Source: Reyranella humidisoli
GTDB taxonomy: Bacteria; Pseudomonadota; Alphaproteobacteria; Reyranellales; Reyranellaceae
DNA length: 64,000 nucleotides
Direction: 5' to 3'
Assembly (NCBI RefSeq): GCF_019039055.1
Contig: NZ_JAHOPB010000001.1
Span: 682,001-746,000, forward strand
Every line of letters begins with the position of its first letter. The first letter of the stretch is position 1. The notes under the pieces were generated by a model that searched no databases, was not told where the DNA came from, and was given only the letters and a program-made list of their open reading frames with translations. Shown here piece after piece: positions 1 through 64,000 of this stretch. The position numbers and the translations under genes were made by a program.

Positions 1-301
1 CATGCTGTCGGTGCTTTGAGGTCCCTGAACTTATCCACATATCGAAGCGCGCCAGCCAAATGGCCCGAAACGGGAACAAAAGGGAGTGCCAGCTTTTTCT
101 GACGTGAAGCCAGATCGTTGAAAACCAAATGGATACATGAGGTTAAGAGAGGGGTGGCGGGCGACTGCCACCCCTCCTACATTGAGTCAATATGGTGACT
201 CTCCGCGAGCCTTCGAAGGGCATCGGGCTTGTTCACAGACTTCCCCACATGCCGCCGATTGCCTTGTGTGGACGTGCCAGCGACACCATTCTCCGCCTCC
301 C
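1..301. other. Left-edge region without a called gene
   Basis: No coding sequence is supported here. A minus-strand ATG occupies positions 3-1, so a divergent gene could begin exactly at the window edge, but none of it is visible. The stretch holds one strong hairpin (listed separately) and a single TTATCCACA match at 31-39, which alone is not evidence of an origin. The uvrC frame stays open upstream of 302 to an ATG at 137, but that extension would run through the hairpin and has no family-like sequence. Confidence 0.5.
149..176 (+). other. Hairpin ahead of uvrC
   Basis: GAGGGGTGGC (149-158) pairs perfectly with GCCACCCCTC (167-176) around an 8-nt loop. No T-run follows on either strand, so it does not look like a standard intrinsic terminator. 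It may be leader structure in the uvrC transcript. Its position argues against the upstream ATG at 137 being the uvrC start. Confidence 0.5.
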
Positions 302-2188
302 GTGAACGACGAAACCGACATCGACCTGCCCCCGAGCGAAGGCTCCCTTGCCGACGGCATGCGGATCATCGCCGACTTCGTGCGGACCCTGCCGCGCAAG
401 CCGGGCGTCTACCGCATGATCTCGGCCGAGGGCGAGATCCTGTACGTCGGCAAGGCACGCTCGCTGCGCAGCCGCGTCGCCGCCTATACCCAGCCGACGC
501 GGCTGGCCACCCGCCTGATCCGCATGGTTTCCGCGACGCGGACCATGGAATTCGCCGTTACCGACAGCGAAGCGGAGGCGCTGCTCCTCGAGAACAACCT
601 GATCAAGCGCTTCCGGCCGCGCTTCAACGTGCTGCTGCGCGACGACAAGTCGTTCCCCTATATCGTGATCCGCCGCGATACCGACTGGCCGCAGCTCGCC
701 AAGCATCGCGGCACACGCGAACCGGCCAACGAGTATTTCGGACCCTTCGCCTCGGCCACGGCGGTCAACCGCACGCTCTACGCCCTGCAGCGCGCCTTCC
801 CGCTGCGCTCCTGCTCGGACGGCGTCTTCTCGACGCGCACGCGGCCCTGCCTGCAGTACCAGATCAAGCGCTGCACGGCGCCCTGCGTCGGCCGTATCGA
901 GAAGCCCGAGTACGACGCCATCGTGCAGGAGGTGCGCGGCTTCCTCGGCGGGCGCAATCGCGAGATCCAGCAGAAGCTGTCGCAGCGCATGGAGCAGGCC
1001 TCGGCCAATCTCGAATTCGAGGGCGCGGCCATCCTGCGCGATCGCATCCGCGCGCTGGCCCACATCACCTCGCACCAGTCGATCAGCCTCCCGTCGATCG
1101 ACGAGGCCGACATCTTCGCCGCTCACGCCGATAGCGGCCAGATCTGCATCCAGGTCTTCTTCCTGCGCGCCGGCCAGAACCTCGGCAACCGCGCCTACTT
1201 CCCGAGCCATGGCCGGGACCTCGACGAGCCGCAGGTGCTCGAAGCCTTCATGGGCCAGTTCTACGAATCGCGTCAGGCACCCAAACTGGTCCTGACCAGC
1301 CATGACATTCCCGAGCGCGAGCTGATGGAAAACGCGCTGTCCCTGTCGGCCGGCCATAAGGTCGAGATCCGCCAGCCCAAGCGCGGCGACCAGAAGGACG
1401 CGCTCGACCAGGCGGTGAACAATGCGCGCGAGGCGCTGGCCCGCCGCATGGCCGAACGCGGCACGCAGCGCACCCTGCTCGAAGGCGTGGCCCGCGTGTT
1501 CGGCCTCGACGCGCCGCCCGAGCGCATCGAGGTCTACGACAACAGCCACATCCAGGGGACGGCGGCGATCGGCGCGATGATCGTGGCCGGGCCGGAAGGC
1601 TTCAACAAGAACGCCTATCGCAAATTCAATATCAAGACCGAGGGCGCGGCGGGCGACGATTTCGCGATGATGCGCGAGGTGATGACCCGCCGCTTCGGTC
1701 GCGCGCTCAAGGAGAACCCCGAGCGCGACGACGAGCATTGGCCGGACCTGCTGCTGATCGACGGCGGCCAGGGCCAGCTCGAAGCGGTGCGTGGGGTGAT
1801 GGCCGAGCTTGGCCTCGAAGACATTCCCCTGGTTGGCATCGCCAAGGGGCCCGACCGCGATGCGGGCCGGGAGCGCTTCTTCATGGCGGGCAAGCCGCCC
1901 TTTTCCCTCGAACCGCGCGATCCGGTTCTCTATTTCCTGCAACGGCTGCGGGACGAGGCGCATCGTTTCGCGATCGGCACGCACCGTACGCGCCGCGCAG
2001 CCGACATGACGCGCTCGGCGCTCGACGAGGTGCCGGGGATCGGCGCCGGCCGCAAGCGCGCGCTGCTCAACCATTTCGGCAGCGCCCGTGCGGTATCGGG
2101 TGCCACACTGGAGGACATCAAGTCGGTACCGGGAATCTCCAGCGCACTCGCCCAGAAAATCCATGACCACTTCCGGGGCGGCCGGTAA
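302..2188 (+). CDS. uvrC: Excinuclease ABC subunit C
   Basis: UvrC makes the dual incisions in nucleotide excision repair after UvrAB finds the lesion. From a GTG start at 302 the protein has 628 residues, a normal family length. In order it shows an N-terminal GIY-YIG nuclease (KPGVYRM, then LYVGKARSLR), a Cys cluster (LRSCSDG, RPCLQYQIKRCTAPC), a UVR helix pair for UvrB (NLEFEGAAILRDRI), the RNase H-like nuclease with acidic/His motifs (VYDNSHIQGT, LLIDGGQGQL, DEAHRFAI), and a C-terminal helix-hairpin-helix pair (VPGIGAGRKRALL, VPGISSALAQKI). The start is uncertain because no clear ribosome-binding site is seen; an internal ATG at 359 is the alternative. pgsA follows directly. Confidence 0.95.
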   Translation: MNDETDIDLPPSEGSLADGMRIIADFVRTLPRKPGVYRMISAEGEILYVGKARSLRSRVAAYTQPTRLATRLIRMVSATRTMEFAVTDSEAEALLLENNLIKRFRPRFNVLLRDDKSFPYIVIRRDTDWPQLAKHRGTREPANEYFGPFASATAVNRTLYALQRAFPLRSCSDGVFSTRTRPCLQYQIKRCTAPCVGRIEKPEYDAIVQEVRGFLGGRNREIQQKLSQRMEQASANLEFEGAAILRDRIRALAHITSHQSISLPSIDEADIFAAHADSGQICIQVFFLRAGQNLGNRAYFPSHGRDLDEPQVLEAFMGQFYESRQAPKLVLTSHDIPERELMENALSLSAGHKVEIRQPKRGDQKDALDQAVNNAREALARRMAERGTQRTLLEGVARVFGLDAPPERIEVYDNSHIQGTAAIGAMIVAGPEGFNKNAYRKFNIKTEGAAGDDFAMMREVMTRRFGRALKENPERDDEHWPDLLLIDGGQGQLEAVRGVMAELGLEDIPLVGIAKGPDRDAGRERFFMAGKPPFSLEPRDPVLYFLQRLRDEAHRFAIGTHRTRRAADMTRSALDEVPGIGAGRKRALLNHFGSARAVSGATLEDIKSVPGISSALAQKIHDHFRGGR

Positions 2189-2198
2189 GGTCGGGGCG

Positions 2199-2774
2199 AT
2201 GCTGTTCAATCTTCCCAACATGCTCACCCTGTCGCGCATCGTCGCGATCCCGCTGGTCGTGGCCTGCTTCTGGCTCGATCGCGGCTGGGCGCAGTGGTTC
2301 TCGATGGCGCTGTTCGTAGCCGCCGCGGTGACCGACTGGTTCGACGGCTATTTCGCGCGGCGCTATCACCAGATCTCGCGCTTCGGACGCTTCCTCGACC
2401 CGATCGCAGACAAGCTGCTGGTCGCCGCCGCCCTGGTCATGCTGGTCGACAACAGCACCCTGGCCGGCCTGAACGTGCTGGCGGCCCTCATCATCCTGGC
2501 GCGCGAGATCCTGGTCTCCGGCCTGCGGGAATTCCTCGCCGAGCTGCGGGTCGGCCTGCCGGTCAGCGCGCTCGCGAAGTGGAAGACCGCCGTTCAGATG
2601 GTGGCGATCGCCGCACTGCTGGTCGGCGACGCGGCAGCGCACTGGGTGACGCAGGCCGGCATCGTGCTGATCTGGATCGCCGCCGCGCTCACCCTGATCA
2701 CCGGCTATGACTATCTCCGTACCGGCCTGCGCCACATGGCGGAGGATCCGCCCACCACCGGTGGCCAGAAGTGA
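2199..2774 (+). CDS. pgsA: CDP-diacylglycerol-glycerol-3-phosphate 3-phosphatidyltransferase
   Basis: This membrane enzyme commits CDP-diacylglycerol to phosphatidylglycerol and cardiolipin. The 191-residue protein carries the complete CDP-alcohol phosphotransferase signature: D46, D49-G50, A53-R54, G63, D67 and D71, lying after the first membrane helix. Several further hydrophobic helices follow. The ATG at 2199 is preferred over an in-frame ATG at 2163 because it begins the conserved MLFNLPNMLTLSR sequence and has AAGG about ten bases upstream. It starts 10 bases after uvrC and overlaps the GTG of moaD, so the group is probably one transcript. Confidence 0.95.
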   Translation: MLFNLPNMLTLSRIVAIPLVVACFWLDRGWAQWFSMALFVAAAVTDWFDGYFARRYHQISRFGRFLDPIADKLLVAAALVMLVDNSTLAGLNVLAALIILAREILVSGLREFLAELRVGLPVSALAKWKTAVQMVAIAALLVGDAAAHWVTQAGIVLIWIAAALTLITGYDYLRTGLRHMAEDPPTTGGQK

Positions 2775-3022
2775 AGGTCCGTTATTTCGCCTGGATGAAG
2801 AAAACCGTCGGCGTGCCGGAGGAAGAGGTCACGCCGCCGGCCGACATCGACACGGTGGGCGATCTGATCGTGTGGCTGCGCAGCCGCAGCCCCGGCCATG
2901 CCGAGGCGCTGGCGGAAGGTGCCGCGTTCGGCGCCGCCGTCGACCAGCGCACGGCGACCTTCGACGTGAAGCTCGCGGGCGCGCGCGAAGTCGCCTTCTT
3001 CCCGCCCTTCACCGGGGGCTGA
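2771..3022 (+). CDS. moaD: Molybdopterin synthase small (sulfur carrier) subunit
   Basis: MoaD carries sulfur as a C-terminal thiocarboxylate for conversion of precursor Z (cPMP) to molybdopterin. The 83-residue beta-grasp protein ends in the required Gly-Gly (PPFTGG). It begins at a GTG whose TG is shared with the pgsA stop codon (GTGA overlap), indicating translational coupling. moaE starts one base after its stop. The adenylating enzyme that charges MoaD could be the ThiF-rhodanese protein encoded convergently at 3679-4638, but that link is inference. Confidence 0.92.
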   Translation: MKVRYFAWMKKTVGVPEEEVTPPADIDTVGDLIVWLRSRSPGHAEALAEGAAFGAAVDQRTATFDVKLAGAREVAFFPPFTGG

Positions 3023-3023
3023 C

Positions 3024-3494
3024 ATGACGGTGCGCGTCCAGGAAGCCGATTTCGATGTCGGCGCCGAACTGGCCCGCCTCACCGACGGCAACAAGCGCAT
3101 TGGCGGCCTCGCCGTCTTCGTCGGCCTCGTGCGCGAGATGCACGTGCGCGAGGGCTATCATCGCGATCGCGTCGACGCGCTGACGCTCGAACACTATCCC
3201 GGCATGACCGAGACGGCTCTGGAAGAGATCGAGGCCGAGGCGCACAGGCGCTGGCCGCTGGAAGCGACGCTGATCGTGCATCGCCATGGCCGCATGGAGC
3301 CGGGCGAGCGCATCGTGATGGTGGCCGTCGGCTCGCCGCATCGCGAGGCCGCCTTCGAGGCCTGCGAATTCCTGGTCGACTGGCTGAAGACCAAGGCACC
3401 GTTCTGGAAGCTGGAAGACACGCCGAAGGGCGAACAGTGGGTCGGCGCCCACCAGGAAGACGATGCGGCCGCCGCGCGCTGGGAGAAGAAGTAA
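3024..3494 (+). CDS. moaE: Molybdopterin synthase catalytic subunit
   Basis: MoaE is the large subunit of molybdopterin synthase and binds cPMP while accepting the MoaD tail. The 156-residue protein has the family motifs GGLAVFVGLVR near residue 30, HRHGRMEPGE mid-protein, and the Lys-rich active-site segment VDWLKTKAPFWK close to the end. It sits directly behind moaD, as expected for the heterotetramer. Transcription probably ends in the inverted repeat starting at 3529, which also faces the convergent thiF-type gene. Confidence 0.95.
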   Translation: MTVRVQEADFDVGAELARLTDGNKRIGGLAVFVGLVREMHVREGYHRDRVDALTLEHYPGMTETALEEIEAEAHRRWPLEATLIVHRHGRMEPGERIVMVAVGSPHREAAFEACEFLVDWLKTKAPFWKLEDTPKGEQWVGAHQEDDAAAARWEKK

Positions 3495-3528
3495 GCCGAG
3501 GAGGCTTTCTTTCTCAGCCTTCCCCAAT

Positions 3529-3665
3529 GACCTCATCCTGAGGAGGTCGCGCAGCGACCGTCTCGAAGGATGGGCTGCAAACGAGGTGCTCGTGCCGACC
3601 CTTCGAGACGCGGTCCGGAGTTTACCCCGAGGTACTCGAGGGGGACCGCTCCTCAGGGTGAGGCC
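3529..3665. repeat. Long imperfect inverted repeat, copy A
   Basis: The left arm begins GACCTCATCCTGAGGAGG and runs to TCTCGAAGGATG. The right arm is its inverted partner, ending CCTCAGGGTGAGGCC. The same element recurs at 16821-16932 and 31834-31946. Copy A is longer than the others because its right arm carries roughly 25 extra bases around a CCCCGAG/CTCGAGGGG mini-palindrome. It lies between the convergent moaE and ThiF-rhodanese genes, where a bidirectional terminator role is plausible. Confidence 0.85.
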
Positions 3666-3678
3666 TTTGGCGTGACCG

Positions 3679-4638
3679 CTACCCCAACGCCACCAGCGCC
3701 AGGTTCGTGACGCCGCGTTCGCGCAAACGGTCCGCCGCCATCAGTGCGCGCTGGCCGCTGCGGCAGGCCAGGACGACGCGGCCGTCGGGCGTGCCCAGTT
3801 CGTCGATCGTGTCGACCACCAGACGACGCGCGCCGGCGAAGGGCGAGACAGGCGCCTCGTCGAGCCCGCGCAGGTCGACCACGATGTCGTCTGAGCGCAC
3901 CTGGTCGGGCGCGATGAAGGCCACCTGCTCCTCGGGTTCGGGACTCCCGGCGAAGGCGAAGCCGCCGAAGGCCACGCGCCTGGCATCGAAGGTGACGACG
4001 CGGCCCAGTACGGCCGGCTCGAGCCCGAGCAGGTGATGCAGCGTGAGATGCGCCTGCAGGCTTCCCATCATCGCGACCGCGGTGCCGATCACGCCCACCG
4101 TGGCACAGGTGCCGCCATCGACCGAAACCTCGGGGAACACCGCACGATAGCTCGGGCCGCCGCCGCAGAAGACGCCGGCATAGCCGGTCATGCCGATCAC
4201 CGACGCGCTGACCAGCGGCTTGGCCACTGCGAAGCAGACGTCGCTCAGCATGTAGGTCACGGCGAAACTGTCCGCGGCGTCGACCACGATGTCCGCATCG
4301 GCAACCAGCCTGGCGACGTTCTGCGGGGTGAGCCGCTCGGGCACCGCGTCGACACGGACATGCGGGTTGAACCGCTGCAAGGTTGCGCGCGCTGCCTCGA
4401 CCTTCAGCTTGCCAATGTCCGGCATGCCGTAGAGCGGCTGGCGATGCAGGTTCGTCTCTTCGACCGTGTCGTGATCGACGATGGTGAGATGGCCGACTCC
4501 GGCACCGCTGAGATACTGCAGCACCGGGCAGCCGAGACCGCCGGCGCCAACGACCAGCACCGAGGCGGCGGCGAGACGCGCCTGCCCCGCATCGCCGATC
4601 TCGGGCAGCACGGCCTGGCGGGCGTAGCGGTTGGTCAC
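3679..4638 (-). CDS. ThiF/MoeB-type adenylyltransferase fused to a rhodanese domain
   Basis: These E1-like enzymes adenylate the C-terminal Gly of a sulfur carrier (ThiS or MoaD) so that sulfur can be loaded. The 319-residue protein has the nucleotide loop GAGGLG (31-36), the HesA/MoeB/ThiF fold with a catalytic-type Cys at 178 (GGTCATVG), and a C-terminal rhodanese domain with the CRSGQR loop (Cys292), a likely sulfur donor. The Cys pairs that bind zinc in E. coli ThiF and MoeB are absent; the first is PSYRA here. The GTG start overlaps the TGA of thiE. Last gene of the thi operon, so ThiS is the likelier partner, though moaD lies 0.7 kb away. Confidence 0.88.
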   Translation of the reverse strand: MTNRYARQAVLPEIGDAGQARLAAASVLVVGAGGLGCPVLQYLSGAGVGHLTIVDHDTVEETNLHRQPLYGMPDIGKLKVEAARATLQRFNPHVRVDAVPERLTPQNVARLVADADIVVDAADSFAVTYMLSDVCFAVAKPLVSASVIGMTGYAGVFCGGGPSYRAVFPEVSVDGGTCATVGVIGTAVAMMGSLQAHLTLHHLLGLEPAVLGRVVTFDARRVAFGGFAFAGSPEPEEQVAFIAPDQVRSDDIVVDLRGLDEAPVSPFAGARRLVVDTIDELGTPDGRVVLACRSGQRALMAADRLRERGVTNLALVALG

Positions 4639-5234
4639 GGTCTTCTCGTCGCGGCGATCCAGGCCCTGGCCTGAGCGACCGGATCGGCATGGTTCACGAT
4701 GTCGCCCACGACCGAGACGATGTCGGCGCCCGACTTCAGGCAGAGCAGCGCGCGCTCCAGCGTGAGGCCACCGATCGCGACCAGTGGCTTGTCGCCGATC
4801 AGCTTCTTCCATTCGGCCAGACGCTCGGTGCCCTGCGGTGCCCACGGCATCTGCTTCAACACGGTCGGCCAGACCGGACCCAGCGCGACATAGTCGGGAT
4901 CGATGGCGAGGCCCTTGTCGAGTTCGGCATGGTCGTGCGTGCTGACGCCGATCCTGATGCCGGCGCGGCGCACCGCCTTCACGTCTGCATCGACCAGATC
5001 CTCCTGGCCGAGATGGACCCAGGAACAACCTTCGTCGATCGCCACCTGCCAGTAGTCGTTCACGATCAGGTCGGCGCCATGCTGCACGCACACGGCCTTG
5101 GCCTCGCGCACCTGGCGGCGCACCTCGGCCTCTTGCTGGTCCTTGATGCGCAACTGGATGAGCTTGGTGCCGACGGGCACCAGCTTCAGCACCCAACTCG
5201 AATCGGGCACGACGGGATAGAAGGGATCGAGCAT
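4635..5234 (-). CDS. thiE: Thiamine-phosphate synthase
   Basis: ThiE joins the hydroxymethylpyrimidine diphosphate and thiazole phosphate moieties to give thiamine monophosphate. The 199-residue TIM-barrel protein shows family motifs LIQLRIKD, NDYWQVA, VHLGQEDL, GVSTHD, and YVALGPVWPT followed by PWAPQG, then GGLTLERA and the C-terminal phosphate-binding SGADIVSVVGDI. The ATG at 5234 has an upstream GGAG and lies 4 bases from the end of thiG. Its stop overlaps the start of the ThiF-rhodanese gene. Confidence 0.93.
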   Translation of the reverse strand: MLDPFYPVVPDSSWVLKLVPVGTKLIQLRIKDQQEAEVRRQVREAKAVCVQHGADLIVNDYWQVAIDEGCSWVHLGQEDLVDADVKAVRRAGIRIGVSTHDHAELDKGLAIDPDYVALGPVWPTVLKQMPWAPQGTERLAEWKKLIGDKPLVAIGGLTLERALLCLKSGADIVSVVGDIVNHADPVAQARAWIAATRRP

Positions 5235-5238
5235 CTCT

Positions 5239-6015
5239 CTAGTCTCCAAGGGCCGCTTTGCCGATAACCGGCGTCGACGGCACCGCCATGTCGCGCGGCT
5301 CCATGGGCTGCGCAAGATAGGCGGCACGGCCGGCTTCGACGCCCAGCGCGAAGGCGCGCGCCATCTCGACGGGATCGCCCGCTTCGGCAACCGCCGTGTT
5401 GAGCAGCACCGCGTCGTAGCCCAGCTCCATCGCCGCGGCCGCATGCGATGGCACGCCGAGCCCGGCATCGACCACCAGCGGGATGTCGGGGAAATGCGCG
5501 CGCATCGAGCGCAGGCCATAGACGTTGTTCAGGCCGCGCGCCGAGCCGATGGGAGCGCCCCACGGCATCAGCACCCTGCAGCCCGCCTCGACCAGTCGCT
5601 CGGCGACCACGAGATCCTCGGTCGTGTAGGGAAACACCTCGAACCCGTCCTCGGACAGAATGCGCGCAGCTTCCACCAGACCGAACACATCGGGCTGCAA
5701 AGTGTCGGCCTCCCCGATCACCTCGAGCTTGATCCAGGGCGTGTCGAACAGCTCGCGCGCCATGTGGGCGGTCGTCACCGCCTCCTTCACCGAATGGCAA
5801 CCGGCGGTGTTGGGCAGCACGCGCACGCCCATCGACTGGATCAGCGACCAGAAGGCCTGGCCGGCCTTGCCCGCGCCGCTCTCGCGACGCAGCGAGACCG
5901 TCACGACTTCCGCGCCGGATGCCTTGACCGCGCGCTCGAGGACCGCCGGCGAGGGATAGCGCGACGTGCCCAGCAGCAGGCGCGATTTCAGCTCGACGCC
6001 GTAGAAGGACGACAC
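5239..6015 (-). CDS. thiG: Thiazole synthase
   Basis: ThiG assembles the thiazole ring from deoxyxylulose phosphate, the glycine imine supplied by ThiO, and sulfur from ThiS thiocarboxylate. The 258-residue protein carries [11 protein letters not shown] at the N terminus, the imine-forming Lys in WIKLEVIGE, the substrate loops [10 protein letters not shown] and MPWGAPIGS, and the phosphate-binding [12 protein letters not shown] and LLNTAVAEA. It starts 4 bases after thiS. Confidence 0.97.
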
Positions 6016-6019
6016 GGTC

Positions 6020-6217
6020 TTAACCTCCCTGCATCGGCGCGACGACTTCGATCCTGTCGCCGTCGGCCAGCTCGGTGCGCGGCCGCGCGGCAGCGGCGAC
6101 GAAGCGGCCGTTCACCGCCGTCGCAATCTTGCGGCCGCCGAAGCCCAAGGTTTCCAGAGCCGCGGCCAACGTGCCGGGTGAGACCTCATGCATGTCGTCG
6201 TTCAGGAATATCCGCAT
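6020..6217 (-). CDS. thiS: Sulfur carrier protein ThiS
   Basis: This 65-residue beta-grasp protein delivers sulfur as a C-terminal thiocarboxylate to ThiG. It ends in the diagnostic Gly-Gly (VVAPMQGG) and has the family [11 protein letters not shown] and [10 protein letters not shown] segments. The ATG at 6217 begins MRIFLNDD and lies inside the end of thiO, a 32-base overlap that suggests coupled translation. Frame extension upstream is possible but has no ThiS-like sequence. Confidence 0.95.
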
Positions 6218-7190
6218 CTCTCGTCTCCAGAAGAACGGCATCGGCCACTTGCCGCGCCAGCCAGGGCGCGAGCAGGAAACCATGCCGGAAAAGACCGTTG
6301 GCGTGCAGCACGCGGCCCTTGCGCCTGATGCACGGCAGGTTGTCGGGAAAGGTCGGCCGCAGGTCGGCGCCCAGCTCGACGATCTCGGCCTCGCCGAACG
6401 CCGGGTGCAGCGTGTAGGCCGCGTTCAGCAACTCGATCGCCGAACGCACGCTGACGGCGCGGCGTTCCTCGCTTTCGATCATGGTGGCGCCGATCATGAA
6501 GATGCCGTCGCCGCGCGGCACGATGTAGAGCGGGATGCGCGGATGCAGCATCCGCACCGGCCGCGCCAGCGACACGTCGCTGGTCCGCACGACGATCATC
6601 TCGCCGCGCACGCCGCGCAGGTCGGGCAGTTCGTCACGCGCGGCCAGACCGCGGCAATCGACGACGAAGTCCGAGCGGGCCTCGGAGGGCTTCACGTCGA
6701 CGCCGAACCGGATCGGTACGCCGCGCGCCGCGAGACCGGCCGCGAGCGCCGCCAGCGCCTGGCGCGGTTCGAGATGGGCCTCGTCGGCAAAGAACAGCGC
6801 ACGGCGGAAGCGGCCGGCGAGATCGGGTTCGAGCGCGGCGATTCCGTCGGCGTCGAGCCATTCGTGGCGCTCGGTCCGGGAGGCAAAGCGTGTGAGGTCG
6901 GCGGCGTCGCGCGGCGGCGTCAGCACGAGGCTGCCCTTCGAGACGGTGCCGGGAAAATGCTGGCGCCACCAATCGATCGACGGCTCGCCCAGCCGGGCGA
7001 CGATCTCATCGGTGGTCGCCCGTTCGCACCAGGGCGCCAGCATGCCGCCCGCCATCCACGAGCAGGCACCTTCGCCGAGATGGGCGGCACGCTCCAGCAC
7101 CTCGACGGCCACGCCACGCGCGGCAAGCTCCGTCGCACAGGCAAGGCCTGCGACGCCGGCTCCGATGATTGTTACGACAGGTCGATCCAA
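6186..7190 (-). CDS. thiO: Glycine oxidase / FAD-dependent thiamine oxidoreductase
   Basis: ThiO oxidises glycine to the iminoacetate used by ThiG. The 334-residue protein opens with the FAD dinucleotide loop IIGAGVAGLACATELA and the ELAARG...VLE ribose-binding acid; it has DAO-type motifs (GMLAPWCE, LYIVPRGDG, LRPTFPDNLPCI, HANGLFRHGFLLAP). I place the start at a TTG (7190) because GGGAG lies six bases upstream and because upstream in-frame ATG/TTG codons fall inside the TPP aptamer. It is the first gene of thiOSGE-thiF. Confidence 0.92.
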   Translation of the reverse strand: MDRPVVTIIGAGVAGLACATELAARGVAVEVLERAAHLGEGACSWMAGGMLAPWCERATTDEIVARLGEPSIDWWRQHFPGTVSKGSLVLTPPRDAADLTRFASRTERHEWLDADGIAALEPDLAGRFRRALFFADEAHLEPRQALAALAAGLAARGVPIRFGVDVKPSEARSDFVVDCRGLAARDELPDLRGVRGEMIVVRTSDVSLARPVRMLHPRIPLYIVPRGDGIFMIGATMIESEERRAVSVRSAIELLNAAYTLHPAFGEAEIVELGADLRPTFPDNLPCIRRKGRVLHANGLFRHGFLLAPWLARQVADAVLLETRDADIPERRHA

Positions 7191-7199
7191 CGCTGACTC

Positions 7200-7300
7200 C
7201 CGTTCCTTCGCCGGCATGACCCGGATCAGGTTCAAAGGGTTCAGCCGCTAAGGCTGTCTCAGCCCGTCTCCCACAGGAAGATCAGGCACCCCTCGGACGC
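7200..7300 (-). promoter_or_regulatory. TPP riboswitch (THI element)
   Basis: Read on the minus strand, the aptamer core is clear: CCGAGGGGTGCC, then GGGCTGAGA, then CCTTTGAACCTGATCCGGG and TCATGCCGGCGAAGGAACGG. These match the conserved CTGAGA and GAACCTGATC-GG-T-ATNCCGGCGNAGGGA portions of TPP riboswitches. The thiO ribosome-binding site (GGGAG, 7197-7201) begins immediately after the closing helix, so thiamine pyrophosphate probably represses translation initiation, as is usual in proteobacteria. Confidence 0.95.
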
Positions 7301-7349
7301 CATCGAGAAAAGGGGATTGCCGCCCCCGATGTCAAGCCATGCAGTGCGC

Positions 7350-8282
7350 TCAGGCCGCCAGCGACGACGCCGGCTTCATGAGATGGGTGGCCTCGCCAAA
7401 ACCCTCGCTGTCGGGTTCCCGCACCAGCTTCTGGAAGTCGGCCATCAGCGTCTTGGCGACGGGCCCTGCCTGGAAATGGTGCTGGTCGATCGAGCCGACC
7501 GGCACGATCTCGGCGGCGCTGCCGCAGAGGAACACCTCGCTCGCCTGGGCCAGCTCCTCCGGCATCACGTCGCGCTCCTCGACGGTCCAGCCACGCTTCC
7601 GGGCCATCCCCATCACCGCACGGCGCGTGATTCCATCCAGAAAGTTGTGCGGCGTCGGCGTGACCAGCCGGCCGTCGATCACCAGAAAGATGTTGGCGCC
7701 GGTCGTCTCGGCGATGCGGCCCTGCCAGTCGAGCATCAGCGCATCGTCGAAGCCGGCCTTCAGGGCGCGGTCCTTCTCGATGCCGCAGATCACGTAGAGG
7801 CCGGCCACCTTGGCGTGGCCGGGAGCGGTCTCGGGCGAGGGCCGGCGGTATTTCGCCATGGTGACGTTGATGCCGGCGTCGCGCGCCTGCACCGACAGGC
7901 GGCCTTCCTGCGCCCACGGGGCGATGGCGAGGTGGACCGTCGTGCCGATCGCCGACACACCCAGCACTTCCGAGCCGCGCCAGGCGATCGGACGGATGTA
8001 GCCGGCGGTGAGGTCGTTGGCCTTCACGACGGCGCGGGTCGCCTCGTCGATCTCCTCCCGCGACCAGGGCAGGTCGTAGTCGAGCAGGTTGGCCGAGCGG
8101 ATCAGGCGGGCGCTGTGGGCGGCGAGGCGGAAGACGCGGCCATCATAGATGCGCTCGCCCTCGAAGACGGCCGAGCCGTAATGCAGCGCATGGGTCAGCA
8201 CATGCATGCGGGTCTCGCGCCACGGGACCAGCTTGCCGTCCAGCCAGATGAAGCCGTCGCGGTCGTCCATGGTTAAGGACAT
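7350..8282 (-). CDS. ilvE: Branched-chain amino acid aminotransferase (class IV)
   Basis: A PLP-dependent transaminase interconverting branched-chain 2-oxo acids and amino acids, with glutamate as amino donor. The 310-residue protein has the N-terminal GFIWLDGKLVPW, the HALHYGSAVFEGERIY segment, the PLP Lys158 in GHAKVAGLYV, the AETTGANIF motif and the LDGITRRAV phosphate loop. The ATG at 8282 has a strong AAGGGGG upstream. It is preceded by a tandem dyad operator region (8355-8389). A second, larger ilvE-type gene lies at 11793. Relative roles of the two are unknown; this one might also act on D-amino acids or 4-amino-4-deoxychorismate. Confidence 0.85.
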   Translation of the reverse strand: MSLTMDDRDGFIWLDGKLVPWRETRMHVLTHALHYGSAVFEGERIYDGRVFRLAAHSARLIRSANLLDYDLPWSREEIDEATRAVVKANDLTAGYIRPIAWRGSEVLGVSAIGTTVHLAIAPWAQEGRLSVQARDAGINVTMAKYRRPSPETAPGHAKVAGLYVICGIEKDRALKAGFDDALMLDWQGRIAETTGANIFLVIDGRLVTPTPHNFLDGITRRAVMGMARKRGWTVEERDVMPEELAQASEVFLCGSAAEIVPVGSIDQHHFQAGPVAKTLMADFQKLVREPDSEGFGEATHLMKPASSLAA

Positions 8283-8354
8283 TGCGATATCCCCCTTCGT
8301 TTGATTCCGATCAGGTCTTTGCGGTCAGTCAAAACACAACTATCCGCCCATTTA

Positions 8355-8389
8355 GGTCAATAGTGCTGACCTTGTCAAACACACTGACC
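8355..8389 (-). promoter_or_regulatory. Tandem GGTCA-N7-TGACC operator upstream of ilvE
   Basis: Two adjacent dyads, GGTCA-N7-TGACC (8355-8371) and TGTCA-N7-TGACC (8373-8389), have the same spacing and centres 18 bp apart. On the minus strand a TTGACA (8378-8373) sits inside the second dyad, with a poor -10 match (TAAATG or CTAAAT) 17-18 bases on. This looks like a promoter covered by a dimeric regulator. The regulator is not identified; the MarR-type gene at 9160 is one nearby candidate. Confidence 0.55.
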
Positions 8390-8414
8390 CTATGGTGATT
8401 CCTGCAGGAAAAAA

Positions 8415-9056
8415 TCAGGTCAGGAGGAGCGGCATGCCCGGGTCGCCCTTCTCCATCGCGCGCCGGTAGGCCGGGCGAGCGGCGATTCGCTGCAGATAGG
8501 CGAGGATCGCGGGATAAGGCGAAAGATCGAACGGCAGGAAGTAGCGCATGGTCGTCAGGGAGAAGACGGCCATGATGTCGGCAGTGGTGAACGCAGATCC
8601 GGCCAGATACTCCGCCTTCGCAAGCCGGGCTTCCAGCAGGCCAAGCGCGAGATCGAGGCGGGCCTTCATCGCCTTGAGCATCGGATTGCCGGCCGGAAGA
8701 TCGAGCCGCCCCAGGATCATGTTGCGGCCGGTCGCCGGCTGGAGCGTGCCGTTGGCGAAATGGAACCAATAGAGGAAGTCGGCGAAGTCGGGATGGTCGG
8801 GCGCCAGCACCAGCCGGCCCTTGCCATGCTTCGCGATGATCCAGTCGACGATGGCGCCGGACTCGGCCAGCAGCACGTCGCCGTCCTGCATCACCGGCGC
8901 CGCGCCCAGCGGATGCAGCGCCTTGTATTCGGGCGGCGCCAGCCGCGTGACCGCATCGCGGTCGTAGACCTTCAGGTCGTAAGGGATGCCGAGTTCCTCG
9001 CAGAGCCAGACGATCCGCTCGGATTGCGACTTGCCGAGATGATGGACCGTCAGCAT
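8415..9056 (-). CDS. Glutathione S-transferase family protein
   Basis: The 213-residue protein has a thioredoxin-like N-terminal domain (MLTVHHLGKSQSERIVWLCEEL; the Ser in KSQSER is the likely glutathione-activating residue), the cis-Pro and Glu-Ser pair (LGAAPVMQDGD, LAESGAIVDWI), and an all-alpha C-terminal domain with the FTTADIMAVF N-capping motif. Substrate is unknown. The start at 9056 matches the family N terminus; upstream in-frame codons add unrelated sequence. It precedes ilvE on the same strand with 132 bases between them. Confidence 0.88.
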   Translation of the reverse strand: MLTVHHLGKSQSERIVWLCEELGIPYDLKVYDRDAVTRLAPPEYKALHPLGAAPVMQDGDVLLAESGAIVDWIIAKHGKGRLVLAPDHPDFADFLYWFHFANGTLQPATGRNMILGRLDLPAGNPMLKAMKARLDLALGLLEARLAKAEYLAGSAFTTADIMAVFSLTTMRYFLPFDLSPYPAILAYLQRIAARPAYRRAMEKGDPGMPLLLT

Positions 9057-9124
9057 GGCGTCCTCGCACGAAGAAAGAAAAATGCCGGGGAAAAGCGTCG
9101 CGCCGTAACATCGGCCCGCGCGGG

Positions 9125-9153
9125 GTGTCAACGCAACGCGCCCGCTCTATAAA
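9125..9153 (+). promoter_or_regulatory. Predicted promoter of the marR-type gene
   Basis: GTGTCA (9125-9130) and TATAAA (9148-9153) are separated by 17 bases. The expected transcription start, six or seven bases after the -10 box, coincides with the GTG start codon at 9160, so the message may be leaderless. No Shine-Dalgarno sequence precedes that GTG. Confidence 0.5.
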
Positions 9154-9159
9154 GATGGC

Positions 9160-9657
9160 GTGGAATCCAGAGCCCCCGCCAACCCCCTGTTCCTGCGCGA
9201 CGAAGAGCTGCGTCAGGGCATCGAGCTGATGTTCTACGCCTATCGCGACTTCACGTTCGAATCCGACCAGCAGCTGCGGCACTACCAGCTGGGCCGCGCT
9301 CATCACCGGGCGCTCTACTTCATCGGCCGCCACCCCGGCCAGACGGTCGGGCACCTGCTGTCGATCCTGAAGGTGACCAAGCAGTCGATCAGCCGCGTCC
9401 TGAAGGACCTGCTGGAACAGGGCTATGTCGAGCAGAAGAGCGGCGCGCGCGACCGGCGCGAACGTCTCCTGTGGCTCACGCCGAGGGGTCAGGAACTGGA
9501 GCGCGACCTGACGGACCGCCAGAGCCAGCGCTTCGCCCGCGCCTATCGCGAGACCGGTGCCGAGGCCGTGGAGGGCTTCCGCAAGGTCCTGCTCGGACTG
9601 CTCGACCCCGCGGAGCGGCAGGTGGTCGACAAGCGAATGCGCAGCGGCAACCGCTAG
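9160..9657 (+). CDS. MarR-family transcriptional regulator (PetP-like)
   Basis: A 165-residue winged-helix regulator. The HTH region reads ALYFIGRHPGQTVGHLLSILKVTKQSISRVLKDLLEQGYVEQKSGARDRRE-type sequence across residues 50-100, with the wing RERLLWLTPRG. Helices at both ends should form the dimer interface. It is followed 5 bases later by a response regulator and then a histidine kinase; a MarR gene paired with an OmpR-type gene resembles the petP-petR pair of alphaproteobacteria. Ligand and targets cannot be read from sequence. Confidence 0.88.
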   Translation: MESRAPANPLFLRDEELRQGIELMFYAYRDFTFESDQQLRHYQLGRAHHRALYFIGRHPGQTVGHLLSILKVTKQSISRVLKDLLEQGYVEQKSGARDRRERLLWLTPRGQELERDLTDRQSQRFARAYRETGAEAVEGFRKVLLGLLDPAERQVVDKRMRSGNR

Positions 9658-9662
9658 CGCTC

Positions 9663-10376
9663 ATGGACGCCTCGTCCGACAAGCCGCACATCCTGGTCGT
9701 CGACGACGACACGCGCTTGCGCGAACTCCTCAAGTCCTTCCTGTCGCGCAACGACTTCCGCGTCACGACCGCGGCCAGCGCGGCGGAGGCGCGGCAGCGG
9801 CTGGGCTCCCTCGATTTCGACCTGATCGTGCTCGACGTCATGATGCCCGGCGAGACCGGCCTGGAATTCGCCGGCGAGCTGCGCCGCACCGACGACGTGC
9901 CGATTCTGATGCTCACCGCCATGGTCGAGACCAAGGATCGCATCGCCGGCCTGGAGAAGGGCGTCGACGACTATCTCGGCAAGCCGTTCGAACCGCGCGA
10001 ACTGCTGCTGCGCATCCAGAGCGTGCTGCGCCGCGGCCGGCCGCCTGCTACCGCCGCCGCCGCCGCCGCGGCCGAGACGCCGCGACAGGTGACGTTCGGC
10101 CCGATGCAGTTCGACCTCGAACTCGGCGAGCTCACCGACAAGGGCAAGCGCGTGGCACTGACCGATGCGGAGATCGCGCTGATGCGCGCCTTCACCGGCC
10201 GCATCGGCGAGGTGCTGAGCCGCGATACGTTGTGCAAGACCGTCGGCGCCAACGTGAACGAGCGCGCCATCGACGTGCAGGTCACGCGCCTGCGCCGCAA
10301 GATCGAGCCCGATCCCTCGTTCCCGCGCTATCTGCGCACCGTGCGCGGCCAGGGCTACCGGCTGGTCGACGCATGA
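9663..10376 (+). CDS. OmpR-family response regulator (PetR-like)
   Basis: The 237-residue protein has an N-terminal receiver with the acidic pocket D14-D16, phospho-acceptor Asp58 (LIVLDVMMPG), the switch Thr in MLTAMVE, and Lys in YLGKPFEP. An Ala-rich linker (eight Ala near residue 140) leads to a C-terminal winged helix ending LRTVRGQGYRLV. The ATG at 9663 begins the receiver; the open frame extends further upstream only as overlap with the MarR gene. Its stop overlaps the start of the kinase gene (ATGA). Confidence 0.93.
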   Translation: MDASSDKPHILVVDDDTRLRELLKSFLSRNDFRVTTAASAAEARQRLGSLDFDLIVLDVMMPGETGLEFAGELRRTDDVPILMLTAMVETKDRIAGLEKGVDDYLGKPFEPRELLLRIQSVLRRGRPPATAAAAAAAETPRQVTFGPMQFDLELGELTDKGKRVALTDAEIALMRAFTGRIGEVLSRDTLCKTVGANVNERAIDVQVTRLRRKIEPDPSFPRYLRTVRGQGYRLVDA

Positions 10377-11728
10377 AGTGGAGCGCCATCAGCGACGTGT
10401 TCGAGCGCATCGCGCAATGGTCGGACAAGCATTCGCCGCAGACCCTGTTCGCGCGCGCTTTGATCATCATCGTCGTGCCGATGCTGCTGCTGCAGGCGCT
10501 GTCGGCCTGGTGGTTCTACAGCCAGCGCGGCGACAACGTGACCAACCGGCTGGCCATCCTGCTGGTGCGCGACCTGCGCCTGCTGATCTCGCTGCGGTCG
10601 GACTTCCCCGACGACGAGCATCGCAACTGGATCCTGCGCCGCTCGGCGCAGGACCTCCTGCTGTTCGTCTCCTTCCGCAAGGGCATCGTACGGCCCTTCA
10701 AGGAGCCCGAGTATTTCGACATCGTGGCCCGCGAGGTCCAGGGCGCGCTCAATGCCGACCTCAAGCGGCCCTTCTTCCTCGACAACAATATCGGCGGCGG
10801 CCAGCTGCTGATCGAGATCCAGCTTTCCGATGGCGACGTCATGGAGGTGCTGGTGCCGCATGTGCGCCTCACCTTCGGGTCGAGCTTCGCCTATGTCGTG
10901 GCACAGCTCGGCCTCGCGCTGGTCCTGTTCGGCCTCGCCATCTGGTTCATGCGCCGCGAACTCGTGCCCATCGAGCATCTCGGCGTGGCGGCCGACGCGC
11001 TCGGCAAGGGCCGCGACGTGCCCGATTTCGCCTTCTCCGGCGGAACGCGCGAGGTGCGCAATGCCGCGACCGCTTTCCACACGATGCGCATCCGGCTCCG
11101 CCGCTCGATCCAGCAGCGCACCGAGATGCTGGCCGGGGTCAGCCACGACCTGCGCACGCCGCTCACGCGCATGAAACTGTCGCTGGCCCTCCTGCCCGAA
11201 TCGCCCGAGACGAAGGAGCTGGCCGACGACGTGGCCGACATGCAGCGCATGATCGAGGGCTATCTCGCCTTCGCCCGCGGCGAGGGCGACGAGGAGCCGG
11301 TCGTGACCGACCTGTCCGAGATCCTCGAGGACGTGGCGGCGGGCGTGCGGCGCGACAATGCCGGCCTCGACCTTGGCTGGAACGGCGACATGACGGTCGA
11401 GCTGCGCCCCGTGGCCATGAAGCGCTGCCTGACCAACATCGTGTCCAATGCGTTGCGCCATGCCAACCACGTGAAGGTCGAGGCGGTGCGCGGCCGCACC
11501 TCGATGGAGGTCACGGTCGACGACAACGGCCCCGGCATCCCGCCCGAAAGGTACGAGGACGTGTTCCGCCCCTTCTACCGGCTGGACGAGTCGCGCAACG
11601 CCGACACCGGCGGCGTGGGCCTCGGCCTCAGCATCGCCCGCGACGTGGCCCGCAGCCATGGCGGCGACGTGACCCTCGCCGCCTCGCCGTTCGGCGGCCT
11701 GCGCGTGATTGTGCGAATTCCGCTATGA
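10373..11728 (+). CDS. EnvZ-type sensor histidine kinase
   Basis: A 451-residue membrane kinase. It has a first membrane helix (residues 27-47, ALIIIVVPMLLLQALSAWWF), a periplasmic domain of roughly 135 residues, a second helix near residue 180 (VVAQLGLALVLFGLAIWF), a HAMP segment (RRELVPIEHLGVAADALGKG), the phospho-acceptor His258 in GVSHDLRTPLTR, and an ATPase domain with N box NIVSNALRHA, G1 DDNGPGIPP and G2 GGVGLGLSIA. It is the cognate partner of the overlapping response regulator. Stimulus unknown; the ilvE that follows 64 bases later is often in the same neighbourhood in alphaproteobacteria. Confidence 0.94.
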   Translation: MKWSAISDVFERIAQWSDKHSPQTLFARALIIIVVPMLLLQALSAWWFYSQRGDNVTNRLAILLVRDLRLLISLRSDFPDDEHRNWILRRSAQDLLLFVSFRKGIVRPFKEPEYFDIVAREVQGALNADLKRPFFLDNNIGGGQLLIEIQLSDGDVMEVLVPHVRLTFGSSFAYVVAQLGLALVLFGLAIWFMRRELVPIEHLGVAADALGKGRDVPDFAFSGGTREVRNAATAFHTMRIRLRRSIQQRTEMLAGVSHDLRTPLTRMKLSLALLPESPETKELADDVADMQRMIEGYLAFARGEGDEEPVVTDLSEILEDVAAGVRRDNAGLDLGWNGDMTVELRPVAMKRCLTNIVSNALRHANHVKVEAVRGRTSMEVTVDDNGPGIPPERYEDVFRPFYRLDESRNADTGGVGLGLSIARDVARSHGGDVTLAASPFGGLRVIVRIPL

Positions 11729-11792
11729 GCGATGCTCCGGGGCTTGCGGCGCGGCCGCCTGTGATAGAGTGAGAGAAATACTCAAGAGAGAA

Positions 11793-12890
11793 ATGTCCAA
11801 GACAATGTCCACGCTTCAATTCACCAGCGTTCCGCATCCGTCGCCGGTCTCCGCCGAGAAGCGCGCGGAATTGCTCAAGAATCCGGGCTTCGGCCGGGTC
11901 TTTTCCGACCACATGGTCACCATCCGCTATCATGAGACCAAGGGCTGGTATGACGCCAAGGTCGAGCCGCGCGCGCCGATCCCGATGGATCCGGCCGCGG
12001 CGGTCCTGCACTACGCGCAGGAGATCTTCGAGGGGCTGAAGGCCTACCGCACCGCCGACGGCGGCGCGACGCTGTTCCGCCCGCTGGAGAATGCCCGCCG
12101 CTTCCAGCAGTCGGCCGAGCGCCTCGCCATGCCGATCCTGCCGGAGGACGTGTTCCTCGAGGCTGTCGACCAGCTCGTGAAGATCGACCGCGCCTGGATC
12201 CCGGACGGCGACGGCAGCCTTTACATCCGGCCGTTCATGTTCGCCAACGAGATCTTCCTCGGCGTGAAGCCCTCGTCGGACTACCTGTTCATCGTCATCG
12301 CCTCGTCGGTCGGGGCCTATTTCAAGACCGATGCACCCGCGGTGTCGGTGTGGGTCTCGCAGGATTACACGCGCGCGGCTCCCGGCGGCACGGGCGCCGC
12401 CAAGTGCGGCGGCAACTACGCCTCCAGCCTCCAGGCGCAGGCCGAGGCGACGCGCCATGGCTGCGACCAGGTCGTGTTCCTCGACGCCGTCGAGCAGCGC
12501 TGGATCGAGGAGCTGGGTGGCATGAACATCTTCTTCGTGTTCGACGACGGCTCGATGATCACCCCGCCGCTCGGCGGCACGATCCTGCCCGGCATCACCC
12601 GCAACTCGCTGCTGACGCTGGCCAGGGACAAGGGCATCAAGGTGAGCGAGGAGCGCTACTCGATCGACCAGTGGCGCAAGGATGCCGCCAGCGGCCGCCT
12701 GCGCGAGGCCTTCGCCTGCGGCACCGCCGCGGTCGTCACGCCGATCGGCACGGTCCGCAGCAACGACGGCGAGTTCATGATGGGCAATGGCGGCTCCGGC
12801 GCCAAGACCGAGGAACTGAAGGCCGCCCTCGTCGGCATCCAGCGCGGCCGCGTCGCCGACCCGCACGGCTGGATCCACAAGGTTTACTAG
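11793..12890 (+). CDS. ilvE: Branched-chain amino acid aminotransferase (large, group II)
   Basis: A 365-residue class-IV PLP aminotransferase of the longer bacterial/eukaryotic type. Motifs are YAQEIFEGLKAYR, the PLP Lys204 in GAAKCGGNYA, WIEELGGMNIFFV, and the phosphate loop PGITRNSLL. The ATG at 11793 has AAGAGAG upstream; it lies 64 bases after the kinase. Compared with the ilvE at 7350 it is longer and only distantly similar, so the two are not recent duplicates. It makes the last step of leucine, isoleucine and valine synthesis or the first step of their breakdown. Confidence 0.93.
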   Translation: MSKTMSTLQFTSVPHPSPVSAEKRAELLKNPGFGRVFSDHMVTIRYHETKGWYDAKVEPRAPIPMDPAAAVLHYAQEIFEGLKAYRTADGGATLFRPLENARRFQQSAERLAMPILPEDVFLEAVDQLVKIDRAWIPDGDGSLYIRPFMFANEIFLGVKPSSDYLFIVIASSVGAYFKTDAPAVSVWVSQDYTRAAPGGTGAAKCGGNYASSLQAQAEATRHGCDQVVFLDAVEQRWIEELGGMNIFFVFDDGSMITPPLGGTILPGITRNSLLTLARDKGIKVSEERYSIDQWRKDAASGRLREAFACGTAAVVTPIGTVRSNDGEFMMGNGGSGAKTEELKAALVGIQRGRVADPHGWIHKVY

Positions 12891-12910
12891 AGCGGAGCCG
12901 CGCTACTTTA

Positions 12911-12943
12911 TCCGCTTCCCCATTTGAATGGTGCGGAGAGCGG
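12911..12943. repeat. Degenerate CCCCATTTGAATGG hairpin copy
   Basis: Between the convergent ilvE and gntR genes lies TTCCCCATTTGAATGG flanked by CCGC and GCGG. It resembles a decayed copy of the perfect hairpin CCTCCCCATT-TG-AATGGGGAGG at 55768-55789. It may contribute to transcription termination between the two genes. Confidence 0.45.
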
Positions 12944-12949
12944 TTCGCG

Positions 12950-13789
12950 TCACTTCTGGACGTCGTGCAGAAGCCGCCCGACATTGTAGCCGTCGATATC
13001 GTCGGCGCTGACCGCCATGACGAGGCGTGTGCGGCGGGGCGTCGTCCAGACCGTGACGTAGTGCACGGGTGCGCCCTCGCGGTTGTGTACAAGCCGATCG
13101 ATCTTGAGCGTCGCCGAATTGATCTCGACGTCGAGCGCGCGCGCGACGAACGGGTCGGCGAGCGCGGCGTTGACCTCCTGCGCCACATCCCCCAGCCGCT
13201 CGAAGCTGCCGGCGATCAGCTCGTGCAGCGGCGTCGTCTTCAGCCCCTCCTCCGTGACGGCCTGCGCGAACGGCATCGGAATCCAGCCGTCGAGCAAGGT
13301 CACGGGCTTGTTCTCGAACGACCTCACGCGCACCAGGTGCAGGGCCTGCTCGCCGTCGGTGATGCCGAGATGAGCGGCGATCGGCCGGGGACAGCGCTCG
13401 ACCTCGAGCGCCAGGATCCGCATCGTCGTCTCTTTCAGCGTGCGCCGCAGGTCGCCGATGAACCCGAAGTCCGGTCCATGCTTCGTGTCGATGGTCTTGG
13501 CCGTGACGAAGGCGCCGACGCCCTGGCGATTCTGGACGAAGCCGTCGTCGGCCAGATCGGAGAGCGCGCGTCGCACCGTGATCCGCGAAATCGAGAACTG
13601 GCGGCAGAGCGCTTCCTGGGTGGGCAGCGCCTCGCCCGGGCGGTAGCGGCCCGACACGATCTGCTCCTTCAGCAGGACATAGAGCTGTCGATGCAGCAGC
13701 GCGCCATCGGCCTGCAATTTCATATCGGCGCCCGGTTTCGCCTGCCGGCCCATGCCGCGCGGTCTGCTTGCCTCGATGTCGATTGCCAT
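12950..13789 (-). CDS. GntR-family regulator, HutC subfamily
   Basis: The 279-residue protein has an N-terminal GntR winged helix (QLYVLLKEQIVSGRYRPGE, then PTQEALCRQFSISRITVRRA, LADDGFVQNRQGVGAFV; roughly residues 33-95) and a C-terminal UTRA ligand domain (residues 120-275, with LLDGWIPMPFA and VHNREGAPVHYVTVW). It is divergent from the TctC-dioxygenase-lyase genes with only 41 bases between start codons, so it is their likely regulator. The ligand is unknown; HutC-type proteins often bind the substrate or an intermediate of the pathway they control. Confidence 0.9.
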   Translation of the reverse strand: MAIDIEASRPRGMGRQAKPGADMKLQADGALLHRQLYVLLKEQIVSGRYRPGEALPTQEALCRQFSISRITVRRALSDLADDGFVQNRQGVGAFVTAKTIDTKHGPDFGFIGDLRRTLKETTMRILALEVERCPRPIAAHLGITDGEQALHLVRVRSFENKPVTLLDGWIPMPFAQAVTEEGLKTTPLHELIAGSFERLGDVAQEVNAALADPFVARALDVEINSATLKIDRLVHNREGAPVHYVTVWTTPRRTRLVMAVSADDIDGYNVGRLLHDVQK

Positions 13790-13830
13790 ATTGTATTAAC
13801 TATATACCAACAAAAAGAGGAGGAACGAGG
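13790..13830. promoter_or_regulatory. Divergent promoter/operator between gntR and tctC-type gene
   Basis: This 41-base gap is AT-rich compared with its surroundings. It holds TTGTATTAACTATATACCAA, with an imperfect dyad (TTGTAT against ATACCAA) that could be the GntR/HutC binding site, and the ribosome-binding site AGAGGAGGAA for the plus-strand gene. The TATATA at 13801 may be a -10 element. Confidence 0.4.
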
Positions 13831-14820
13831 ATGGCCAGAAGTATCACAGCGGCGTTCGCCGGCATCGCCCTTGCGTTGGGTGTTGCAGCAACGGCAATGG
13901 CCCAGAACGCGGCCCCCGCCAAGTCCAACTTCGCGCCCACCAGGACCGTCACCATCATCGTTCCCTACAGCCCCGGCGGCGGCACCGATGCCGTCGGCCG
14001 CCTCATGGCCAAGGCGCTGGAGGAAAAGTGGGGCCAGACGGTGATCGTCGACAACCGAACCGGCGGCAATGGCTCGGTGGGCGCGGCCATCGTCGCGCGT
14101 GCCCAGCCCGACGGGCACACGATGGTGCTGGCGGTGTCGGGCATCGCCATCAACGCCCACCTGATGAAGCTGCCCTACGACACGACGACGGCTTTCGCGC
14201 CGGTCACCGCTGTCGCCTATCCGGTCGCGACGCTGCTGGCGACGCCCGACCTGCCGGCCAACGACCTCAAGGGCCTGGTCGAGCTGGTGCGCAAGGAAGG
14301 GCCCGACAAGCGCACGTCGGCGAGCCCCGATCCGGGCAGCCGCCTGATGGCCGAGCGCATCTTCGACAGCGCCGGCATCAAGCTGCTGAACGTCCCCTAC
14401 AAGGGCGCGGCCTCGTTCGTCGGCGACATCTCCGCCGGTCGCGTCGATGTCGGCATCGCCAGCGTCACCTCGGGCCTGGCCCTGATCAACGGAGGCAAGC
14501 TCAAGGCGCTGGGCATCATGGGCACGCAGCGCATCCCCGCCTTGCCCAACGTCGCGACCTTCAAGGAGCAGGGCTTCTCCGGCCTCGACGAGAATTCCTG
14601 GTACGGCCTGTTCGCGCCGGCCGGGACGCCGCCCGCTATCGTCGATGCGATCCAGAAGGACATCGCCAGCGTGCTCGCGGTGCCGGAGTTCCGCGCCAAG
14701 ATCATCGAATACGGCTCCCTGCCCGGCGGCGATTCGCCGACCGCCTTCAGCGAACGCTTCCAGCGCGACATCAAGGTGTCCGGCGAGACGATCCGCCGAC
14801 TCGGCATGACGGCGGACTGA
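13831..14820 (+). CDS. TctC/Bug-family periplasmic solute receptor
   Basis: The 329-residue protein has a Sec signal peptide (ARSITAAFAGIALALG, cleavage after TAMAQ near residue 25) and the Bug-family fold. Typical motifs are VTIIVPYSPGGGTDAVGRLMA, VDNRTGGNGSVG, ARAQPDGHT and NVPYKGA. Such receptors bind carboxylates, but the ligand varies. No TctA or TctB membrane partners are adjacent, so it must use distant ones or serve in sensing. It is followed 11 bases later by a dioxygenase gene, suggesting its ligand feeds that enzyme. Confidence 0.9.
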   Translation: MARSITAAFAGIALALGVAATAMAQNAAPAKSNFAPTRTVTIIVPYSPGGGTDAVGRLMAKALEEKWGQTVIVDNRTGGNGSVGAAIVARAQPDGHTMVLAVSGIAINAHLMKLPYDTTTAFAPVTAVAYPVATLLATPDLPANDLKGLVELVRKEGPDKRTSASPDPGSRLMAERIFDSAGIKLLNVPYKGAASFVGDISAGRVDVGIASVTSGLALINGGKLKALGIMGTQRIPALPNVATFKEQGFSGLDENSWYGLFAPAGTPPAIVDAIQKDIASVLAVPEFRAKIIEYGSLPGGDSPTAFSERFQRDIKVSGETIRRLGMTAD

Positions 14821-14831
14821 CGGAGGACACC

Positions 14832-15902
14832 ATGACAAAGACCGCTCCCATTTCGTGGACCGTCGCCGACGTCGCGGCGGACAAAGGCTGGATCTATGCG
14901 CTGTCGCCGACCGAAGGCGCCGGCCTGATCGCGACGGTGCGCAAGGCCGGATCGGCCGACCGGCCGATCCTGTCGTGGCGCCGCGAGGATTTCGATCTCG
15001 GCTCGGCGGTCCCGACACTCGCCGCTGCCTTCCACGAAGTGCGCGACGGGCGTGGCATGGCGCTGGTGAAGAACCTGCCGCGCGCCAGCGTCACGCCTGA
15101 CGAATTCAGGCTGATGACCTGGGCGATCGGCCTGCATTTCGGCGTGGCGCGGCCGCAGAACAAGGCCAGCGACTACATCACCGAGGTGAAGAACGCCGGG
15201 ATGAACTACCGTAGCCCGACCGGCCGCGGCTACAACTCCAACGCCGAGCTCGACTTCCATGTCGACGGCTCCGACGTGGTGCTGCTCTCCTGCTACAATC
15301 AGGCGCCGGTCGGCGGCATGAGCATGTGCGCCAGCGCCGCCACCGCCTACGACATCGTCAAGCAGGAGCGGCCCGACTATGCCGCGGCCCTGACGACCGA
15401 CTATCCGTTCAGCCGCAACGGCGAGCAGTCCGAGGGCGAAGCGCCTTGGTATCCCGCGCCGATCGTCACGGAAGAGAACGGCCGGGTCTTCTGCAAGTGG
15501 AACCGCAACCGCATCGTCAACGCCCTGAGGCTCGACGGCGCGACGCCGCTTACGGCGCTGCAGCAGGAGGCGATGGAGTATTTCGACACGGTGCTGCGCC
15601 GGCCCGAGAACATGTTCTGCATGAATCTCGAACCCGGCGATCTCCAGATCCTGTGCAACCAGACGATGCTGCACTCGCGCACCGGCTTCGAGGACCATGA
15701 AGACGAGGCGAAGAAGCGCACGCTCTACCGGCTCTGGCTGGCCCGCCCCGATTCGCGGCGCCTGCCGCAGAGCTGGGAGGTCTTCTACGGCACGGTCGAG
15801 CCCGGCGCGGTGCGCGGCGTGATGAAAGGCCAGAACTACGACGAAGTGCGGCGCGGCTTCGACGAGCGCCAGGCCGCGGCCATGGGAATGAAGGCCGCCT
15901 GA
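14832..15902 (+). CDS. TauD/TfdA-type Fe(II)/2-oxoglutarate dioxygenase
   Basis: A 356-residue protein with the jelly-roll dioxygenase layout: an Fe-binding H-x-D (DFHVDGSDVVLL) near residue 141 and a distal His in NQTMLHSRTGFED near residue 280, followed by an Arg (LYRLWL) expected to bind 2-oxoglutarate. The ATG at 14832 has GGAGG upstream. Family members hydroxylate small acids such as taurine, 2,4-D or gamma-butyrobetaine; this one's substrate is unknown. It lies between a TctC receptor and an isocitrate-lyase-family gene. Confidence 0.85.
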   Translation: MTKTAPISWTVADVAADKGWIYALSPTEGAGLIATVRKAGSADRPILSWRREDFDLGSAVPTLAAAFHEVRDGRGMALVKNLPRASVTPDEFRLMTWAIGLHFGVARPQNKASDYITEVKNAGMNYRSPTGRGYNSNAELDFHVDGSDVVLLSCYNQAPVGGMSMCASAATAYDIVKQERPDYAAALTTDYPFSRNGEQSEGEAPWYPAPIVTEENGRVFCKWNRNRIVNALRLDGATPLTALQQEAMEYFDTVLRRPENMFCMNLEPGDLQILCNQTMLHSRTGFEDHEDEAKKRTLYRLWLARPDSRRLPQSWEVFYGTVEPGAVRGVMKGQNYDEVRRGFDERQAAAMGMKAA

Positions 15903-15915
15903 GAAGGAGAGCGAC

Positions 15916-16791
15916 ATGTCCAAGGGTAAGATATTCCGCGACGCCATGAAGCGCGGGATGGTGGCGGCGCCAGGCTGCTTCGACTGCATCACCGCGCGCT
16001 CGATCGAACGCGCCGGCTTCGAGGCGGTCTACATGACCGGCGCCGGCACGGCGGCCAGCCTCGGCTATCCCGACTACGGCCTCGTCACCATGTCGGAGAT
16101 GGCCGACAATGCCGGCCGCATCGCCACGGCGATCAGGCTGCCGGTGATCGCCGACGCCGATACCGGCTACGGCAACGAGCTGAACGCCATCCGCACCGTG
16201 CGCGAGTACGAGAAGCGCGGCGTCGCGGGCATCCATATCGAGGACCAGGGCTTCCCCAAGAAGTGCGGCCACCTCGAGGACAAGACCATCGTCCCCATCG
16301 AGGACTATGTCGCCAAGATCCGCGCGGCAGTGAGCGCCAAGGTCGATCCGGACTTCCTCATCATCGCCCGCACCGATTCGCGCGCCATGCTGGGTTTCGA
16401 GGAGGCGATCCGCCGCGCCAATGCCGCCATCGAGGCCGGCGCCGACATGGCCTTCGTCGAGGCGCCGCAGACGCTCGAGGAAACGGCTTCGGTGCCGAAG
16501 CTTGTGAAGGGTCCGTGCCTGCTCAACATGGTGTGGAAGGGCAAGACCCCGGACCTGTCGATCGACGAGGCGGGCAAGATGAACTACGCGGTGATGATCC
16601 TGCCCGGTGTGCTGACGCGCACCGTGGTCGGCGCCTGCGACGCGGCGCTGGCCGATCTCAAGGCCAAGGGCCGCCATCCCGCGCCGCTCTCCGACATCAC
16701 GCCGCAACAGGGCTTCCGTCTTTCCGGCGCTGACGAATGGGACGGCTATCGCACCCGCTTTCGTGAGCCGGTGCCGAAGGCGGCAGAGTAG
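15916..16791 (+). CDS. Isocitrate lyase / PEP mutase superfamily protein
   Basis: A 291-residue TIM-barrel enzyme. It has the superfamily motifs PGCFDCITARSIE, VIADADTGYGN (metal-binding acids), HIEDQGFPKKCGH with the catalytic KKCGH loop of C-C lyases, and IIARTDSRA. The KKCGH Cys points to a lyase (methylisocitrate-, 2,3-dimethylmalate- or oxaloacetate-like activity) rather than a PEP mutase. It begins 13 bases after the dioxygenase and is the last gene before inverted repeat copy B. Plausibly it cleaves the hydroxylated product of the preceding enzyme. Confidence 0.87.
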   Translation: MSKGKIFRDAMKRGMVAAPGCFDCITARSIERAGFEAVYMTGAGTAASLGYPDYGLVTMSEMADNAGRIATAIRLPVIADADTGYGNELNAIRTVREYEKRGVAGIHIEDQGFPKKCGHLEDKTIVPIEDYVAKIRAAVSAKVDPDFLIIARTDSRAMLGFEEAIRRANAAIEAGADMAFVEAPQTLEETASVPKLVKGPCLLNMVWKGKTPDLSIDEAGKMNYAVMILPGVLTRTVVGACDAALADLKAKGRHPAPLSDITPQQGFRLSGADEWDGYRTRFREPVPKAAE

Positions 16792-16820
16792 TCGAGATTT
16801 CCGTCTAAGGTTGACCTACT

Positions 16821-16932
16821 GACCTCATCCTGAGGAGGCCGCGAAGCGGCCGTCTCGAAGGATGAGCAACTGACGTGGTGCGCGCGCCCACCCTTCGAGA
16901 CGCGGCCTCGCGGCCGCTCCTCAGGGTGAGGT
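16821..16932. repeat. Long imperfect inverted repeat, copy B
   Basis: The left arm starts GACCTCATCCTGAGGAGG with an inner CCGCGAAGCGGCC mini-hairpin and continues to TCTCGAAGGATG. The right arm ends CTCCTCAGGGTGAGGTC. It is the most symmetrical of the three copies in the window. It lies between convergent genes (lyase and csaA). Confidence 0.88.
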
Positions 16933-16964
16933 CATTGTGTCGGGCCCAGCGTGATTCCATCACG

Positions 16965-17303
16965 CTAGAAAAGCTTGCCGCCGTTCGGAACGGCCTTGGT
17001 CGGCGCGATCAGCACCACGCTGCCGTCGGCGGCGAGGAAGCCGAGGGTCAGGACTTCCGACATGAACTTGCCGATCTGGCGTGGCGGGAAGTTCACGACC
17101 GCGGCGACCTGACGGCCGACCAGCTCCTGCTGCGTGTAGTGGACGGTGATCTGCGCCGAGGATTTCTTCGTGCCGATCCCGTCGCCGAAATCGATCAGCA
17201 GTTTGTAGGCGGGTTTGCGCGCGCCTTCGAGCGGTGCGGCTTCGACGATGGTGCCGACGCGGATGTCGACGCGCTCGAAATCTTCGTAAGCAATGGTGGC
17301 CAT
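16965..17303 (-). CDS. csaA: CsaA-like tRNA-binding domain protein
   Basis: A 112-residue single-domain protein with the OB-fold tRNA-binding/EMAP motif: VDIRVGTIVEAAPLEGARKPAYKLLIDFG, then VVNFPPRQIGKFMSEVLTLGF. This is the layout of CsaA, a dimeric chaperone-like protein linked to protein export in Bacillus; its role in proteobacteria is less clear. The ATG at 17303 begins MATIAYEDF. It stands alone between repeat copy B and the phasin terminator. Confidence 0.88.
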   Translation of the reverse strand: MATIAYEDFERVDIRVGTIVEAAPLEGARKPAYKLLIDFGDGIGTKKSSAQITVHYTQQELVGRQVAAVVNFPPRQIGKFMSEVLTLGFLAADGSVVLIAPTKAVPNGGKLF

Positions 17304-17334
17304 GCGCCGACAGTAGAGTCGCGCGCGCAAAAGA

Positions 17335-17360
17335 AAAGGGGCCACGTACGCGGCCCCTTT
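17335..17360 (-). terminator. Intrinsic terminator downstream of the phasin gene
   Basis: A 9-bp stem, AAAGGGGCC (17335-17343) with GGCCCCTTT (17352-17360), is followed on the minus strand by TTTTCTTTTG. It sits between the phasin stop and the csaA start, separating the two transcripts. Confidence 0.8.
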
Positions 17361-17401
17361 CCCGGATCGGCAACAGGCCGACCCACGCTTGCTCGAAACG
17401 C

Positions 17402-17836
17402 TTACTTCTTGGCGATCGCGGCCTTGACCTCTTCGGTCAGCTCGGCGACGCGGGCGCTCAGCGCCGTCACGGCGTCGGACTGGCCCTTGGTGTAGAGATC
17501 GGCCAGCTCCTTGGAGTTGGTGATCGCCGACTCGTACGACTTCTTCATGAAGTCGATCTGCTTGGCGGCCTTCTCCTCGACGGTCGCGGCGGCGAGGACT
17601 TCGCTGCCGTGCTTGGAGAGGTCTTCCATCGCGGCGCGGACCATGTCGCCCTGGCGCTGCGCGATCGTCTTCATCTGCTCGACGGCGGCGGTGTTGAGCG
17701 AGGTGATGGTCGCGAAGTTCTTGCGCGCGGTCTCGACGAAGCTCTCGACGTTGACGGCCGGCAGCTTGAACTCGCTGGAGATCTTGCTGAAGTCGAAGTC
17801 GGTGAAGGGGTTCTTGAAGGCGCCGTTGGCGTACAT
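17402..17836 (-). CDS. Phasin-family protein
   Basis: Phasins coat polyhydroxyalkanoate granules and limit their size. The 144-residue, almost entirely alpha-helical protein has the family layout: FTDFDFSKISSEFKLPAVNVE near the N terminus, amphipathic helices with NFATITSLNTAAVEQMK and an Ala/Lys-rich tail (ELTEEVKAAIAKK). The ATG at 17836 follows AGGAGA. The promoter carries TGCACTGCA sites suited to PhaR-type control. No PHA synthase is in the window. Confidence 0.88.
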   Translation of the reverse strand: MYANGAFKNPFTDFDFSKISSEFKLPAVNVESFVETARKNFATITSLNTAAVEQMKTIAQRQGDMVRAAMEDLSKHGSEVLAAATVEEKAAKQIDFMKKSYESAITNSKELADLYTKGQSDAVTALSARVAELTEEVKAAIAKK

Positions 17837-17910
17837 GGATGTTCTCCTGCAGGGTCTAACAAAGGCTAAGCATGGGTGCCCCGCCTTTGCTGCGGTGCAC
17901 AACGAAGCCT

Positions 17911-17964
17911 AATTTAGGGATGCACTGCAGCGAGTCAAGGGGAGTTTTTGTGCACTGCACAAAA
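17911..17964 (-). promoter_or_regulatory. Phasin promoter with TGCACTGCA operators
   Basis: On the minus strand TTGACT (17938-17933) and TAAATT (17916-17911) are 16 bases apart. Between them sits the 9-base palindrome TGCACTGCA (17921-17929). A larger perfect palindrome, TTTTGTGCA-C-TGCACAAAA (17946-17964), lies just upstream of the -35 box and shares the same core. The arrangement fits repression by a PhaR-type polyhydroxyalkanoate regulator, which is known to control phasin genes and to bind short TGCA-containing dyads; the assignment to PhaR is inference. Confidence 0.65.
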
Positions 17965-17967
17965 TAT

Positions 17968-18591
17968 TCACGCCACAGGCGAAACCGGCGGCTCCTGCGG
18001 CGTCCGCGAACGCGGTGATTTTGTATATTTGTCAAACAGTTGCGACCAGCGCTCCGCGGTCTTCAGCCTCCCGTCCAGGGCTGCCATGGTCTTTGACAGA
18101 TCGCCCGTCTCGTCCCCGTCGAAGACCCGGGAAACGGCATAGTGAATGGCCAGAAGGCCGTTTTGCCGCAATGCACCGGGGAGACCGTCGCTGGGCACGG
18201 AGGCCGCCTCGAGCATGGCGGACATCGAGCGCCGCAGGGCCGGTCCCATAGCCAGGGCGACCATCGGATCGCTTGTACCGGCGCGGCGGAGCGCACGGAG
18301 CGCCGCGCGGTGCGGCTTCAGCGCGTCGTAGCGGCGCATCATCACGTCGAACAGCCGGTCGCGCACCGTCTCCTCGGGATCGGTCGCCGACGGCGTCCCG
18401 GCCAGAACCTCGGCATCGATGCGCGCCATGAACGCGGCCGCCAGGGACATCTTGTCGGGATGCAGGCGATAGAGGTCGGGAAAGCCCAAGCCGGCGGCCT
18501 GAGCCACCTCACGAAGGGAAACCGCCGCAAAGCCCTTCTCGGCGATCAGGCCGAGAAAGGCGTCGAGGGCTTTGTCTTCCACCGCACTCAT
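17968..18591 (-). CDS. TetR-family regulator
   Basis: A 207-residue regulator with an N-terminal TetR HTH (residues 8-55: FLGLIAEKGFAAVSLREVAQAAGLGFPDLYRLHPDK). The Tyr-to-Leu pattern is slightly unusual, with PDLYRLHPDK where most have an xxYYxxFxxK segment. The C-terminal part (RYDALKPHRAALRALRR, LLAIHYAVSRVFDGDETGDLSKTMAALD) resembles the COQ9/RpsU-type TetR domain. Its ATG overlaps the TGA of proC, so it is co-transcribed with proC and the crotonase gene. Targets are unknown. Confidence 0.85.
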   Translation of the reverse strand: MSAVEDKALDAFLGLIAEKGFAAVSLREVAQAAGLGFPDLYRLHPDKMSLAAAFMARIDAEVLAGTPSATDPEETVRDRLFDVMMRRYDALKPHRAALRALRRAGTSDPMVALAMGPALRRSMSAMLEAASVPSDGLPGALRQNGLLAIHYAVSRVFDGDETGDLSKTMAALDGRLKTAERWSQLFDKYTKSPRSRTPQEPPVSPVA

Positions 18592-19385
18592 CCCGCCAGC
18601 TCCTTCGAGCGATGCGAGGCGGCGGCGAGCGCCTTGTCGAACACGGGCTGGATGCCGTCATCTGCCATCAGGACCTGCAGGGCCGCGGCGGTGGTGCCGC
18701 CGGGACTGGTGACGTTGACGCGGAGCTGCGACGCGGGCTCCTTCGATTGCTTCAGCAACTCCCCGCTGCCGGCCACGGTTGCGCGGGCGAGCTGCATGGC
18801 CATGTCGGCCGGAAGGCCCGCCTTCACGCCCGCCGCGGCCATCGCCTCGACCAGCAGGAAGACATAGGCCGGCCCGCTGCCCGACAGGGCCGTGACCGGA
18901 TCCATCAGCGCCTCGTCGTCGGCCCACAGGACCTGGCCGACCGCTTCCAGCAATTCATGGCAGCGCTTCTTTTCGGCCGCGGTCACGCTGGCCGCCGCCG
19001 TCGCCACGGTGATTCCCTGGCGCACCGCCGCCGGCGTGTTGGGCATGGAGCGCACGATCTTGGCGGCATGGCCGAGACGGGCGGCGAAATAGCCCAGCGT
19101 CTTGCCGGCCGCGATCGAGAGGAACACCGAGCCCTGCCCGGCGAAGCGCCGGAGATCGACCAGCGTCTCGTCCATCGACTGCGGCTTCACCGCCAGCACG
19201 ACGATCTCCGGTGTCTCCGCCATCTCGGTCGAGGAGGAAACGACACGGACGCCGGCATGCCGGGGACGGATCGCCTCGACCGGCTCGGCCACGACGATGT
19301 CGGCAGCCACGAGGCCGCGCGCCAGCCAGCCGTCCAGCATGGCCCCGCCCATCTTGCCGCAACCGACCAGGAGCAGCTTGCCCAT
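18588..19385 (-). CDS. proC: Pyrroline-5-carboxylate reductase
   Basis: ProC reduces pyrroline-5-carboxylate to proline with NAD(P)H. The 265-residue protein begins with the Rossmann loop LLLVGCGKMGGAMLDGW, has VVLAVKPQ, the IVRSMPNTPAAVRQG motif, and the dimerisation/active-site signature ALSGSGPAYVFLLVEAMAAA followed by VTSPGGTT near the C terminus. Length and motif order are typical. It lies 4 bases after the crotonase gene and overlaps the TetR gene. Confidence 0.96.
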   Translation of the reverse strand: MGKLLLVGCGKMGGAMLDGWLARGLVAADIVVAEPVEAIRPRHAGVRVVSSSTEMAETPEIVVLAVKPQSMDETLVDLRRFAGQGSVFLSIAAGKTLGYFAARLGHAAKIVRSMPNTPAAVRQGITVATAAASVTAAEKKRCHELLEAVGQVLWADDEALMDPVTALSGSGPAYVFLLVEAMAAAGVKAGLPADMAMQLARATVAGSGELLKQSKEPASQLRVNVTSPGGTTAAALQVLMADDGIQPVFDKALAAASHRSKELAG

Positions 19386-19389
19386 GGCG

Positions 19390-20124
19390 TCAGCGTCCCT
19401 TGAACTTCGCGGCCCGCTTCTCGCGGAAGGCGGCGGCGCCTTCCTTGCGGTCCTCGGAATTGGCGATGGTCTCTAGTTTGTAACGCTCCGGGATGAAGTT
19501 CTCGGCCGGGCCTCGCGGCAGGGTCTGGTTGGCGAAGTCGCGCAGGGTGCGGATCACCAGCGGCGCGGACTGGGCGATGATCGTGGCCATGCGGCGCGCC
19601 TCGGCCCGCTCCTCGCCCAGCGGCACGACCTTGTTCACGAAGCCCACGTCGTAGGCACGCTTCACCGAGATCTCCTCGCCGAGCAGCAGCAGTTCCATGG
19701 CCACCTTGTGCGGCATGCGCGAGACGATGCCCGGCATCAGGCCGCCGAACACGCCGACCTTGGCCTCGGGATACATGAACTTCGTGGTATCCGCAGACAC
19801 CATGAGATCGCAGGTCATCACCAGGCAGATGCCGCCGCCGATCACCCAGCCCTGGGTGGCGGCGATGACCGGCTTGGTCAGGGCGTGGCTGACATGCGGC
19901 ACCGCCTTCCACATGGCGGCGGGCGGGGCCGTGAGGTCGGCGCCGACGCAGAAGGCCGGGCCGTCGGCCTGCAGCACCGCGACCTGGTCGTCGCCCGCCT
20001 CGAAGGCGCGATAGGCGTCGTAGAGCCCGTCGCACAGCTCCTGGGTCAGCGCATTGCGCTTCTCCGGGCGCATCATGGTGATGGTGGTGATACCTTCGCT
20101 CGACTCGACTTTGACCAGACCCAC
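19390..20124 (-). CDS. Enoyl-CoA hydratase/isomerase (crotonase) family protein
   Basis: A 244-residue crotonase-fold protein with the CoA and oxyanion-hole motifs MRPEKRNALT, FCVGADL and TQGWVIGGG. Of the two catalytic glutamates of classical enoyl-CoA hydratase, the second is present (Glu120, YPEAKVGVFGG) but the first is replaced: the GGGCEL position reads GGGICL, with Cys100 where Glu is expected. It may therefore be an isomerase, hydrolase or another crotonase activity rather than a hydratase. First gene of the crotonase-proC-tetR group, divergent from ubiK. Confidence 0.85.
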   Translation of the reverse strand: MGLVKVESSEGITTITMMRPEKRNALTQELCDGLYDAYRAFEAGDDQVAVLQADGPAFCVGADLTAPPAAMWKAVPHVSHALTKPVIAATQGWVIGGGICLVMTCDLMVSADTTKFMYPEAKVGVFGGLMPGIVSRMPHKVAMELLLLGEEISVKRAYDVGFVNKVVPLGEERAEARRMATIIAQSAPLVIRTLRDFANQTLPRGPAENFIPERYKLETIANSEDRKEGAAAFREKRAAKFKGR

Positions 20125-20193
20125 GGCGTCCTCCAGTGCTTCTTGCGCCGGATGCTACCAGCCGCCCATACTCGCCGCATCAGGAGAGCTGCC

Positions 20194-20460
20194 ATGCAAA
20201 CCCGCAATCCCTTCATCGACGACCTCACCAAGGTGGCCAACGGCGCCATGGGTGCGCTGACCGGCGTGAAGGGCGAGGTCGAGGCCCGCGTGCGCGACCA
20301 GATCGCGAAGATCCTGGACGGCATGGACATTCCGCGCCGCGACGAGTTCGACGCCGTGAAGGCGATGGCCGCCAGGGCGCGCGAGGAGAACGAGGAGCTG
20401 AAGAAGCAGATCGCCGAGCTGCAGGCCAGGCTCGGCAGCCCCTCCGGCCCCGAAGCGTAG
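20194..20460 (+). CDS. ubiK: Ubiquinone biosynthesis accessory factor UbiK (BMFP domain)
   Basis: An 88-residue small protein with the BMFP pattern: NPFIDDLTKVANGAMGALTG, a middle amphipathic stretch, DIPRRDEFDAVKAMAARAREEN, and a C-terminal coiled coil (EELKKQIAELQARL). UbiK assists the UbiJ/Ubi enzyme complex in aerobic ubiquinone synthesis. The ATG at 20194 has CAGGAGAG upstream. It stands just ahead of hyuA, 12 bases apart, probably by chance. Confidence 0.88.
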   Translation: MQTRNPFIDDLTKVANGAMGALTGVKGEVEARVRDQIAKILDGMDIPRRDEFDAVKAMAARAREENEELKKQIAELQARLGSPSGPEA

Positions 20461-20472
20461 GGCGCCCGGAAG

Positions 20473-22488
20473 ATGCGCGTCGGCGTCGAGGTTGGGGGAA
20501 CGTTCACCGACCTCGTGGCCGTCGAAGGCGGCCGGTTGGTCGTCACCAAGGTCCCGAGCACGCCGAAGTCGCCCGATGTCGGCGCCTTCGCCGCCCTCAC
20601 CGCATCGGGCATCGACCTCGCGAGCATCGAAGATCTCGGCCACGGCTCGACCGTCGCCACCAATGCCGTGCTGGAGCGCAAGGGCGCGACCGTGGCTTTC
20701 ATCGCGACGGCGGGCTTTCGCGACCTGCTGTTCATGCAGCGTCACGACCGGCGCAACATCTACGATCTCTTCTACGCCAAGCCCGCGCCGCCGGTGCGCC
20801 GCAAGGATTGCTTCGAGGCGGTCGAGCGTCTGCGTGCCGATGGCTCGATCGAGAAGCCGCTCGACGAAGCGAAGGTGAAGGCCGAACTGCTGCCCGCACT
20901 CAGGGACGGCGGCTATCGCGCCGTCGCGATCTGCCTGCTGAACGCCTATGCCGATCCGGTGCACGAGAAGCGGCTGGCCGCGCTGATCGGCGACGCGCTG
21001 CCGGGCGTTCTCGTGACCTGCAGCCATCAGGTCGCGCGCGAGTTCCGCGAGTTCGAGCGCGCTTCGACGACGCTGCTCTCGGCCTATGTGCAGCCGGTGA
21101 TCGACGGCTACCTGCACCGCTTCGAAGGCAAGCTCGCCGAGGCGGGTTTCAAGGGCCGTTTCACCGTGATGCAATCCAACGGCGGACGCCTGCCCGCCGA
21201 GGCGATGCGCCAGAGCGCGATCACGGCGCTCTATTCAGGTCCCGCCGCCGGCGTGGTCGGCGCCACGCGCCAGGCCGCCCGCTCGGGCTACAAGGATCTC
21301 ATCACCTTCGACATGGGTGGCACCTCGACCGACGTCTGCCTGGTGCAGGATGGCCGGCCCTCTCTGGCCGCCGAGACCGAGATCGACGGCCTGCCGATCC
21401 GCACGCCCGTGCTCGACATCGTTTCCGTGGGCGCCGGCGGCGGCTCGCTCGCCTGGGTCGACGATGGCGGCATGCTGCGCGTCGGCCCGCAAAGCGCCGG
21501 CGCCGATCCCGGCCCGGCCTGTTATGGCCGCGGCGGCACCGAGCCCGCGACCACCGACGCCCATATCGTCATCGGCACGATCCGGCCGGGTGCCTTCCTC
21601 GGCGGCCGTATGCAGCTCGACGGCGAAGCCGCACGCCGCGCCTTCGAGCCGCTGGCCGAGCGCTTTGCGCTGAGCGTCGAGCAGGCCGCTTCCTCGGCAT
21701 TGCAGCTCGCCGACGCCAATATCGTGCGCGCCATCCAGCTCGTCTCGACCGAGCGCGGGCGCGATCCGCGCGACTACGCACTGGTGCCGTTCGGCGGTGC
21801 GGGCCCGCTCCATGCCGCGCGCATCGCCGAGGAGCTGGGCATCTCGACCATCGTTGTACCGCCCAATGCCGGCGTGATCTCGGCCTACGGCCTGGTCGCG
21901 TCCGACTACACCAAGTTCGACGCCGTCACGCGCAAGATGAAGCTCGACGACGCGGCGGCTCGCGACGCCGGCCGTATCTTCGGCGAGATGCGTGACCGGC
22001 TTGCCGCGCAGTTCGCCGACATGAAGCTGCCGGGCGAACTCGACTACACACACACGCTCGACATGCGATTCGTAGGACAAGCCTTCGAGGTCGGTGTCGA
22101 GATCCCGGCCGAGCGTCTCGATTCGCTCGACGCGACCTATCTGTCGGGCCTGTTCGCCGACGCCCACCACCGCACCTTCATGCACGGTGCCACGCTCGAC
22201 CGCCCGGTCGAGATCGTGACGCTCCGCGTGGGCGCCACCCTGCCGATCGGCGGCGCGCCGAAGCTCGATCGCGAAAAGCTCGAAGCCCGCGCCCCCGAAC
22301 AGGCCAAGATCTTCCACGGCGAAGCCTGGCTCGATTGCGCCCGTCACACCGCCGAGGCGCTGGACGCGGACGAGCAGATCACAGGCCCCGCCGTCATCGA
22401 AGGCTACACCGCGACGACCTGGGTCCCGCCGGGCTGGACGGCCGGGCTCGACGCTGCAGACAATCTGATCCTCCGGAGATCGCCATGA
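20473..22488 (+). CDS. hyuA: Hydantoinase A / 5-oxoprolinase subunit A family protein
   Basis: A 671-residue ATP-dependent amidohydrolase subunit. It opens with the ASKHA phosphate loop RVGVEVGGTFTDLV, has HGSTVATNAVLERKGA, the MQSNGGRLP and LYSGPAAGVVGA segments, a second phosphate motif LITFDMGGTSTDVCLV, VGAGGGSLAWVD, and FGGAGPLHAARIAEELG. HyuA and HyuB together hydrolyse cyclic amides (N-methylhydantoin, 5-oxoproline) or carboxylate ketones in related enzymes. The exact substrate is not readable. Overlaps hyuB by ATGA. Confidence 0.93.
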   Translation: MRVGVEVGGTFTDLVAVEGGRLVVTKVPSTPKSPDVGAFAALTASGIDLASIEDLGHGSTVATNAVLERKGATVAFIATAGFRDLLFMQRHDRRNIYDLFYAKPAPPVRRKDCFEAVERLRADGSIEKPLDEAKVKAELLPALRDGGYRAVAICLLNAYADPVHEKRLAALIGDALPGVLVTCSHQVAREFREFERASTTLLSAYVQPVIDGYLHRFEGKLAEAGFKGRFTVMQSNGGRLPAEAMRQSAITALYSGPAAGVVGATRQAARSGYKDLITFDMGGTSTDVCLVQDGRPSLAAETEIDGLPIRTPVLDIVSVGAGGGSLAWVDDGGMLRVGPQSAGADPGPACYGRGGTEPATTDAHIVIGTIRPGAFLGGRMQLDGEAARRAFEPLAERFALSVEQAASSALQLADANIVRAIQLVSTERGRDPRDYALVPFGGAGPLHAARIAEELGISTIVVPPNAGVISAYGLVASDYTKFDAVTRKMKLDDAAARDAGRIFGEMRDRLAAQFADMKLPGELDYTHTLDMRFVGQAFEVGVEIPAERLDSLDATYLSGLFADAHHRTFMHGATLDRPVEIVTLRVGATLPIGGAPKLDREKLEARAPEQAKIFHGEAWLDCARHTAEALDADEQITGPAVIEGYTATTWVPPGWTAGLDAADNLILRRSP

Positions 22489-24152
22489 GCCAGCTCGGCC
22501 CGATCGACTATGCCGTGATCAGCCAGGCGCTGATCGCCGGCGCCCGCGAAATGGGCGTCAAGCTGATCCGCTCCGCCTACTCGACCATCCTGCGCGAGGC
22601 GCGCGACGGCTCGGCCGGCCTGATGGACCGCGACGGCAACACGGTGGCGCAGGCCGAGCTGATCCCCATGCAGCTCGGCCCGATCGGCGAGACCTTGCGC
22701 GCCTGCCTGCGGCGCCATCCCGTCGAGACGCTGAAGGAAGGCGACTTCCTCATCAACAACGACCCGTTCGAGGGCGGCCAGCACATCCCCGACGTCTTCA
22801 TCTTCACGCCGATCTTCGTCGAAGGCCGGGTCGTCGGTTTCGGCGCCTCGGTGGCGCATCATCTCGACCTCGGCGGCGGCGCGCCCGGCCTCAACATCCA
22901 TGCCTCCGACGTCTATCAGGAAGGGCTGCGCTTCCCGCCCTCGCGCTACAGTTTCGAGCACGACTGGAACGGCGGCTCGTTCGAGCGCCTCGTGACGGCC
23001 AACGTGCGCGTGCCCGACCTCACGATCGGAGACTTCAATGCGCAGTTCGCCGCAAATGCCATCGGGGTGTTGCGGGTAAAGCAGCTCTGCGAGCGCTACG
23101 GCACCGACAAGGTCGAGGCCGCGATGCGCGAGATGCAGGATTATTCCGAGCGCCGCGTGCGCGCGGCCATCGCGCAGGCCCCCAAGGGCATCTTCTACGG
23201 CGAGGACGCGGTCGACGATGACGGCCTCACCGACGAGCCGCTGGTGGTGAAGGCCAAGGTCACCATCGCCGAGGATTCGGTCGAGATCGATTTCGAGGGC
23301 ACCTGCGCGCAGGTGAAGCGCAACCTCAACTGTCCCTACTCCAGCACGCTGTCGGCGGCGCTCAGCTGCGTGAAGTCGGTGCTGACCAGTCCCGATATTC
23401 CCTACAACGAAGGAATGGCGCGGCCGATCACGATCAAGGTGCCCTACGGCTCGCTGCTCAACCCGCGGCCGCCGGCGCCGGTGCGCGCCCGCATGATCCC
23501 GGCCTATCGCGTGTTCAACGCCGTGATGAAGGCGCTGGCCCAGGCGCTCCCCGACAAGGTGATCGCCACTGGCTTCGACTGCACCACCGCCTTCTGCCTC
23601 TCCCATCTCGGCGAGAAGGGCTACAGCGTCTATCTTGAAATCTTCGGTGGCGGCTACGGCGCCTCGCGCGATGCCGACGGCTGCGACGCCGTCGATTCGC
23701 CGCTCAGCAACTGCTCCAACGCGCCGGTCGAATCGCTCGACATCGACTACGGTTTCTTCCGCATCGTCGGCTACGAGCTGGCGCCGGACTCATTCGGCCT
23801 GGGCGCACGACGCGGCGGCGCGGGCTTCACGCGGCGCTGCGAGATCCTGCACGACGACGTGCAGCTCGCGATCTACTCCGACCGATTCCGCCTCGCCCCC
23901 GAGGGCCTTCTGGGCGGCGAGCCCGGCCAGCGCGGCTACTGTCGGGTGTTCCGTGCCGACGGCAGCGTCGAGGAGCTGAAAAGCAAGGCCGCCCTCGATC
24001 TCGGCAAGGGCGACATCGTCGAGATGTTCGTGGGCGGCGGCGCGGGCTTCGGCCGCGTCGTCGAGCGCCCCGATTCGATGATCGATCGCGACCTGGCCGA
24101 CGGTCTCCTCACGCGCGATCCGCGCAGCGTGCGGAAGCTCGCGGCGGAGTAG
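22485..24152 (+). CDS. hyuB: Hydantoinase B / 5-oxoprolinase subunit B family protein
   Basis: A 555-residue partner of HyuA. Motifs include GAREMGVKLIRSAYSTILREARDGSAGLMD, LINNDPFEGGQHIPDVFIFTP, SVAHHLDLGGGAPG, NCPYSSTLSA and the C-terminal Gly-rich MFVGGGAGFG. Start and stop fit family length. It ends with the base immediately before the stop codon of the convergent GST gene (TAG at 24150-24152, then 24153), so there is no space for a terminator between them. Confidence 0.93.
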   Translation: MSQLGPIDYAVISQALIAGAREMGVKLIRSAYSTILREARDGSAGLMDRDGNTVAQAELIPMQLGPIGETLRACLRRHPVETLKEGDFLINNDPFEGGQHIPDVFIFTPIFVEGRVVGFGASVAHHLDLGGGAPGLNIHASDVYQEGLRFPPSRYSFEHDWNGGSFERLVTANVRVPDLTIGDFNAQFAANAIGVLRVKQLCERYGTDKVEAAMREMQDYSERRVRAAIAQAPKGIFYGEDAVDDDGLTDEPLVVKAKVTIAEDSVEIDFEGTCAQVKRNLNCPYSSTLSAALSCVKSVLTSPDIPYNEGMARPITIKVPYGSLLNPRPPAPVRARMIPAYRVFNAVMKALAQALPDKVIATGFDCTTAFCLSHLGEKGYSVYLEIFGGGYGASRDADGCDAVDSPLSNCSNAPVESLDIDYGFFRIVGYELAPDSFGLGARRGGAGFTRRCEILHDDVQLAIYSDRFRLAPEGLLGGEPGQRGYCRVFRADGSVEELKSKAALDLGKGDIVEMFVGGGAGFGRVVERPDSMIDRDLADGLLTRDPRSVRKLAAE

Positions 24153-24809
24153 CTATACGTAGCAGTGCATCCGCTTGCCGGGGAGCAGGTCGTACGGGGC
24201 CTTCCACCCGGGAAGTGCCGCCATGCGCAGAAGCCACGCCTTCACGGCGGGATGGCTGACCGCGAGATCGTAGCCGGCTTCGTGCCCGGGAAAGGACAGA
24301 TAAGCCATCATCGAGATATCGGCGATCGTCGGCTTGTCGCCGATCACGAACGGGCGATCCGCGAGGTGGTCATTCACGATGCCGAGACAGCCGTCGATGC
24401 GCTTGCGCAGGAAGGCGAGCACGGCGGGATCAGGCGAAGGGGTGAAGGCGCGAATGTAGCGGTAGGTCGCCATGTAGCTGGTGAGCTTGTGATTGTCCCA
24501 GAACAACCAGCGCAGGATCTCGAACTTCTCCACGTCGCTCTGCCCGCCAAACCGGCCATGGCGCTCGGCAAGTCTGAGCAGGATCGGCGCGGTCTGGGTC
24601 AGGCGCTCGCCATTCTCTTCAAGTACAGGGATCTCGCCCATCTCGTTGACCCTGGCGCGCCATTCGGGCGTGCGCGTGACGCCGCCGCCGAAGTCGGTCC
24701 AGACCGGCTCGAAGGTCTGGCCGCAGAGGGCCAGCATCAGCGCCAGCTTGTAGCTGTTGCCCGACTCGGGGAAGCAATGGAGGCGATAGGGCGGGGACGG
24801 CTGGCTCAT
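24153..24809 (-). CDS. Glutathione S-transferase family protein (second copy)
   Basis: A 218-residue GST with thioredoxin-like N-terminal domain (LHCFPESGNSYKLALMLALCG, Ser/Asn in the glutathione-activating region), the VNEMGEIPVLEENGERL cis-Pro loop, LTQTAPILLRLAE, and the C-terminal N-capping motif KPTIADISMMAYL. It is the last gene of the amino-acid ABC operon, 86 bases after the aminotransferase; that gap holds a short CCGAAC/GTTCGG hairpin. It is not closely similar to the GST at 8415. Confidence 0.87.
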   Translation of the reverse strand: MSQPSPPYRLHCFPESGNSYKLALMLALCGQTFEPVWTDFGGGVTRTPEWRARVNEMGEIPVLEENGERLTQTAPILLRLAERHGRFGGQSDVEKFEILRWLFWDNHKLTSYMATYRYIRAFTPSPDPAVLAFLRKRIDGCLGIVNDHLADRPFVIGDKPTIADISMMAYLSFPGHEAGYDLAVSHPAVKAWLLRMAALPGWKAPYDLLPGKRMHCYV

Positions 24810-24895
24810 GGCGCCAACCTAGATCGTTCCTCCCGCTCCGCCGAACGGGGTTCGGTAGGGCAAGGATGAAGGAAACTTGTCCAAGTGGCAGGACA

Positions 24896-25810
24896 TCAGA
24901 GGGCGCCCACCGACCTCAGATAGAGATCGCTGGCTTCCTTCGTGACCTTTCCCGCCTTGCCGTCGCCGATAAAACGGCCGTCGATCTTCGTGGCCGGCGT
25001 AACGCCGCCCAGGGTGCCGGTCACGAAAGCCTCGTCGGCGGAGTAGACCTGCGCCAGCGTGAAGTCGCATTCCTTCGCGACGTTGCCGGCGGCGCGCCAG
25101 GCGTCGATCACGTTCTGCTGGGTAATGCCCTTGAAGCTGTAGAGGCTGGTCGAGGTCCACAGCTCGCGGCCGCGCACGATGAAGAAGTTGGTCGAGTTGC
25201 ACGAGGCCACGAAGCCGCGCGGGTCGAGCATCAGCGCCTCGTCGGCGCCGGCCTTGATCGCTTGTATCAGCGCCTGAATGAGGTTCAGCCGCGAATGCGA
25301 GTTGAGACGCAGGTCGAACTGGTCGGGCTGGGTCGTGCGGAAGGTCGAGGTGAAGAGCGAATAGCCCTTGGCCTTGGCCTCGGGGATCGGTGTCTTGTAT
25401 TCGGCGACGCAGACGATCGTGGCCTTGCCGATCACGAAGCGCGGATCCTGGTTGGGAGTCTTCTTCAGGCCGCGGGTGATCATGAGGCGGACATGCGCGC
25501 CGTCGGTCATGCCGTTCTTCGCCAGCGTATCGGTCACGACCTTCGCTACGCCCGCACGGTCGAGCCCGATATCGAGATCGATCGAGCGCGCGCCCTCGAA
25601 CAGGCGATCGAGATGGGCTTCGAGACTGATCAGCTTGCCTTTTATGAGGCGCAACCCCTCCCACACGCCGTCGCCCAGCACGAAGCCGGAATCGAACACC
25701 GATACCCTCGCCTCGTTGCGCGGGAAGAACTCCCCGTTCACGTAGACCAGCACCTGGTCGTTGCGCGCATCGGCCAGATAGGCCTGGGCGCTCGCCTGCT
25801 CGTTGCTCAT
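24896..25810 (-). CDS. Class-IV aminotransferase-like protein with Arg at the Lys position
   Basis: A 304-residue fold-type IV PLP protein (D-amino acid transaminase/BCAT family): YVNGEFFPRNEARVSVFDSGFVLGDGVWEGLR, ARVSVFD and the phosphate-loop region SFKGITQQNVIDAW. Aligning SHSRLNLIQA with GHAKVAGLYV (the ilvE at 7350) and GAAKCGGNYA (the ilvE at 11793) puts Arg174 where those have the PLP-binding Lys. If correct, it may not form a Schiff base or may catalyse different chemistry. It follows the ABC ATPase by 9 bases. Confidence 0.8.
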   Translation of the reverse strand: MSNEQASAQAYLADARNDQVLVYVNGEFFPRNEARVSVFDSGFVLGDGVWEGLRLIKGKLISLEAHLDRLFEGARSIDLDIGLDRAGVAKVVTDTLAKNGMTDGAHVRLMITRGLKKTPNQDPRFVIGKATIVCVAEYKTPIPEAKAKGYSLFTSTFRTTQPDQFDLRLNSHSRLNLIQALIQAIKAGADEALMLDPRGFVASCNSTNFFIVRGRELWTSTSLYSFKGITQQNVIDAWRAAGNVAKECDFTLAQVYSADEAFVTGTLGGVTPATKIDGRFIGDGKAGKVTKEASDLYLRSVGAL

Positions 25811-25819
25811 GACGTTTCC

Positions 25820-26587
25820 CTAGAAGCTGAATTGCCTGTGGCTGGCGAGGAAGGCGCGCGTGCGCTCCTTCCTCGGATTCTTGAGCACTTCGTCCGGGGT
25901 GCCCTGCTCATGAATCGCGCCGTCGGCCAGGAAGATGATCCGCGTCGCGACGTGGTAGGCGAAGCCCAGCTCATGCGTGACGAGCAGCATGGTGCGGCCC
26001 TCTTCCGCGAGGGCGAGGATGACGGCCAGCACCTCGCCGACCAGTTCCGGATCGAGCGCCGAGGTCGGCTCGTCGAACAGCAGCATCTCGGGCTCCATCG
26101 CGAGCGCCCGCGCGATGGCGACGCGCTGCTTCTGCCCGCCCGAGAGATGTGCCGGGTAGGTGTCCGCCTTCTCGGCGAGTCCGACCCGCGCCAGTTCCTG
26201 CCGCGCCCGTGTCTCGGCTTCGGGCCTCGGCAGGCCGCGCACGGTACGCAGCCCCTCCATCACGTTGCCGATCGCCGTCATGTGCGGGAAGAGATTGAAC
26301 TGCTGGAACACCATGCCGACCCGCTGGCGCACCTGGATCAGCTCGTTCTCGCGATAGATCCGCTCAGCCGTCCGGCCCTCGCGGCCGAGCAGCTGGCCGT
26401 CGAGCGCAATCGTGCCGCCGCTCGGACGCTCCATGAAGTTGAGGCAGCGCAGCAGCGTGCTCTTGCCCGAACCCGAGGCGCCGAGGATCGCGATGCGCTC
26501 GCCGCGCGCCACCTCGAGATCGATGCCGCGCAGCACGTCGGTGGCGCCGAAGCGCTTGGTGAGGCCGGAGACGCGGAGGATGGTCAT
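25820..26587 (-). CDS. Amino acid ABC transporter ATP-binding protein
   Basis: A 255-residue ATPase of the polar amino-acid (PAAT) type. Walker A is GASGSGKST, the Q loop is MVFQQFNLFPHMT, the signature LSGGQKQRVAIARAL, Walker B MLLFDEPTSALDPE and the H loop LLVTHELGFA. The ATG at 26587 overlaps the TGA of the upstream permease. It energises the two permeases encoded just before it. Confidence 0.94.
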   Translation of the reverse strand: MTILRVSGLTKRFGATDVLRGIDLEVARGERIAILGASGSGKSTLLRCLNFMERPSGGTIALDGQLLGREGRTAERIYRENELIQVRQRVGMVFQQFNLFPHMTAIGNVMEGLRTVRGLPRPEAETRARQELARVGLAEKADTYPAHLSGGQKQRVAIARALAMEPEMLLFDEPTSALDPELVGEVLAVILALAEEGRTMLLVTHELGFAYHVATRIIFLADGAIHEQGTPDEVLKNPRKERTRAFLASHRQFSF

Positions 26588-27246
26588 TCGTCCCGCCTCA
26601 GCCGACGTTCGAGGAAATAGCTGAACTGCACCAGCGGCCACAGGAACACGAAGAAGATCAGGGCGACGGCGGTATAGGCCTCGATCGGATTGTAGTTGAG
26701 CGAGGCGATCAGCTTGCCCTGCTGCAGCAGCTCGACATAGGCCACGGCCGAGGCCAGCGTCGACATCTTGAAGATCTCGATGGCGCGGTTGGTCAGCGCC
26801 GGCAGCATGCGCTTCAGGGCCTGCGGCAGGATGATGCGCCGCATCGCCTGGCCCCAGCGCATGCCGAGCGCCCGCGCGCCGTCCCATTGGCCAGTCTCGA
26901 TCGACTGGATGCCGCCGCGGTAGATCTCCGCCGAGAAGGCGGCCGAGTTGAGCGAGATGCCGAGCGAGGCGGCGGCAAGCGGCGAGATCTGGAAGGGCAG
27001 CAGGATCGGCAGCGCGAAGTAGAACCACAGGATCTGCACGAGCACCGGCGTATTGCGGAAGAACTCGACGAAGATCGTCGCCGGTATATGGAGCCAGCGG
27101 TTGCGCGAGTAGCGGCCGAGGCCGACCAGCAGGCCGAGGCTGAGCCCCAGCACCAGGCAGATGGCGAAGATGCGCAGGGTGCCGGCCGCGCCGACCAGCA
27201 GCGCATCGGTGTTCTCGAAGACCGAGGCGAAATCCCAGCGCATCAA
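26584..27246 (-). CDS. Amino acid ABC transporter permease
   Basis: A 220-residue inner-membrane protein of the HisM/GlnP type with about five membrane helices. The N-terminal motif GTLRIFAICLVLGLSLGLLVGLGR and FVEFFRNTPVLVQILWFYFALP are typical; the EAA loop contacting the ATPase reads GARALGMRWGQAMRRIILPQA. It pairs with the preceding permease gene to form a heterodimeric channel. It starts 10 bases after that gene and overlaps the ATPase gene. Confidence 0.93.
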   Translation of the reverse strand: MMRWDFASVFENTDALLVGAAGTLRIFAICLVLGLSLGLLVGLGRYSRNRWLHIPATIFVEFFRNTPVLVQILWFYFALPILLPFQISPLAAASLGISLNSAAFSAEIYRGGIQSIETGQWDGARALGMRWGQAMRRIILPQALKRMLPALTNRAIEIFKMSTLASAVAYVELLQQGKLIASLNYNPIEAYTAVALIFFVFLWPLVQFSYFLERRLRRDE

Positions 27247-27256
27247 TGCACCCCGC

Positions 27257-27937
27257 TCAATGCACTGTGCTTTCGCCGCTGCGCGCCAGCCGCAGCTCGA
27301 CCAGTCGGGCGACCTGGCTCGCGAGGAAGATCACCACGAAATAGATCAACGCCACGACCGTATAGGTCTCGAGCGGCCGGAAGGTCTTCTGCGAGACCTC
27401 GTTGGCGGCAAACAGCAGGTCGGCATAGGAGATGGTGGCGATCAGCGTCGTGGTCTTCATGAGCTCGATGGCGCGCTCCATGAAGGCCGGGATCATGCGT
27501 TTCACCGCCTGCGGCAGGATGATGCGACGCATCGCCTGGTCGTGGCGCATGCCGATGGCGCGCGCGCCGTCCCATTGACCACGCTCGATCGACTGGATGC
27601 CGGCTCGGAACACCTCGGCGAAGAACGCGGCCGACTGGATCGAGAAGGTGACGGCGCCGGCCACGAAGGGCGTCATCTCGATGCCGACCAGGATCGGCAG
27701 CGCGAAGAAGAACCAGAAGAGCTGGACCAGCGGCGGCGTCGTGCGGAACACTTCTATGACGAAGCCGGCCGGCCACGACAGGAACCGCCGGGGCGACAGG
27801 CGCAGCAGCGCCAGCGCCAGACCCAGCACGACGCCGCAGACCAGCGCCGTGCCCGTGATCTTGAGCGTGTTCGCCAGCCCCTGCGCCAACAAAGGTGCGT
27901 TGGCGAGGACCGGCGAGAAGTCCCACTGGTAGGCCAA
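27257..27937 (-). CDS. Amino acid ABC transporter permease
   Basis: A 226-residue permease, clearly related to the next gene. It has GLANTLKITGTALVCGVVLGLALALLR, FVIEVFRTTPPLVQLFWFFFALP, and the EAA loop GARAIGMRHDQAMRRIILPQA. It begins 13 bases after the receptor gene. The receptor, two permeases and ATPase are complete, so the importer is likely functional; substrate is an amino acid or similar compound. Confidence 0.93.
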   Translation of the reverse strand: MAYQWDFSPVLANAPLLAQGLANTLKITGTALVCGVVLGLALALLRLSPRRFLSWPAGFVIEVFRTTPPLVQLFWFFFALPILVGIEMTPFVAGAVTFSIQSAAFFAEVFRAGIQSIERGQWDGARAIGMRHDQAMRRIILPQAVKRMIPAFMERAIELMKTTTLIATISYADLLFAANEVSQKTFRPLETYTVVALIYFVVIFLASQVARLVELRLARSGESTVH

Positions 27938-27950
27938 GAGGCGGCGCCGC

Positions 27951-28784
27951 CTACTTGATCATTTCCTTCATGACCGGCGGCGCGAGCTTGGGATCGAGGC
28001 CGAAGTCCGCGAGCGCCTGATCGTAGTACTTCTGAGTCTGGCCGCTCTTGTAGTAGCCCGCGATCTGCTTATCGACCCATTCGGTGAACGCTGTGTCGCC
28101 CTTGCGCAGCGCCACACTGGAGGGCTGCGATTCCGCGGGCAGCGGCACCACGATCTTGCCCTTGCCGAGCCGCTGGCGCGCGGCGAGCAGCGGCGGATGG
28201 AAGAGCAGCACGGCATCGACGCGGCCCGACTGGAAGGCCGCGATCGCCTCGGCATTGCCGGGGAAGCGCTGGATGTCGGCCTTGGGCGTGTGCTGCGTGG
28301 CCCAGCGGTCCATGGTCGAGGCCTGCGGCACGGCGATGCGTACGCCCTGCTTGTTGAGGTCCTCCCAGGTCTTGGCGTCGAGGTCGTCGCGCGCCAGCAC
28401 GGCGAGCGAGTACCAGAGCAGCGGCGACTCGGGGAAGTTGGCGGCCTGCTTGCGCTCGGCGGTGGCGTCGAGCATGAACATCAGGTCGATCTTGTCGCCT
28501 TGGAGTGCGGCGATCGCGTTGCCCCACGTCACTTCGACCGGCTCGAACTTCACGCCGAGCGTCTGCGCCATCGCCTTGCCCATCGCGATGCCGAGACCGG
28601 ACGCCCATTCGCCGGTCTTGGGATCCTTCGAATACCAGGGCGGCGCCTGGGTGACACCGACGCGCAACACGCCGCGCTTCTTGATCGCGTCCAGCGTGCC
28701 GTCGGCACGGGCCGCGAACGGAATTGCCAGGGCCACGCCGCTCGCGGCGGCAACGGCAAACAGCGAACGTCGATTGATGGTCAT
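27951..28784 (-). CDS. Amino acid ABC transporter substrate-binding protein
   Basis: A 277-residue periplasmic receptor of SBP family 3. The N terminus NRRSLFAVAAASGVALAIPFAARADG has a twin-Arg, so export may be through Tat or Sec. Mature-domain motifs are IKKRGVLRVGVTQAPPWY, GLGIAMGKAMAQTLGVKFE and the TAERKQAANFPESP segment. The ATG overlaps the stop of the gntR gene (ATGA), linking it to its regulator. Confidence 0.93.
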   Translation of the reverse strand: MTINRRSLFAVAAASGVALAIPFAARADGTLDAIKKRGVLRVGVTQAPPWYSKDPKTGEWASGLGIAMGKAMAQTLGVKFEPVEVTWGNAIAALQGDKIDLMFMLDATAERKQAANFPESPLLWYSLAVLARDDLDAKTWEDLNKQGVRIAVPQASTMDRWATQHTPKADIQRFPGNAEAIAAFQSGRVDAVLLFHPPLLAARQRLGKGKIVVPLPAESQPSSVALRKGDTAFTEWVDKQIAGYYKSGQTQKYYDQALADFGLDPKLAPPVMKEMIK

Positions 28785-29515
28785 GAATTGTCTCCCCTTC
28801 TTGGCTTCCCGGACGAAGTCGGAATCGAGCGCAGGAACCTATCCGTGGTTTCCATGCCCCGACGCATGTGATCGGCGATCTCGGCCTTCATCGCCTCGAT
28901 GTCGGGCCCGAAGGCCGCCCTGATATAGCTGTCGTGGCTGTCGCGCTTCGGACCGCGCCGTCCGTGCGCGCGATGATGCGCCGCCCAATAGAGTTGCAGC
29001 CGGCCGCGCAGGCCGTGCCAGGCGCGCTGCAGGAGCTTGTGGCCGCTCGCCTCGTAGACGAGTCCGTGGAATTCGAGTTCTGCAAGGATGCTGGCGCGAT
29101 CTTCGCCGGCATCGATCGTGGCGATCAGCGCCTCGTTGCGGCGCTTCAACTCGGCACGGAAGCGATCGTCGCGCCGCAGCCAGACCTGCTCGAAGGCGAA
29201 GGTCTCCAGCACCGTGCGCAGCGAATAGATTTCGTGGACGTCCTCGACCGAGAGTTCGGCGACACGCGTTCCGGTGTAGGGCACGGTCACGACCAGCCCC
29301 TCCTCGATCAACTGCCGCAGCGCCTCGCGCAACGGCCCGCGGCTGACATCGAAGCGTTCCGACAGCGCCGTCTCGACCAGCGGCGCCCCCGGCGGAATGT
29401 CACCGGCCAGGATCGCGGACCGCAGCCGCTCGACGATATGCGCGCGCAACGTCGCCTTCGGCACGCGCTCAAGATGCACACCCACGTCCCGCATCGAGAC
29501 ATCGGAAAGAGCCAC
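28781..29515 (-). CDS. GntR-family regulator, FadR/FCD subfamily
   Basis: A 244-residue regulator with a winged helix (LRAHIVERLRSAILAGDIPPG, VETALSERFDVSRGPLREALRQL) and an all-helical FCD ligand domain (EDVHEIYSLRTVLETFAFEQV, LELEFHGLVYEASGHKLL-type metal/ligand residues). I choose the GTG at 29515 because GAGGA lies six bases upstream; an ATG at 29494 is the alternative. It heads the ABC operon and has a matching operator (29542-29555) in front, so autoregulation and control by an amino acid are likely. Confidence 0.9.
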   Translation of the reverse strand: MALSDVSMRDVGVHLERVPKATLRAHIVERLRSAILAGDIPPGAPLVETALSERFDVSRGPLREALRQLIEEGLVVTVPYTGTRVAELSVEDVHEIYSLRTVLETFAFEQVWLRRDDRFRAELKRRNEALIATIDAGEDRASILAELEFHGLVYEASGHKLLQRAWHGLRGRLQLYWAAHHRAHGRRGPKRDSHDSYIRAAFGPDIEAMKAEIADHMRRGMETTDRFLRSIPTSSGKPRRGDNS

Positions 29516-29541
29516 CTGACGTCCTCGCAAACCCAATCGTC

Positions 29542-29555
29542 GATTGTTGACAATC
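29542..29555 (-). promoter_or_regulatory. Predicted FCD-GntR operator
   Basis: GATTGT-TG-ACAATC is a dyad with 6-bp arms, fitting the TNGT-N-ACNA form bound by FadR/FCD-type GntR regulators. It lies 27 bases upstream of the gntR start codon, where binding would block transcription of gntR and the ABC operon behind it. Confidence 0.6.
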
Positions 29556-29568
29556 TGGCATAGTGAAA

Positions 29569-29595
29569 GGCCGCCGCACAAGGAGTGCGACGGCC
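29569..29595 (-). terminator. Terminator after cynS
   Basis: GGCCG-C-CGCAC (29569-29579) pairs with GTGCG-A-CGGCC (29585-29595) apart from one internal mismatch. On the minus strand it is followed by TTTC. It separates cynS from the gntR promoter. Confidence 0.65.
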
Positions 29596-29601
29596 GGTCG
29601 A

Positions 29602-30048
29602 TCAGTAGCTCTTGTACCCCAGGAACTTGCCCGACATGGCGATCTTCACCCGGTCGCCCTTCTGGTCGGGCTGGCGCTCCATGGTCATGTCGAAGTCGAT
29701 GGCGCTCATGATGCCGTCGCCGAATTCCTCCTGGATCAGTTCCTTCCAGGTCGTGCCGTAGACCTGCACCAGCTCGTAGAAGCGGTAGATCAGAGGGTCG
29801 GTCGGCGGGATCTGGGGCAGCGAGCCGCGATACGGGACTTCCTGCAGCAGCAGCACTTCTTCCTTGCCCAGGCCGAACAGCTTGCCGGCCTTGGTGGCCT
29901 GCTCCTTGGTCATCTTCATCTGGCCCATGCAGGCCGCGGTGACGATGATCTTCGAGGCGCCGCCGATCTTCTTGGCGATCTCCTCCCAGCTCAGCTCCTT
30001 CATGCGCTTGGCCGTCAGGATCTTCTCTGTGACTTCAGCCCGCTTCAT
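29602..30048 (-). CDS. cynS: Cyanate hydratase (cyanase)
   Basis: Cyanase converts cyanate and bicarbonate to ammonia and carbon dioxide. The 148-residue protein contains the catalytic triad at Arg89, Glu92 (YRFYELVQVYG) and Ser115 (GDGIMSAIDF), exactly seven positions before the E. coli numbering, and ends in the conserved GKFLGYKSY. The ATG at 30048 overlaps the ATPase stop (ATGA). It is the last gene of the transporter operon, so cyanate import and breakdown are coupled. No carbonic anhydrase gene (cynT) accompanies it. Confidence 0.97.
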   Translation of the reverse strand: MKRAEVTEKILTAKRMKELSWEEIAKKIGGASKIIVTAACMGQMKMTKEQATKAGKLFGLGKEEVLLLQEVPYRGSLPQIPPTDPLIYRFYELVQVYGTTWKELIQEEFGDGIMSAIDFDMTMERQPDQKGDRVKIAMSGKFLGYKSY

Positions 30049-30950
30049 TGCCGTCTCCCGGTTGTTAAAGGCACGATCTCGGCCGGCGGATTGACCGCCG
30101 ACAGTCCTGGTTTCACCAGCTTCGGCCGCCGCGGATCGAAGCCATGCTCGGCGATCTCCTTGTCGAACGCCTTCGAGCGGTTCACGAGGAATTCCACCAG
30201 ATGGTTGCGGATCGCGTAGTACTGCGGATGGCGGTGCAGGTCGTTCCGGTGCCGCTCGTTCTTCGGCATGGTGTTGACCACGATCTCGGCGATGCGCGCG
30301 CCCGGCCCGTTGGTCATCAGCACGATCTTGTCGGCCAGCAGGATCGCCTCGTCGACGTCGTGGGTGATCATGAACACGGTCTGCTGCGTATCGGCGCAGA
30401 TACGCAGCACCTCGTCCTGCAGCATGCCGCGCGTCAGCGCGTCGAGGGCGCTGAACGGCTCGTCCATCAGCAGCATCTTGGGCTGGATCGACAGCGCGCG
30501 GGCGATGCCGACGCGCTGCTTCATGCCGCCGGAGAGCTGCGCCGGCCGCTTGCTCTCCGCACCCGCGAGCCCGACCAACTCGATGAACTTGCGCGCATGC
30601 TCCTGCACCTTGGCGCGGTCCCATTTCGGCCAGCGCGAGGAGACGGCGAAGGCGATGTTGCCCATCACCGTCATCCACGGCAGCAGCGCGTGGCCCTGGA
30701 AGATCACGGCGCGGTCGAGACTCGGCCCGTCGATCTCGCGATTGTCGACGATGACGGCGCCGCCGCTCGGACTGTCGAGGCCGGCAAGCACGTTCAGGAT
30801 CGTAGTCTTGCCGCAGCCGGAATGACCGATCAGGCAGCAGAACTCGCCCTTGTCGACGCCGAACCAGATATCCTCGAACACGGCCGGCTGGCCGGTCTCG
30901 CCGAAGCAGCGCGCGAGCCCTTCGACGCTGATGAGCGGACGATTCTCCAT
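30045..30950 (-). CDS. cynD: Cyanate/nitrate-type ABC transporter ATP-binding protein
   Basis: A 301-residue ATPase of the nitrate/sulfonate/taurine group. Walker A is GHSGCGKTT, the Q loop VIFQGHALLPWMT, the signature LSGGMKQRVGIARAL, Walker B MLLMDEPFSALD and the H loop MITHDVDEA. A C-terminal tail of roughly 60 residues (from LHRHPQYYAIRNHL) resembles the extension of NrtD/CynD proteins. It starts 7 bases after the permease gene. The cyn name rests on the cyanase next door. Confidence 0.88.
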   Translation of the reverse strand: MENRPLISVEGLARCFGETGQPAVFEDIWFGVDKGEFCCLIGHSGCGKTTILNVLAGLDSPSGGAVIVDNREIDGPSLDRAVIFQGHALLPWMTVMGNIAFAVSSRWPKWDRAKVQEHARKFIELVGLAGAESKRPAQLSGGMKQRVGIARALSIQPKMLLMDEPFSALDALTRGMLQDEVLRICADTQQTVFMITHDVDEAILLADKIVLMTNGPGARIAEIVVNTMPKNERHRNDLHRHPQYYAIRNHLVEFLVNRSKAFDKEIAEHGFDPRRPKLVKPGLSAVNPPAEIVPLTTGRRQ

Positions 30951-30957
30951 GGCGCGC

Positions 30958-31806
30958 CTATTCCGGATAGGTGACGAGCCTGGCGAGATACGCCAGGCCC
31001 TGGTCGAGCAGGAGACCGACCAGCCCGATCAGCAGGATCGCGGTCACGATGTTGGCGATCGAGAGGTTGTTCCACTCGTTCCAGACGAAGTAGCCGATGC
31101 CGGTGCCGCCCACGAGCATCTCGGCCGCCACGATCACCAGCCAGGCGATACCGACGGAGATGCGCATGCCGGTCATGATGGTCGGCGCCGCGGCCGGCAG
31201 GATCACCTTGAAGGCGGTGCGGAAGGGACCGACCTCGAGGGTGCGCGCGACGTTCAGCCATTCGCGGCGCACGCTGCCCACGCCGAACGCCGTGTTGATC
31301 AGCATCGGCCAGACCGAGCAGATGAAGATCACGAAGATCGACGAGATGGCGCTGTCCTTGATGGTGTAGAGGGCGAGCGGCATCCAGGCGAGCGGCGAGA
31401 CGGGCTTCAGGATCTGGATGAACGGATCGAGCGCGCGATAGACGAGCGGCGACATGCCGATCAGGAATCCGAGCGGGATCGCGACCAGCGCCGCGAGACC
31501 GAAGCCCAGCAGCACGCGGCCCAGCGAATAGGCGAGCTGGATGCCGATGCCCTTATCGTTGCTGCCGCGCACGTAGAAGGGATCGGCGAGGTGCTTCCAG
31601 ATCGTGGCGCCGATGTCGGCCGGTGTCGGCATCGCCGACTTCGAGCCGGTGGCCGCCGCGGCGCCGACCAGCTTGGCATACTCCGGATCGACCGCCGGAC
31701 CGCTCGCGGCCGTCGGCAGCGTGGCGACGTGCCAGATCGCGACGATCGCCACGAAGATCAGGAGCGACAGCAGGCCCGCCCGCATGCCGAGCGAGGTTTT
31801 CATCAT
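30958..31806 (-). CDS. cynB: Cyanate/nitrate-type ABC transporter permease
   Basis: A 282-residue NrtB/SsuC-type permease with an N-terminal helix (GLLSLLIFVAIVAIWHVA) and a transporter domain holding GRVLLGFGLAALVAIPLGFLIG, LKPVSPLAWMPLALY, and the EAA-like loop VARTLEVGPFRTAFKVILPAAAP. A 163-base gap separates it from the receptor gene and contains inverted repeat copy C. Confidence 0.88.
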   Translation of the reverse strand: MMKTSLGMRAGLLSLLIFVAIVAIWHVATLPTAASGPAVDPEYAKLVGAAAATGSKSAMPTPADIGATIWKHLADPFYVRGSNDKGIGIQLAYSLGRVLLGFGLAALVAIPLGFLIGMSPLVYRALDPFIQILKPVSPLAWMPLALYTIKDSAISSIFVIFICSVWPMLINTAFGVGSVRREWLNVARTLEVGPFRTAFKVILPAAAPTIMTGMRISVGIAWLVIVAAEMLVGGTGIGYFVWNEWNNLSIANIVTAILLIGLVGLLLDQGLAYLARLVTYPE

Positions 31807-31833
31807 GCGTGTGCCTCACGCACCAAAAGCAAA

Positions 31834-31946
31834 GACCTCATCCTGGGGAGCGAGCGCAGCGAGCGTCTCGAAGGATGGGCCAAGGTCACCGTGCCTGCTG
31901 CCCATCCTTCGAGACGGCTGCTGCGCAGCCTCCTCAGGATGAGGTT
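31834..31946. repeat. Long imperfect inverted repeat, copy C, inside the cyn operon
   Basis: The left arm begins GACCTCATCCTGGGGAGCG and runs to TCTCGAAGGATGGG. The right arm runs from CCATCCTTCGAGACGG to TCCTCAGGATGAGGTT. Unlike copies A and B it lies between two genes transcribed the same way (cynA receptor and permease). It could lower permease/ATPase/cyanase expression relative to the receptor or stabilise the receptor message. Confidence 0.87.
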
Positions 31947-31969
31947 GGTGTTTGATGGAGCCGACAAGA

Positions 31970-33337
31970 TCAGGTCCGCTTGATCGCGAAGCTGTTGACG
32001 TACTCGGCGGGCTTGGACGCATCGAAGGGCTTGCCCATCACCACGATTGTCTTCTTCGACGGATCGGGCGGCGTCAGGCCCATCTCCTTCATCATGCTCG
32101 CCGTGTCGGTGGCGAGATAGACCTCGGACGCGACCTTGGCGTAGTCGACGTCGGCCTTGAGCTGACCCCAGCGCTTCATCTGGGTCATGATCCAGATCGC
32201 GAACTGGTTCCACGGGAACGGATCGAAGTCGATGCGGTCGGGATCCTTCTTCACCCCGCCCAGCCCGTCGGCATAGGTGCCGGTCAGGATCTGCTCCAGC
32301 ACCGTCTCGGGCTGGTTCAGGTAGTTGGCCGGCGCGATCGCCTTGGCGATCTCCTTGCGGTTCTCCTGCTTGTGGGCGTAGGCGGTCGCATCGATGATCG
32401 ACTTCAGCAGCGCGCGATAGGAGTTCGGATTCTGGGTCGCGAATTCCTTGCTGACGGTGAAGGCGCAACAGGGATGGCCGTCCCACAGTTCCTTGGTCAG
32501 CAGGTGGATGAAGCCGATGCCGTCGAACACGGCGCGCTGGTTGAACGGATCGGGGCCGAGATAGCCGTCGATATTGTCGGCGCGCAGGTTGGCGACCATC
32601 TCGGGCGGCGGCACCGAGCGGATCGAGATGTCCTTGTCGGGGTCGAGCCCGTGCTCCGCCACGTAGTAGCGCAGCAGGTAGTTGTGCATCGAGTAGTCGA
32701 ACGGGACGGCGAAGCGGAAGCCCTTCCAGTCCTTCGGGTTGCGCTTGTCCTTGTGCTTGTTGGCGAGGGTGATCGCCTGGCCGTTGATGTTCTCGATCGC
32801 CGGCATCGTCCACGGCACCGGGTTCGAGCCGACCCCCAGGGAGATGGCGATCGGCATCGGCGAGAGCATGTGCGAGGCGTCGTATTCCTTGGCCAGCGAC
32901 TTGTCGCGGATCACCGCCCAGCCGGCCGTCTTCACCACTTCGACGTTGAGGCCCTGCTTGGAATAGAAGCCCATCGGATGGGCCATGATGATCGGCGTGG
33001 CGCAGGTGATCGGGATGAAGCCGACCTTGAGGTCCTTCTTCTCCGGTGCGCCCCCCTGGGCGAAGGCCTCGCGGGCGGCGCCGAGCGGCAGGACGGAGGA
33101 GATGGCGGCCATCGCGGTGGCCGCGCCCACGGTCTTCAGGAACTGGCGGCGCTGGGCGTCGACCGGAAAGACAGCGCGCAGGACGGCGGTATCGACCACG
33201 CGGTTCCAGCGATCCTCTTCCCCGGCCGGGACGGAGGCGGCGGTCAGCCGGTCGTGGTCGCGCTGGGCATGATTGCCGCCGCAGCTGCAGGTCCCGCGGC
33301 CGAGCAGGGCCTTGGGATCGAACGGGTCCTTGAACAT
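31970..33337 (-). CDS. cynA: Cyanate/nitrate-type ABC transporter substrate-binding protein
   Basis: A 455-residue NrtA/SsuA-type receptor. It has an unusual 62-residue N-terminal extension with Cys17-x-Cys19 and His23 (GTCSCGGNH), followed by a Tat signal (Arg63-Arg64, RRQFLK, then a hydrophobic stretch and AREAFAQG). The mature protein starts near DLKVGFIPITCATPIIMA and has GLNVEVVKTAGW, PVPWTMPAIENINGQ and DGYLGPDPFNQRAVF. The ATG at 33337 has GGAGGAGG upstream. Cyanate as ligand is inferred from cynS; nitrate or nitrite cannot be excluded. Confidence 0.88.
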   Translation of the reverse strand: MFKDPFDPKALLGRGTCSCGGNHAQRDHDRLTAASVPAGEEDRWNRVVDTAVLRAVFPVDAQRRQFLKTVGAATAMAAISSVLPLGAAREAFAQGGAPEKKDLKVGFIPITCATPIIMAHPMGFYSKQGLNVEVVKTAGWAVIRDKSLAKEYDASHMLSPMPIAISLGVGSNPVPWTMPAIENINGQAITLANKHKDKRNPKDWKGFRFAVPFDYSMHNYLLRYYVAEHGLDPDKDISIRSVPPPEMVANLRADNIDGYLGPDPFNQRAVFDGIGFIHLLTKELWDGHPCCAFTVSKEFATQNPNSYRALLKSIIDATAYAHKQENRKEIAKAIAPANYLNQPETVLEQILTGTYADGLGGVKKDPDRIDFDPFPWNQFAIWIMTQMKRWGQLKADVDYAKVASEVYLATDTASMMKEMGLTPPDPSKKTIVVMGKPFDASKPAEYVNSFAIKRT

Positions 33338-33714
33338 CGAAGCCTCCTCCACGTCTTGTTCCGGCAGGTGCCGGGGTGCTTGCAGGGGGAAGAGGCAAGG
33401 CCTGTGCCAACCGCGCAGGCGGCCGGGAAAGGCGGGGCAAACGGCGATCAAAGCGTGTTTTTGCTCAAATTTTCGGCAGTCTTTTCCGATTCGTCCTGCG
33501 GAATCTCCGGACTCGAATCTTAACGTTGGGGATTAAATTCATGGAATCCCTGACTCTTTCCCCGTTTTACACGGGCCTTTGTTATTGCGTGGCGAGATAG
33601 GCTTATGGCAGGCTACCGCTAGTGGGTTGTTGGGTGCCCACCACGATATGTCGACCACCCGCCTCAAGAATGGCTCCAATGAGCCGCACGGCGGAATGGT
33701 TGGGGAGCGGGTCG
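33338..33714. other. Intergenic region between cynA and the YbjN gene
   Basis: These 377 bases hold the sigma-54 promoter of the cyn operon (separate entry) and a dyad GGGATT-N10-AATCCC at 33529-33550. No convincing NtrC-type site (GCAC-N-GTGC) was seen by eye. The downstream part must contain the promoter of the plus-strand YbjN gene, but I could not place -35/-10 boxes with confidence. No gene is supported. Confidence 0.5.
33394..33409 (-). promoter_or_regulatory. Sigma-54 promoter of the cyn operon
   Basis: On the minus strand the sequence reads TGGCAC-AGGCC-TTGCC, matching the -24/-12 consensus (TGGCAC-N5-TTGCW) with exactly 10 bases between the GG and GC pairs. Transcription would begin around 33382, giving a leader of about 45 bases before cynA. 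Sigma-54 dependence fits nitrogen-limitation control of cyanate use. Confidence 0.7.
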
Positions 33715-34224
33715 ATGGCGTTAACACGACAAGAGCGGACCAGGCGGAAAGCCGATCTGAACCCGCTCGAAATGATCGAAAGAGTCGTATCCGCCAACGA
33801 TTGGCCGTTCGACCGGACCTCGGACCGGGAAATCGCCGTCGAGGTCGCGGGTCGCTGGTGCGACTACCGCATGTTCTTCAGCTGGCGGGACGACGTCGAG
33901 GCGCTGCACTTCACCTGCGCCTACGACGTCCGCATTCCGGCCGAGCGTCACAGCGACATTCATTGCCTGCTCGGGCTGATCAACGAGAAGATGTGGCTGG
34001 GTCACTTCGATCTGTGGAGCGAAGAGGGCCTGCCGATGTTCCGCCACGCCATCCCGCTGCGCGGCACCAATGGCTTGATGGCCGAGCAACTCAACGACCT
34101 CGTCGAGGTGGCGATCACCGAGAGCGAGCGCTTCTACCCCGCCTTTCAGTACGTCGTCTGGGCCGGCAAGAGCCCCGCCGACGCGTTGACCGCCTCGATC
34201 CTCGAGACGGTCGGCGAAGCCTGA
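33715..34224 (+). CDS. YbjN-domain protein
   Basis: A 169-residue soluble protein. After a basic start (MALTRQERTRRKADLNP) it shows the YbjN/T3SS-chaperone-like fold: NPLEMIERVVSANDWPFDR, CDYRMFFSWRDDVEALHFTCAYDV, LLGLINEKMWLGHFDLWSEEGLPMFRH. The family is of uncertain function; in E. coli YbjN affects motility and stress responses. GGGGAG lies upstream of the ATG. It is divergent from the cyn operon. Confidence 0.82.
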   Translation: MALTRQERTRRKADLNPLEMIERVVSANDWPFDRTSDREIAVEVAGRWCDYRMFFSWRDDVEALHFTCAYDVRIPAERHSDIHCLLGLINEKMWLGHFDLWSEEGLPMFRHAIPLRGTNGLMAEQLNDLVEVAITESERFYPAFQYVVWAGKSPADALTASILETVGEA

Positions 34225-34370
34225 GCCGACAAGGACCTTCCGACGCCCCCTCTCTCAACACTACAAAAAAGATAGTTCGGATAGTCCCCAGCGGCGCCGG
34301 TCCTCCAGGATCGGCGCCGCGACGATTTTGAGGACAGGCAGCCCCAATCCATTAATTTCGAAGGAAAGCG

Positions 34371-34467
34371 AAGGATCCCTCACTGCGTTCGGGATGACAC
34401 ACTTGCAGAAGTTGACGCAGTGCGCCGATGCAAAAAGCCGTGTCATCCCGAACGAAGTGAGGGATCC
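34371..34467. repeat. Palindromic repeat with 29-base arms
   Basis: The left arm (34371-34399) starts AGGATCCCTCACTGCGTTCG; the right arm (about 34439-34467) is its reverse complement with one mismatch and ends AGTGAGGGATCCT. A 39-base spacer separates them. Sequences of this type (GTCATCCCGAACG...GGATCC) look like a dispersed repeat family distinct from copies A-C. It lies between the YbjN gene and lgt, both plus-strand. Confidence 0.8.
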
Positions 34468-34508
34468 TTGATTCATCTGCGATAGCCCGCGCTATAAGGG
34501 TCGCCCTC

Positions 34509-35330
34509 ATGAACATGCTTTCCGCGACCCTCCTCGCGATCCCCTACCCCCAGATCGACCCGGTGCTGGTGCAGCTCGGGCCGTTCGCCATCCGCTGGTA
34601 CGCGCTGGCCTACATCGCCGGCCTGGTGATCGGCTGGCAGGTCATGCGCCGGGTCTGCGACCAGCCGCCGAAGGTGCTGTCGCCGCTCAAGATCGACGAT
34701 TTCCTGCTGTGGGCCGCGCTCGGCGTGATCCTCGGCGGCCGGCTGGGTTACGTGCTTTTCTACAAGCCGGGCTTCTACATCGAACATCCGCTCGCCGCGC
34801 TCACCCTGTGGGAAGGCGGCATGTCGTTCCATGGCGGTCTGCTGGGCGTCATCGCCGCCATCCTGCTCTTCGCGATGCGCAACAAGGCCGATCCCTTCAT
34901 GCTGTCGGACCTGGTGGCGATCGTGGCGCCGCTCGGCCTGCTCTTCGGCCGCCTCGCCAACTTCATCAACGGCGAACTGTGGGGCAGGGTCAGCGACGTG
35001 CCCTGGGCCATGGTCTTCCCGCGCGGCGGGCCGCTGCCGCGTCATCCCAGCCAGCTCTACCAGGCCTTCTTCGAGGGCGTGCTGCTCACCCTGATCGTGG
35101 TCGCGGTCTGGAAGTTGACCGACGGCCGCCGCCGTCCCGGCCTGCTGACCGGCGTGTTCTGCGCGGGTTACGGTCTCGCACGCATCGTCGGCGAGATCTT
35201 CCGAGAGCCCGACGCTCATCTCGGTTACCTGTGGGGGCCGATCACCATGGGCATGCTGCTGTCGCTGCCGGTGCTCCTGTTCGGCGTGTGGTTGATCTCG
35301 CGCGCCTACCGGAAGCCCGTCTTGCCATGA
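34509..35330 (+). CDS. lgt: Prolipoprotein diacylglyceryl transferase
   Basis: Lgt moves diacylglycerol from phosphatidylglycerol onto the lipobox Cys of prolipoproteins in the inner membrane. The 273-residue protein has about seven helices, the MSFHGGLLGVI motif with its essential His, the family signature FGRLANFINGELWGR with its essential Arg, and the PSQLYQAFFEGV segment. First gene of lgt-midA-pgeF, a common alphaproteobacterial order; midA starts 7 bases later. Confidence 0.97.
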   Translation: MNMLSATLLAIPYPQIDPVLVQLGPFAIRWYALAYIAGLVIGWQVMRRVCDQPPKVLSPLKIDDFLLWAALGVILGGRLGYVLFYKPGFYIEHPLAALTLWEGGMSFHGGLLGVIAAILLFAMRNKADPFMLSDLVAIVAPLGLLFGRLANFINGELWGRVSDVPWAMVFPRGGPLPRHPSQLYQAFFEGVLLTLIVVAVWKLTDGRRRPGLLTGVFCAGYGLARIVGEIFREPDAHLGYLWGPITMGMLLSLPVLLFGVWLISRAYRKPVLP

Positions 35331-35337
35331 TTGGGCC

Positions 35338-36411
35338 GTGACCGAACTGGGCGGGCTGATCGCGCGCCGCATCGCGCTCACCGGCCCGATCTCGCTGGCC
35401 GACTTCATGGCAGAGGCACTGGGCCATCCGCGGCTCGGCTACTATCGCCGTGCCGTGCCGGTGGGCGCCGCCGGCGACTTCACCACCGCGCCCGAAATCT
35501 CGCAGATGTTCGGCGAGCTGATCGGCGCCTGGCTGGCCGAACGCTGGCTCGCGATGGGCCGGCCGTCGCCCGTGCGGCTGGTCGAACTCGGCCCCGGCCG
35601 CGGCACCTTGATGGCCGACGCGCTGCGCGCGACGCGCGGCGTGCCGGGCTTCCATGCCGCGCTCGACCTTCACCTGGTCGACACCAATGCGCCGATGCGC
35701 GCGGCCCAGCGCGCCGCGCTGCAGGCCTATCGCCCGACCTGGCACGAACGCTTCGACGAGGTGCCCGAAGGGCCGCTGCTGTTGGTCGCCAACGAATTCT
35801 TCGACGCCCTGCCGGTGCGCCAGTTCCATCGCACCGCGGCGGGCTGGCGCGAGCGCATGGTCGGCCTCGACGAGCACGGCGAACTGCGTCTCGCCCTGGC
35901 GCCCGGCGCCACGCCCTTCGCCTCCGTGCTGCCCGATGCCGAGGAAGGCGCCGAGGCGGAACTGAGCGAAGCCGGCCGCGCGCTGGCCGCCGCCATCGGC
36001 GGCCGGATCGCCCGCGACGGCGGCTGGGCACTCATCATCGACTATGGCCTCGAGAGCGCCGGCCGCGCGGCGTCGCTGCAGGCGGTGCGCGGCCACCAGG
36101 GAGCGGGCATCCTCGACCGGCCCGGCGAGACCGACCTCAGCGCCCATGTCGATTTTGCTGCGATTGCCGCCGCATCGGGGGTCGCGTCTTTCGGTCCGGT
36201 GGGCCAGGGCGACTTCCTGCGAAGGCTCGGCCTCGCCGAACGGGCGCAGGCCCTGAAGCAGCGCGCGAAGGCGGCGCAGGCCGATGCCATCGATGCGGCA
36301 TCGGCCCGCTTGATCGCGCCCGACCAAATGGGCACCCTCTTCCGCGTGCTGGCTCTCGGCGACGGCAAGAGCGCCCCGCCGGCCGGTTTCTCGGATGCCC
36401 CCTCGGACTGA
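35338..36411 (+). CDS. SAM-dependent methyltransferase, MidA/NDUFAF7 family
   Basis: A 357-residue protein starting at a GTG. N-terminal features are ISLADFMAEALGHPRLGYY and GDFTTAPEISQMFGELIGAWLAE; the SAM-binding motif is LVELGPGRGTLMADAL, followed by VANEFFDALPVRQF and IIDYGLE. NDUFAF7, the mitochondrial relative, methylates an Arg of a complex I subunit, so a role in NADH dehydrogenase assembly is possible but unproven here. It lies between lgt and pgeF. Confidence 0.9.
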   Translation: MTELGGLIARRIALTGPISLADFMAEALGHPRLGYYRRAVPVGAAGDFTTAPEISQMFGELIGAWLAERWLAMGRPSPVRLVELGPGRGTLMADALRATRGVPGFHAALDLHLVDTNAPMRAAQRAALQAYRPTWHERFDEVPEGPLLLVANEFFDALPVRQFHRTAAGWRERMVGLDEHGELRLALAPGATPFASVLPDAEEGAEAELSEAGRALAAAIGGRIARDGGWALIIDYGLESAGRAASLQAVRGHQGAGILDRPGETDLSAHVDFAAIAAASGVASFGPVGQGDFLRRLGLAERAQALKQRAKAAQADAIDAASARLIAPDQMGTLFRVLALGDGKSAPPAGFSDAPSD

Positions 36412-36427
36412 TACCTCGGACGAATAG

Positions 36428-37195
36428 ATGATCCAGGCCCAGACGCTCGCCGCCCTCGACGGGGTGCAGCATCGTTTCTTCACGCGACAGGGCGGCGTCA
36501 GCGCCGGTCTCTACTCCTCGCTCAACTGCGGCTACGGCTCGGGCGATTCGCCCGACAATGTGCGGGAGAACCGCCGCCGCGTGGCCGAGCAGTTCGGCCT
36601 CGTCGAACCCGACCTGCAGACCGTCCACCAGACCCATTCGACGGACGTGCTGACGGTCGCGGAAGGCCGCTGGAGCTCACCGGGCGCACCGAAGGCCGAC
36701 GGCCTCGTGACCGACCGGCCCGGCGTGGTGCTGGGCGTGCTGGCTGCCGATTGCGCGCCGGTGTTGCTGGCAGACGGCGACGCCTCGGTGATCGGCGCGG
36801 CGCATGCCGGCTGGAAGGGTGCGCTGGGCGGGATCGTCGACGTCACCATCACGTCGATGGAGAAACTCGGCGCCCGGCGCGAGCGCATCAAGGTCGTGGT
36901 CGGCCCCTGCATCGGCCCGCAGTCGTATGAAGTCGGGCCGGAATTCCCCGCCCCGTTCCTGGCGCAGGACGAGGCCAACGGGGCGTTCTTCAGGACCGCC
37001 GCGCGCGCCGGCCACTTCATGTTCGACCTGCCGGGCTATCTCGTTCACCGCATCGCACGCAATGGCGTCGCGGTGACGGCGACAGGACACGACACGCTGA
37101 CCGGCACCGACGATTTCTTCAGCTACCGTCGCAACACGCTGCAGGGTGTGCGCGACTACGGGCGCGGCCTGTCGGCCATCGCCCTCGCGGCCTGA
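36428..37195 (+). CDS. pgeF: Peptidoglycan editing factor (laccase-domain, YfiH family)
   Basis: PgeF corrects misincorporated amino acids in muropeptides; some homologues act on purine nucleosides. The 255-residue protein has the zinc-site residues His70 (VHQTHSTDV), Cys109 (AADCAPVLL) and His126 (GAAHAGWKG), plus the family motifs TRQGGVSAGLYSSLNCG and VGPCIGP. It starts 16 bases after midA. Length is normal. Confidence 0.94.
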   Translation: MIQAQTLAALDGVQHRFFTRQGGVSAGLYSSLNCGYGSGDSPDNVRENRRRVAEQFGLVEPDLQTVHQTHSTDVLTVAEGRWSSPGAPKADGLVTDRPGVVLGVLAADCAPVLLADGDASVIGAAHAGWKGALGGIVDVTITSMEKLGARRERIKVVVGPCIGPQSYEVGPEFPAPFLAQDEANGAFFRTAARAGHFMFDLPGYLVHRIARNGVAVTATGHDTLTGTDDFFSYRRNTLQGVRDYGRGLSAIALAA

Positions 37196-37249
37196 CGTGC
37201 CCTACTTCATCATCCTGATGTTCTGCTGCCTGCTCGGGGTCGTTGCGAC

Positions 37250-38227
37250 ATGCGCCATGTTGTGATGCTGCTCTGCCTGCTCGCCCTTGCGGCGTGCGGC
37301 GGAACACCGAGGCCCTTCGAGCACGACCCATCGAAAATCTCCTACGGCCGGCAGCTGCGCGACAAGGTCGAGGTGGCAATCAGCCCGCCGCGCAACATGC
37401 CCCCGGAAATGGGCGAGCGGGTTGCCGCGGCCCTCGCGATCGAACTCCAGTCCTACGGCATCGTCGCTGCCGTGGCGCCGGCCGAGGCGCCCATCCAGAT
37501 CGAAGGCGTGATGAGCACGCGCGACGCCGGCATGTCGATCGAGGTCCAGGTCGACTGGCGCATCCACGGCAGGCCGCGGACCGACGAGCCCGCGACCGTC
37601 AAGACGCGCGCGCCGCCCGAAGACTATGCCCAGCAGGCCGAACGACTGATTTCGCGCATCGCCCAGCAAGCCGCGCCCCGGGTCGCGACCCTGATCGGCA
37701 AACCGCCCAATTTCATTCCAAAAGCGCCGGGCCAGGTCGCCGCCGGCATCACGATCCCCTACGAATTCCCGCCCGATCCGGCGGCGGCGCCGCCGCCCGA
37801 CGGCGCCGTGCCGACGAGCACGACCACCCCCACGCCGGTCGCGGCCAAACCCGCCGAGCCGCAGCTGAAGGTGTTCGTGGCGCAGGTCACCGGAGCGCCC
37901 TCCGACGGCAATCGCCAGCTCACCTCGGGCATGCGGCGTGCCCTGGGATCGAGCAAGCTGGTGATCGTCGACCAGGCGGACAGCGAGGCCTTCTCCGTCG
38001 CCGGCACCGTGAGCCTGACCCAGATCGACGAGCGCACCGGAAGGCTCGTCGTCAAATGGGTTGTCAAGGACCCGGCCGGCAAGGTGATCGGCGACATCGA
38101 ACAGTCCAACCCCGTGCCGATGGCGGCAGCCAAGGGATCGTGGGCGGGATTCGGCGACATCGTTGCCTCGGCCGCGTCCGAAGGCGTGCTGGAACTGCTC
38201 GAAAAGGCGATCAACCTGCGGCGCTGA
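37250..38227 (+). CDS. Predicted lipoprotein with two similar domains
   Basis: The 325-residue protein begins with a lipoprotein signal (MRHVVMLLCLLALAACGG; lipobox LAAC, Cys16). Two segments appear related: residues about 55-115 (ALAIELQSYGIVA, IQIEGVMST, IEVQVDWRIHGRP) and about 225-290 (GMRRALGSSKLVIV, FSVAGTVSLTQ, VVKWVVKDPAG). A Pro/Ala/Thr-rich linker (residues 168-205) joins them. I do not recognise a named family; the domains recall small CsgG/TolB-like periplasmic folds. It follows pgeF by 54 bases and may share its transcript. Confidence 0.75.
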   Translation: MRHVVMLLCLLALAACGGTPRPFEHDPSKISYGRQLRDKVEVAISPPRNMPPEMGERVAAALAIELQSYGIVAAVAPAEAPIQIEGVMSTRDAGMSIEVQVDWRIHGRPRTDEPATVKTRAPPEDYAQQAERLISRIAQQAAPRVATLIGKPPNFIPKAPGQVAAGITIPYEFPPDPAAAPPPDGAVPTSTTTPTPVAAKPAEPQLKVFVAQVTGAPSDGNRQLTSGMRRALGSSKLVIVDQADSEAFSVAGTVSLTQIDERTGRLVVKWVVKDPAGKVIGDIEQSNPVPMAAAKGSWAGFGDIVASAASEGVLELLEKAINLRR

Positions 38228-38355
38228 CCTCCGCGCAGCGTGTGAATCGGCTTGTCAGAGGGGGGCTCCCGGCTGCTACTGTCTCTCGGGGCGGCTCGAT
38301 TCTTGCAAGACTTCACAACGCACGAACGGGGCGCGAGACAGGGAGCACAACAAGC

Positions 38356-39942
38356 ATGTTTTCGTTCAGGAAATCGGCATTGGCGATCGTCGCCGCGGCC
38401 AGCGTCGGCGGGCTGATGGCCACTGCGCCGGCACAGGCGCAGACACTAAAGGTCGTGATGCACTCGGACGTGAAGATTCTCGATCCGATCTGGACCACTG
38501 CCTACATCCAGCGCAACCACGGCTACATGGTGTGGGACACGCTCTTCGCGATGGACGAGAAGTTCGACGTGAAGCCGCAGATGGTCGAAAAGTACGACGT
38601 GTCGGCGGACAAGCTCACCTGGACCTTCACATTGCGTGACGGCCTCGAGTGGCACGACGGCAAGCCGGTCACCGCCGAGGATTGTGTCGCCTCGATCAAG
38701 CGCTGGGCCGCGCGCGACTCGATGGGCCAGAAGATGATGGCATCGGCCGAGGGCCTCGAAGTCGTCGATGCCAAGACTTTCAAGCTGAAGATGAAGGAGC
38801 CGTACGGTCTGGTGCTCCAGTCGCTCGGCAAGCCGTCGTCGAACGTGCCGTTCATGATGCCGAAGAAGACGGCCGAAACCGATCCGATGCAGCAGATCAA
38901 GCTGGAGGACGTGATCGGCTCCGGGCCGTTCGTGTTCAAGGGCGACGAATGGAAGCCCGGCGAGAAGATCGTCTACGTCAAGAACACCAAGTACAAGCCG
39001 CGCAGCGAGCCCGCCAACGGACTGGCCGGCGGCAAGGTGGTCAAGGTCGATCGCGTCGAATGGATCGCGATGCCCGACATCCAGACGCAGGTCGGCGCCC
39101 TGCAGAACGGCGAGATCGACATGATCGAATCGCCCGGCCATGACCTGCTGCCGCTGCTGGCGAAGGACAAGAACGTCAAGCTGGTCAGCTTCAACCCGAC
39201 CGGCAACCAGTACACGTTCCGCTTCAACAGCACGGCCAAGCCGTTCGACAACGCGAAGATCCGTCACGCCGTGTTCGTGGCCTTCGCGCAGGAGGACTTC
39301 CTCAAGGCCACGATCGGCGACCCGCAGTGGTTCAAGGTCTGCAAGGCGCCGTTCGTGTGCGGCACGCCGCTCGCCACCGATGCCGGCATGGCGGACGTGC
39401 TGAACGGCAACGCCGCCAAGGCCAAGCAGCTCCTGACCGAGGCCGGCTATGACGGCACGCCGATCGTGCTGATGCATTCGACCGACCTGCAGGTCCTGAC
39501 CAACCTCGCGCCGGTCGCCAAGGCACAGCTGGAGCGGGCAGGCTTCAAGGTCGATATGGTGTCGATGGACTGGCAGACGCTGGTCGCGCGCCGCGTCAAG
39601 AAGGACCCGCCGAATGCCGGCGGCTGGCACGCCTTCCTCACCTCCTGGGTCGCCGCCGACATCCTCAATCCGGTGATGGCCGGCTTCTTCAACGCCTCGT
39701 GCGACAAGGCCATGTTCGGCTGGCCGTGCGACGCGACGATCGAGAAGTTCCGCGACCAGTTCGCCAAGGAGACGGACCCGGCGAAACAGAAGCAGATCGT
39801 CGAGGATCTGCAGAAGTATTGGGTCAATCATCCGACGCATATCAACGTCGGCCAGTGGTACGCGCCGCTGGCACGTCGCGCCAACATCGACGGCAACCTG
39901 ACGGCCCCCGTTCCCGTGTTCTGGAACGTCACCAAGAAGTAG
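38356..39942 (+). CDS. Peptide-type ABC transporter substrate-binding protein (first of two)
   Basis: A 528-residue receptor of SBP family 5 with a Sec signal (KSALAIVAAASVGGLMATAPAQAQ). Motifs are LDPIWTTAYIQRNHGYMVWDTLF, the family signature region VSADKLTWTFTLRDGLEWHDGKPVTAEDC and NPTGNQYTFRFNSTAKPFDN. A Cys pair (VCKAPFVCGTP) may form a disulfide. It is followed by a clear paralogue with the same layout. Ligand could be a peptide, opine or other small molecule. Confidence 0.92.
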   Translation: MFSFRKSALAIVAAASVGGLMATAPAQAQTLKVVMHSDVKILDPIWTTAYIQRNHGYMVWDTLFAMDEKFDVKPQMVEKYDVSADKLTWTFTLRDGLEWHDGKPVTAEDCVASIKRWAARDSMGQKMMASAEGLEVVDAKTFKLKMKEPYGLVLQSLGKPSSNVPFMMPKKTAETDPMQQIKLEDVIGSGPFVFKGDEWKPGEKIVYVKNTKYKPRSEPANGLAGGKVVKVDRVEWIAMPDIQTQVGALQNGEIDMIESPGHDLLPLLAKDKNVKLVSFNPTGNQYTFRFNSTAKPFDNAKIRHAVFVAFAQEDFLKATIGDPQWFKVCKAPFVCGTPLATDAGMADVLNGNAAKAKQLLTEAGYDGTPIVLMHSTDLQVLTNLAPVAKAQLERAGFKVDMVSMDWQTLVARRVKKDPPNAGGWHAFLTSWVAADILNPVMAGFFNASCDKAMFGWPCDATIEKFRDQFAKETDPAKQKQIVEDLQKYWVNHPTHINVGQWYAPLARRANIDGNLTAPVPVFWNVTKK

Positions 39943-39949
39943 CCGATCA

Positions 39950-40017
39950 GCGCGCGGGGTCTCCGGGCCCCGCGCGCCCATCGACGAAGGCGGGCGATCC
40001 CCGCCTTTCTCGATGGG
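39950..40017 (+). other. Structured spacer between the two receptor genes
   Basis: Two successive hairpins fill this gap. The first is GCGCGCGGGG (39950-39959) with CCCCGCGCGC (39968-39977). The second is a compound stem: CCCATCGA (39977-39984) with TCGATGGG (40010-40017), enclosing AAGGCGGG (39987-39994) with CCCGCCTT (40000-40007). No long T-run follows. It may act as a partial terminator or protect the upstream receptor message. Confidence 0.7.
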
Positions 40018-40039
40018 GAAGAAACCCGAAGGGGGCACG

Positions 40040-41620
40040 ATGAAAAAAGTTATGAAGCGTACGCTTGCGGCGATGCTTGCCGGAGCGATCCTGTCGAGTG
40101 CGGGGCCAGCGCTGGCCCAGGGCAAGGTCATCAAGTTCGTCCAGAACGGCAACCTGACGATCCTCGATCCGATCTGGACGACGGCCTACGTCACCCGCAA
40201 CCACGGCTATCTCGTCTACGACACGCTGTTCGCCTCCGACGAGAACAATGCCATCAAGCCACAGATGGTCGACAAGTACGAAGTCTCCGCCGACAAGACG
40301 GTGTGGACCTTCACCCTGCGCGACGGCCTCGAATGGCATGACGGCAAGCCGGTGACGTCCGAGGACTGCATCGCCTCGATCAAGCGCTGGGGCGCGCGCG
40401 ACTCGATGGGCCAGAAGCTCATGGACTTCGTCAAGGAGTTCAAGGAGGTCAATCCCAAGACCTTCCAGATGGTGCTGAAGGAGCCGTACGGTCTGGTGCT
40501 CGATTCGCTGGGCAAGCCGTCTTCGCAGGTTCCGTTCATGATGCCGAAGCGGGTCGCCGACACCGATCCCTTCAAGCAGATCGACAGCCAGATCGGCTCC
40601 GGCCCGTTCATCTACATGAACGCCGAGTCCAAGCCCGGCGAGAAGCACGTCTACACCAAGAACGCCAAGTACAAGCCGCGCGCCGAGCCGCCCTCGGGTC
40701 TGGCCGGCGGCAAGGTCGTGAAGGTCGACCGCGTCGAGATCATCGAGATGCCCGATCCGCAGCAGCAGGTGAACGCCATCGCCGCCGGCGAGATCGACGT
40801 CATCGAGCAGCCGCCGCACGACCTGATCCCGATCCTGAAGAAGGAAAAGGGCGTCACGCTCTTCAACTGGAACCCGCTCGGCCACCAGTTCATCTTCCGC
40901 ATGAACTGGCTCCAGCCGCCGTTCAACAATCCGAAGATCCGCGAAGCCGCGCTGCTGAGCATCCGCCAGGAGGACTACCTCAAGGCGACCGTCGGCGAGC
41001 CGGAATTCTACAAGGTCTGCACCGCGGCCTTCATCTGCGGCACGCCCAACGCCGTCGACGCGCCGGGCGACCTGTTCGTGAAGCCGAACTTCGAGAAGTC
41101 GAAGGCGCTGCTCAAGGAAGCCGGCTACGACGGCACGCCGATCGTGCTGCTGCAGTCGACGACCCTGCCGGTTCTCACCAACATGGCTCCTGTGACAAAG
41201 GCACTGCTCGAACAGGGTGGCTTCAAGGTCGACATGCAGTCGATGGACTGGCAAACCGTCGTCACGCGTCGAACCAACAAGGGTCCCGTGAGTCAGGGCG
41301 GCTGGAACCTGTTCCACACATTCTCGGTGGCAGCGGACATCCTGAACCCGATCTCGACCTCCTACATGGTCGCGAACGGCGACAAGGCATGGTTCGGCTG
41401 GCCGACCGATCCGGAGATGGAAAAGCTGCGCGACGCCTACGCCAAGGAAACCGACCCCGCGAAGAACAAGGCGCTCGCCGCCGCCGTTCAGGCCCGGGCC
41501 TTGCAAACTGCGCAGTATGGCTGGGTCGGCCAATGGTACGGACCCGGCGCCATGCGCTCCAACGTCTCGGGCTGGCTGAAGGCGCCGGTTCCGGTGATGT
41601 GGAACATAGAGAAGAAGTGA
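40040..41620 (+). CDS. Peptide-type ABC transporter substrate-binding protein (second of two)
   Basis: A 526-residue SBP family 5 receptor with a Sec signal (MKRTLAAMLAGAILSSAGPALAQ). It is strongly similar along its length to the protein at 38356, for example LDPIWTTAYVTRNHGYLVYDTLF, TWTFTLRDGLEWHDGKPVTSEDC and the Cys pair VCTAAFICGTP. The pair is best explained by tandem duplication followed by ligand divergence. It sits next to the permease genes, separated by 88 structured bases. Confidence 0.92.
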   Translation: MKKVMKRTLAAMLAGAILSSAGPALAQGKVIKFVQNGNLTILDPIWTTAYVTRNHGYLVYDTLFASDENNAIKPQMVDKYEVSADKTVWTFTLRDGLEWHDGKPVTSEDCIASIKRWGARDSMGQKLMDFVKEFKEVNPKTFQMVLKEPYGLVLDSLGKPSSQVPFMMPKRVADTDPFKQIDSQIGSGPFIYMNAESKPGEKHVYTKNAKYKPRAEPPSGLAGGKVVKVDRVEIIEMPDPQQQVNAIAAGEIDVIEQPPHDLIPILKKEKGVTLFNWNPLGHQFIFRMNWLQPPFNNPKIREAALLSIRQEDYLKATVGEPEFYKVCTAAFICGTPNAVDAPGDLFVKPNFEKSKALLKEAGYDGTPIVLLQSTTLPVLTNMAPVTKALLEQGGFKVDMQSMDWQTVVTRRTNKGPVSQGGWNLFHTFSVAADILNPISTSYMVANGDKAWFGWPTDPEMEKLRDAYAKETDPAKNKALAAAVQARALQTAQYGWVGQWYGPGAMRSNVSGWLKAPVPVMWNIEKK

Positions 41621-41690
41621 CGGTGGGGCCGCCAGCCGGCGGCCGCACCGTTATCTCCCGAGCGAAACGAGACCTCTCGCTTCGCTCGGG
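41621..41690 (+). other. Structured spacer between receptor and permease genes
   Basis: Two hairpins follow the second receptor stop. The first is CGGTG and GGCCGCC (41621-41633) with GGCGGCC and CACCG (41638-41650). The second is CCCGAGCGAAACGAGA (41657-41672) with TCTCGCTTCGCTCGGG (41675-41690), one mismatch and a 2-nt loop. The second resembles a dispersed repeat. Together they probably set the high receptor-to-permease ratio usual for such operons. Confidence 0.7.
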
Positions 41691-41708
41691 GTGACAAGTA
41701 GAGGGAAT

Positions 41709-42650
41709 ATGCTCGACTTCATTGCTCGTCGTCTCATAGCCATCATCCCGGTGCTCGCGGTGGTGGCTGTCTTCGTCTTCCTCATGCTGCGATTGACGCC
41801 GGGCGACCCCGCCGCGGTCATCGCCGGGGACAACGCCACCTCGGACCAGATCGCCGACATCCGCAACAAGCTCGGGCTCGACGAGCCGATCTGGACGCAG
41901 TTCGCCATCTGGATCGGCAACGTGCTGCAGGGCAATTTCGGCGAAAGCTTCTTCTTCAAGAAAACCGTCGCCGAGCTGATCGCCCAGCGCGTCGAGCCGA
42001 CGCTGGCGCTGGCGATCTGCACGCTGGTCTTCGCCGTCAGCATCTCCGTGCCGATCGGCGTCATGGCCGCCTACCGCCAGGGCTCCCTGATCGACAAGGC
42101 GGTGATGGGCTTCTCGGTGCTGGGCTTCTCGGTACCCGGCTTCGTCATCGGCTACTGCCTGATCTATGTCTTCGCCATCGAACTCGGCTGGCTGCCGGTG
42201 CAGGGTTATGTGCGCATCGGCGTCAACTTCTGGCAGTTCGCCGAACGCATGGTCCTGCCGTCGCTCACCCTCTCGGTCGGCTTCGTGGCGCTGATCTCTC
42301 GCATCACGCGCGCCTCGGTGCTCGAGGTGCTGAACGAGGATTACATCCGAACCGCCCGCGCCAAGGGCCTGTCCAACCGTGTCGTGCTGATGCGCCATGC
42401 GCTGCGCAACGCCGCCGTGCCGATCCTCACCGTGATCGGCCTCGGCATCGCCATTCTGATCGGCGGCGCGGTGGTCACGGAAAGCGTCTTCGGCCTGCCC
42501 GGCCTCGGTCGTCTCACGGTCGAGGCGGTACTGAGCCGCGATTTCCCGACCATCCAGACCGTCATTCTTCTCTTCTCCGTCGTCTATGTCGTGATCAACC
42601 TGCTCATCGACATCAGCTACACCCTGTTCGACCCGAGGATCCGGTATTGA
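41709..42650 (+). CDS. Peptide-type ABC transporter permease (DppB-like)
   Basis: A 313-residue membrane protein with the N-terminal helix MLDFIARRLIAIIPVLAVVAVFVFLMLRLTPGDP-type start (continuous from residue 1), the family loop TRASVLEVLNEDYIRTARAKGL (EAA motif) and C-terminal GGAVVTESVFGLPGLGRL. GAGGGAA precedes the ATG. Its stop codon overlaps the TTG start of the next permease. Confidence 0.94.
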   Translation: MLDFIARRLIAIIPVLAVVAVFVFLMLRLTPGDPAAVIAGDNATSDQIADIRNKLGLDEPIWTQFAIWIGNVLQGNFGESFFFKKTVAELIAQRVEPTLALAICTLVFAVSISVPIGVMAAYRQGSLIDKAVMGFSVLGFSVPGFVIGYCLIYVFAIELGWLPVQGYVRIGVNFWQFAERMVLPSLTLSVGFVALISRITRASVLEVLNEDYIRTARAKGLSNRVVLMRHALRNAAVPILTVIGLGIAILIGGAVVTESVFGLPGLGRLTVEAVLSRDFPTIQTVILLFSVVYVVINLLIDISYTLFDPRIRY

Positions 42651-43582
42651 GCGCGATCACAGAAGAAGTCGTCGACTCCGCCTCCATTGCGGCGGCAGCG
42701 ACCAAGCGCAAGAGCCTCTGGCTCGTTGCCCTCCGCAACCCGAACGTCATCTTCGGCGGCGTCATCCTGCTCACAATGCTGCTGATCGCCATCCTGGCGC
42801 CGTTCCTCGGCACCGTGGACCCGACCCGCATTGACCCGGCGTCCCGCAACAAGAAGCCGGGCACGGAGATCACCTACCGCCTCGACGACGGACAGACCCT
42901 CAAGCGTGTGGCCATCATGGGCACCGACAGCCTGGGCCGCGACATATACAGCCGCGTGCTCTACGGCGCGCGCGTCTCCCTGGCCGTCGGCGTCGCCGTT
43001 TCGGTCATCTCCGTGGCCATCGGCATGGTGATCGGCCTCGTCTCCGGATACATCCGCTGGGCCGACGGGATTATCATGCGCATCATGGATGGGTTGATGG
43101 CGATCCCGGGCATATTGCTCGCGATCGCCCTCGTCTCGATCTGGCGCGCCGGCCTCATCACGGTGGTCTTCGCCATCGTCGTGCCTGACGTGCCCAGAGT
43201 CGTGCGCCTGGTGCGCTCGATCGTGCTGACGGTGCGCGAGGAGCCCTATGTCGAAGGCGCGATTTCGGTCGGCACTCCGACCTGGATCCTGATGTTCCGC
43301 CACATCCTGCCCAACACGGTGGCGCCGCTGATCGTGCAGGGCACCTTCCTGGCCGCCGCGGCAATCCTGACCGAAGCCGCTCTGTCGTTCCTCGGCATCG
43401 GCATCCCGCCGGAAATCCCGAGCTGGGGCAACATCATGGCCGAGGGCCGCACGCTGTTCCGCGTGTTCCCGCACAACATCCTCTATCCCGGCATCTTCCT
43501 TGCCTTGACGGTGCTGGCCATCAACATCATGGGCGACGGTCTGCGCGACACGCTCGATCCCAAAATGAGCAAGAAAGTCTGA
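42647..43582 (+). CDS. Peptide-type ABC transporter permease (DppC-like)
   Basis: A 311-residue permease starting at a TTG that overlaps the TGA of dppB-like (TTGA). It has an N-terminal helix (NVIFGGVILLTMLLIAILAPFLG), GTDSLGRDIYSRVLYGARVSLAVG, the EAA-type loop VEGAISVGTPTWILMFRHILPN and SFLGIGIPPEIPSWGNIM. Pairs with the DppB-like protein. Its TGA overlaps the ATG of the ATPase gene. Confidence 0.93.
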   Translation: MSAITEEVVDSASIAAAATKRKSLWLVALRNPNVIFGGVILLTMLLIAILAPFLGTVDPTRIDPASRNKKPGTEITYRLDDGQTLKRVAIMGTDSLGRDIYSRVLYGARVSLAVGVAVSVISVAIGMVIGLVSGYIRWADGIIMRIMDGLMAIPGILLAIALVSIWRAGLITVVFAIVVPDVPRVVRLVRSIVLTVREEPYVEGAISVGTPTWILMFRHILPNTVAPLIVQGTFLAAAAILTEAALSFLGIGIPPEIPSWGNIMAEGRTLFRVFPHNILYPGIFLALTVLAINIMGDGLRDTLDPKMSKKV

Positions 43583-45213
43583 TGTCGACCGAAACCAAGA
43601 GACCCGTTCTCGAAGTCCGCAACCTGAGCGTCGCCCTGCCCAAGGGCGGCGACCGCGTACATGCCGTCGAGAAAGTGAGCTTCACCGTCAATCCCGGCGA
43701 GATCGTCTGCCTCGTGGGCGAATCGGGCTCGGGCAAGTCGGTGATCGCCTTCACCGTCATGGGCCTGCTGGCCAAGGCGCTGAAGCCGACCTCGGGCGAG
43801 ATCCTGCTCGAGGGCGAGAACATCCTCGCGGCCAGCGAGGACCGGCTGCGCGAACTGCGCTGCACGCGCATGTCGATGATCTTCCAGGAGCCGATGACGG
43901 CGCTCAATCCCGTCATGACCTGCGGCGAGCAGATCGACGAGGTGCTGAACACCCACACCAACCTCGACCCCGAGACGCGCAAGGCCAAGATCATCGCCAT
44001 CCTGGCCCGCGTGAAGCTGCCGGAGCCCGAGCGCATCTACGGCTCGTTCCCACACCAGCTCTCGGGCGGCCAGCGCCAGCGCATCATGATCGCCATGGCG
44101 CTGGTGCTCGACCCCGTGCTGCTGATCGCCGACGAGCCGACCACGGCGCTCGACGTCACCACCCAGGCCGAGATCCTGAAGCTCGTCGCCGAGCTGCAGG
44201 CGGGCCAGGGCACCGGCGTGCTGTTCATCACCCACGATTTCGGCGTCGTTGCCGAGATTGCCCATCGCGTCGCCGTCCTGCGCTGGGGCGAACTGGTGGA
44301 GATGGGTCCGACAGAGCAGATCCTGTCGCGGCCGGTGCAGGGCTACACCAAGATGCTGATCTCGTCGGTGCCGTCCATCACGCCCGTCCACCGCGGCGTG
44401 CGGCGCGACGGTGTCACCATCCTGCGTACCGAGAAGCTCGGCAAGACCTACTCCGGCAACGCCTTCTTCCAGAAGGCGCGCGTCGTGAAGGCTGCCATCG
44501 ACGTCGACCTCGACATCCGCCGCGGCGAAACGCTGGGCATCGTGGGCGAATCCGGCTCTGGCAAGTCGACCGTGGCGCGCTGCATCGCGCGCCTGATCGA
44601 TCCGTCCGAAGGCAAGGTCTATATCGGCGACACCGAGATCGCCACCATGTCGGCCAGAAAGCTCCGCCCGCATCGCCGGCGCGTGCAGATCGTCTTCCAG
44701 GATCCCTACCGTTCGATGAACCCGCGCATCACCGTGGGCGAGTTCATCATCGAAGGACCGATGAACTTCGGCATCAAGCGTGACGAGGCGATGGCCCGGG
44801 CGCGCAAGCTGATGGAGACGGTGCGTCTCGATCCCAACTCGCTCGACCGCTACCCCCACCAGTTCTCCGGCGGCCAGCGCCAGCGCATCTGCATCGCGCG
44901 CGCGCTCGCCATGGAACCGGAGCTGCTGATCGCCGACGAGGCCGTCTCGGCGCTCGACGTGTCGGTGCAGAAGCAGGTGCTGGAGCTGCTGGACGAGATC
45001 CGCGTCCGGCTGAATCTCGCGGTGCTGTTCATCACCCACGACCTGCGCGTCGCTGCGCAGATCTGCGACTATGTCGCCGTGATGAGCAAGGGCCGCGTCG
45101 TCGAGTACGGCTCGGCCGAGCAGGTCTTCGGCTCGCCCAAGGACGACTACACCAAGGCCCTGTTCGCCGCCGCGCCTGGCCGCCACTGGGAATTCGGCAA
45201 GTTCGCCGCCTGA
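43582..45213 (+). CDS. Fused double ATPase of the peptide-type ABC transporter (DppD-DppF)
   Basis: A 543-residue protein with two complete ABC modules. The first has Walker [10 protein letters not shown] loop [14 protein letters not shown], signature [15 protein letters not shown] and Walker [13 protein letters not shown]. The second has [41 protein letters not shown] and [12 protein letters not shown], where the usual Pro after the catalytic Glu is Ala. The fusion replaces separate dppD and dppF genes. It ends the transporter operon, before a dyad terminator. Confidence 0.94.
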
Positions 45214-45221
45214 TCTTCTGC

Positions 45222-45252
45222 GCCGCCCTCCCCTGCAAAGGGGGAGAGCGGC
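45222..45252. terminator. Bidirectional hairpin between dppDF-like and purB
   Basis: GCCGC-C-CTCCCC (45222-45233) pairs with GGGGAG-A-GCGGC (45241-45252), with one internal mismatch and a 7-nt loop. It fills the gap between the convergent ATPase and purB genes. No clear T-run follows on either strand, so Rho-independent function is uncertain. Confidence 0.6.
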
Positions 45253-45262
45253 GTGAAGCGAC

Positions 45263-46672
45263 CTACTTTCTCGCGAGCAGGCCAGCCAGGCCGGTATAGG
45301 TCTCGGGCCGGAGCAAACGCAGTCGTGCCTTCAGGTCGGGCGCGACATCGAGCCCGTCGATGAAGGTCGCGAAGTCCTGCAGCGTGACCTGCCGGCCGCG
45401 CGTCAGCGCCTTCAGCTTCTCGTACGGCATCTCGACCTCGGCCACGCGCAGCATCGTCTGGATCGCTTCGGCCAGGACTTCCGGATGCGCCATCAGCGCC
45501 TCCTGCAGGGCCGGTTCGTTGACGCTCACCTTGCCGAACCCGCGCAGCAGCGCGCCATAGCCGATCAACGCATGCGCGAAGGCGGTGCCGAACGTGCGGG
45601 CGACCGTAGAGTCCGAAAGATCGCGCTGCAGGCGCGAGATCGGCAGCTTGCGCGACAGATGCTCGAACAGAGCGTTGGCCACGCCGAAATTGCCCTCGGC
45701 ATTCTCGAAGTCGATGGGATTGACCTTGTGCGGCATGGCCGACGAGCCGATCTCGCCTTCCTTCGGCTTCTGGGTCACCCAGCCGTCGGAGATGTAGCGC
45801 CACATGTCCTGCGACAGGTCGATCAGGATGGTGTTGATGCGGCGGAGCGCATCGAACATTTCCGCGAACGTGTCGTGCGGCTCGATCTGGGTCGTCACTT
45901 CGTTCAGCGCGAGGCGCACGGAATGCCCGCCGGCCGATCCCGGGCGGTTGAGGCGTTCCACGAAGGTGTGCGCAAACGCCAGCCAGTCGACCTGCGGCAG
46001 CGCCACCATCTGGGCGTTGTAGTTGGCCGTGGGGCCGCCCCACTTCACCAGCACGGGGTTGCTGCCGAGATAGGCGACCTGACGGGCAAGACGCGTCGCG
46101 AAGACGTTCATCTCCTTGCCGAAGGTGGTGGGCGTCGCGCTCTGCCCGTGGGTGCGCGCCAGCATGGCGGTGTCGGCGTGCCGCCGGGCGAGGCCCTCGA
46201 TCTCCTTCGCGACCTTCGCGAGCGACGGCAGCATGACCATCTCGACGGCGCCGCGCAGGCAGAGCGCGTGGGCGGTGCTGTTCACGTCCTCGGAGGTGAG
46301 CGCGAAATGCACCCATTCCAGCACGTCGGCCAGGCTCGATCCCTTGAGCTTCAGCTTGATGAAGTACTCGACCGCCTTGACGTCGTGATTGGTGGCGGGG
46401 ATGCCGGCATGACCCTCGCGCTCGAATTTGCGGATGATCCGCGCATCCTCGATCGAGATGTCGGGCAATGCCTTCAGCAGGGCCGTCTCGGCCGCCGTGA
46501 GCGGGCGCATGCCGACGCCCCTGGTCTCGGAGAGGGCGGCGAGATATTCGCACTCCACGACGACGCGCGCCTTCATGAGCGCGTACTCGCTGAAATAGCC
46601 TGCCAGCGCCTCGGAGGTGGTGCGATAGCGGCCGTCGATGGAGCTAACGGCGGTAAGGGAATCGAGCTGCAT
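45263..46672 (-). CDS. purB: Adenylosuccinate lyase
   Basis: PurB acts twice in purine synthesis, cleaving SAICAR and adenylosuccinate to release fumarate. The 469-residue protein has the fumarase/aspartase-superfamily signature SSAMPHKVNPIDFENAEGN with the catalytic Ser, plus ATNHDVKAVEYF, LARTHGQSATPTTFGKEM and SDSTVARTFG. This is the longer E. coli-like class. The ATG at 46672 (MQLDSLTAVS) is chosen over a GTG three codons upstream. Confidence 0.95.
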   Translation of the reverse strand: MQLDSLTAVSSIDGRYRTTSEALAGYFSEYALMKARVVVECEYLAALSETRGVGMRPLTAAETALLKALPDISIEDARIIRKFEREGHAGIPATNHDVKAVEYFIKLKLKGSSLADVLEWVHFALTSEDVNSTAHALCLRGAVEMVMLPSLAKVAKEIEGLARRHADTAMLARTHGQSATPTTFGKEMNVFATRLARQVAYLGSNPVLVKWGGPTANYNAQMVALPQVDWLAFAHTFVERLNRPGSAGGHSVRLALNEVTTQIEPHDTFAEMFDALRRINTILIDLSQDMWRYISDGWVTQKPKEGEIGSSAMPHKVNPIDFENAEGNFGVANALFEHLSRKLPISRLQRDLSDSTVARTFGTAFAHALIGYGALLRGFGKVSVNEPALQEALMAHPEVLAEAIQTMLRVAEVEMPYEKLKALTRGRQVTLQDFATFIDGLDVAPDLKARLRLLRPETYTGLAGLLARK

Positions 46673-46741
46673 GCCGGCCACATAGCACAGCCGGCGGCCG
46701 GCTGCTTGCCCTCCCCGGGACAGGGGGGTCAGACTGGCCCG

Positions 46742-48370
46742 ATGAGCATCTCAGGCTTCCTCGAAGACGCCTCGTTCAACCAGTCGCCGGGCTTCGGCGA
46801 CGTCGACCTGTTCTCGGCCGACCGGCCTTTGGCCGACGCGGCGATGCGGGCGGGCCTCGACCTCGCTTCCCTGTCGGCCTGCGGAAAGGACTACGGCGCC
46901 AGCGACACGCTCGATCTCGGGCGGATGGCCAACGAGAACCCGCCGAAGCTCCGCACCATGGACGGCAAGGGCAACCGCCTCGATCTGGTCGAGTTCCATC
47001 CCGCCTATCACGCGTTGATGCAGAAGAGCATCGGCCACGGCATCCACGCCTCCGCCCATGACGGCAGCGACCGTCCGGCGCCGATGTCGGCCCGCGCGGT
47101 CCGCCTCTATCTCGCGACGCAGGCAGAGAGCGGCCATATGTGCCCGATCACCATGACGCATGCCTGTCTGGGCGCGCTGCGGTCCGAGCCGGCGCTGCTT
47201 GCGAAGTGGCTGCCGAAGATCCAGACCCGCACCTACGATCCGCGCCCTCTGCCCTGGTGGGAGAAGAACGGCGTCACGCTGGGCATGGGCATGACCGAGC
47301 GCCAGGGCGGCACCGACGTGCGCGCCAACATCACGAGCGCCACCGCACATGGCGACCATGTCGAGATCAGCGGCCACAAATGGTTCATGTCGGCGCCGAT
47401 GTGCGACGCCTTCCTCGTGCTCGCCCAAGCAGAAGGCGGCCTCACCTGTTACCTGATGCCGCGTTACCGGCCGGATGGCTCGCAGAACACGATCCGCTTC
47501 CAGCGGCTGAAGGACAAGCTCGGCAACAAATCCAATGCCTCCTCCGAGGTCGAGTTCCACGACGCCTGGGCCGAGAGGGTCGGCCCAGAGGGCGGCGGAA
47601 TCCGCACCATCATCGAGATGGTGAACCTGACGCGTCTCGACTGCGCCATCGCCTCGGCCGGCCAGTCGCGCATCGCGCTCAGCCAGGCGATGCATCACAT
47701 CCGCAACCGTTCGGTCTTCCAGCGGCGGCTGGCCGACCAGCCTTCGATGCGGTCCGTCACGGCCGACATGGCGCTGGAGCTCGAAGCGCAGGTCGCGCTG
47801 GTCTTCCGCCTCGTCCGCGCCGCCGAGCATGCGGCCCACGATCCGCGCGAGGCCGCCTATGCGCGGCTGCTCACGCCCGCGGTGAAGTTCCTCGTCTGCA
47901 AGAGCACGCCGCAGCTCGTCTATGAATCGCTCGAGTGCCTGGGCGGCAACGGCTACACCGAGGACCTGCCGCTGGCGCGCTACTTCCGCGAATCGCCGCT
48001 TAATGCCATCTGGGAAGGCTCTGGCAACGTCATGGCGCTCGACGTGCTGCGCGCTGCTGGCCGCCATCCCGAAGCCGCCACCGACACGCTCTCACGGCTG
48101 GTGCGCACCGCCGACCAGGCCTTCAAGGCCGGCCCGTTGGCGCAAGCGCTGGAGCAGGTGTTGAAGTCGGGCGAAGCCGAACGCCGCGCGCGTTTCGTCT
48201 GCGAGAGCCTGGCCAAGCTCGCCGCCGTGGCGGCGCTGGTCGAAGCAGGCTCCCCCTTCGCCGCCCTCTATGCCGAGACACGCCTTGGCGGCTCGCCCTT
48301 CGCGCAGTTCGGCAGCGCCGATCTCGTTGGCAGCGAGACGGCACTGATGGACCGCGCGCTGGCGGCCTAG
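46742..48370 (+). CDS. aidB: AidB-like acyl-CoA dehydrogenase
   Basis: A 542-residue flavoprotein, matching E. coli AidB in length and order. N-terminal NQSPGFGDVDLFSADRPL is followed by KGNRLDLVEFHPAYHALM, the FAD-binding MGMTERQGGTDVRANI, WFMSAPMCDAF, NKSNASSEVEF and the C-terminal YESLECLGGNGYTEDLPLARYFRE with the catalytic-type Glu region. AidB is induced in the adaptive response to alkylating agents and binds DNA; its enzymatic role is unresolved. Diverges from purB and converges on the MATE gene. Confidence 0.9.
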   Translation: MSISGFLEDASFNQSPGFGDVDLFSADRPLADAAMRAGLDLASLSACGKDYGASDTLDLGRMANENPPKLRTMDGKGNRLDLVEFHPAYHALMQKSIGHGIHASAHDGSDRPAPMSARAVRLYLATQAESGHMCPITMTHACLGALRSEPALLAKWLPKIQTRTYDPRPLPWWEKNGVTLGMGMTERQGGTDVRANITSATAHGDHVEISGHKWFMSAPMCDAFLVLAQAEGGLTCYLMPRYRPDGSQNTIRFQRLKDKLGNKSNASSEVEFHDAWAERVGPEGGGIRTIIEMVNLTRLDCAIASAGQSRIALSQAMHHIRNRSVFQRRLADQPSMRSVTADMALELEAQVALVFRLVRAAEHAAHDPREAAYARLLTPAVKFLVCKSTPQLVYESLECLGGNGYTEDLPLARYFRESPLNAIWEGSGNVMALDVLRAAGRHPEAATDTLSRLVRTADQAFKAGPLAQALEQVLKSGEAERRARFVCESLAKLAAVAALVEAGSPFAALYAETRLGGSPFAQFGSADLVGSETALMDRALAA

Positions 48371-49716
48371 CGCTTCGCGGGAAGGCGCGACTGCCAGGGC
48401 CGCAGCAACAGCATGCCGCCCATCACGACGCCGTAGACGGCGAGCCCGATTCCCATCGCCCAGAACAGCGCATCGAGCCCCTGCCCCAGCTCGATCGCGA
48501 GCCAGCCGCCGCCGACGGTAACGACCAGCCGCACCAGCACGGCCGCGACCGGCACGGTCATGCGGCCGGCGCCCTGGCTGCCGAAATGCAGCGTCAGACC
48601 AAGGCCGTAGAGGATGTAGAAGGGCGCCGCGCGCGTGAGATAGCCGACGCAGGCGGCGATCGTTGCGGGATCGCTCGTGAACAGCAGCGACCATTGCTCC
48701 GGCAGGAGCGCGATCGCGCCGCCGATCGTGCCGATCACCCCGGCGGCAAACAGGCTGCCGGTCCAGGCGATGCGACGCGCGCGCGCCCAGCCGTCGGCGC
48801 CGGCGGCGACGCCGATCAGCGTCAGCATCCCGGTGCCAATCCCGTAGGAAATCGCGCCCATAAGATTCTCCAGCCTCGAGCCGATGGCGTAGCCCGCCAG
48901 CGCCGACGTGCCGAAGCGGCCGACCAGACCGGTCAGCACCATCGTGCCGATGCCGCCGACCACCGTGACGGCCGAGGAGGCGAGGCCGACGCCCATGATT
49001 TCCGCGAACAGGCGGCGCTGCAGACCGCGACCGCCGAGCGACGGCACGAAGCCCAGCCGGCCGCCCCAGATCGCGCGCGCCGTCAAGGCAAGCGACACGG
49101 CAGAGGCCGCGACGCCTGCAGCCGCGAAGCCCGCGAGCCCCCAGCCGGGCCAGCCACCGATGCCCAGCCCCAGCAGCGCCGACAATGGCACGTAGACCGC
49201 CGAGCCCACGACGCCGAAGCGCGCCGCCAGGACCGTGTTGCCCACGCCCCGCAGGATGGCCGACGTGAAGTTGGTCGCCCAGACGAGAACGCCGAGGCTG
49301 AACCAGAGATCGCTGTAGGCGCGCGCCTGCTGCAGCACGGCGCCCTCGCCGCCCATCATGCGGTAGAGGAGCGGCGCCGCCGTCCATGCGAACAGCATGC
49401 AGAGCGCGGCAAAGACAAGCGCCAGCGTCATCGCGTGGATGACCAGCGCCTGGGCATCCTCGCGCCGGCCGCCGCCCAGCGCGCGCGCCATGGACGCGGC
49501 GACGGCGCCGCCCAGCCCACCCGAGGAGACGTTCATCACCATGACGACGAAGGGATAGACCAGCGCGAAGGCCGCCAGCGCCCCGCTGCCCAGCCGCCCG
49601 ATCAGCCAGATCTCGGCCAGCACGACGGCGATCTGCACCACCATGAAAGCAGTCGTGGGACCGGCGAGCCGCAGCAGCGAACGCCCGATGGGCGCGACGA
49701 GGAGAGGATGGGACAC
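48367..49716 (-). CDS. MATE-family efflux transporter
   Basis: A 449-residue polytopic membrane protein with twelve predicted helices in two similar halves, typical of cation-coupled MATE drug exporters: SLLRLAGPTTAFMVVQIAVV and GGLGGAVAASMARALGGGRRE in the first half, SRLENLMGAISYGIGTGMLTLIG in the second. I use the GTG at 49716 (MSHPLLVAP); a GTG at 49767 would add an Arg-rich leader encoded by a short CCGTTAC tandem repeat. Its stop overlaps the aidB stop by three bases on the opposite strand. Confidence 0.9.
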   Translation of the reverse strand: MSHPLLVAPIGRSLLRLAGPTTAFMVVQIAVVLAEIWLIGRLGSGALAAFALVYPFVVMVMNVSSGGLGGAVAASMARALGGGRREDAQALVIHAMTLALVFAALCMLFAWTAAPLLYRMMGGEGAVLQQARAYSDLWFSLGVLVWATNFTSAILRGVGNTVLAARFGVVGSAVYVPLSALLGLGIGGWPGWGLAGFAAAGVAASAVSLALTARAIWGGRLGFVPSLGGRGLQRRLFAEIMGVGLASSAVTVVGGIGTMVLTGLVGRFGTSALAGYAIGSRLENLMGAISYGIGTGMLTLIGVAAGADGWARARRIAWTGSLFAAGVIGTIGGAIALLPEQWSLLFTSDPATIAACVGYLTRAAPFYILYGLGLTLHFGSQGAGRMTVPVAAVLVRLVVTVGGGWLAIELGQGLDALFWAMGIGLAVYGVVMGGMLLLRPWQSRLPAKR

Positions 49717-49955
49717 GAGGGAATTCCGGCTGGAGCGGCAACGGCGGTAACGGCGGTAACGATGCACCAGGTCCCTGGCGGGACTGGCAATGAGGGATCG
49801 TTAAAGTCGTCGGCTCATGTGCGGAGTCTCCGAAGCGGCTAGCACTATGACCTCGCATGCGCGCGCCGACAAGCTGACCGCTTTGCCCGACGGTGCCGCG
49901 CCGGTACACTCCGACGCCAGCTTTCCAGCCAATGTTCAGCGAGTAACTCGTTCCA

Positions 49956-51425
49956 ATGAAGAAGATCTTCACCGCGTGCCTCGGCACGGAGACCAATACC
50001 TTCGCGTCGATCCCGACCGGGCACGGCCTGTTCGAGGAGACCTGCCTCTTCCGCAAGGGCAGCTACGGCAAGAACGTCCCCATGTTCGGTGCACCGCTCG
50101 ACGTCTGGCGCAAGCGCTCCGAGGCCAAGGGATGGCAGGTGGTCGAGAGCCTCTGCGCCTTCGCCCAGCCGGCCGGCAAGACCGTGAAGAAGGTCTATGA
50201 GGCGTTCCGCGACGAGATCGTCGCCGATCTCAAGGCGGCGATGCCGGTCGACGCGGTGTTCCTGTCGATGCACGGCGCCATGGTGGCCGAGGGCTACGAC
50301 GATTGCGAAAGCGACCTGCTGGCCCATGTGCGCAAGGTCGTCGGGCCGGATGTTCCGGTCGGCGTCGAGCTCGACCTTCATTGCAACGTCGGCGAAGGCA
50401 CGATGCGCGACGCAACGGCGCTGGTCCTCTTCAAGGAATACCCGCATGTCGACGTGTCGGACCGCGCCGACGACCTGTTCAACGTCATGGAAGGCGCCAT
50501 CGAGGGCCGCACAAGGCCGGTGATGGCCACCTGGGACTGCCGCATGATCGGCGTGTTTCACACCACGCGCGAGCCGATGCGCGGCTTCGTCGACAAGCTG
50601 ATGGCAATGGAAGGCAAGGACGGCGTGCTCTCGCTCTCCGTCGCCCACGGTTTCCCGTGGTCCGACATCAAGGAGATGAGCAGCCGCATCATCGCCGTCA
50701 CCGACGGCGACAAGGCCAAGGCGGAGAAGCTCGCCAAGGAACTCGGCCAGGAATTCTTCGCCATGCGCCAGGCGACGCAGCCGCCCTACGTGACGCTGGA
50801 GGCCGCCATGGCGAGGGTCAGTTCGCACAACCTGCCCAAGCCGATGGTGCTGGCCGACGTGTCGGACAATGCCGGCGGTGGTGCTGCCTCGGATTCGACC
50901 TTCATCCTGAAGTCGCTGCTCGACGGCAAGGTGAAGGACGCGGCCATCGCCATGTTCTGGGATCCCGGTGCCGTGAAGCTCGCCTTCGAGGTGGGCGAAG
51001 GCGCCGAGCTCGACATTCGGCTGGGCGGCAAGCTCGGGCCGCAGTCCGGCCCGCCGATCGACGCACGCGCCAGGGTGCTGAAGCTTGAGAAGGACGTGTT
51101 CATCCAGTTCGGCGGCGCCCGCAAGGGCACCAACCCGATCGGCGACGTGGCCGCCCTGCAGATCGAGGGCGTGACCGTGATCGTCAACACCAAGCGCTCG
51201 CAGTGCCACAGCCTCGACTGCTTCACCAAGCTCGGCATCGACCCCTCGACCAAGAAAGTCGTCGTCGTGAAGTCGATGCAGCACTTCCATGCCGCCTACG
51301 CCCCGATCGCCAGCGAGGTGGTCTATGTCGCCGCCCCCGGCGCGCTGGTGCCGGACTGGTCGCTGCTGCCCTACACCAAGGCCGACAAGACGCAGTGGCC
51401 CTTCGTCGCCAACCCGCACGCGTGA
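49956..51425 (+). CDS. M81-family metallopeptidase (MlrC-like)
   Basis: A 489-residue protein of the microcystin LR degradation protein C family. The N-terminal FTACLGTETNTFASIPTG is typical; Asp140, His142 (ELDLHCN) and His164 (EYPHVDV) have the D-x-H-x21-H spacing of the zinc site. DNAGGGAASDSTFIL and SMQHFHAAYAPIA belong to the C-terminal half. Family members cleave small peptides or amides; no microcystin pathway (mlrABD) is present, so the substrate is something else. Its TGA overlaps the GTG of a RidA gene. Confidence 0.88.
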   Translation: MKKIFTACLGTETNTFASIPTGHGLFEETCLFRKGSYGKNVPMFGAPLDVWRKRSEAKGWQVVESLCAFAQPAGKTVKKVYEAFRDEIVADLKAAMPVDAVFLSMHGAMVAEGYDDCESDLLAHVRKVVGPDVPVGVELDLHCNVGEGTMRDATALVLFKEYPHVDVSDRADDLFNVMEGAIEGRTRPVMATWDCRMIGVFHTTREPMRGFVDKLMAMEGKDGVLSLSVAHGFPWSDIKEMSSRIIAVTDGDKAKAEKLAKELGQEFFAMRQATQPPYVTLEAAMARVSSHNLPKPMVLADVSDNAGGGAASDSTFILKSLLDGKVKDAAIAMFWDPGAVKLAFEVGEGAELDIRLGGKLGPQSGPPIDARARVLKLEKDVFIQFGGARKGTNPIGDVAALQIEGVTVIVNTKRSQCHSLDCFTKLGIDPSTKKVVVVKSMQHFHAAYAPIASEVVYVAAPGALVPDWSLLPYTKADKTQWPFVANPHA

Positions 51426-51901
51426 GGCATCTCGCCCTCGCAAGCCTTGTGGCTACGGCGACGGCAAGCCTCGCCGCAGCACAGTCGTCACCTGCCCTTT
51501 CGCCCAACGGCGTGCGGACACTCAGCCCGCCCGGCGCCATCAAGGCCGAGGGCACCTGGAGCCTCGGCGCCCGGGCCGGCGACTTCGTCTTCGTCGCCGG
51601 TATGCAGGGCGTCGATCCGGCGACCAACAAGCTGGTCGAGGGCAACGAGGCGCGTATCCGCCAGGCCTTCCTGAACATCAGGCTGATCGCCCAGTCGGAA
51701 GGCGCCAGCCTGCAGGACTGCGTGCGGCTCACGATCTACGTGAGCGACCTCGCCACGGTCGCACCGCTGGTCGACAAGGTGCAGGCCGAACTCTGGGGCA
51801 AGCCGCCCTACCCGCCGCGCACCATGTTCGAGGCCAGGAAACTGTTCGACGGCGACATCATCGAGATCGACAGCGTCTTCTACGCGCCGCAGAGGAAGTG
51901 A
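51422..51901 (+). CDS. RidA-family protein with a signal peptide
   Basis: A 159-residue protein. The first 20 residues (VRHLALASLVATATASLAAA) form a Sec signal, then a RidA/YjgF trimer-forming domain: AGDFVFVAGMQGVDP, RQAFLNIRLIAQSEGASLQDCVRLTIYVSD, PPYPPRTMFEA. RidA deaminates reactive enamines/imines in the cytoplasm; an exported form is less usual. The conserved Arg of active RidA (TIYVSD...R region) appears replaced or shifted. The GTG overlaps the M81 peptidase stop, so the two are translationally coupled. Confidence 0.85.
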   Translation: MRHLALASLVATATASLAAAQSSPALSPNGVRTLSPPGAIKAEGTWSLGARAGDFVFVAGMQGVDPATNKLVEGNEARIRQAFLNIRLIAQSEGASLQDCVRLTIYVSDLATVAPLVDKVQAELWGKPPYPPRTMFEARKLFDGDIIEIDSVFYAPQRK

Positions 51902-51995
51902 CCTCATTGGCGACGCGGAGGGAGGCATGGCGACCTTCGAACCGCGCCGCGTGCTGCGCCTTGCCGAGGCGGCGAAAACCCCGCATTGCAGGGCG

Positions 51996-52024
51996 TTTAC
52001 AGACCTTCGACTCATTGGTATGTT
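51996..52024 (+). promoter_or_regulatory. Predicted prs promoter
   Basis: TTTACA (51996-52001) and TATGTT (52019-52024) are 17 bases apart, close to the sigma-70 consensus. Transcription would begin near 52031, giving an 80-base leader before prs that contains a GCCGTT/AACGGC stem. The rest of the 210-base gap after the RidA gene holds no supported gene. Confidence 0.5.
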
Positions 52025-52111
52025 CCGCCCCGTCGCGGCCCGGGATGGCCGTTTTGTCGTTTTAGATCAACGGCTTAACGATTTCCCGCCCCGGCGCGAG
52101 GGACGCGATCC

Positions 52112-53044
<933 letters not shown>

Positions 53045-53120
53045 GGAATTTCAAGAGATCCGGCGATGGGCACCCCTGGAGGCCACGCCGCGATAACAGA
53101 GCAACCCAAGGAGATGTGAG

Positions 53121-53804
53121 ATGGCAGAGACGACCAAAGTCGTCGCGAAGATGCGGGACCGGGCCGGTAAAGGGGGCGCCCGTTCCAGCCGTCGCGATGG
53201 ACTGATTCCCGCCGTGATCTACGGCGACAAGCAGCCCCCGGTGATGATCGCCGTCGAGCCGAAGACGATCGAGCGCGAGCTTCACAAGGAAGGCTACTTC
53301 AATCACCTGATGAAGATCGCCGTCGATGGCACGGACTACGACGTCCTGCCGCGCGACGTGCAGGTCGATCCGGTGACGGACAAGCCCCTCCATCTCGACT
53401 TTCTGCGCATCGGGCCTGAGTCGATCATCACCGTGCAGGTGCCCGTGCACTTCCGCAACGAGCTGGCGTCGCCCGGCATCAAGCGCGGCGGCGTGCTGAA
53501 CGTGGTGCTGCACGAGATCACCGTGCGCACCAAGGCCAGCTCCATTCCGGAGTATTTCGAGGTCGACCTGACCGGTCTCGAGATCGGCCATTCGATCCAC
53601 ATGTCGACGCTGAACATCCCGGAGAGCGTCCGGGTCGTGACGCGCGACAAGAACGCGACCGTGGCCTCGATCGCCGCCCCGACCGTGGCCCGCGAAGCGG
53701 CCGCGACGGAAGCGGCTCCGGCCGATGGTGCGGCGCCGGCGGCGGGTGCAGCGGCGGCGGCTCCGGCAGCAGGCGCCAAGGCGCCCGCTCCGGCGAAGAA
53801 GTAA
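53121..53804 (+). CDS. rplY: 50S ribosomal protein L25/general stress protein Ctc
   Basis: L25 binds 5S rRNA in the large subunit. The 227-residue protein is the long CTC form: an N-terminal L25 beta-barrel (RDRAGKGGARSSRRDGLIPAVIYG, HKEGYFNHLM), a TL5-type C-terminal domain (PVHFRNELASPGIKRGGVLN, EYFEVDLTGLEIGHSIHMS) and an Ala/Pro-rich tail of about 35 residues ending APAKK. AAGGAGATG precedes the ATG. pth follows by 27 bases. Confidence 0.96.
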   Translation: MAETTKVVAKMRDRAGKGGARSSRRDGLIPAVIYGDKQPPVMIAVEPKTIERELHKEGYFNHLMKIAVDGTDYDVLPRDVQVDPVTDKPLHLDFLRIGPESIITVQVPVHFRNELASPGIKRGGVLNVVLHEITVRTKASSIPEYFEVDLTGLEIGHSIHMSTLNIPESVRVVTRDKNATVASIAAPTVAREAAATEAAPADGAAPAAGAAAAAPAAGAKAPAPAKK

Positions 53805-53831
53805 CAGGCGGGCGAAGGCTCCGCTCCGTCG

Positions 53832-54473
53832 ATGCTTCTGCTGGTCGGGCTCGGCAATCCCGGGTCGCGCTATGCGGGGCACCGGCACAACGTGGGATTC
53901 ATGGCGGTGGACGAGATCGTCCGCCGCCGTGTCTTCTCCCCGTGGCGTTCGCGTTTCAACGGCGAGGTGGCCGAGGGCCATCTGGGCGGCGAGCGCGTCA
54001 TCGCCCTGAAGCCGATGACGTTCATGAACGAATCGAGCAAGGCCGTGGGCGAAGCCGTGCGCTTCCTCAAGGTGCCGCTCGACCGGCTGGTCGTCTTCCA
54101 CGACGAACTCGACATCGCACCGGGAAAGGTGCGCATGAAGAAGGGCGGCGGCGCCGGCGGGCATAACGGCCTGCGCGACATCGACGCCCATGTCGGCAAG
54201 GATTACCGCCGGGTCCGTATCGGCATCGGCCACCCCGGCCACAAGGACCTGGTGCTGCACTGGGTGCTGCGCGACTTCGAGCGCGATGAGCGCGACCCGA
54301 AGGACGGGTGGCTGCCGAAGGTGCTGAACGCGCTGGCCGAGGAAGCGGCGCTGCTGGTCGAAGGCGGCGCCAAGGCCGACGAGAAATACATGAGCCGGGT
54401 GGCGCATCTTGCGCCGCCTCCCGATCTTCCGGCCCGCCTCGACATCAAGGGCGCCCAGGACAGCAAAGAGTAG
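53832..54473 (+). CDS. pth: Peptidyl-tRNA hydrolase
   Basis: Pth releases peptides from tRNAs that fall off the ribosome. The 213-residue protein has the N-terminal [22 protein letters not shown] with catalytic His, [43 protein letters not shown] and RIGIGHPG. It is slightly longer than E. coli Pth through a C-terminal extension. The order rplY-pth-ychF is conserved in many bacteria. Confidence 0.97.
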
Positions 54474-54476
54474 AAC

Positions 54477-55574
54477 ATGGGTTTCAATTGCGGAATCGTC
54501 GGCCTGCCCAACGTCGGCAAGTCGACCCTGTTCAACGCGCTGACCGCCACGCAGGCGGCGCAGGCGGCCAACTATCCGTTTTGCACCATCGAGCCGAACG
54601 TCGGCCGCGTCGCCGTGCCCGATCCCCGGCTCGACAAGCTCGCGGCCATCGCGGGCTCGGCCAAGATCATCAACACCCAGCTCGAATTCGTCGACATCGC
54701 CGGTCTGGTGAAGGGCGCCTCCCGCGGCGAGGGGCTGGGCAACCAGTTCCTGGGCAACATCCGCGAGGTCGATGCGATCGTCCACGTGCTGCGCTGCTTC
54801 GAGGACGGCGACGTCACGCACGTGAGCGGCAAGGTCGATCCGGTGAGCGACGCCGAGGTCGTCGAGACCGAGCTGATGCTGGCCGACATGGACAGCCTTG
54901 AGAAGCGCCTGCCCAACCTCGAGAAGAAGGCCAAGGGCGGCGACAAGGAATCGGGCGCCGAGGTGCCGGTCGTGAAGAAGGCGCTCGACGCGCTGCGCGA
55001 TGGCAAGCCGGCCCGCGAGGCCAAGCTCACCGACGACGAGCGCGCGATCTTCGCCCGCCTGCAGCTCATCACCGCCAAGCCGATGATGTACGTGCTGAAC
55101 GTCGAGGAAAGCTCGGCCGCCACCGGCAACGAGCACAGCGCCAGGGCCGAGGCTTTCGCCACGTCGCGCGGCATGCCGTCGGTCGTGATCTCCGCCGCCA
55201 TCGAGGCCGAGGTGGCACAGCTCCCGGCCGAGGACCAGAGCGACTACCTGTCTTCGCTCGGCCTCGCGGAAACCGGCCTCGCCCGCGTCGTGCGCGCGGG
55301 CTACGCGCTGCTCGACCTCGTGACGTTCTTCACGGTGGGCCCGAAGGAAGCGCGCGCCTGGACGGTGCGCCGCGAAGCCACCGCACCGCAGGCGGCCGGC
55401 GTCATCCATACCGACTTCGAGAAGGGCTTCATCCGCGCCGAGACGATCGCCTTCGACGACTATGTCACGCTGAACGGCGAGTCCGGCGCACGCGATGCCG
55501 GCAAGCTCCGGCTCGAAGGCAAGGAATACGCCGTGAAGGACGGCGACGTATTTCATTTCAGGTTCAATGTCTGA
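54477..55574 (+). CDS. ychF: Ribosome-binding ATPase YchF/OLA1
   Basis: YchF is an Obg-related P-loop ATPase that binds ribosomes and the stress response machinery. The 365-residue protein has G1 GLPNVGKSTLFNALT, the switch FCTIEPNVGRV, G3 FVDIAGLVKGASRGEGLGNQFL, the NVEES-type G4 variant expected for ATP specificity, and a C-terminal TGS domain ending KDGDVFHFRFNV. It starts 3 bases after pth. Its last codons lie inside a 19-bp perfect palindrome. Confidence 0.97.
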   Translation: MGFNCGIVGLPNVGKSTLFNALTATQAAQAANYPFCTIEPNVGRVAVPDPRLDKLAAIAGSAKIINTQLEFVDIAGLVKGASRGEGLGNQFLGNIREVDAIVHVLRCFEDGDVTHVSGKVDPVSDAEVVETELMLADMDSLEKRLPNLEKKAKGGDKESGAEVPVVKKALDALRDGKPAREAKLTDDERAIFARLQLITAKPMMYVLNVEESSAATGNEHSARAEAFATSRGMPSVVISAAIEAEVAQLPAEDQSDYLSSLGLAETGLARVVRAGYALLDLVTFFTVGPKEARAWTVRREATAPQAAGVIHTDFEKGFIRAETIAFDDYVTLNGESGARDAGKLRLEGKEYAVKDGDVFHFRFNV

Positions 55575-55602
55575 GGCGCCTCAGCGCCTCAGACATTGAA
55601 CC
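55561..55602. repeat. Perfect 19-bp-arm palindrome at the end of ychF
   Basis: Positions 55561-55579 and 55584-55602 are exact reverse complements separated by CTCA. The left arm contains the last four sense codons and stop of ychF, so the right arm is an inverted copy of the end of the gene. It should form a very stable hairpin in the mRNA. No T-run follows, so if it terminates transcription it does so unconventionally. Confidence 0.9.
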
Positions 55603-55666
55603 GGCGAACGGCAGCGCTTGTCATCAAGCACGAGAGTTCGCACCGCGCAGAATGGATAAGAACCCT

Positions 55667-55789
55667 CTTCCCCATTCAGATGGGGAAGTGCCCCGTCATA
55701 CGGGGCGATGGGGTCATGCGCGTCGGCACCGACCACTCTGACCCCTCCGTCGGCGATTACGCCGACACCTCCCCATTTGAATGGGGAGG
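55667..55789. repeat. Array of five consecutive hairpins
   Basis: Five inverted repeats follow one another with 1-3 unpaired bases between them: CTTCCCCAT/ATGGGGAAG (55667-55688), GCCCCGT/ACGGGGC (55690-55706), GGGGTC/GACCCC with an inner GTCGG/CCGAC (55710-55745), GTCGGCG/CGCCGAC (55749-55766) and CCTCCCCATT/AATGGGGAGG (55768-55789). The array lies between convergent ychF and phoX-like genes. It resembles a composite repetitive element; a degenerate relative of the last hairpin is at 12911. Confidence 0.88.
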
Positions 55790-55807
55790 CAAGCACGGAG
55801 TCCGTCG

Positions 55808-57739
55808 CTACGTACCGATCGTCCCCCCGCCCTTCTTCGTGATCGCGATCACCGACGGCCGCGGCGGCATGCCGTCCTTGAAGTCGGGCCAGCGCGTCGA
55901 GGGCTTCTCGTAGCTCGAGCCGCGATCCTCGCCGGGATGCTGGATGGCGAGGAACAGCGTCTTGTCGTCCGGCGTGAAGATCGGCCCGCACACTTCGGCG
56001 CCCGTCGGCGCCTGATAGAAGCAGCGCGTCAGCGCCCGGCCGAAGCCCACCGTGTCGGCGGCATAGAGGCCGTCGGCGATGCCGGCGGCGGAAGGGCCGC
56101 CGTCGGTCGCGATCCAGATGCGGCCCTTGCTGTCGAAGGCGATGTTGTCGGGACAGCTCAGCCAGCCATTCTCCGAGGTCGCGCGATGATAGCGGGCGCC
56201 GGCGTCCTGGCCGGGCTTGCCGCCCAGCAGGAAGATCGACCAGGTGCCTTCCGGCGCGGCATGGTCGCCGTCCTTGGGCGCGATCTCGAGGATATGGCCA
56301 TGATCGTTCGAGGCCCGCGGATTGGCCTTGTCGACCTGGTCGGGCTTGCGCCGGCCGTTGTTGGTCAGCACGACATAGACGCGGCCGTTGACCGGATTGG
56401 TTTCGATATCCTCCGGCCGGTCCATCGGCGTCGCCTTGAGCAGGTCGGCGGCCAGCCGCGTCCTCACCAGCACGTCGCCCTGGGTTACGAAGCCGTTCGT
56501 GGCCGTCAGCGGCCCCTGCCCCTGGACCAGCGGCAGCCACTCGACCTTGCCGTCGGCATCGAAACGCGCGACCGAGAGCGTGCCCTCGTCCAGCAGGTTC
56601 CTGTTGGACGCCCGATCGTTCGGGTTCCACGGCTTGGACGTGACAAACCGGTATACATATTCGAACCGCTCGTCGTCGCCGCTGTAGAACACCACACGGC
56701 CGTCCTTCGCCAGCGCGTAGGTGCAACCCTCATGCTTGAAGCGGCCGAGCGCGGTGCGCTTGATCGGCACTGCCGCGGGATCGTAGGGATCCGTCTCGAC
56801 CACCCAGCCGAACCGGTTGGGCTCGTTCGGTTCCTTGTCGAAGTTGAAGCGGTCGACATGCTGGCCCCAGGCATTGGTCGCCTTGGCCACTCCGTAGCGC
56901 TTGCCGAGCTCGGTATCGGCCAACCGCGCCGCGTCGCCATCGAAGTAGAAGTTGAAATTCTCCTCGCAGGTCAGCCACGTGCCCCAGGGCGTGCTGCCGC
57001 CGGCGCAATTGCCGAACGTGCCCAGCACGCGCGTTCCCGTGGGATCGGCGGACGTCTTCATCTTGTCGTGCCCAGCGGCGGGGCCTGAAATCTCCATCGG
57101 TGTCGTCGCGGTGAGACGGCGCGCGAACCTGCTGTCGGGCACGACTTTCCAGCCGGCGCCCTCGCGCACGATCTCGACGATCGCACCGCCGACCGACGCC
57201 ATCTCGACCGCGACCTGCTCCCGCGTGGCCTTGAGCGCGGCGCCGCGACCGGCGCCGAGGCCGGGAAACATGAGGTTGGCGTTCGTGTACTCGTGGTTGG
57301 CGACCATCAGGAAGCGGTCGCCGCTGCGGCTGCCGGCCGGCATCGGGTAGAGGCCGAGATAGTCGTTGTTGTAGCCGAACCGCTTCTCCTGCTCCGCAGC
57401 CGTCAGAGCCGCCGGATCGAAAGCCGCGCCGCCGCCGATGAGGGGATCGCCCCAGCGGATCAGCACCTGCATCTTGTAGCCTTCGGCGACATGCTGCGTG
57501 TCGTCGAGCGTGTGCGCGAGTTCCTTGAACGTGAGCGTCGAGGGACCGTTCACCTGGGCCTGCGCGTCGGTGCTGGCGAACGGGCTGCCGAGCGAGGCGG
57601 CGACGCTCACGCCTGCGAGACCGCGCAACGCGTCGCGCCGGCTGAGGCGCCGCTCGATCAAATCGCCGATCGACGGCTCGGTACTGGCATTCACGCCGAT
57701 ATCGTCGGGATCGATGAAGTCATCGCTGTGCGCGGCCAT
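55808..57739 (-). CDS. PhoX-family secreted phosphatase (DUF839)
   Basis: A 643-residue protein. The N terminus contains a Tat signal (RRLSRRDALRGLAGVSVAASLG), which fits export of folded, metal-loaded PhoX enzymes. Mature motifs include MVANHEYTNANLMFPG, GTFGNCAGGSTPWGTWLTCEENF, FGWVVETDPYDP, ALGRFKHEG, RFEYVYRFVT and SCPDNIAFDSKGRIWIATDG. PhoX enzymes are calcium/iron phosphomonoesterases acting in the periplasm. It diverges from a phytase-like gene, supporting a role in organic phosphate use; no clear Pho box was seen. Confidence 0.88.
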   Translation of the reverse strand: MAAHSDDFIDPDDIGVNASTEPSIGDLIERRLSRRDALRGLAGVSVAASLGSPFASTDAQAQVNGPSTLTFKELAHTLDDTQHVAEGYKMQVLIRWGDPLIGGGAAFDPAALTAAEQEKRFGYNNDYLGLYPMPAGSRSGDRFLMVANHEYTNANLMFPGLGAGRGAALKATREQVAVEMASVGGAIVEIVREGAGWKVVPDSRFARRLTATTPMEISGPAAGHDKMKTSADPTGTRVLGTFGNCAGGSTPWGTWLTCEENFNFYFDGDAARLADTELGKRYGVAKATNAWGQHVDRFNFDKEPNEPNRFGWVVETDPYDPAAVPIKRTALGRFKHEGCTYALAKDGRVVFYSGDDERFEYVYRFVTSKPWNPNDRASNRNLLDEGTLSVARFDADGKVEWLPLVQGQGPLTATNGFVTQGDVLVRTRLAADLLKATPMDRPEDIETNPVNGRVYVVLTNNGRRKPDQVDKANPRASNDHGHILEIAPKDGDHAAPEGTWSIFLLGGKPGQDAGARYHRATSENGWLSCPDNIAFDSKGRIWIATDGGPSAAGIADGLYAADTVGFGRALTRCFYQAPTGAEVCGPIFTPDDKTLFLAIQHPGEDRGSSYEKPSTRWPDFKDGMPPRPSVIAITKKGGGTIGT

Positions 57740-57892
57740 GCCAACTCCTGGAAACAGCCTGTCTGGTAACCGGCGATGGTGGCGTTTCCGTTACGAGTTT
57801 GCCCGGCCTCCGGCGCGATCCACAAGCACCGTCAGCAAACCGTAGCGCGATGCCTGTAGCAGGCGGATGTCACACCTCATGAAGAGACCGAC

Positions 57893-59263
57893 ATGAAAAC
57901 ACATCTGCTGCTTGCGACCTCCGCCACCGCCTTGCTGCTGGCCGCGTTCCCCGCCTCGGCCCAGACCAAGTTCCCGGCCACGCTTGAAGGGCACGCGATC
58001 CTGCCGGCCATGACGCTCGTTCCTGCCCCGGCCGACGCGCCGCAGGAGCTGCAGATCTCCGGCCGCTATGCCGGTCCGGCCGGGCAGAGGACCGACACGC
58101 CCGAGAGCGTGCAGGCTTTCTCCGCCCTCTCCGACAAGGCAGCACCACGCCCGACCGGCCTCATGCTGCCGCTGAAGGGCCAGGCCGTGCAGGGCCTGTC
58201 CGGCATCAGGAACATGAAGGACGGCACCTTCCTGACCCTGACCGACAACGGCTTCGGCTCGAAGGCCAACTCGCCCGATTCGATGCTGATGTTCCACGTG
58301 CTGAAGCCCGACTGGAAGAGCGGCGCCGTCGAGCGCGTCTCGACCACCTTCCTCAGCGATCCCGACCGCAAGGTACCGTTCCGCATCGTCAACGAGAACA
58401 CGCCCAGACGTTACCTGACCGGCGGCGACTTCGATCTCGAATCGGTGCAGCCGATCGGCGACGCGCTGTACTTCGGCGAGGAATTCGGCCCCTTCCTGAT
58501 CAAGACCGACAAGAGCGGCAAGGTCCTGCAGGTCTTCGAGACCAGGGTCGACGGCAAGGTCGTGCGCTCACCCGACCATCCCGCGATGACGCTGCCGGGC
58601 GCGCCCGGCGCGGTGAAGTTCGAGGTCCGGCGCAGCAAGGGCTTCGAGGGCATGGCGGCCTCGCCTGACGGCAAGTTCCTCTATCCGCTGCTCGAGGGCC
58701 CGCTGGTGACCGAGTCGGGCGAGATGGAAGCGAAGGACGGCAAGCGCTTCCTGCGCATCCTCGAATTCGACGTGGCCAAGGGCGAGTACACGGGCAAGAG
58801 CTTCAAGTACACGCTCGAGGCGCCGGGCAATGCCATCGGCGACTTCAACATGATCGACGCCAGCACCGGCCTGATCATCGAGCGCGACGACACCGAGGGC
58901 GACACGGCGCAAGCCTGCAAGGACGGCACCGTGAAGGCCGACTGCTTCAACGTGCCGGCGAAGTTCAAGCGCATCTACAAGATCGACATGAGCCAGGCCG
59001 ATACCGACGGCTTCGTGAAGAAGGTCGGCTACATCGACCTGATGGACATCCAGGATCCGAACAAGGTCGCGCGCGCAGGTGCCAAGGACGGCAAGCTCAC
59101 CTTCCCGTTCTTCACCATCGAGAACGTCGACCTGGTCGATGCCGACCACATCATCGTCGGCAACGACAACAACCTGCCCTTCTCGTCGGGCCGCGCGCTG
59201 GGCAAGTCCGACGACAACGAGCTGATCCTGCTCAAGGTCACAGATCTGCTGAAGGCCAAGTAG
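57893..59263 (+). CDS. Esterase-like/phytase-like secreted protein
   Basis: A 456-residue protein with a Sec signal (MKTHLLLATSATALLLAAFPASAQ). The mature part has the pattern of the phytase-like esterase family: VQGLSGIRNMKDGTFLTLTDNGFG, ALYFGEEFGPFLIKTD, GFEGMAASPDGKFLYPLLEG, GNAIGDFNMIDASTGLIIERDD and the C-terminal NVDLVDADHIIVGNDNNLPFSSGR. Phosphoester substrates are likely but not proven. It is divergent from the PhoX-like gene and ends one base before the convergent tctA stop. Confidence 0.85.
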   Translation: MKTHLLLATSATALLLAAFPASAQTKFPATLEGHAILPAMTLVPAPADAPQELQISGRYAGPAGQRTDTPESVQAFSALSDKAAPRPTGLMLPLKGQAVQGLSGIRNMKDGTFLTLTDNGFGSKANSPDSMLMFHVLKPDWKSGAVERVSTTFLSDPDRKVPFRIVNENTPRRYLTGGDFDLESVQPIGDALYFGEEFGPFLIKTDKSGKVLQVFETRVDGKVVRSPDHPAMTLPGAPGAVKFEVRRSKGFEGMAASPDGKFLYPLLEGPLVTESGEMEAKDGKRFLRILEFDVAKGEYTGKSFKYTLEAPGNAIGDFNMIDASTGLIIERDDTEGDTAQACKDGTVKADCFNVPAKFKRIYKIDMSQADTDGFVKKVGYIDLMDIQDPNKVARAGAKDGKLTFPFFTIENVDLVDADHIIVGNDNNLPFSSGRALGKSDDNELILLKVTDLLKAK

Positions 59264-60772
59264 CTAGTCGGTCGCGTCCAGTGCCACCTTCTCGCGCTTC
59301 TTGCGGAGCGCGGGAAGGAGCGGCGCGATCAGCAGGACCGCCGCAACCAGCAGGCAGACCAGGGATATCGGGCGGACCACGAAGATGTCGAAGGTCCCCT
59401 CGCTCAGGATCAGCGACTTCCGCAGATTGTTCTCGAGCATCGGGCCGAGCACGAACGCCAGCACCAGCGGCGCTGCCTCGTAGCCGAACTTGCGCATCAG
59501 ATAGCCCAGCACGCCGGTACCGATCATCACGAAGACGTCGAACACGGCATTGCCGGAAGCGAACACGCCGACGATGCAGAACATCAGGATCAGCGGGAAC
59601 AGAATCCTGTAGGGCGCCTTGAGGACCTGAACCCACATGCCGATCAGCGGCATGTTGAGCACCAGCAGCATGATGTTGCCGACATACATGCTGGCGACGA
59701 TGCCCCAGAAGATCTGCGGATTCTGGCTCATCATCAACGGCCCGGGCTGCAGCCCGTGGATGACGAAGGCGCCGAGCAGCAGCGCCATCACCACATTGGG
59801 CGGAATACCCAGCGTCATCAGCGGTATGAACGCGCCACCGGCGGCGGCGTTGTTGGCGGACTCAGGCCCGGCCACGCCCTCGATGGCGCCCTTGCCGAAC
59901 CGCTCGGGCGTCCGCGACAGCTTCTTCTCGATCGCGTAGGACGCAAAGGACGAGATCACGGCACCGCCGCCCGGCAGAATGCCCAGCAGGAAGCCCAGCA
60001 CCGTGCCGCGCGCCACCGGGCCGGCGCTCGCCTTCAGGTCCTCCTTCGACGGCCACAGGCTGCCGATGCGCGACTGGACGATGTCGCGACGGATCTGCTG
60101 CTCGATGTTCGTCAGTATCTCGGCAACCCCGAACAGGCCCATCACGACCGGAATGAGGCCTATGCCGTCGACCAGCTCCAGCCGGTCGAAGGTGAGTCGC
60201 GGCATGGCATTGATCTGGTCGAGGCCGATCAGGCCGATGACCACGCCAACGGCCGCCATCAACAGCGCCTTCGCCATCGATCCCTGCGTCAGGAAGCTGA
60301 GGATGGAAAGGCCGAGCACCATCAGGCTGAAATACTCCGGCGGGCCGAACGCCACCGCGACCCTGGCCAGCATCGGCGCCACCAGCATCAGCGCGACGAT
60401 GGAGAAGGTGCCGGCGACGAAGGAGCCGAGCGCGGCGATACCGAGCGCCGGACCGGCGCGCCCGCGCTTGGCCATCTCGTGGCCGTCGATACAGGTCACG
60501 ACCGAGGCGGCCTCGCCCGGGATGTTGACCAGTACCGCCGTCGTCGATCCGCCATACATCGAGCCGTAGTAGATGCCCGCCATCATGATGATGCCGGACT
60601 CCGGCGTGCCCGAGAGCGTGACGGGCAGCAGCAGCGACATGGCCGAGACGGGGCCGATGCCCGGCAGCACGCCGACCAGGGTCCCGATGAAGACGCCGAT
60701 GAAGCAATAGAGCAGGTTTATCGGATCGAAGGCGACCAGAAAGCCCTGGCCCAGGCCGGCGATGACGTCCAT
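59264..60772 (-). CDS. tctA: Tripartite tricarboxylate transporter large membrane subunit
   Basis: A 502-residue membrane protein with about twelve helices. It carries the TctA motifs GTLVGVLPGIGPVSAMSLLLP, GIYYGSMYGGSTTAVLVNIPGE, LGFLLGILPGGGAVISSFASYAIEKK and SANNAAAGGAFIPLMTLGIP. It forms the solute channel with TctB, fed by a TctC receptor and driven by an ion gradient. Twelve bases separate it from tctB. Substrate unknown, probably a carboxylate. Confidence 0.95.
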   Translation of the reverse strand: MDVIAGLGQGFLVAFDPINLLYCFIGVFIGTLVGVLPGIGPVSAMSLLLPVTLSGTPESGIIMMAGIYYGSMYGGSTTAVLVNIPGEAASVVTCIDGHEMAKRGRAGPALGIAALGSFVAGTFSIVALMLVAPMLARVAVAFGPPEYFSLMVLGLSILSFLTQGSMAKALLMAAVGVVIGLIGLDQINAMPRLTFDRLELVDGIGLIPVVMGLFGVAEILTNIEQQIRRDIVQSRIGSLWPSKEDLKASAGPVARGTVLGFLLGILPGGGAVISSFASYAIEKKLSRTPERFGKGAIEGVAGPESANNAAAGGAFIPLMTLGIPPNVVMALLLGAFVIHGLQPGPLMMSQNPQIFWGIVASMYVGNIMLLVLNMPLIGMWVQVLKAPYRILFPLILMFCIVGVFASGNAVFDVFVMIGTGVLGYLMRKFGYEAAPLVLAFVLGPMLENNLRKSLILSEGTFDIFVVRPISLVCLLVAAVLLIAPLLPALRKKREKVALDATD

Positions 60773-60784
60773 TTCAATCGCCCA

Positions 60785-61258
60785 TCAGAACGGGATGAAG
60801 TCTTCGATCCATATGCCCTTGGGCAACTGGACGAGGAGCACTTTCTCGAGGACGTACCAGACCCCGACTGCAGCGATCACCGAAATCGGGATCGAAAGCG
60901 CAGGTCGCACCGGATCAACCACCGTCATCAGGAAGAGAAGCAGGGCGAGGCTGCAGATCACGAAGCCCAGCCGCTCGAACAGGAATCCGAAGGCGATCAG
61001 CGCGAGGACGACCAGCAGGACGTTACGCCACCGGGCGCCCCGCCACAGGTCGTCGAGCAACGGCCCGCCGCCCCGCGCGCCCCCGATCGCGATGAACGTG
61101 GCGAAGGCCGAAATGATGAGACCCAGCCAGAAGAAGACGAACCCGGAGCCCGGCTCCCGCAGCGTGCCGAGTTCGAGAAGCCAGCCCTGCCAGGCGACGA
61201 AGACACCCACCGCCAGCCAGAACAGTCCACCCCAGAACTCAGCGCGTCGCAGCATCAT
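60785..61258 (-). CDS. tctB: Tripartite tricarboxylate transporter small membrane subunit
   Basis: A 157-residue protein with four predicted helices (GGLFWLAVGVFVAWQGWLL, FFWLGLIISAFATFIAIGG, NVLLVVLALIAFGFLFERLGFVI, ALLLFLMTVV). Sequence is poorly conserved in this family, but size, helix count and position between tctC and tctA identify it. The ATG overlaps the TGA of the upstream tctC. Confidence 0.9.
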   Translation of the reverse strand: MMLRRAEFWGGLFWLAVGVFVAWQGWLLELGTLREPGSGFVFFWLGLIISAFATFIAIGGARGGGPLLDDLWRGARWRNVLLVVLALIAFGFLFERLGFVICSLALLLFLMTVVDPVRPALSIPISVIAAVGVWYVLEKVLLVQLPKGIWIEDFIPF

Positions 61259-62238
61259 CAGTTCTTCTTGGCGAGGCCGAGCTGGTCGACGACGCCGCGC
61301 TGCTCGTCGAACTGCTGTTGGGCGAACTTGGCGTAATCCGCCGTGTTCATGTAGCGCTTGGGATAGTCATACTTGGCCATCAGTTCGACCACCTTGGGAT
61401 CTTCGAGCGCGGCCTTGAAGGCGTCGTGCAGCTTCTGCACCACCGCCGGGTCCATGCCCTTCGGCCCCGCGAGGCCGAACGGCGAGTCGAGGATCAGGCC
61501 GAAGCCCAGCTCATTCAGCGTCGGCGCGTCGGGCCAGCGGGGATTGCGCTTCTCCGTCCAGATGCAGAGCAGGCGGAACTTGCCGGCATCCACCAGGGGC
61601 GCCCAGCCGGTGGCATCGGCGTCGGCCATGACATGGCCGCCCTCCAGCGCCGCCCAGCCCTCGGGACCGCCCTTGAAGGGCACATGGGTGAACTTCACGC
61701 CGGCCTTCTGGGCGATCTGCTCCATGCCGATATGAAGCGACGTACCGGCGCCCGGCGTGGCGTAGGTGAACTTGCCGGGATTGGCGCGCGCGAACTCGAT
61801 CACATCCTTGAAGGACTTGAACTGCGAATCGGCACGAACGACGACGCCGAACGTGTAGCCCGACGTGTGAAGGATCCAGGTGAAATCCTTCATCGGGTCG
61901 TACGGCGTCTTCTGCATGTGCGGGAGACGGAACAGCGTCACCGGCATCTGCGCGATCGTGTAGCCGTCCGGCTTGGCGGCGGCGGCCATGCTGGCTGGAC
62001 CGCTCGTGCCCGATCCGCCGACACGGTTGTCGACGACGACCGGCTGGCCCAGAAGCTTGCCGGCGGCATCGGCCATGGCGCGGTGCCAGAGGTCGACGCC
62101 GCTGCCCGCCGGCCACGGCATGATCAGGGTGATGGGCTTGCTGGGAAAATCCTTGGCACCCTGGGCTTGCAGGACCGCTGGAGCGAGAAAGCCGGCGGCA
62201 AGAGCTCCCGACGAAGCGAGAAGTGAGCGACGACGCAT
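61258..62238 (-). CDS. tctC: TctC/Bug-family solute receptor (second in operon)
   Basis: A 326-residue periplasmic receptor. The signal region RRRSLLASSGALAAGFLAPAVLQAQG begins with an Arg cluster, so Tat export is possible. Motifs are ITLIMPWPAGSGVDLWHRAMAD, VVDNRVGGSGTSGPASMAAAAKPDGYT, THVPFKGGPEGWAALEGGHVMADAD and FGLAGPKGMDP. It resembles the product of the next gene upstream closely and probably arose by tandem duplication. Confidence 0.93.
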   Translation of the reverse strand: MRRRSLLASSGALAAGFLAPAVLQAQGAKDFPSKPITLIMPWPAGSGVDLWHRAMADAAGKLLGQPVVVDNRVGGSGTSGPASMAAAAKPDGYTIAQMPVTLFRLPHMQKTPYDPMKDFTWILHTSGYTFGVVVRADSQFKSFKDVIEFARANPGKFTYATPGAGTSLHIGMEQIAQKAGVKFTHVPFKGGPEGWAALEGGHVMADADATGWAPLVDAGKFRLLCIWTEKRNPRWPDAPTLNELGFGLILDSPFGLAGPKGMDPAVVQKLHDAFKAALEDPKVVELMAKYDYPKRYMNTADYAKFAQQQFDEQRGVVDQLGLAKKN

Positions 62239-62249
62239 GGCGGCCCTCC

Positions 62250-63239
62250 TCAGCTCTTCGCCAGGCCGAGCTTCTCCAGCGCGACCTTTTCCTCGGCATA
62301 GAGCTGGCGCGCGAACTTGTCATAGGCCACGGCGGGCATGTAACGCGGCGACATGTCGTATTTCTCGAGCGTCGCGATGACGTCCTTGTCCTCGAGCGCG
62401 ATCTTGAAGGCCTCGTCGAGCTTCTTGACCGTTGCCGGGTCCATACCCTTCGGGCCGCCCATGCCGAACGGCGAGTCGAACACCATGTCGAAGCCGAGAT
62501 CCTTCAGGGTCGGCACATCGGGCCAGTTCTTGGTGCGCTTCTCCGTCCAGACGCAGAGCAGGCGGAGCTGGCCGGCGTCGACCAAAGGCTTCCAGCCCGT
62601 CGAATCGGCCTGCAGCGTGGTGTGCTTGCCCAGCACGGCGGCATTGGTTTCGGCACCACCCTTGAACGGCACCATGGTCCACTTGATTCCGGCCTGGGCG
62701 GCAATCCGCTCCATGCCGATATGCAGGGACGTGCCCGCGCCCGGCGTACCGTAGGTCACCTTGCCCGGATTGGCCTTGGCGAACTCGATGACTTCCTTGA
62801 ACGTCTTGTAGGGCTGATCAGCCGCCGTCGTGACACCGAACGTGTAGCCGCTCAGGTGCGAGACGTAGGTGAAATCCTTCAGCGGATCGAACGCCGTCTT
62901 CTGCATCACCGGCAGGCGGAACACGGAAATCGGGAGCTGCGAGAGGGTGTAGCCATCGGGCCGGGCCGTGGCGGCCATCGTTGCCGGTCCCAGCGTGCCC
63001 GAGGCACCGCCCTTGTTGTCGATCTGGAACGGCTGACCCAGCACCTTGCCGGCGCGCTCGCACATGGCGCGGAGCGTGATGTCGCTCGATCCGCCGGCGG
63101 GCCACGGGACGATGAACGTGATCGGCTTGCTGGGGTAGGTCTGCGCGCGGGCGGCCGGCAGATAGAGCGGCATGCCGACGCCGGCAGCAATCACGGTTCC
63201 CAGACCCCGCTTCACGAGACCACGGCGACGAATCGTCAT
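62250..63239 (-). CDS. tctC: TctC/Bug-family solute receptor (first in operon)
   Basis: A 329-residue receptor with a signal peptide starting RRRGLVKRGLGTVIAAGVGMPLYLPAARAQ. Motifs match the adjacent paralogue: ITFIVPWPAGGSSDITLRAMCE, QIDNKGGASGTLGPATMAATARPDGYT, TMVPFKGGAETNAAVLGKHTTLQAD and FGMGGPKGMDP. It is the first gene of tctCCBA. Its ribosome-binding site is enclosed in a 9-bp hairpin (63243-63269). Confidence 0.93.
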   Translation of the reverse strand: MTIRRRGLVKRGLGTVIAAGVGMPLYLPAARAQTYPSKPITFIVPWPAGGSSDITLRAMCERAGKVLGQPFQIDNKGGASGTLGPATMAATARPDGYTLSQLPISVFRLPVMQKTAFDPLKDFTYVSHLSGYTFGVTTAADQPYKTFKEVIEFAKANPGKVTYGTPGAGTSLHIGMERIAAQAGIKWTMVPFKGGAETNAAVLGKHTTLQADSTGWKPLVDAGQLRLLCVWTEKRTKNWPDVPTLKDLGFDMVFDSPFGMGGPKGMDPATVKKLDEAFKIALEDKDVIATLEKYDMSPRYMPAVAYDKFARQLYAEEKVALEKLGLAKS

Positions 63240-63242
63240 TTT

Positions 63243-63269
63243 ATTTCCTCCACTGTTTGCGGAGGAAAT
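63243..63269 (-). promoter_or_regulatory. Hairpin covering the tctC ribosome-binding site
   Basis: On the minus strand ATTTCCTCC (63269-63261) pairs with GGAGGAAAT (63251-63243) across a 9-nt loop. The GGAGG is the Shine-Dalgarno sequence, seven bases before the ATG at 63239. Folding would block ribosome access, so translation may depend on temperature, a protein, a small RNA or an upstream ribosome. Confidence 0.6.
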
Positions 63270-63280
63270 TGGCCGATGGC

Positions 63281-63293
63281 TTACACGATGTAA
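63281..63293 (-). promoter_or_regulatory. Short dyad upstream of tctCCBA
   Basis: TTACA-CGA-TGTAA lies 42 bases ahead of the tctC start, in the 73-base gap after the PaiB-like gene. It is a plausible operator for a regulator encoded elsewhere, but small dyads arise by chance. Confidence 0.3.
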
Positions 63294-63312
63294 AGCGATT
63301 GCAGGGCGTGTG

Positions 63313-63936
63313 TTACGGCAACACCCGCTTCATCCAGCGGGCGGTGGCCTGCGCGTCCTGGCTGTCGCTGGCGTCCAGCCGGTCGATCACGCGCTGCCGG
63401 TCTTCGAGGTCGCGGTTCTGGCTGAGCTTGATCTTGGTCTGGAGTCGCGCGAGCGGCATGCGGAAGGCGACGATGCCGCGGGTCTGGGCCTCGGCATTGC
63501 CCGGCGGCAGGCGATCGAGATTCCATGACGAAGGATCGGCGCCCTCGTAGGCCGTCGATAGCCGGGTGAGGATGTCGAGCGCACCCTGCGTGTCCTCGAC
63601 GATCTGCGGCCGGCCATAGGCATGGACGGTGACGTAGTTCCAGGTCGGCACCTTGGGGCCCGGGGCGTACCAGGTGGGCGAGACATAGGCGTGCGGCCCC
63701 CAGAACAGCGCCAGCGATTCCGCCGGCCGCTCGAACAGCTTCCAGTGGGGATTGGCGCGGGCCAGATGGCCGATCAGCGCGCCGTGCTCGCTGCCGTCGT
63801 CCTGCCAGAGCAGCGACAGATGGGTGGCGAAAGGCGCGCCGGCCTCGTCGGTCGTCATCAGCAGCGCCCAGCTATGGGCCTGCATGACTTCCCGGCCGAC
63901 CGCTTCGTCGCCTGCGAAATGCTTGGGGAGATACAT
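63313..63936 (-). CDS. PaiB-like FMN-binding regulator family protein
   Basis: A 207-residue protein of the PaiB/YhjB-type FMN-binding split-barrel family: MYLPKHFAGD, SWALLMTTDEAGAPFATHLSLL, GHLARANPHWKLF, SLALFWGPHAYVSPTWY, VPTWNYVTVHAYGRP and the Lys/Gln-rich KIKLSQNRDLEDRQRVI. PaiB is described as a negative regulator of sporulation in Bacillus; homologues more likely act as flavin-dependent enzymes or stress proteins. It precedes tctCCBA on the same strand. Confidence 0.88.
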   Translation of the reverse strand: MYLPKHFAGDEAVGREVMQAHSWALLMTTDEAGAPFATHLSLLWQDDGSEHGALIGHLARANPHWKLFERPAESLALFWGPHAYVSPTWYAPGPKVPTWNYVTVHAYGRPQIVEDTQGALDILTRLSTAYEGADPSSWNLDRLPPGNAEAQTRGIVAFRMPLARLQTKIKLSQNRDLEDRQRVIDRLDASDSQDAQATARWMKRVLP

Positions 63937-64000
63937 GGCTCTGATTCCTTGAACGGCGCGTGCTTACCATGGTCCAATGCCGGCCACAGAGGGAGGAATA
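63937..64000. other. Right-edge intergenic sequence
   Basis: The last 64 bases hold the promoter side of the PaiB-like gene. On the plus strand they end in AGAGGGAGGAATA, a strong ribosome-binding site that suggests a divergent gene starting just beyond the window. Confidence 0.35.

Follow-up and report, generated by a model that had tools for sequence, protein, structure and literature searches.

A five-hairpin intergenic element of Reyranella humidisoli belongs to a dispersed repeat family whose inverted modules bracket DUF559 genes

The convergent genes ychF and phoX of Reyranella humidisoli are separated by a tightly packed array of inverted repeats, which raises the question of what kind of sequence this array represents and what agent could have placed it there. 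A preliminary description had reported that five hairpins occupy positions 55667-55789 of the window (the whole 64,000-nt stretch of contig NZ_JAHOPB010000001.1 that was analyzed), with ychF on one side and phoX on the other. Inverted-repeat analysis confirms both statements, in that five hairpins, here numbered H1 to H5, fill this interval exactly and the two flanking genes converge upon it. Among the named records listed, the closest YchF is 88% identical and comes from a Rhodospirillales metagenome assembly, in a comparison that may omit near relatives; it points to an alphaproteobacterial source.

Architecture of the element

The features to which we refer are as follows, in window coordinates.

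54477-55574, plus strand: ychF (TIGR00092), the convergent left neighbor
55658-55718, plus strand: left half-module ("type A"), 68.7 bits with the module model R1, including a degenerate outer flank (consensus GAATCACTTK)
55667-55688, plus strand: H1, outer hairpin CTTCCCC-ATTCAGAT-GGGGAAG, strands 1 and 2 of a triplex-type motif, defined by inverted repeat and covariation
55690-55706, plus strand: H2, variable hairpin G-CCCCG-TCATA-CGGGG-C, an enlarged second loop, defined by covariation
55707-55713, plus strand: third purine strand GATGGGG, which mirrors strand 2 with T allowed for A
55710-55745, no strand assigned: H3, inner arms GGGGTCA (55710-55716) and TGACCCC (55739-55745), enclosing 22 nt (55717-55738)
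55737-55798, minus strand: right half-module ("type B"), 76 bits with R1, including its outer flank
55742-55748, minus strand: third purine strand of the right half, GGAGGGG
55749-55766, minus strand: H4, variable hairpin GTCGGCG/CGCCGAC, defined by covariation
55768-55789, minus strand: H5, outer hairpin CCTCCCC-ATTCAAAT-GGGGAGG, defined by inverted repeat and covariation
55808-57739, minus strand: phoX (PF05787), the convergent right neighbor

The hairpins had been taken to be all different in sequence, which proves incorrect. H1 and H5, which constitute terminal inverted repeats of the kind expected of a miniature inverted-repeat element (MITE), are inverted copies of one hairpin whose arms are 91% complementary over 22 nt, H2 and H4 both represent the variable hairpin, and the pairing of the two inner arms produces H3. 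The element consists of two copies of one module of ~60 nt, arranged head to head. Perfect stems of at least 6 bp, in five hairpins, account for 78 of its 123 positions; the maximum among 1552 other 123-nt segments of the 64 kb is 50 such positions, in two hairpins, and 500 single-base shuffles attain at most 38. Folded as RNA, positions 55640-55815 yield a predicted energy of -90.9 kcal/mol (z -7.35), and this minimum-energy fold pairs H1 with H5 as one long stem. Copies such as L102 and L112, however, have both arms of one outer hairpin altered while the other outer hairpin is not, and changes of this type between copies favor local hairpins over the long H1-H5 stem.

The proposal that the interval specifies a structured small RNA is unsupported. 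No Rfam model matches it above its gathering score, the best candidate being Chlorobi-1 with 18.3 bits against a required 50, and a structured RNA was rejected on this basis; in addition, the purine third strand is a DNA-type feature according to PMC4666352. The 30 mismatched positions in the variable hairpins, which include 10 G-T and 5 A-C oppositions, do not discriminate between RNA and DNA. The sub-threshold Chlorobi-1 match lies at 55731-55792 on the minus strand (E 0.011), and elsewhere in the window a TPP riboswitch is recognized at 7186-7303 on the minus strand with 71.3 bits.

The unit of the repeat is the half-element. Eighty-three half-modules, drawn from this genome and from related loci, exhibit one order of parts, namely an outer hairpin (CYTCCCC..GGGGARG), the dinucleotide TG, the variable hairpin, and the sequence GRWGGGGTC; the model R1 comprises 63 positions. 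Covariation between copies, a check that the preliminary description had recommended, is present in the variable hairpin. There are 53 distinct sequences of this hairpin among the 83 modules, and 332 of the 362 opposed positions in its arms pair, a share that falls to 60% (sd 2.7, maximum 70%) once 3′ arms are exchanged among hairpins. In the model alignment, which leans to the structure, 94.1% of the variable-hairpin cells pair, compared with 79.8% after shuffling and at most 59.1% when the arms are slid, and changes on both sides occur in 258 cells versus 86 on shuffling. One orthologous pair of loci (L098 and L012) displays the replacement in place of a G-C pair by A-T. As pairing is retained despite 53 sequences and is accompanied by compensatory changes, the sequence of the stem is nearly free while its complementarity is conserved, and a hairpin of this type hints that the shape of the DNA, and not its sequence, is what is recognized.

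Strand 2 of the outer hairpin is mirrored by the purine run that follows the variable hairpin. This third strand agrees with stem position 6 in 102 of the 106 modules that were parsed (from a total of 123), a C-G pair being accompanied by G in the third strand in 83 modules (A in 3) and a T-A pair by A in 19 (G in 1); at position 5, A or T is tolerated. Most of the variation in the third strand is a single split between the two module types and therefore represents few independent events. Both halves of the window element exhibit the three-strand layout of hairpin strands 1 and 2 plus a mirrored third strand.

A comparable arrangement is found in the triplex motif known as TM, BoxC, or PIT, in which, as PMC4666352 describes it, a G/C-rich pyrimidine-purine hairpin is followed by a mirror-repeat purine third strand (CCCTCTCCC..GGGAGAGGG..GGGTGAGGG are examples from E. 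coli). Those motifs are likewise intergenic and present in many copies at sites that are unstable between strains, and five inverted pairs in E. coli each combine a type A with a type B motif (PMC4666352), as does the element described here. The two differ in the second loop, which is a 17- to 18-nt hairpin with freely varying, compensated stems in our modules and a TTA/CCG-like sequence in the E. coli motifs (TMECO). The ITxF rule stated in that source limits both loops to 1-6 nt, whereas the H1 loop measures 8 nt (4 nt if its inner pairs form) and the second loop is the entire variable hairpin. Judged by its sequence, the module layout is of the intrastrand triplex (BoxC/PIT) type, in which the enlarged second loop is here a hairpin. 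The modules also depart from TM/BoxC/PIT in residing at the 3′ ends of genes, in occurring mostly as dimers, and in their linkage to DUF559.

Copy number, placement, and turnover

The suggestion that the array is a composite mobile repeat is supported by its distribution. A search with a 161-nt query returned copies dispersed in this genome and across its genus, with 67 matches in the genome itself (some of which represent one place on both strands); of the 75 family genomes searched, 62 are matched, this one included. All 62 belong to one genus, and none of the 10 genomes from the other four genera of the family is matched. These copies rule out a local accident.

Within the window and the fetched loci of this genome, R1 detects at least 123 modules at E<=1e-6, which is a lower bound obtained from 150 scored candidates. 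They occupy 68 places, including that of the window pair, with 50 arranged head to head, 5 tail to tail, and 13 as single modules, if the two modules around DUF559 in locus L209 are entered as two singles. Leaving the window pair aside, the R1 matches of the other 49 head-to-head pairs are spaced at -4 nt (18 pairs), 3-19 nt (29 pairs), or 79-80 nt (2 pairs). The window copy occupies a convergent site; gene context at the 67 remaining places, as assigned by a rough GC3-based ORF caller, is convergent in 30, tandem in 33, divergent in 3, and within an ORF in 1, and the places lie a median of 11 nt from a gene 3′ end. Such placement would suit the bidirectional barrier to transcription that the preliminary description had suggested. 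Divergent sites are fewer than a 20% share would predict (p 0.0003, where the 20% is an assumption). The single intragenic case (L120, 1420-1543) is an element inside a 2.4-kb ORF called by the same rough method and might represent an in-frame insertion.

Comparison of orthologous sites reveals some that are empty or otherwise filled. At the ychF-phoX site, the six close relatives that are readable (L136, L137, L140, L142, L143, and L145) hold other hairpin repeats, and nothing more than a short gap is present in L147, L153, and L156, which are more distant; this count leaves out L138, L139, L144, and other minus-strand loci, and L141 and L146 stop at contig ends. Among 11 relatives at the L113 site, one (L173) carries the same element, two (L172 and L174) carry half an element joined to another repeat, and the remainder hold other repeats or remnants. 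At the L104 site the element is present in 2 of 10 orthologous loci (L182 and L184), in both cases with another repeat inserted between its halves, three loci (L176, L177, and L185) are without a recognizable repeat, and the other five, among which L179 is cut by a contig end, contain other hairpin sequence; the paralogous match L186 is excluded from this count. The sites thus compared swap hairpin repeats quickly. No target-site duplication was recognized by eye at the sites compared with relatives.

Several other repeats occur at these sites. One of them, ..GGCGCTCCCGGACATCGC..GCGATGTCC.. with its variants, lies between element halves or is joined to half elements, creating mosaics (L113, L117, L172, L174, L182, and L184). 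Two further hairpin families, CTCATCCTGAGGAG..GTCTCGAAGGATGGG and GTCCTGAGCGAAGCGAAGGACC, fill the same 3′-end sites in relatives at the L113 and L104 positions (loci L165, L168, L169, L171, L175, L178, L180, and L183). The 3′ end of ychF is itself part of a perfect 19-bp palindrome (55561-55602) that covers the last codons and the stop codon. In the six relatives readable at the ychF-phoX site its arms co-vary with few mismatches, and the stop codon (TGA, TAA, or TAG) varies with them; this palindrome may act as a stop-codon-coupled terminator. Farther behind ychF, another hairpin (55604-55641, with 17-nt arms that are 71% matched) is kept in the same six relatives.

Beyond the genus, R1 modules were found under stricter filters in 17 of 289 genomes of the class, 3 of the 17 being from this genus, and in 9 of 30 genomes reached via named loci, with 21 matches in Asticcacaulis aquaticus and 11 in Tardiphaga robiniae.

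DUF559 genes and the modules around them

Paired modules in this genome enclose at most 80 nt, whereas those at L209 (the same locus as L280) surround a 391-nt stretch that contains a DUF559 open reading frame. The R1 modules on its two sides score 62.1 and 62.0 bits, and the encoded protein matches PF04480 (DUF559) with 138.1 bits against a gathering cut-off of 20.6.

DUF559 was found in 50 of the 65 genomes of the genus, and its genes are associated with the modules. At 30 genus loci, each the best match of one genome, R1 modules in plus and then minus orientation lie within 250 nt on both sides in 20, on one side in 6, and on neither in 4. We also scanned for the three-strand motif by a rule of our own definition that allows a single mismatch each in stem and third strand. 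Inverted motifs within 330 nt on both sides, with the hairpin outside, were detected at 44 of 50 genus loci (the 30 best matches plus 20 picked by hand, and so not a random sample), at 19 of 29 class loci (best matches), and at 6 of 15 plasmid records (picked by hand from 45, with L361-L364 outside the count). The same arrangement was observed at none of 69 ychF loci with full flanks (19 of them from this genus; one side only in 5), at none of six Y1_Tnp loci, and at none of 626 positions to which the scan was slid along the window (one side only in 6 on the left and 7 on the right). The 50 genus loci represent 30 neighborhoods, 29 of which have at least one locus with the inverted two-sided motif. 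An inverted-repeat score of 18 or more was obtained at 47 of 50 genus, 17 of 29 class, and 7 of 15 plasmid loci, and in the controls at 0 of 69 ychF loci and at 3 of 1565 slides, all at one place.

In a class sample of 240 genomes, taken as G000, G051, G071, and G075-G311 (with which the count fits exactly), full-length DUF559 is present in 13 of 13 genomes bearing R1 modules versus 44 of 227 others, in a comparison that carries no correction for kinship and in which two of the 13 are from this genus. Protein similarity and flank similarity correlate within the genus in a Mantel test (r -0.51, 0 of 2000 permutations), and in the class this correlation is absent (r -0.10, 301 of 2000), right modules that overlap the ORF end being cut off in both calculations. 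In only 22 of the 50 genus loci does the left flank find its best partner in the right flank of the same locus, which ranks among the best five in 33, relatives having module types in common. DUF559 occurs where no match to the element was detected in G019 and G030, and the DUF559 genes of G026 and G035 are matches of E 5e-4 only.

The 47 aligned DUF559 proteins, chosen from 82 that were parsed, retain the residues E16, W20, F33-R34-R35, D45-F46, E56, D58-G59, R85, and W87, among which E16, D45, E56, and D58 are invariant acidic residues of the catalytic type. The predicted structure (mean pLDDT 80.5) was compared with known structures using Foldseek, which matched it to the DUF559 protein 3hrl (E 1.6e-8), to I-Bth0305I (E 1.7e-4 and 6.0e-4; profile match E 0.0076), to the restriction enzyme PvuRts1I (E 0.008), weakly to Vsr (E 0.066), and also to mitoribosomal proteins (E 0.01-0.15). 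DUF559 is predicted to be a Vsr-like PD-(D/E)XK endonuclease. Its fold is common to the catalytic domain of I-Bth0305I (PDB 3r3p), a homing endonuclease entered in the PDB as a "Mobile intron protein", whereas the DUF559 gene sits between hairpin repeats in intergenic DNA. Values of dN/dS for L280 against four copies of the same neighborhood range from 0.11 to 0.24, which points to purifying selection on the gene. A role in anti-phage defense was set aside, as PADLOC returned only matches of E 0.03-0.06, to two DUF559 proteins.

Candidate agents of dispersal

We infer from this association that DUF559 mobilizes the repeats, and the window element is probably a non-autonomous, MITE-like derivative of a DUF559 element, with ends that would be recognized and spread by the DUF559 protein. 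The full-length form would be a DUF559 gene between modules of the same kind, where the window copy has 22 nt between its inner arms; DUF559-bearing copies, which might be the mobile autonomous relatives that a MITE calls for, are found. In the mechanism that we propose, DUF559 would recognize folded single-stranded ends, either hairpin or triplex, and would nick or cut DNA such that the element is copied to new sites, either in the manner proposed for RAYTs and REPs or via repair of the homing type. Loss of the gene by deletion would generate short dimers moving in trans, and copies would persist mainly just behind stop codons, where they may do the least harm or may aid in ending transcripts. 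To our knowledge, no carrier of BoxC/PIT/triplex-type repeats was previously known. A literature search covering mainly journals outside subscription found no link of DUF559 to palindromic or triplex repeats. DUF559 genes bracketed by inverted triplex-type modules are new here and make the question of the carrier directly testable, including in E. coli K-12.

It is also conceivable that the modules are ordinary 3′-end repeats that act as bidirectional terminators, mRNA 3′-end protectors, or insulators, and that DUF559 is a passenger, either surviving best when they insulate it or inserting at the H3 loop of dimers. The placement of modules directly after stop codons agrees with this explanation, as does the presence of other hairpin families at the same sites in relatives, since any hairpin repeat might then serve, and an unrelated repeat has also been inserted between halves (L113, L117, L182, and L184). 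We nevertheless judge it unlikely: DUF559 lies between inverted modules in 29 of 30 neighborhoods, Y1_Tnp genes, with other repeats around them, do so in none of six cases, and every one of the 13 module-bearing genomes of the class sample has DUF559. Moreover, a pattern scan found no U-tract terminator within 55667-55789, its sole site being at 55529-55545, and earlier work cited in PMC4666352 detected neither promoter nor terminator activity for the E. coli motif.

Alternatively, DUF559 might be a Vsr-like repair nuclease that tolerates or repairs triplex or hairpin damage and that carriers of the repeats keep, its linkage to them arising as the gene spreads via recombination between repeats. 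Such a role would suit the Vsr-like fold (weak as the match to Vsr itself is) and the purifying selection on the gene, and the triplex motif has been tied to genome instability (PMC4666352). The DUF559 protein VsrA of Caulobacter, which works with a DNA methyltransferase and the SOS response, is proposed to be a mismatch-repair enzyme in PMC12907096, and this proposal counts against a mobilizing function for DUF559. A host repair gene, however, would be expected at one or a few loci and not in 30 neighborhoods among 50 genus loci, and one genome (G047) has nine DUF559 matches, several of them partial, so that we regard this explanation as quite improbable.

An IS transposase, as for classical MITEs, or a RAYT might instead move the modules, with DUF559 incidental, but this is scarcely credible. 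The terminal inverted repeats, the size, and the dispersed occurrence of the modules recall MITEs, 33 of the 65 genus genomes contain Y1_Tnp genes, and the plasmid DUF559 locus of Sinorhizobium meliloti pSymB (L353) adjoins an ISRm16 transposase gene, but Y1_Tnp has no match in this genome or in element-bearing relatives such as G010, G017, G021, G025, G046, and G066, six fetched Y1_Tnp loci have no module, and it is DUF559 that the L209 pair encloses. Mobilization by RAYT was rejected on these grounds and because the Y1 loci have other repeats. Y1_Tnp genes do have inverted flanks (5 of 5 scored), composed of GGAGCGCGC.ACTCC... at L188 and L191 and of GGACCGCGG/GCGGACCTCC types at L189, L190, and L192; the GGAGCGCGC.ACTCC repeat also occurs at the ychF-phoX site of relatives (L137, L140, and L145). 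As Y1_Tnp is bracketed by repeats other than those of DUF559, the genus seems to hold parallel enzyme-repeat pairs.

In REPIN/RAYT systems, short non-autonomous dimers coexist with copies of the same repeat on either side of an enzyme gene, the enzyme being RAYT, an HUH Y1 transposase that is thought to copy REPs into new sites. The DUF559 family is similar in its dimers and in the position of an enzyme gene between like repeats, and differs in the enzyme, a DUF559 protein of the PD-(D/E)XK type. The modules have no GTAG at the base of the stem and no Y1_Tnp partner, as GTAG REPs and REPINs would, and their outer stem begins with paired CCT/AGG and lacks an unpaired tag. By comparison, the CGTC REPs in PMC3733652 have an unpaired CGTC, TGTC, or CCTC tag, a stem of 8-9 bp starting with A-T pairs, and a loop of 4-5 nt. 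CGTC and GTAG REPs resemble the modules in forming head-to-head dimers at convergent and unidirectional sites, mostly <20 bp from 3′ ends, and a further parallel is that the alphaproteobacterial CGTC REPs lack a known transposase (PMC3733652). Unlike these REPs, with their tag and single 8-9 bp stem, each module combines two hairpins with a third strand and has a nuclease as its partner.

A size of ~100-150 bp, terminal inverted repeats, and stable folds are shared with MITEs such as the CIR repeats, which are alphaproteobacterial and contain GANTC sites (PMC2229807); in the present family 17 of 83 modules have GANTC outside the hairpin and not in a loop. Also unlike MITE/CIR, our element has no recognized target-site duplication, and no IS relative of it was found. 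The GANTC sequences, which are sites of the CcrM type, occur within 15 nt outside the module ends in those 17 modules, the next three 15-nt bins holding 0, 3, and 1.

Some observations weigh against mobilization by DUF559, our preferred explanation. The inverted two-sided motif is missing from 10 of 29 class and 9 of 15 plasmid DUF559 loci, 14 of the 62 genomes of the genus in which blastn matched the element are without DUF559, and the loci examined include no empty site of a DUF559-bearing copy. A further case is that of E. coli, where the DUF559 gene of MG1655 is ycjD. Of 5426 E. coli genomes, 5372 match the ycjD region, as would be expected of a resident gene, and motifs are on its 3′ side only: in MG1655 the motif TMECO no. 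9 (PMC4666352) follows ycjD at a distance of 167 bp, a degenerate copy overlaps the ycjD stop codon, no motif was seen in the sequence inspected on the 5′ side, and motifs are likewise 3′ only in the E. coli loci L361 and L362. This resident character, together with the 3′-only motif, counts against the mobilization reading. So do the missing protein-flank correlation in the class, the low share of genus loci whose two flanks are best partners, the DUF559 genes of G019 and G030, the deviant arrangements at L357 and L348, and the inverted flanks of Y1_Tnp genes, although these consist of other repeats. In PMC4666352 no mobility gene is reported close to the TMECO sites, and its main text is without the words endonuclease, DUF, Vsr, and ycjD.

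Our analysis nevertheless suggests that a widespread class of bacterial repeats owes its dispersal to the DUF559 family. More tentatively, DUF559 with inverted triplex-type ends could be a third REP-mobilizing system beside RAYT/REPIN and IS/MITE, one that employs a homing-type PD-(D/E)XK nuclease and folded ends. The non-autonomous offspring of such a system would be the BoxC/PIT/triplex repeats found in proteobacteria, cyanobacteria, and deinococci, with those of E. coli among them, and ycjD would be its resident remnant in E. coli; we consider this possible. Related motifs flank DUF559 at L353 on pSymB, where the inverted-repeat score is 104, and also in Deinococcus (L348 and L363) and Pseudanabaena (L364). 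At L357 the motif has the reverse arrangement, at L348 the inverted repeats have the hairpin inside, and the DUF559 flanks at L267 and L276 have short second loops.
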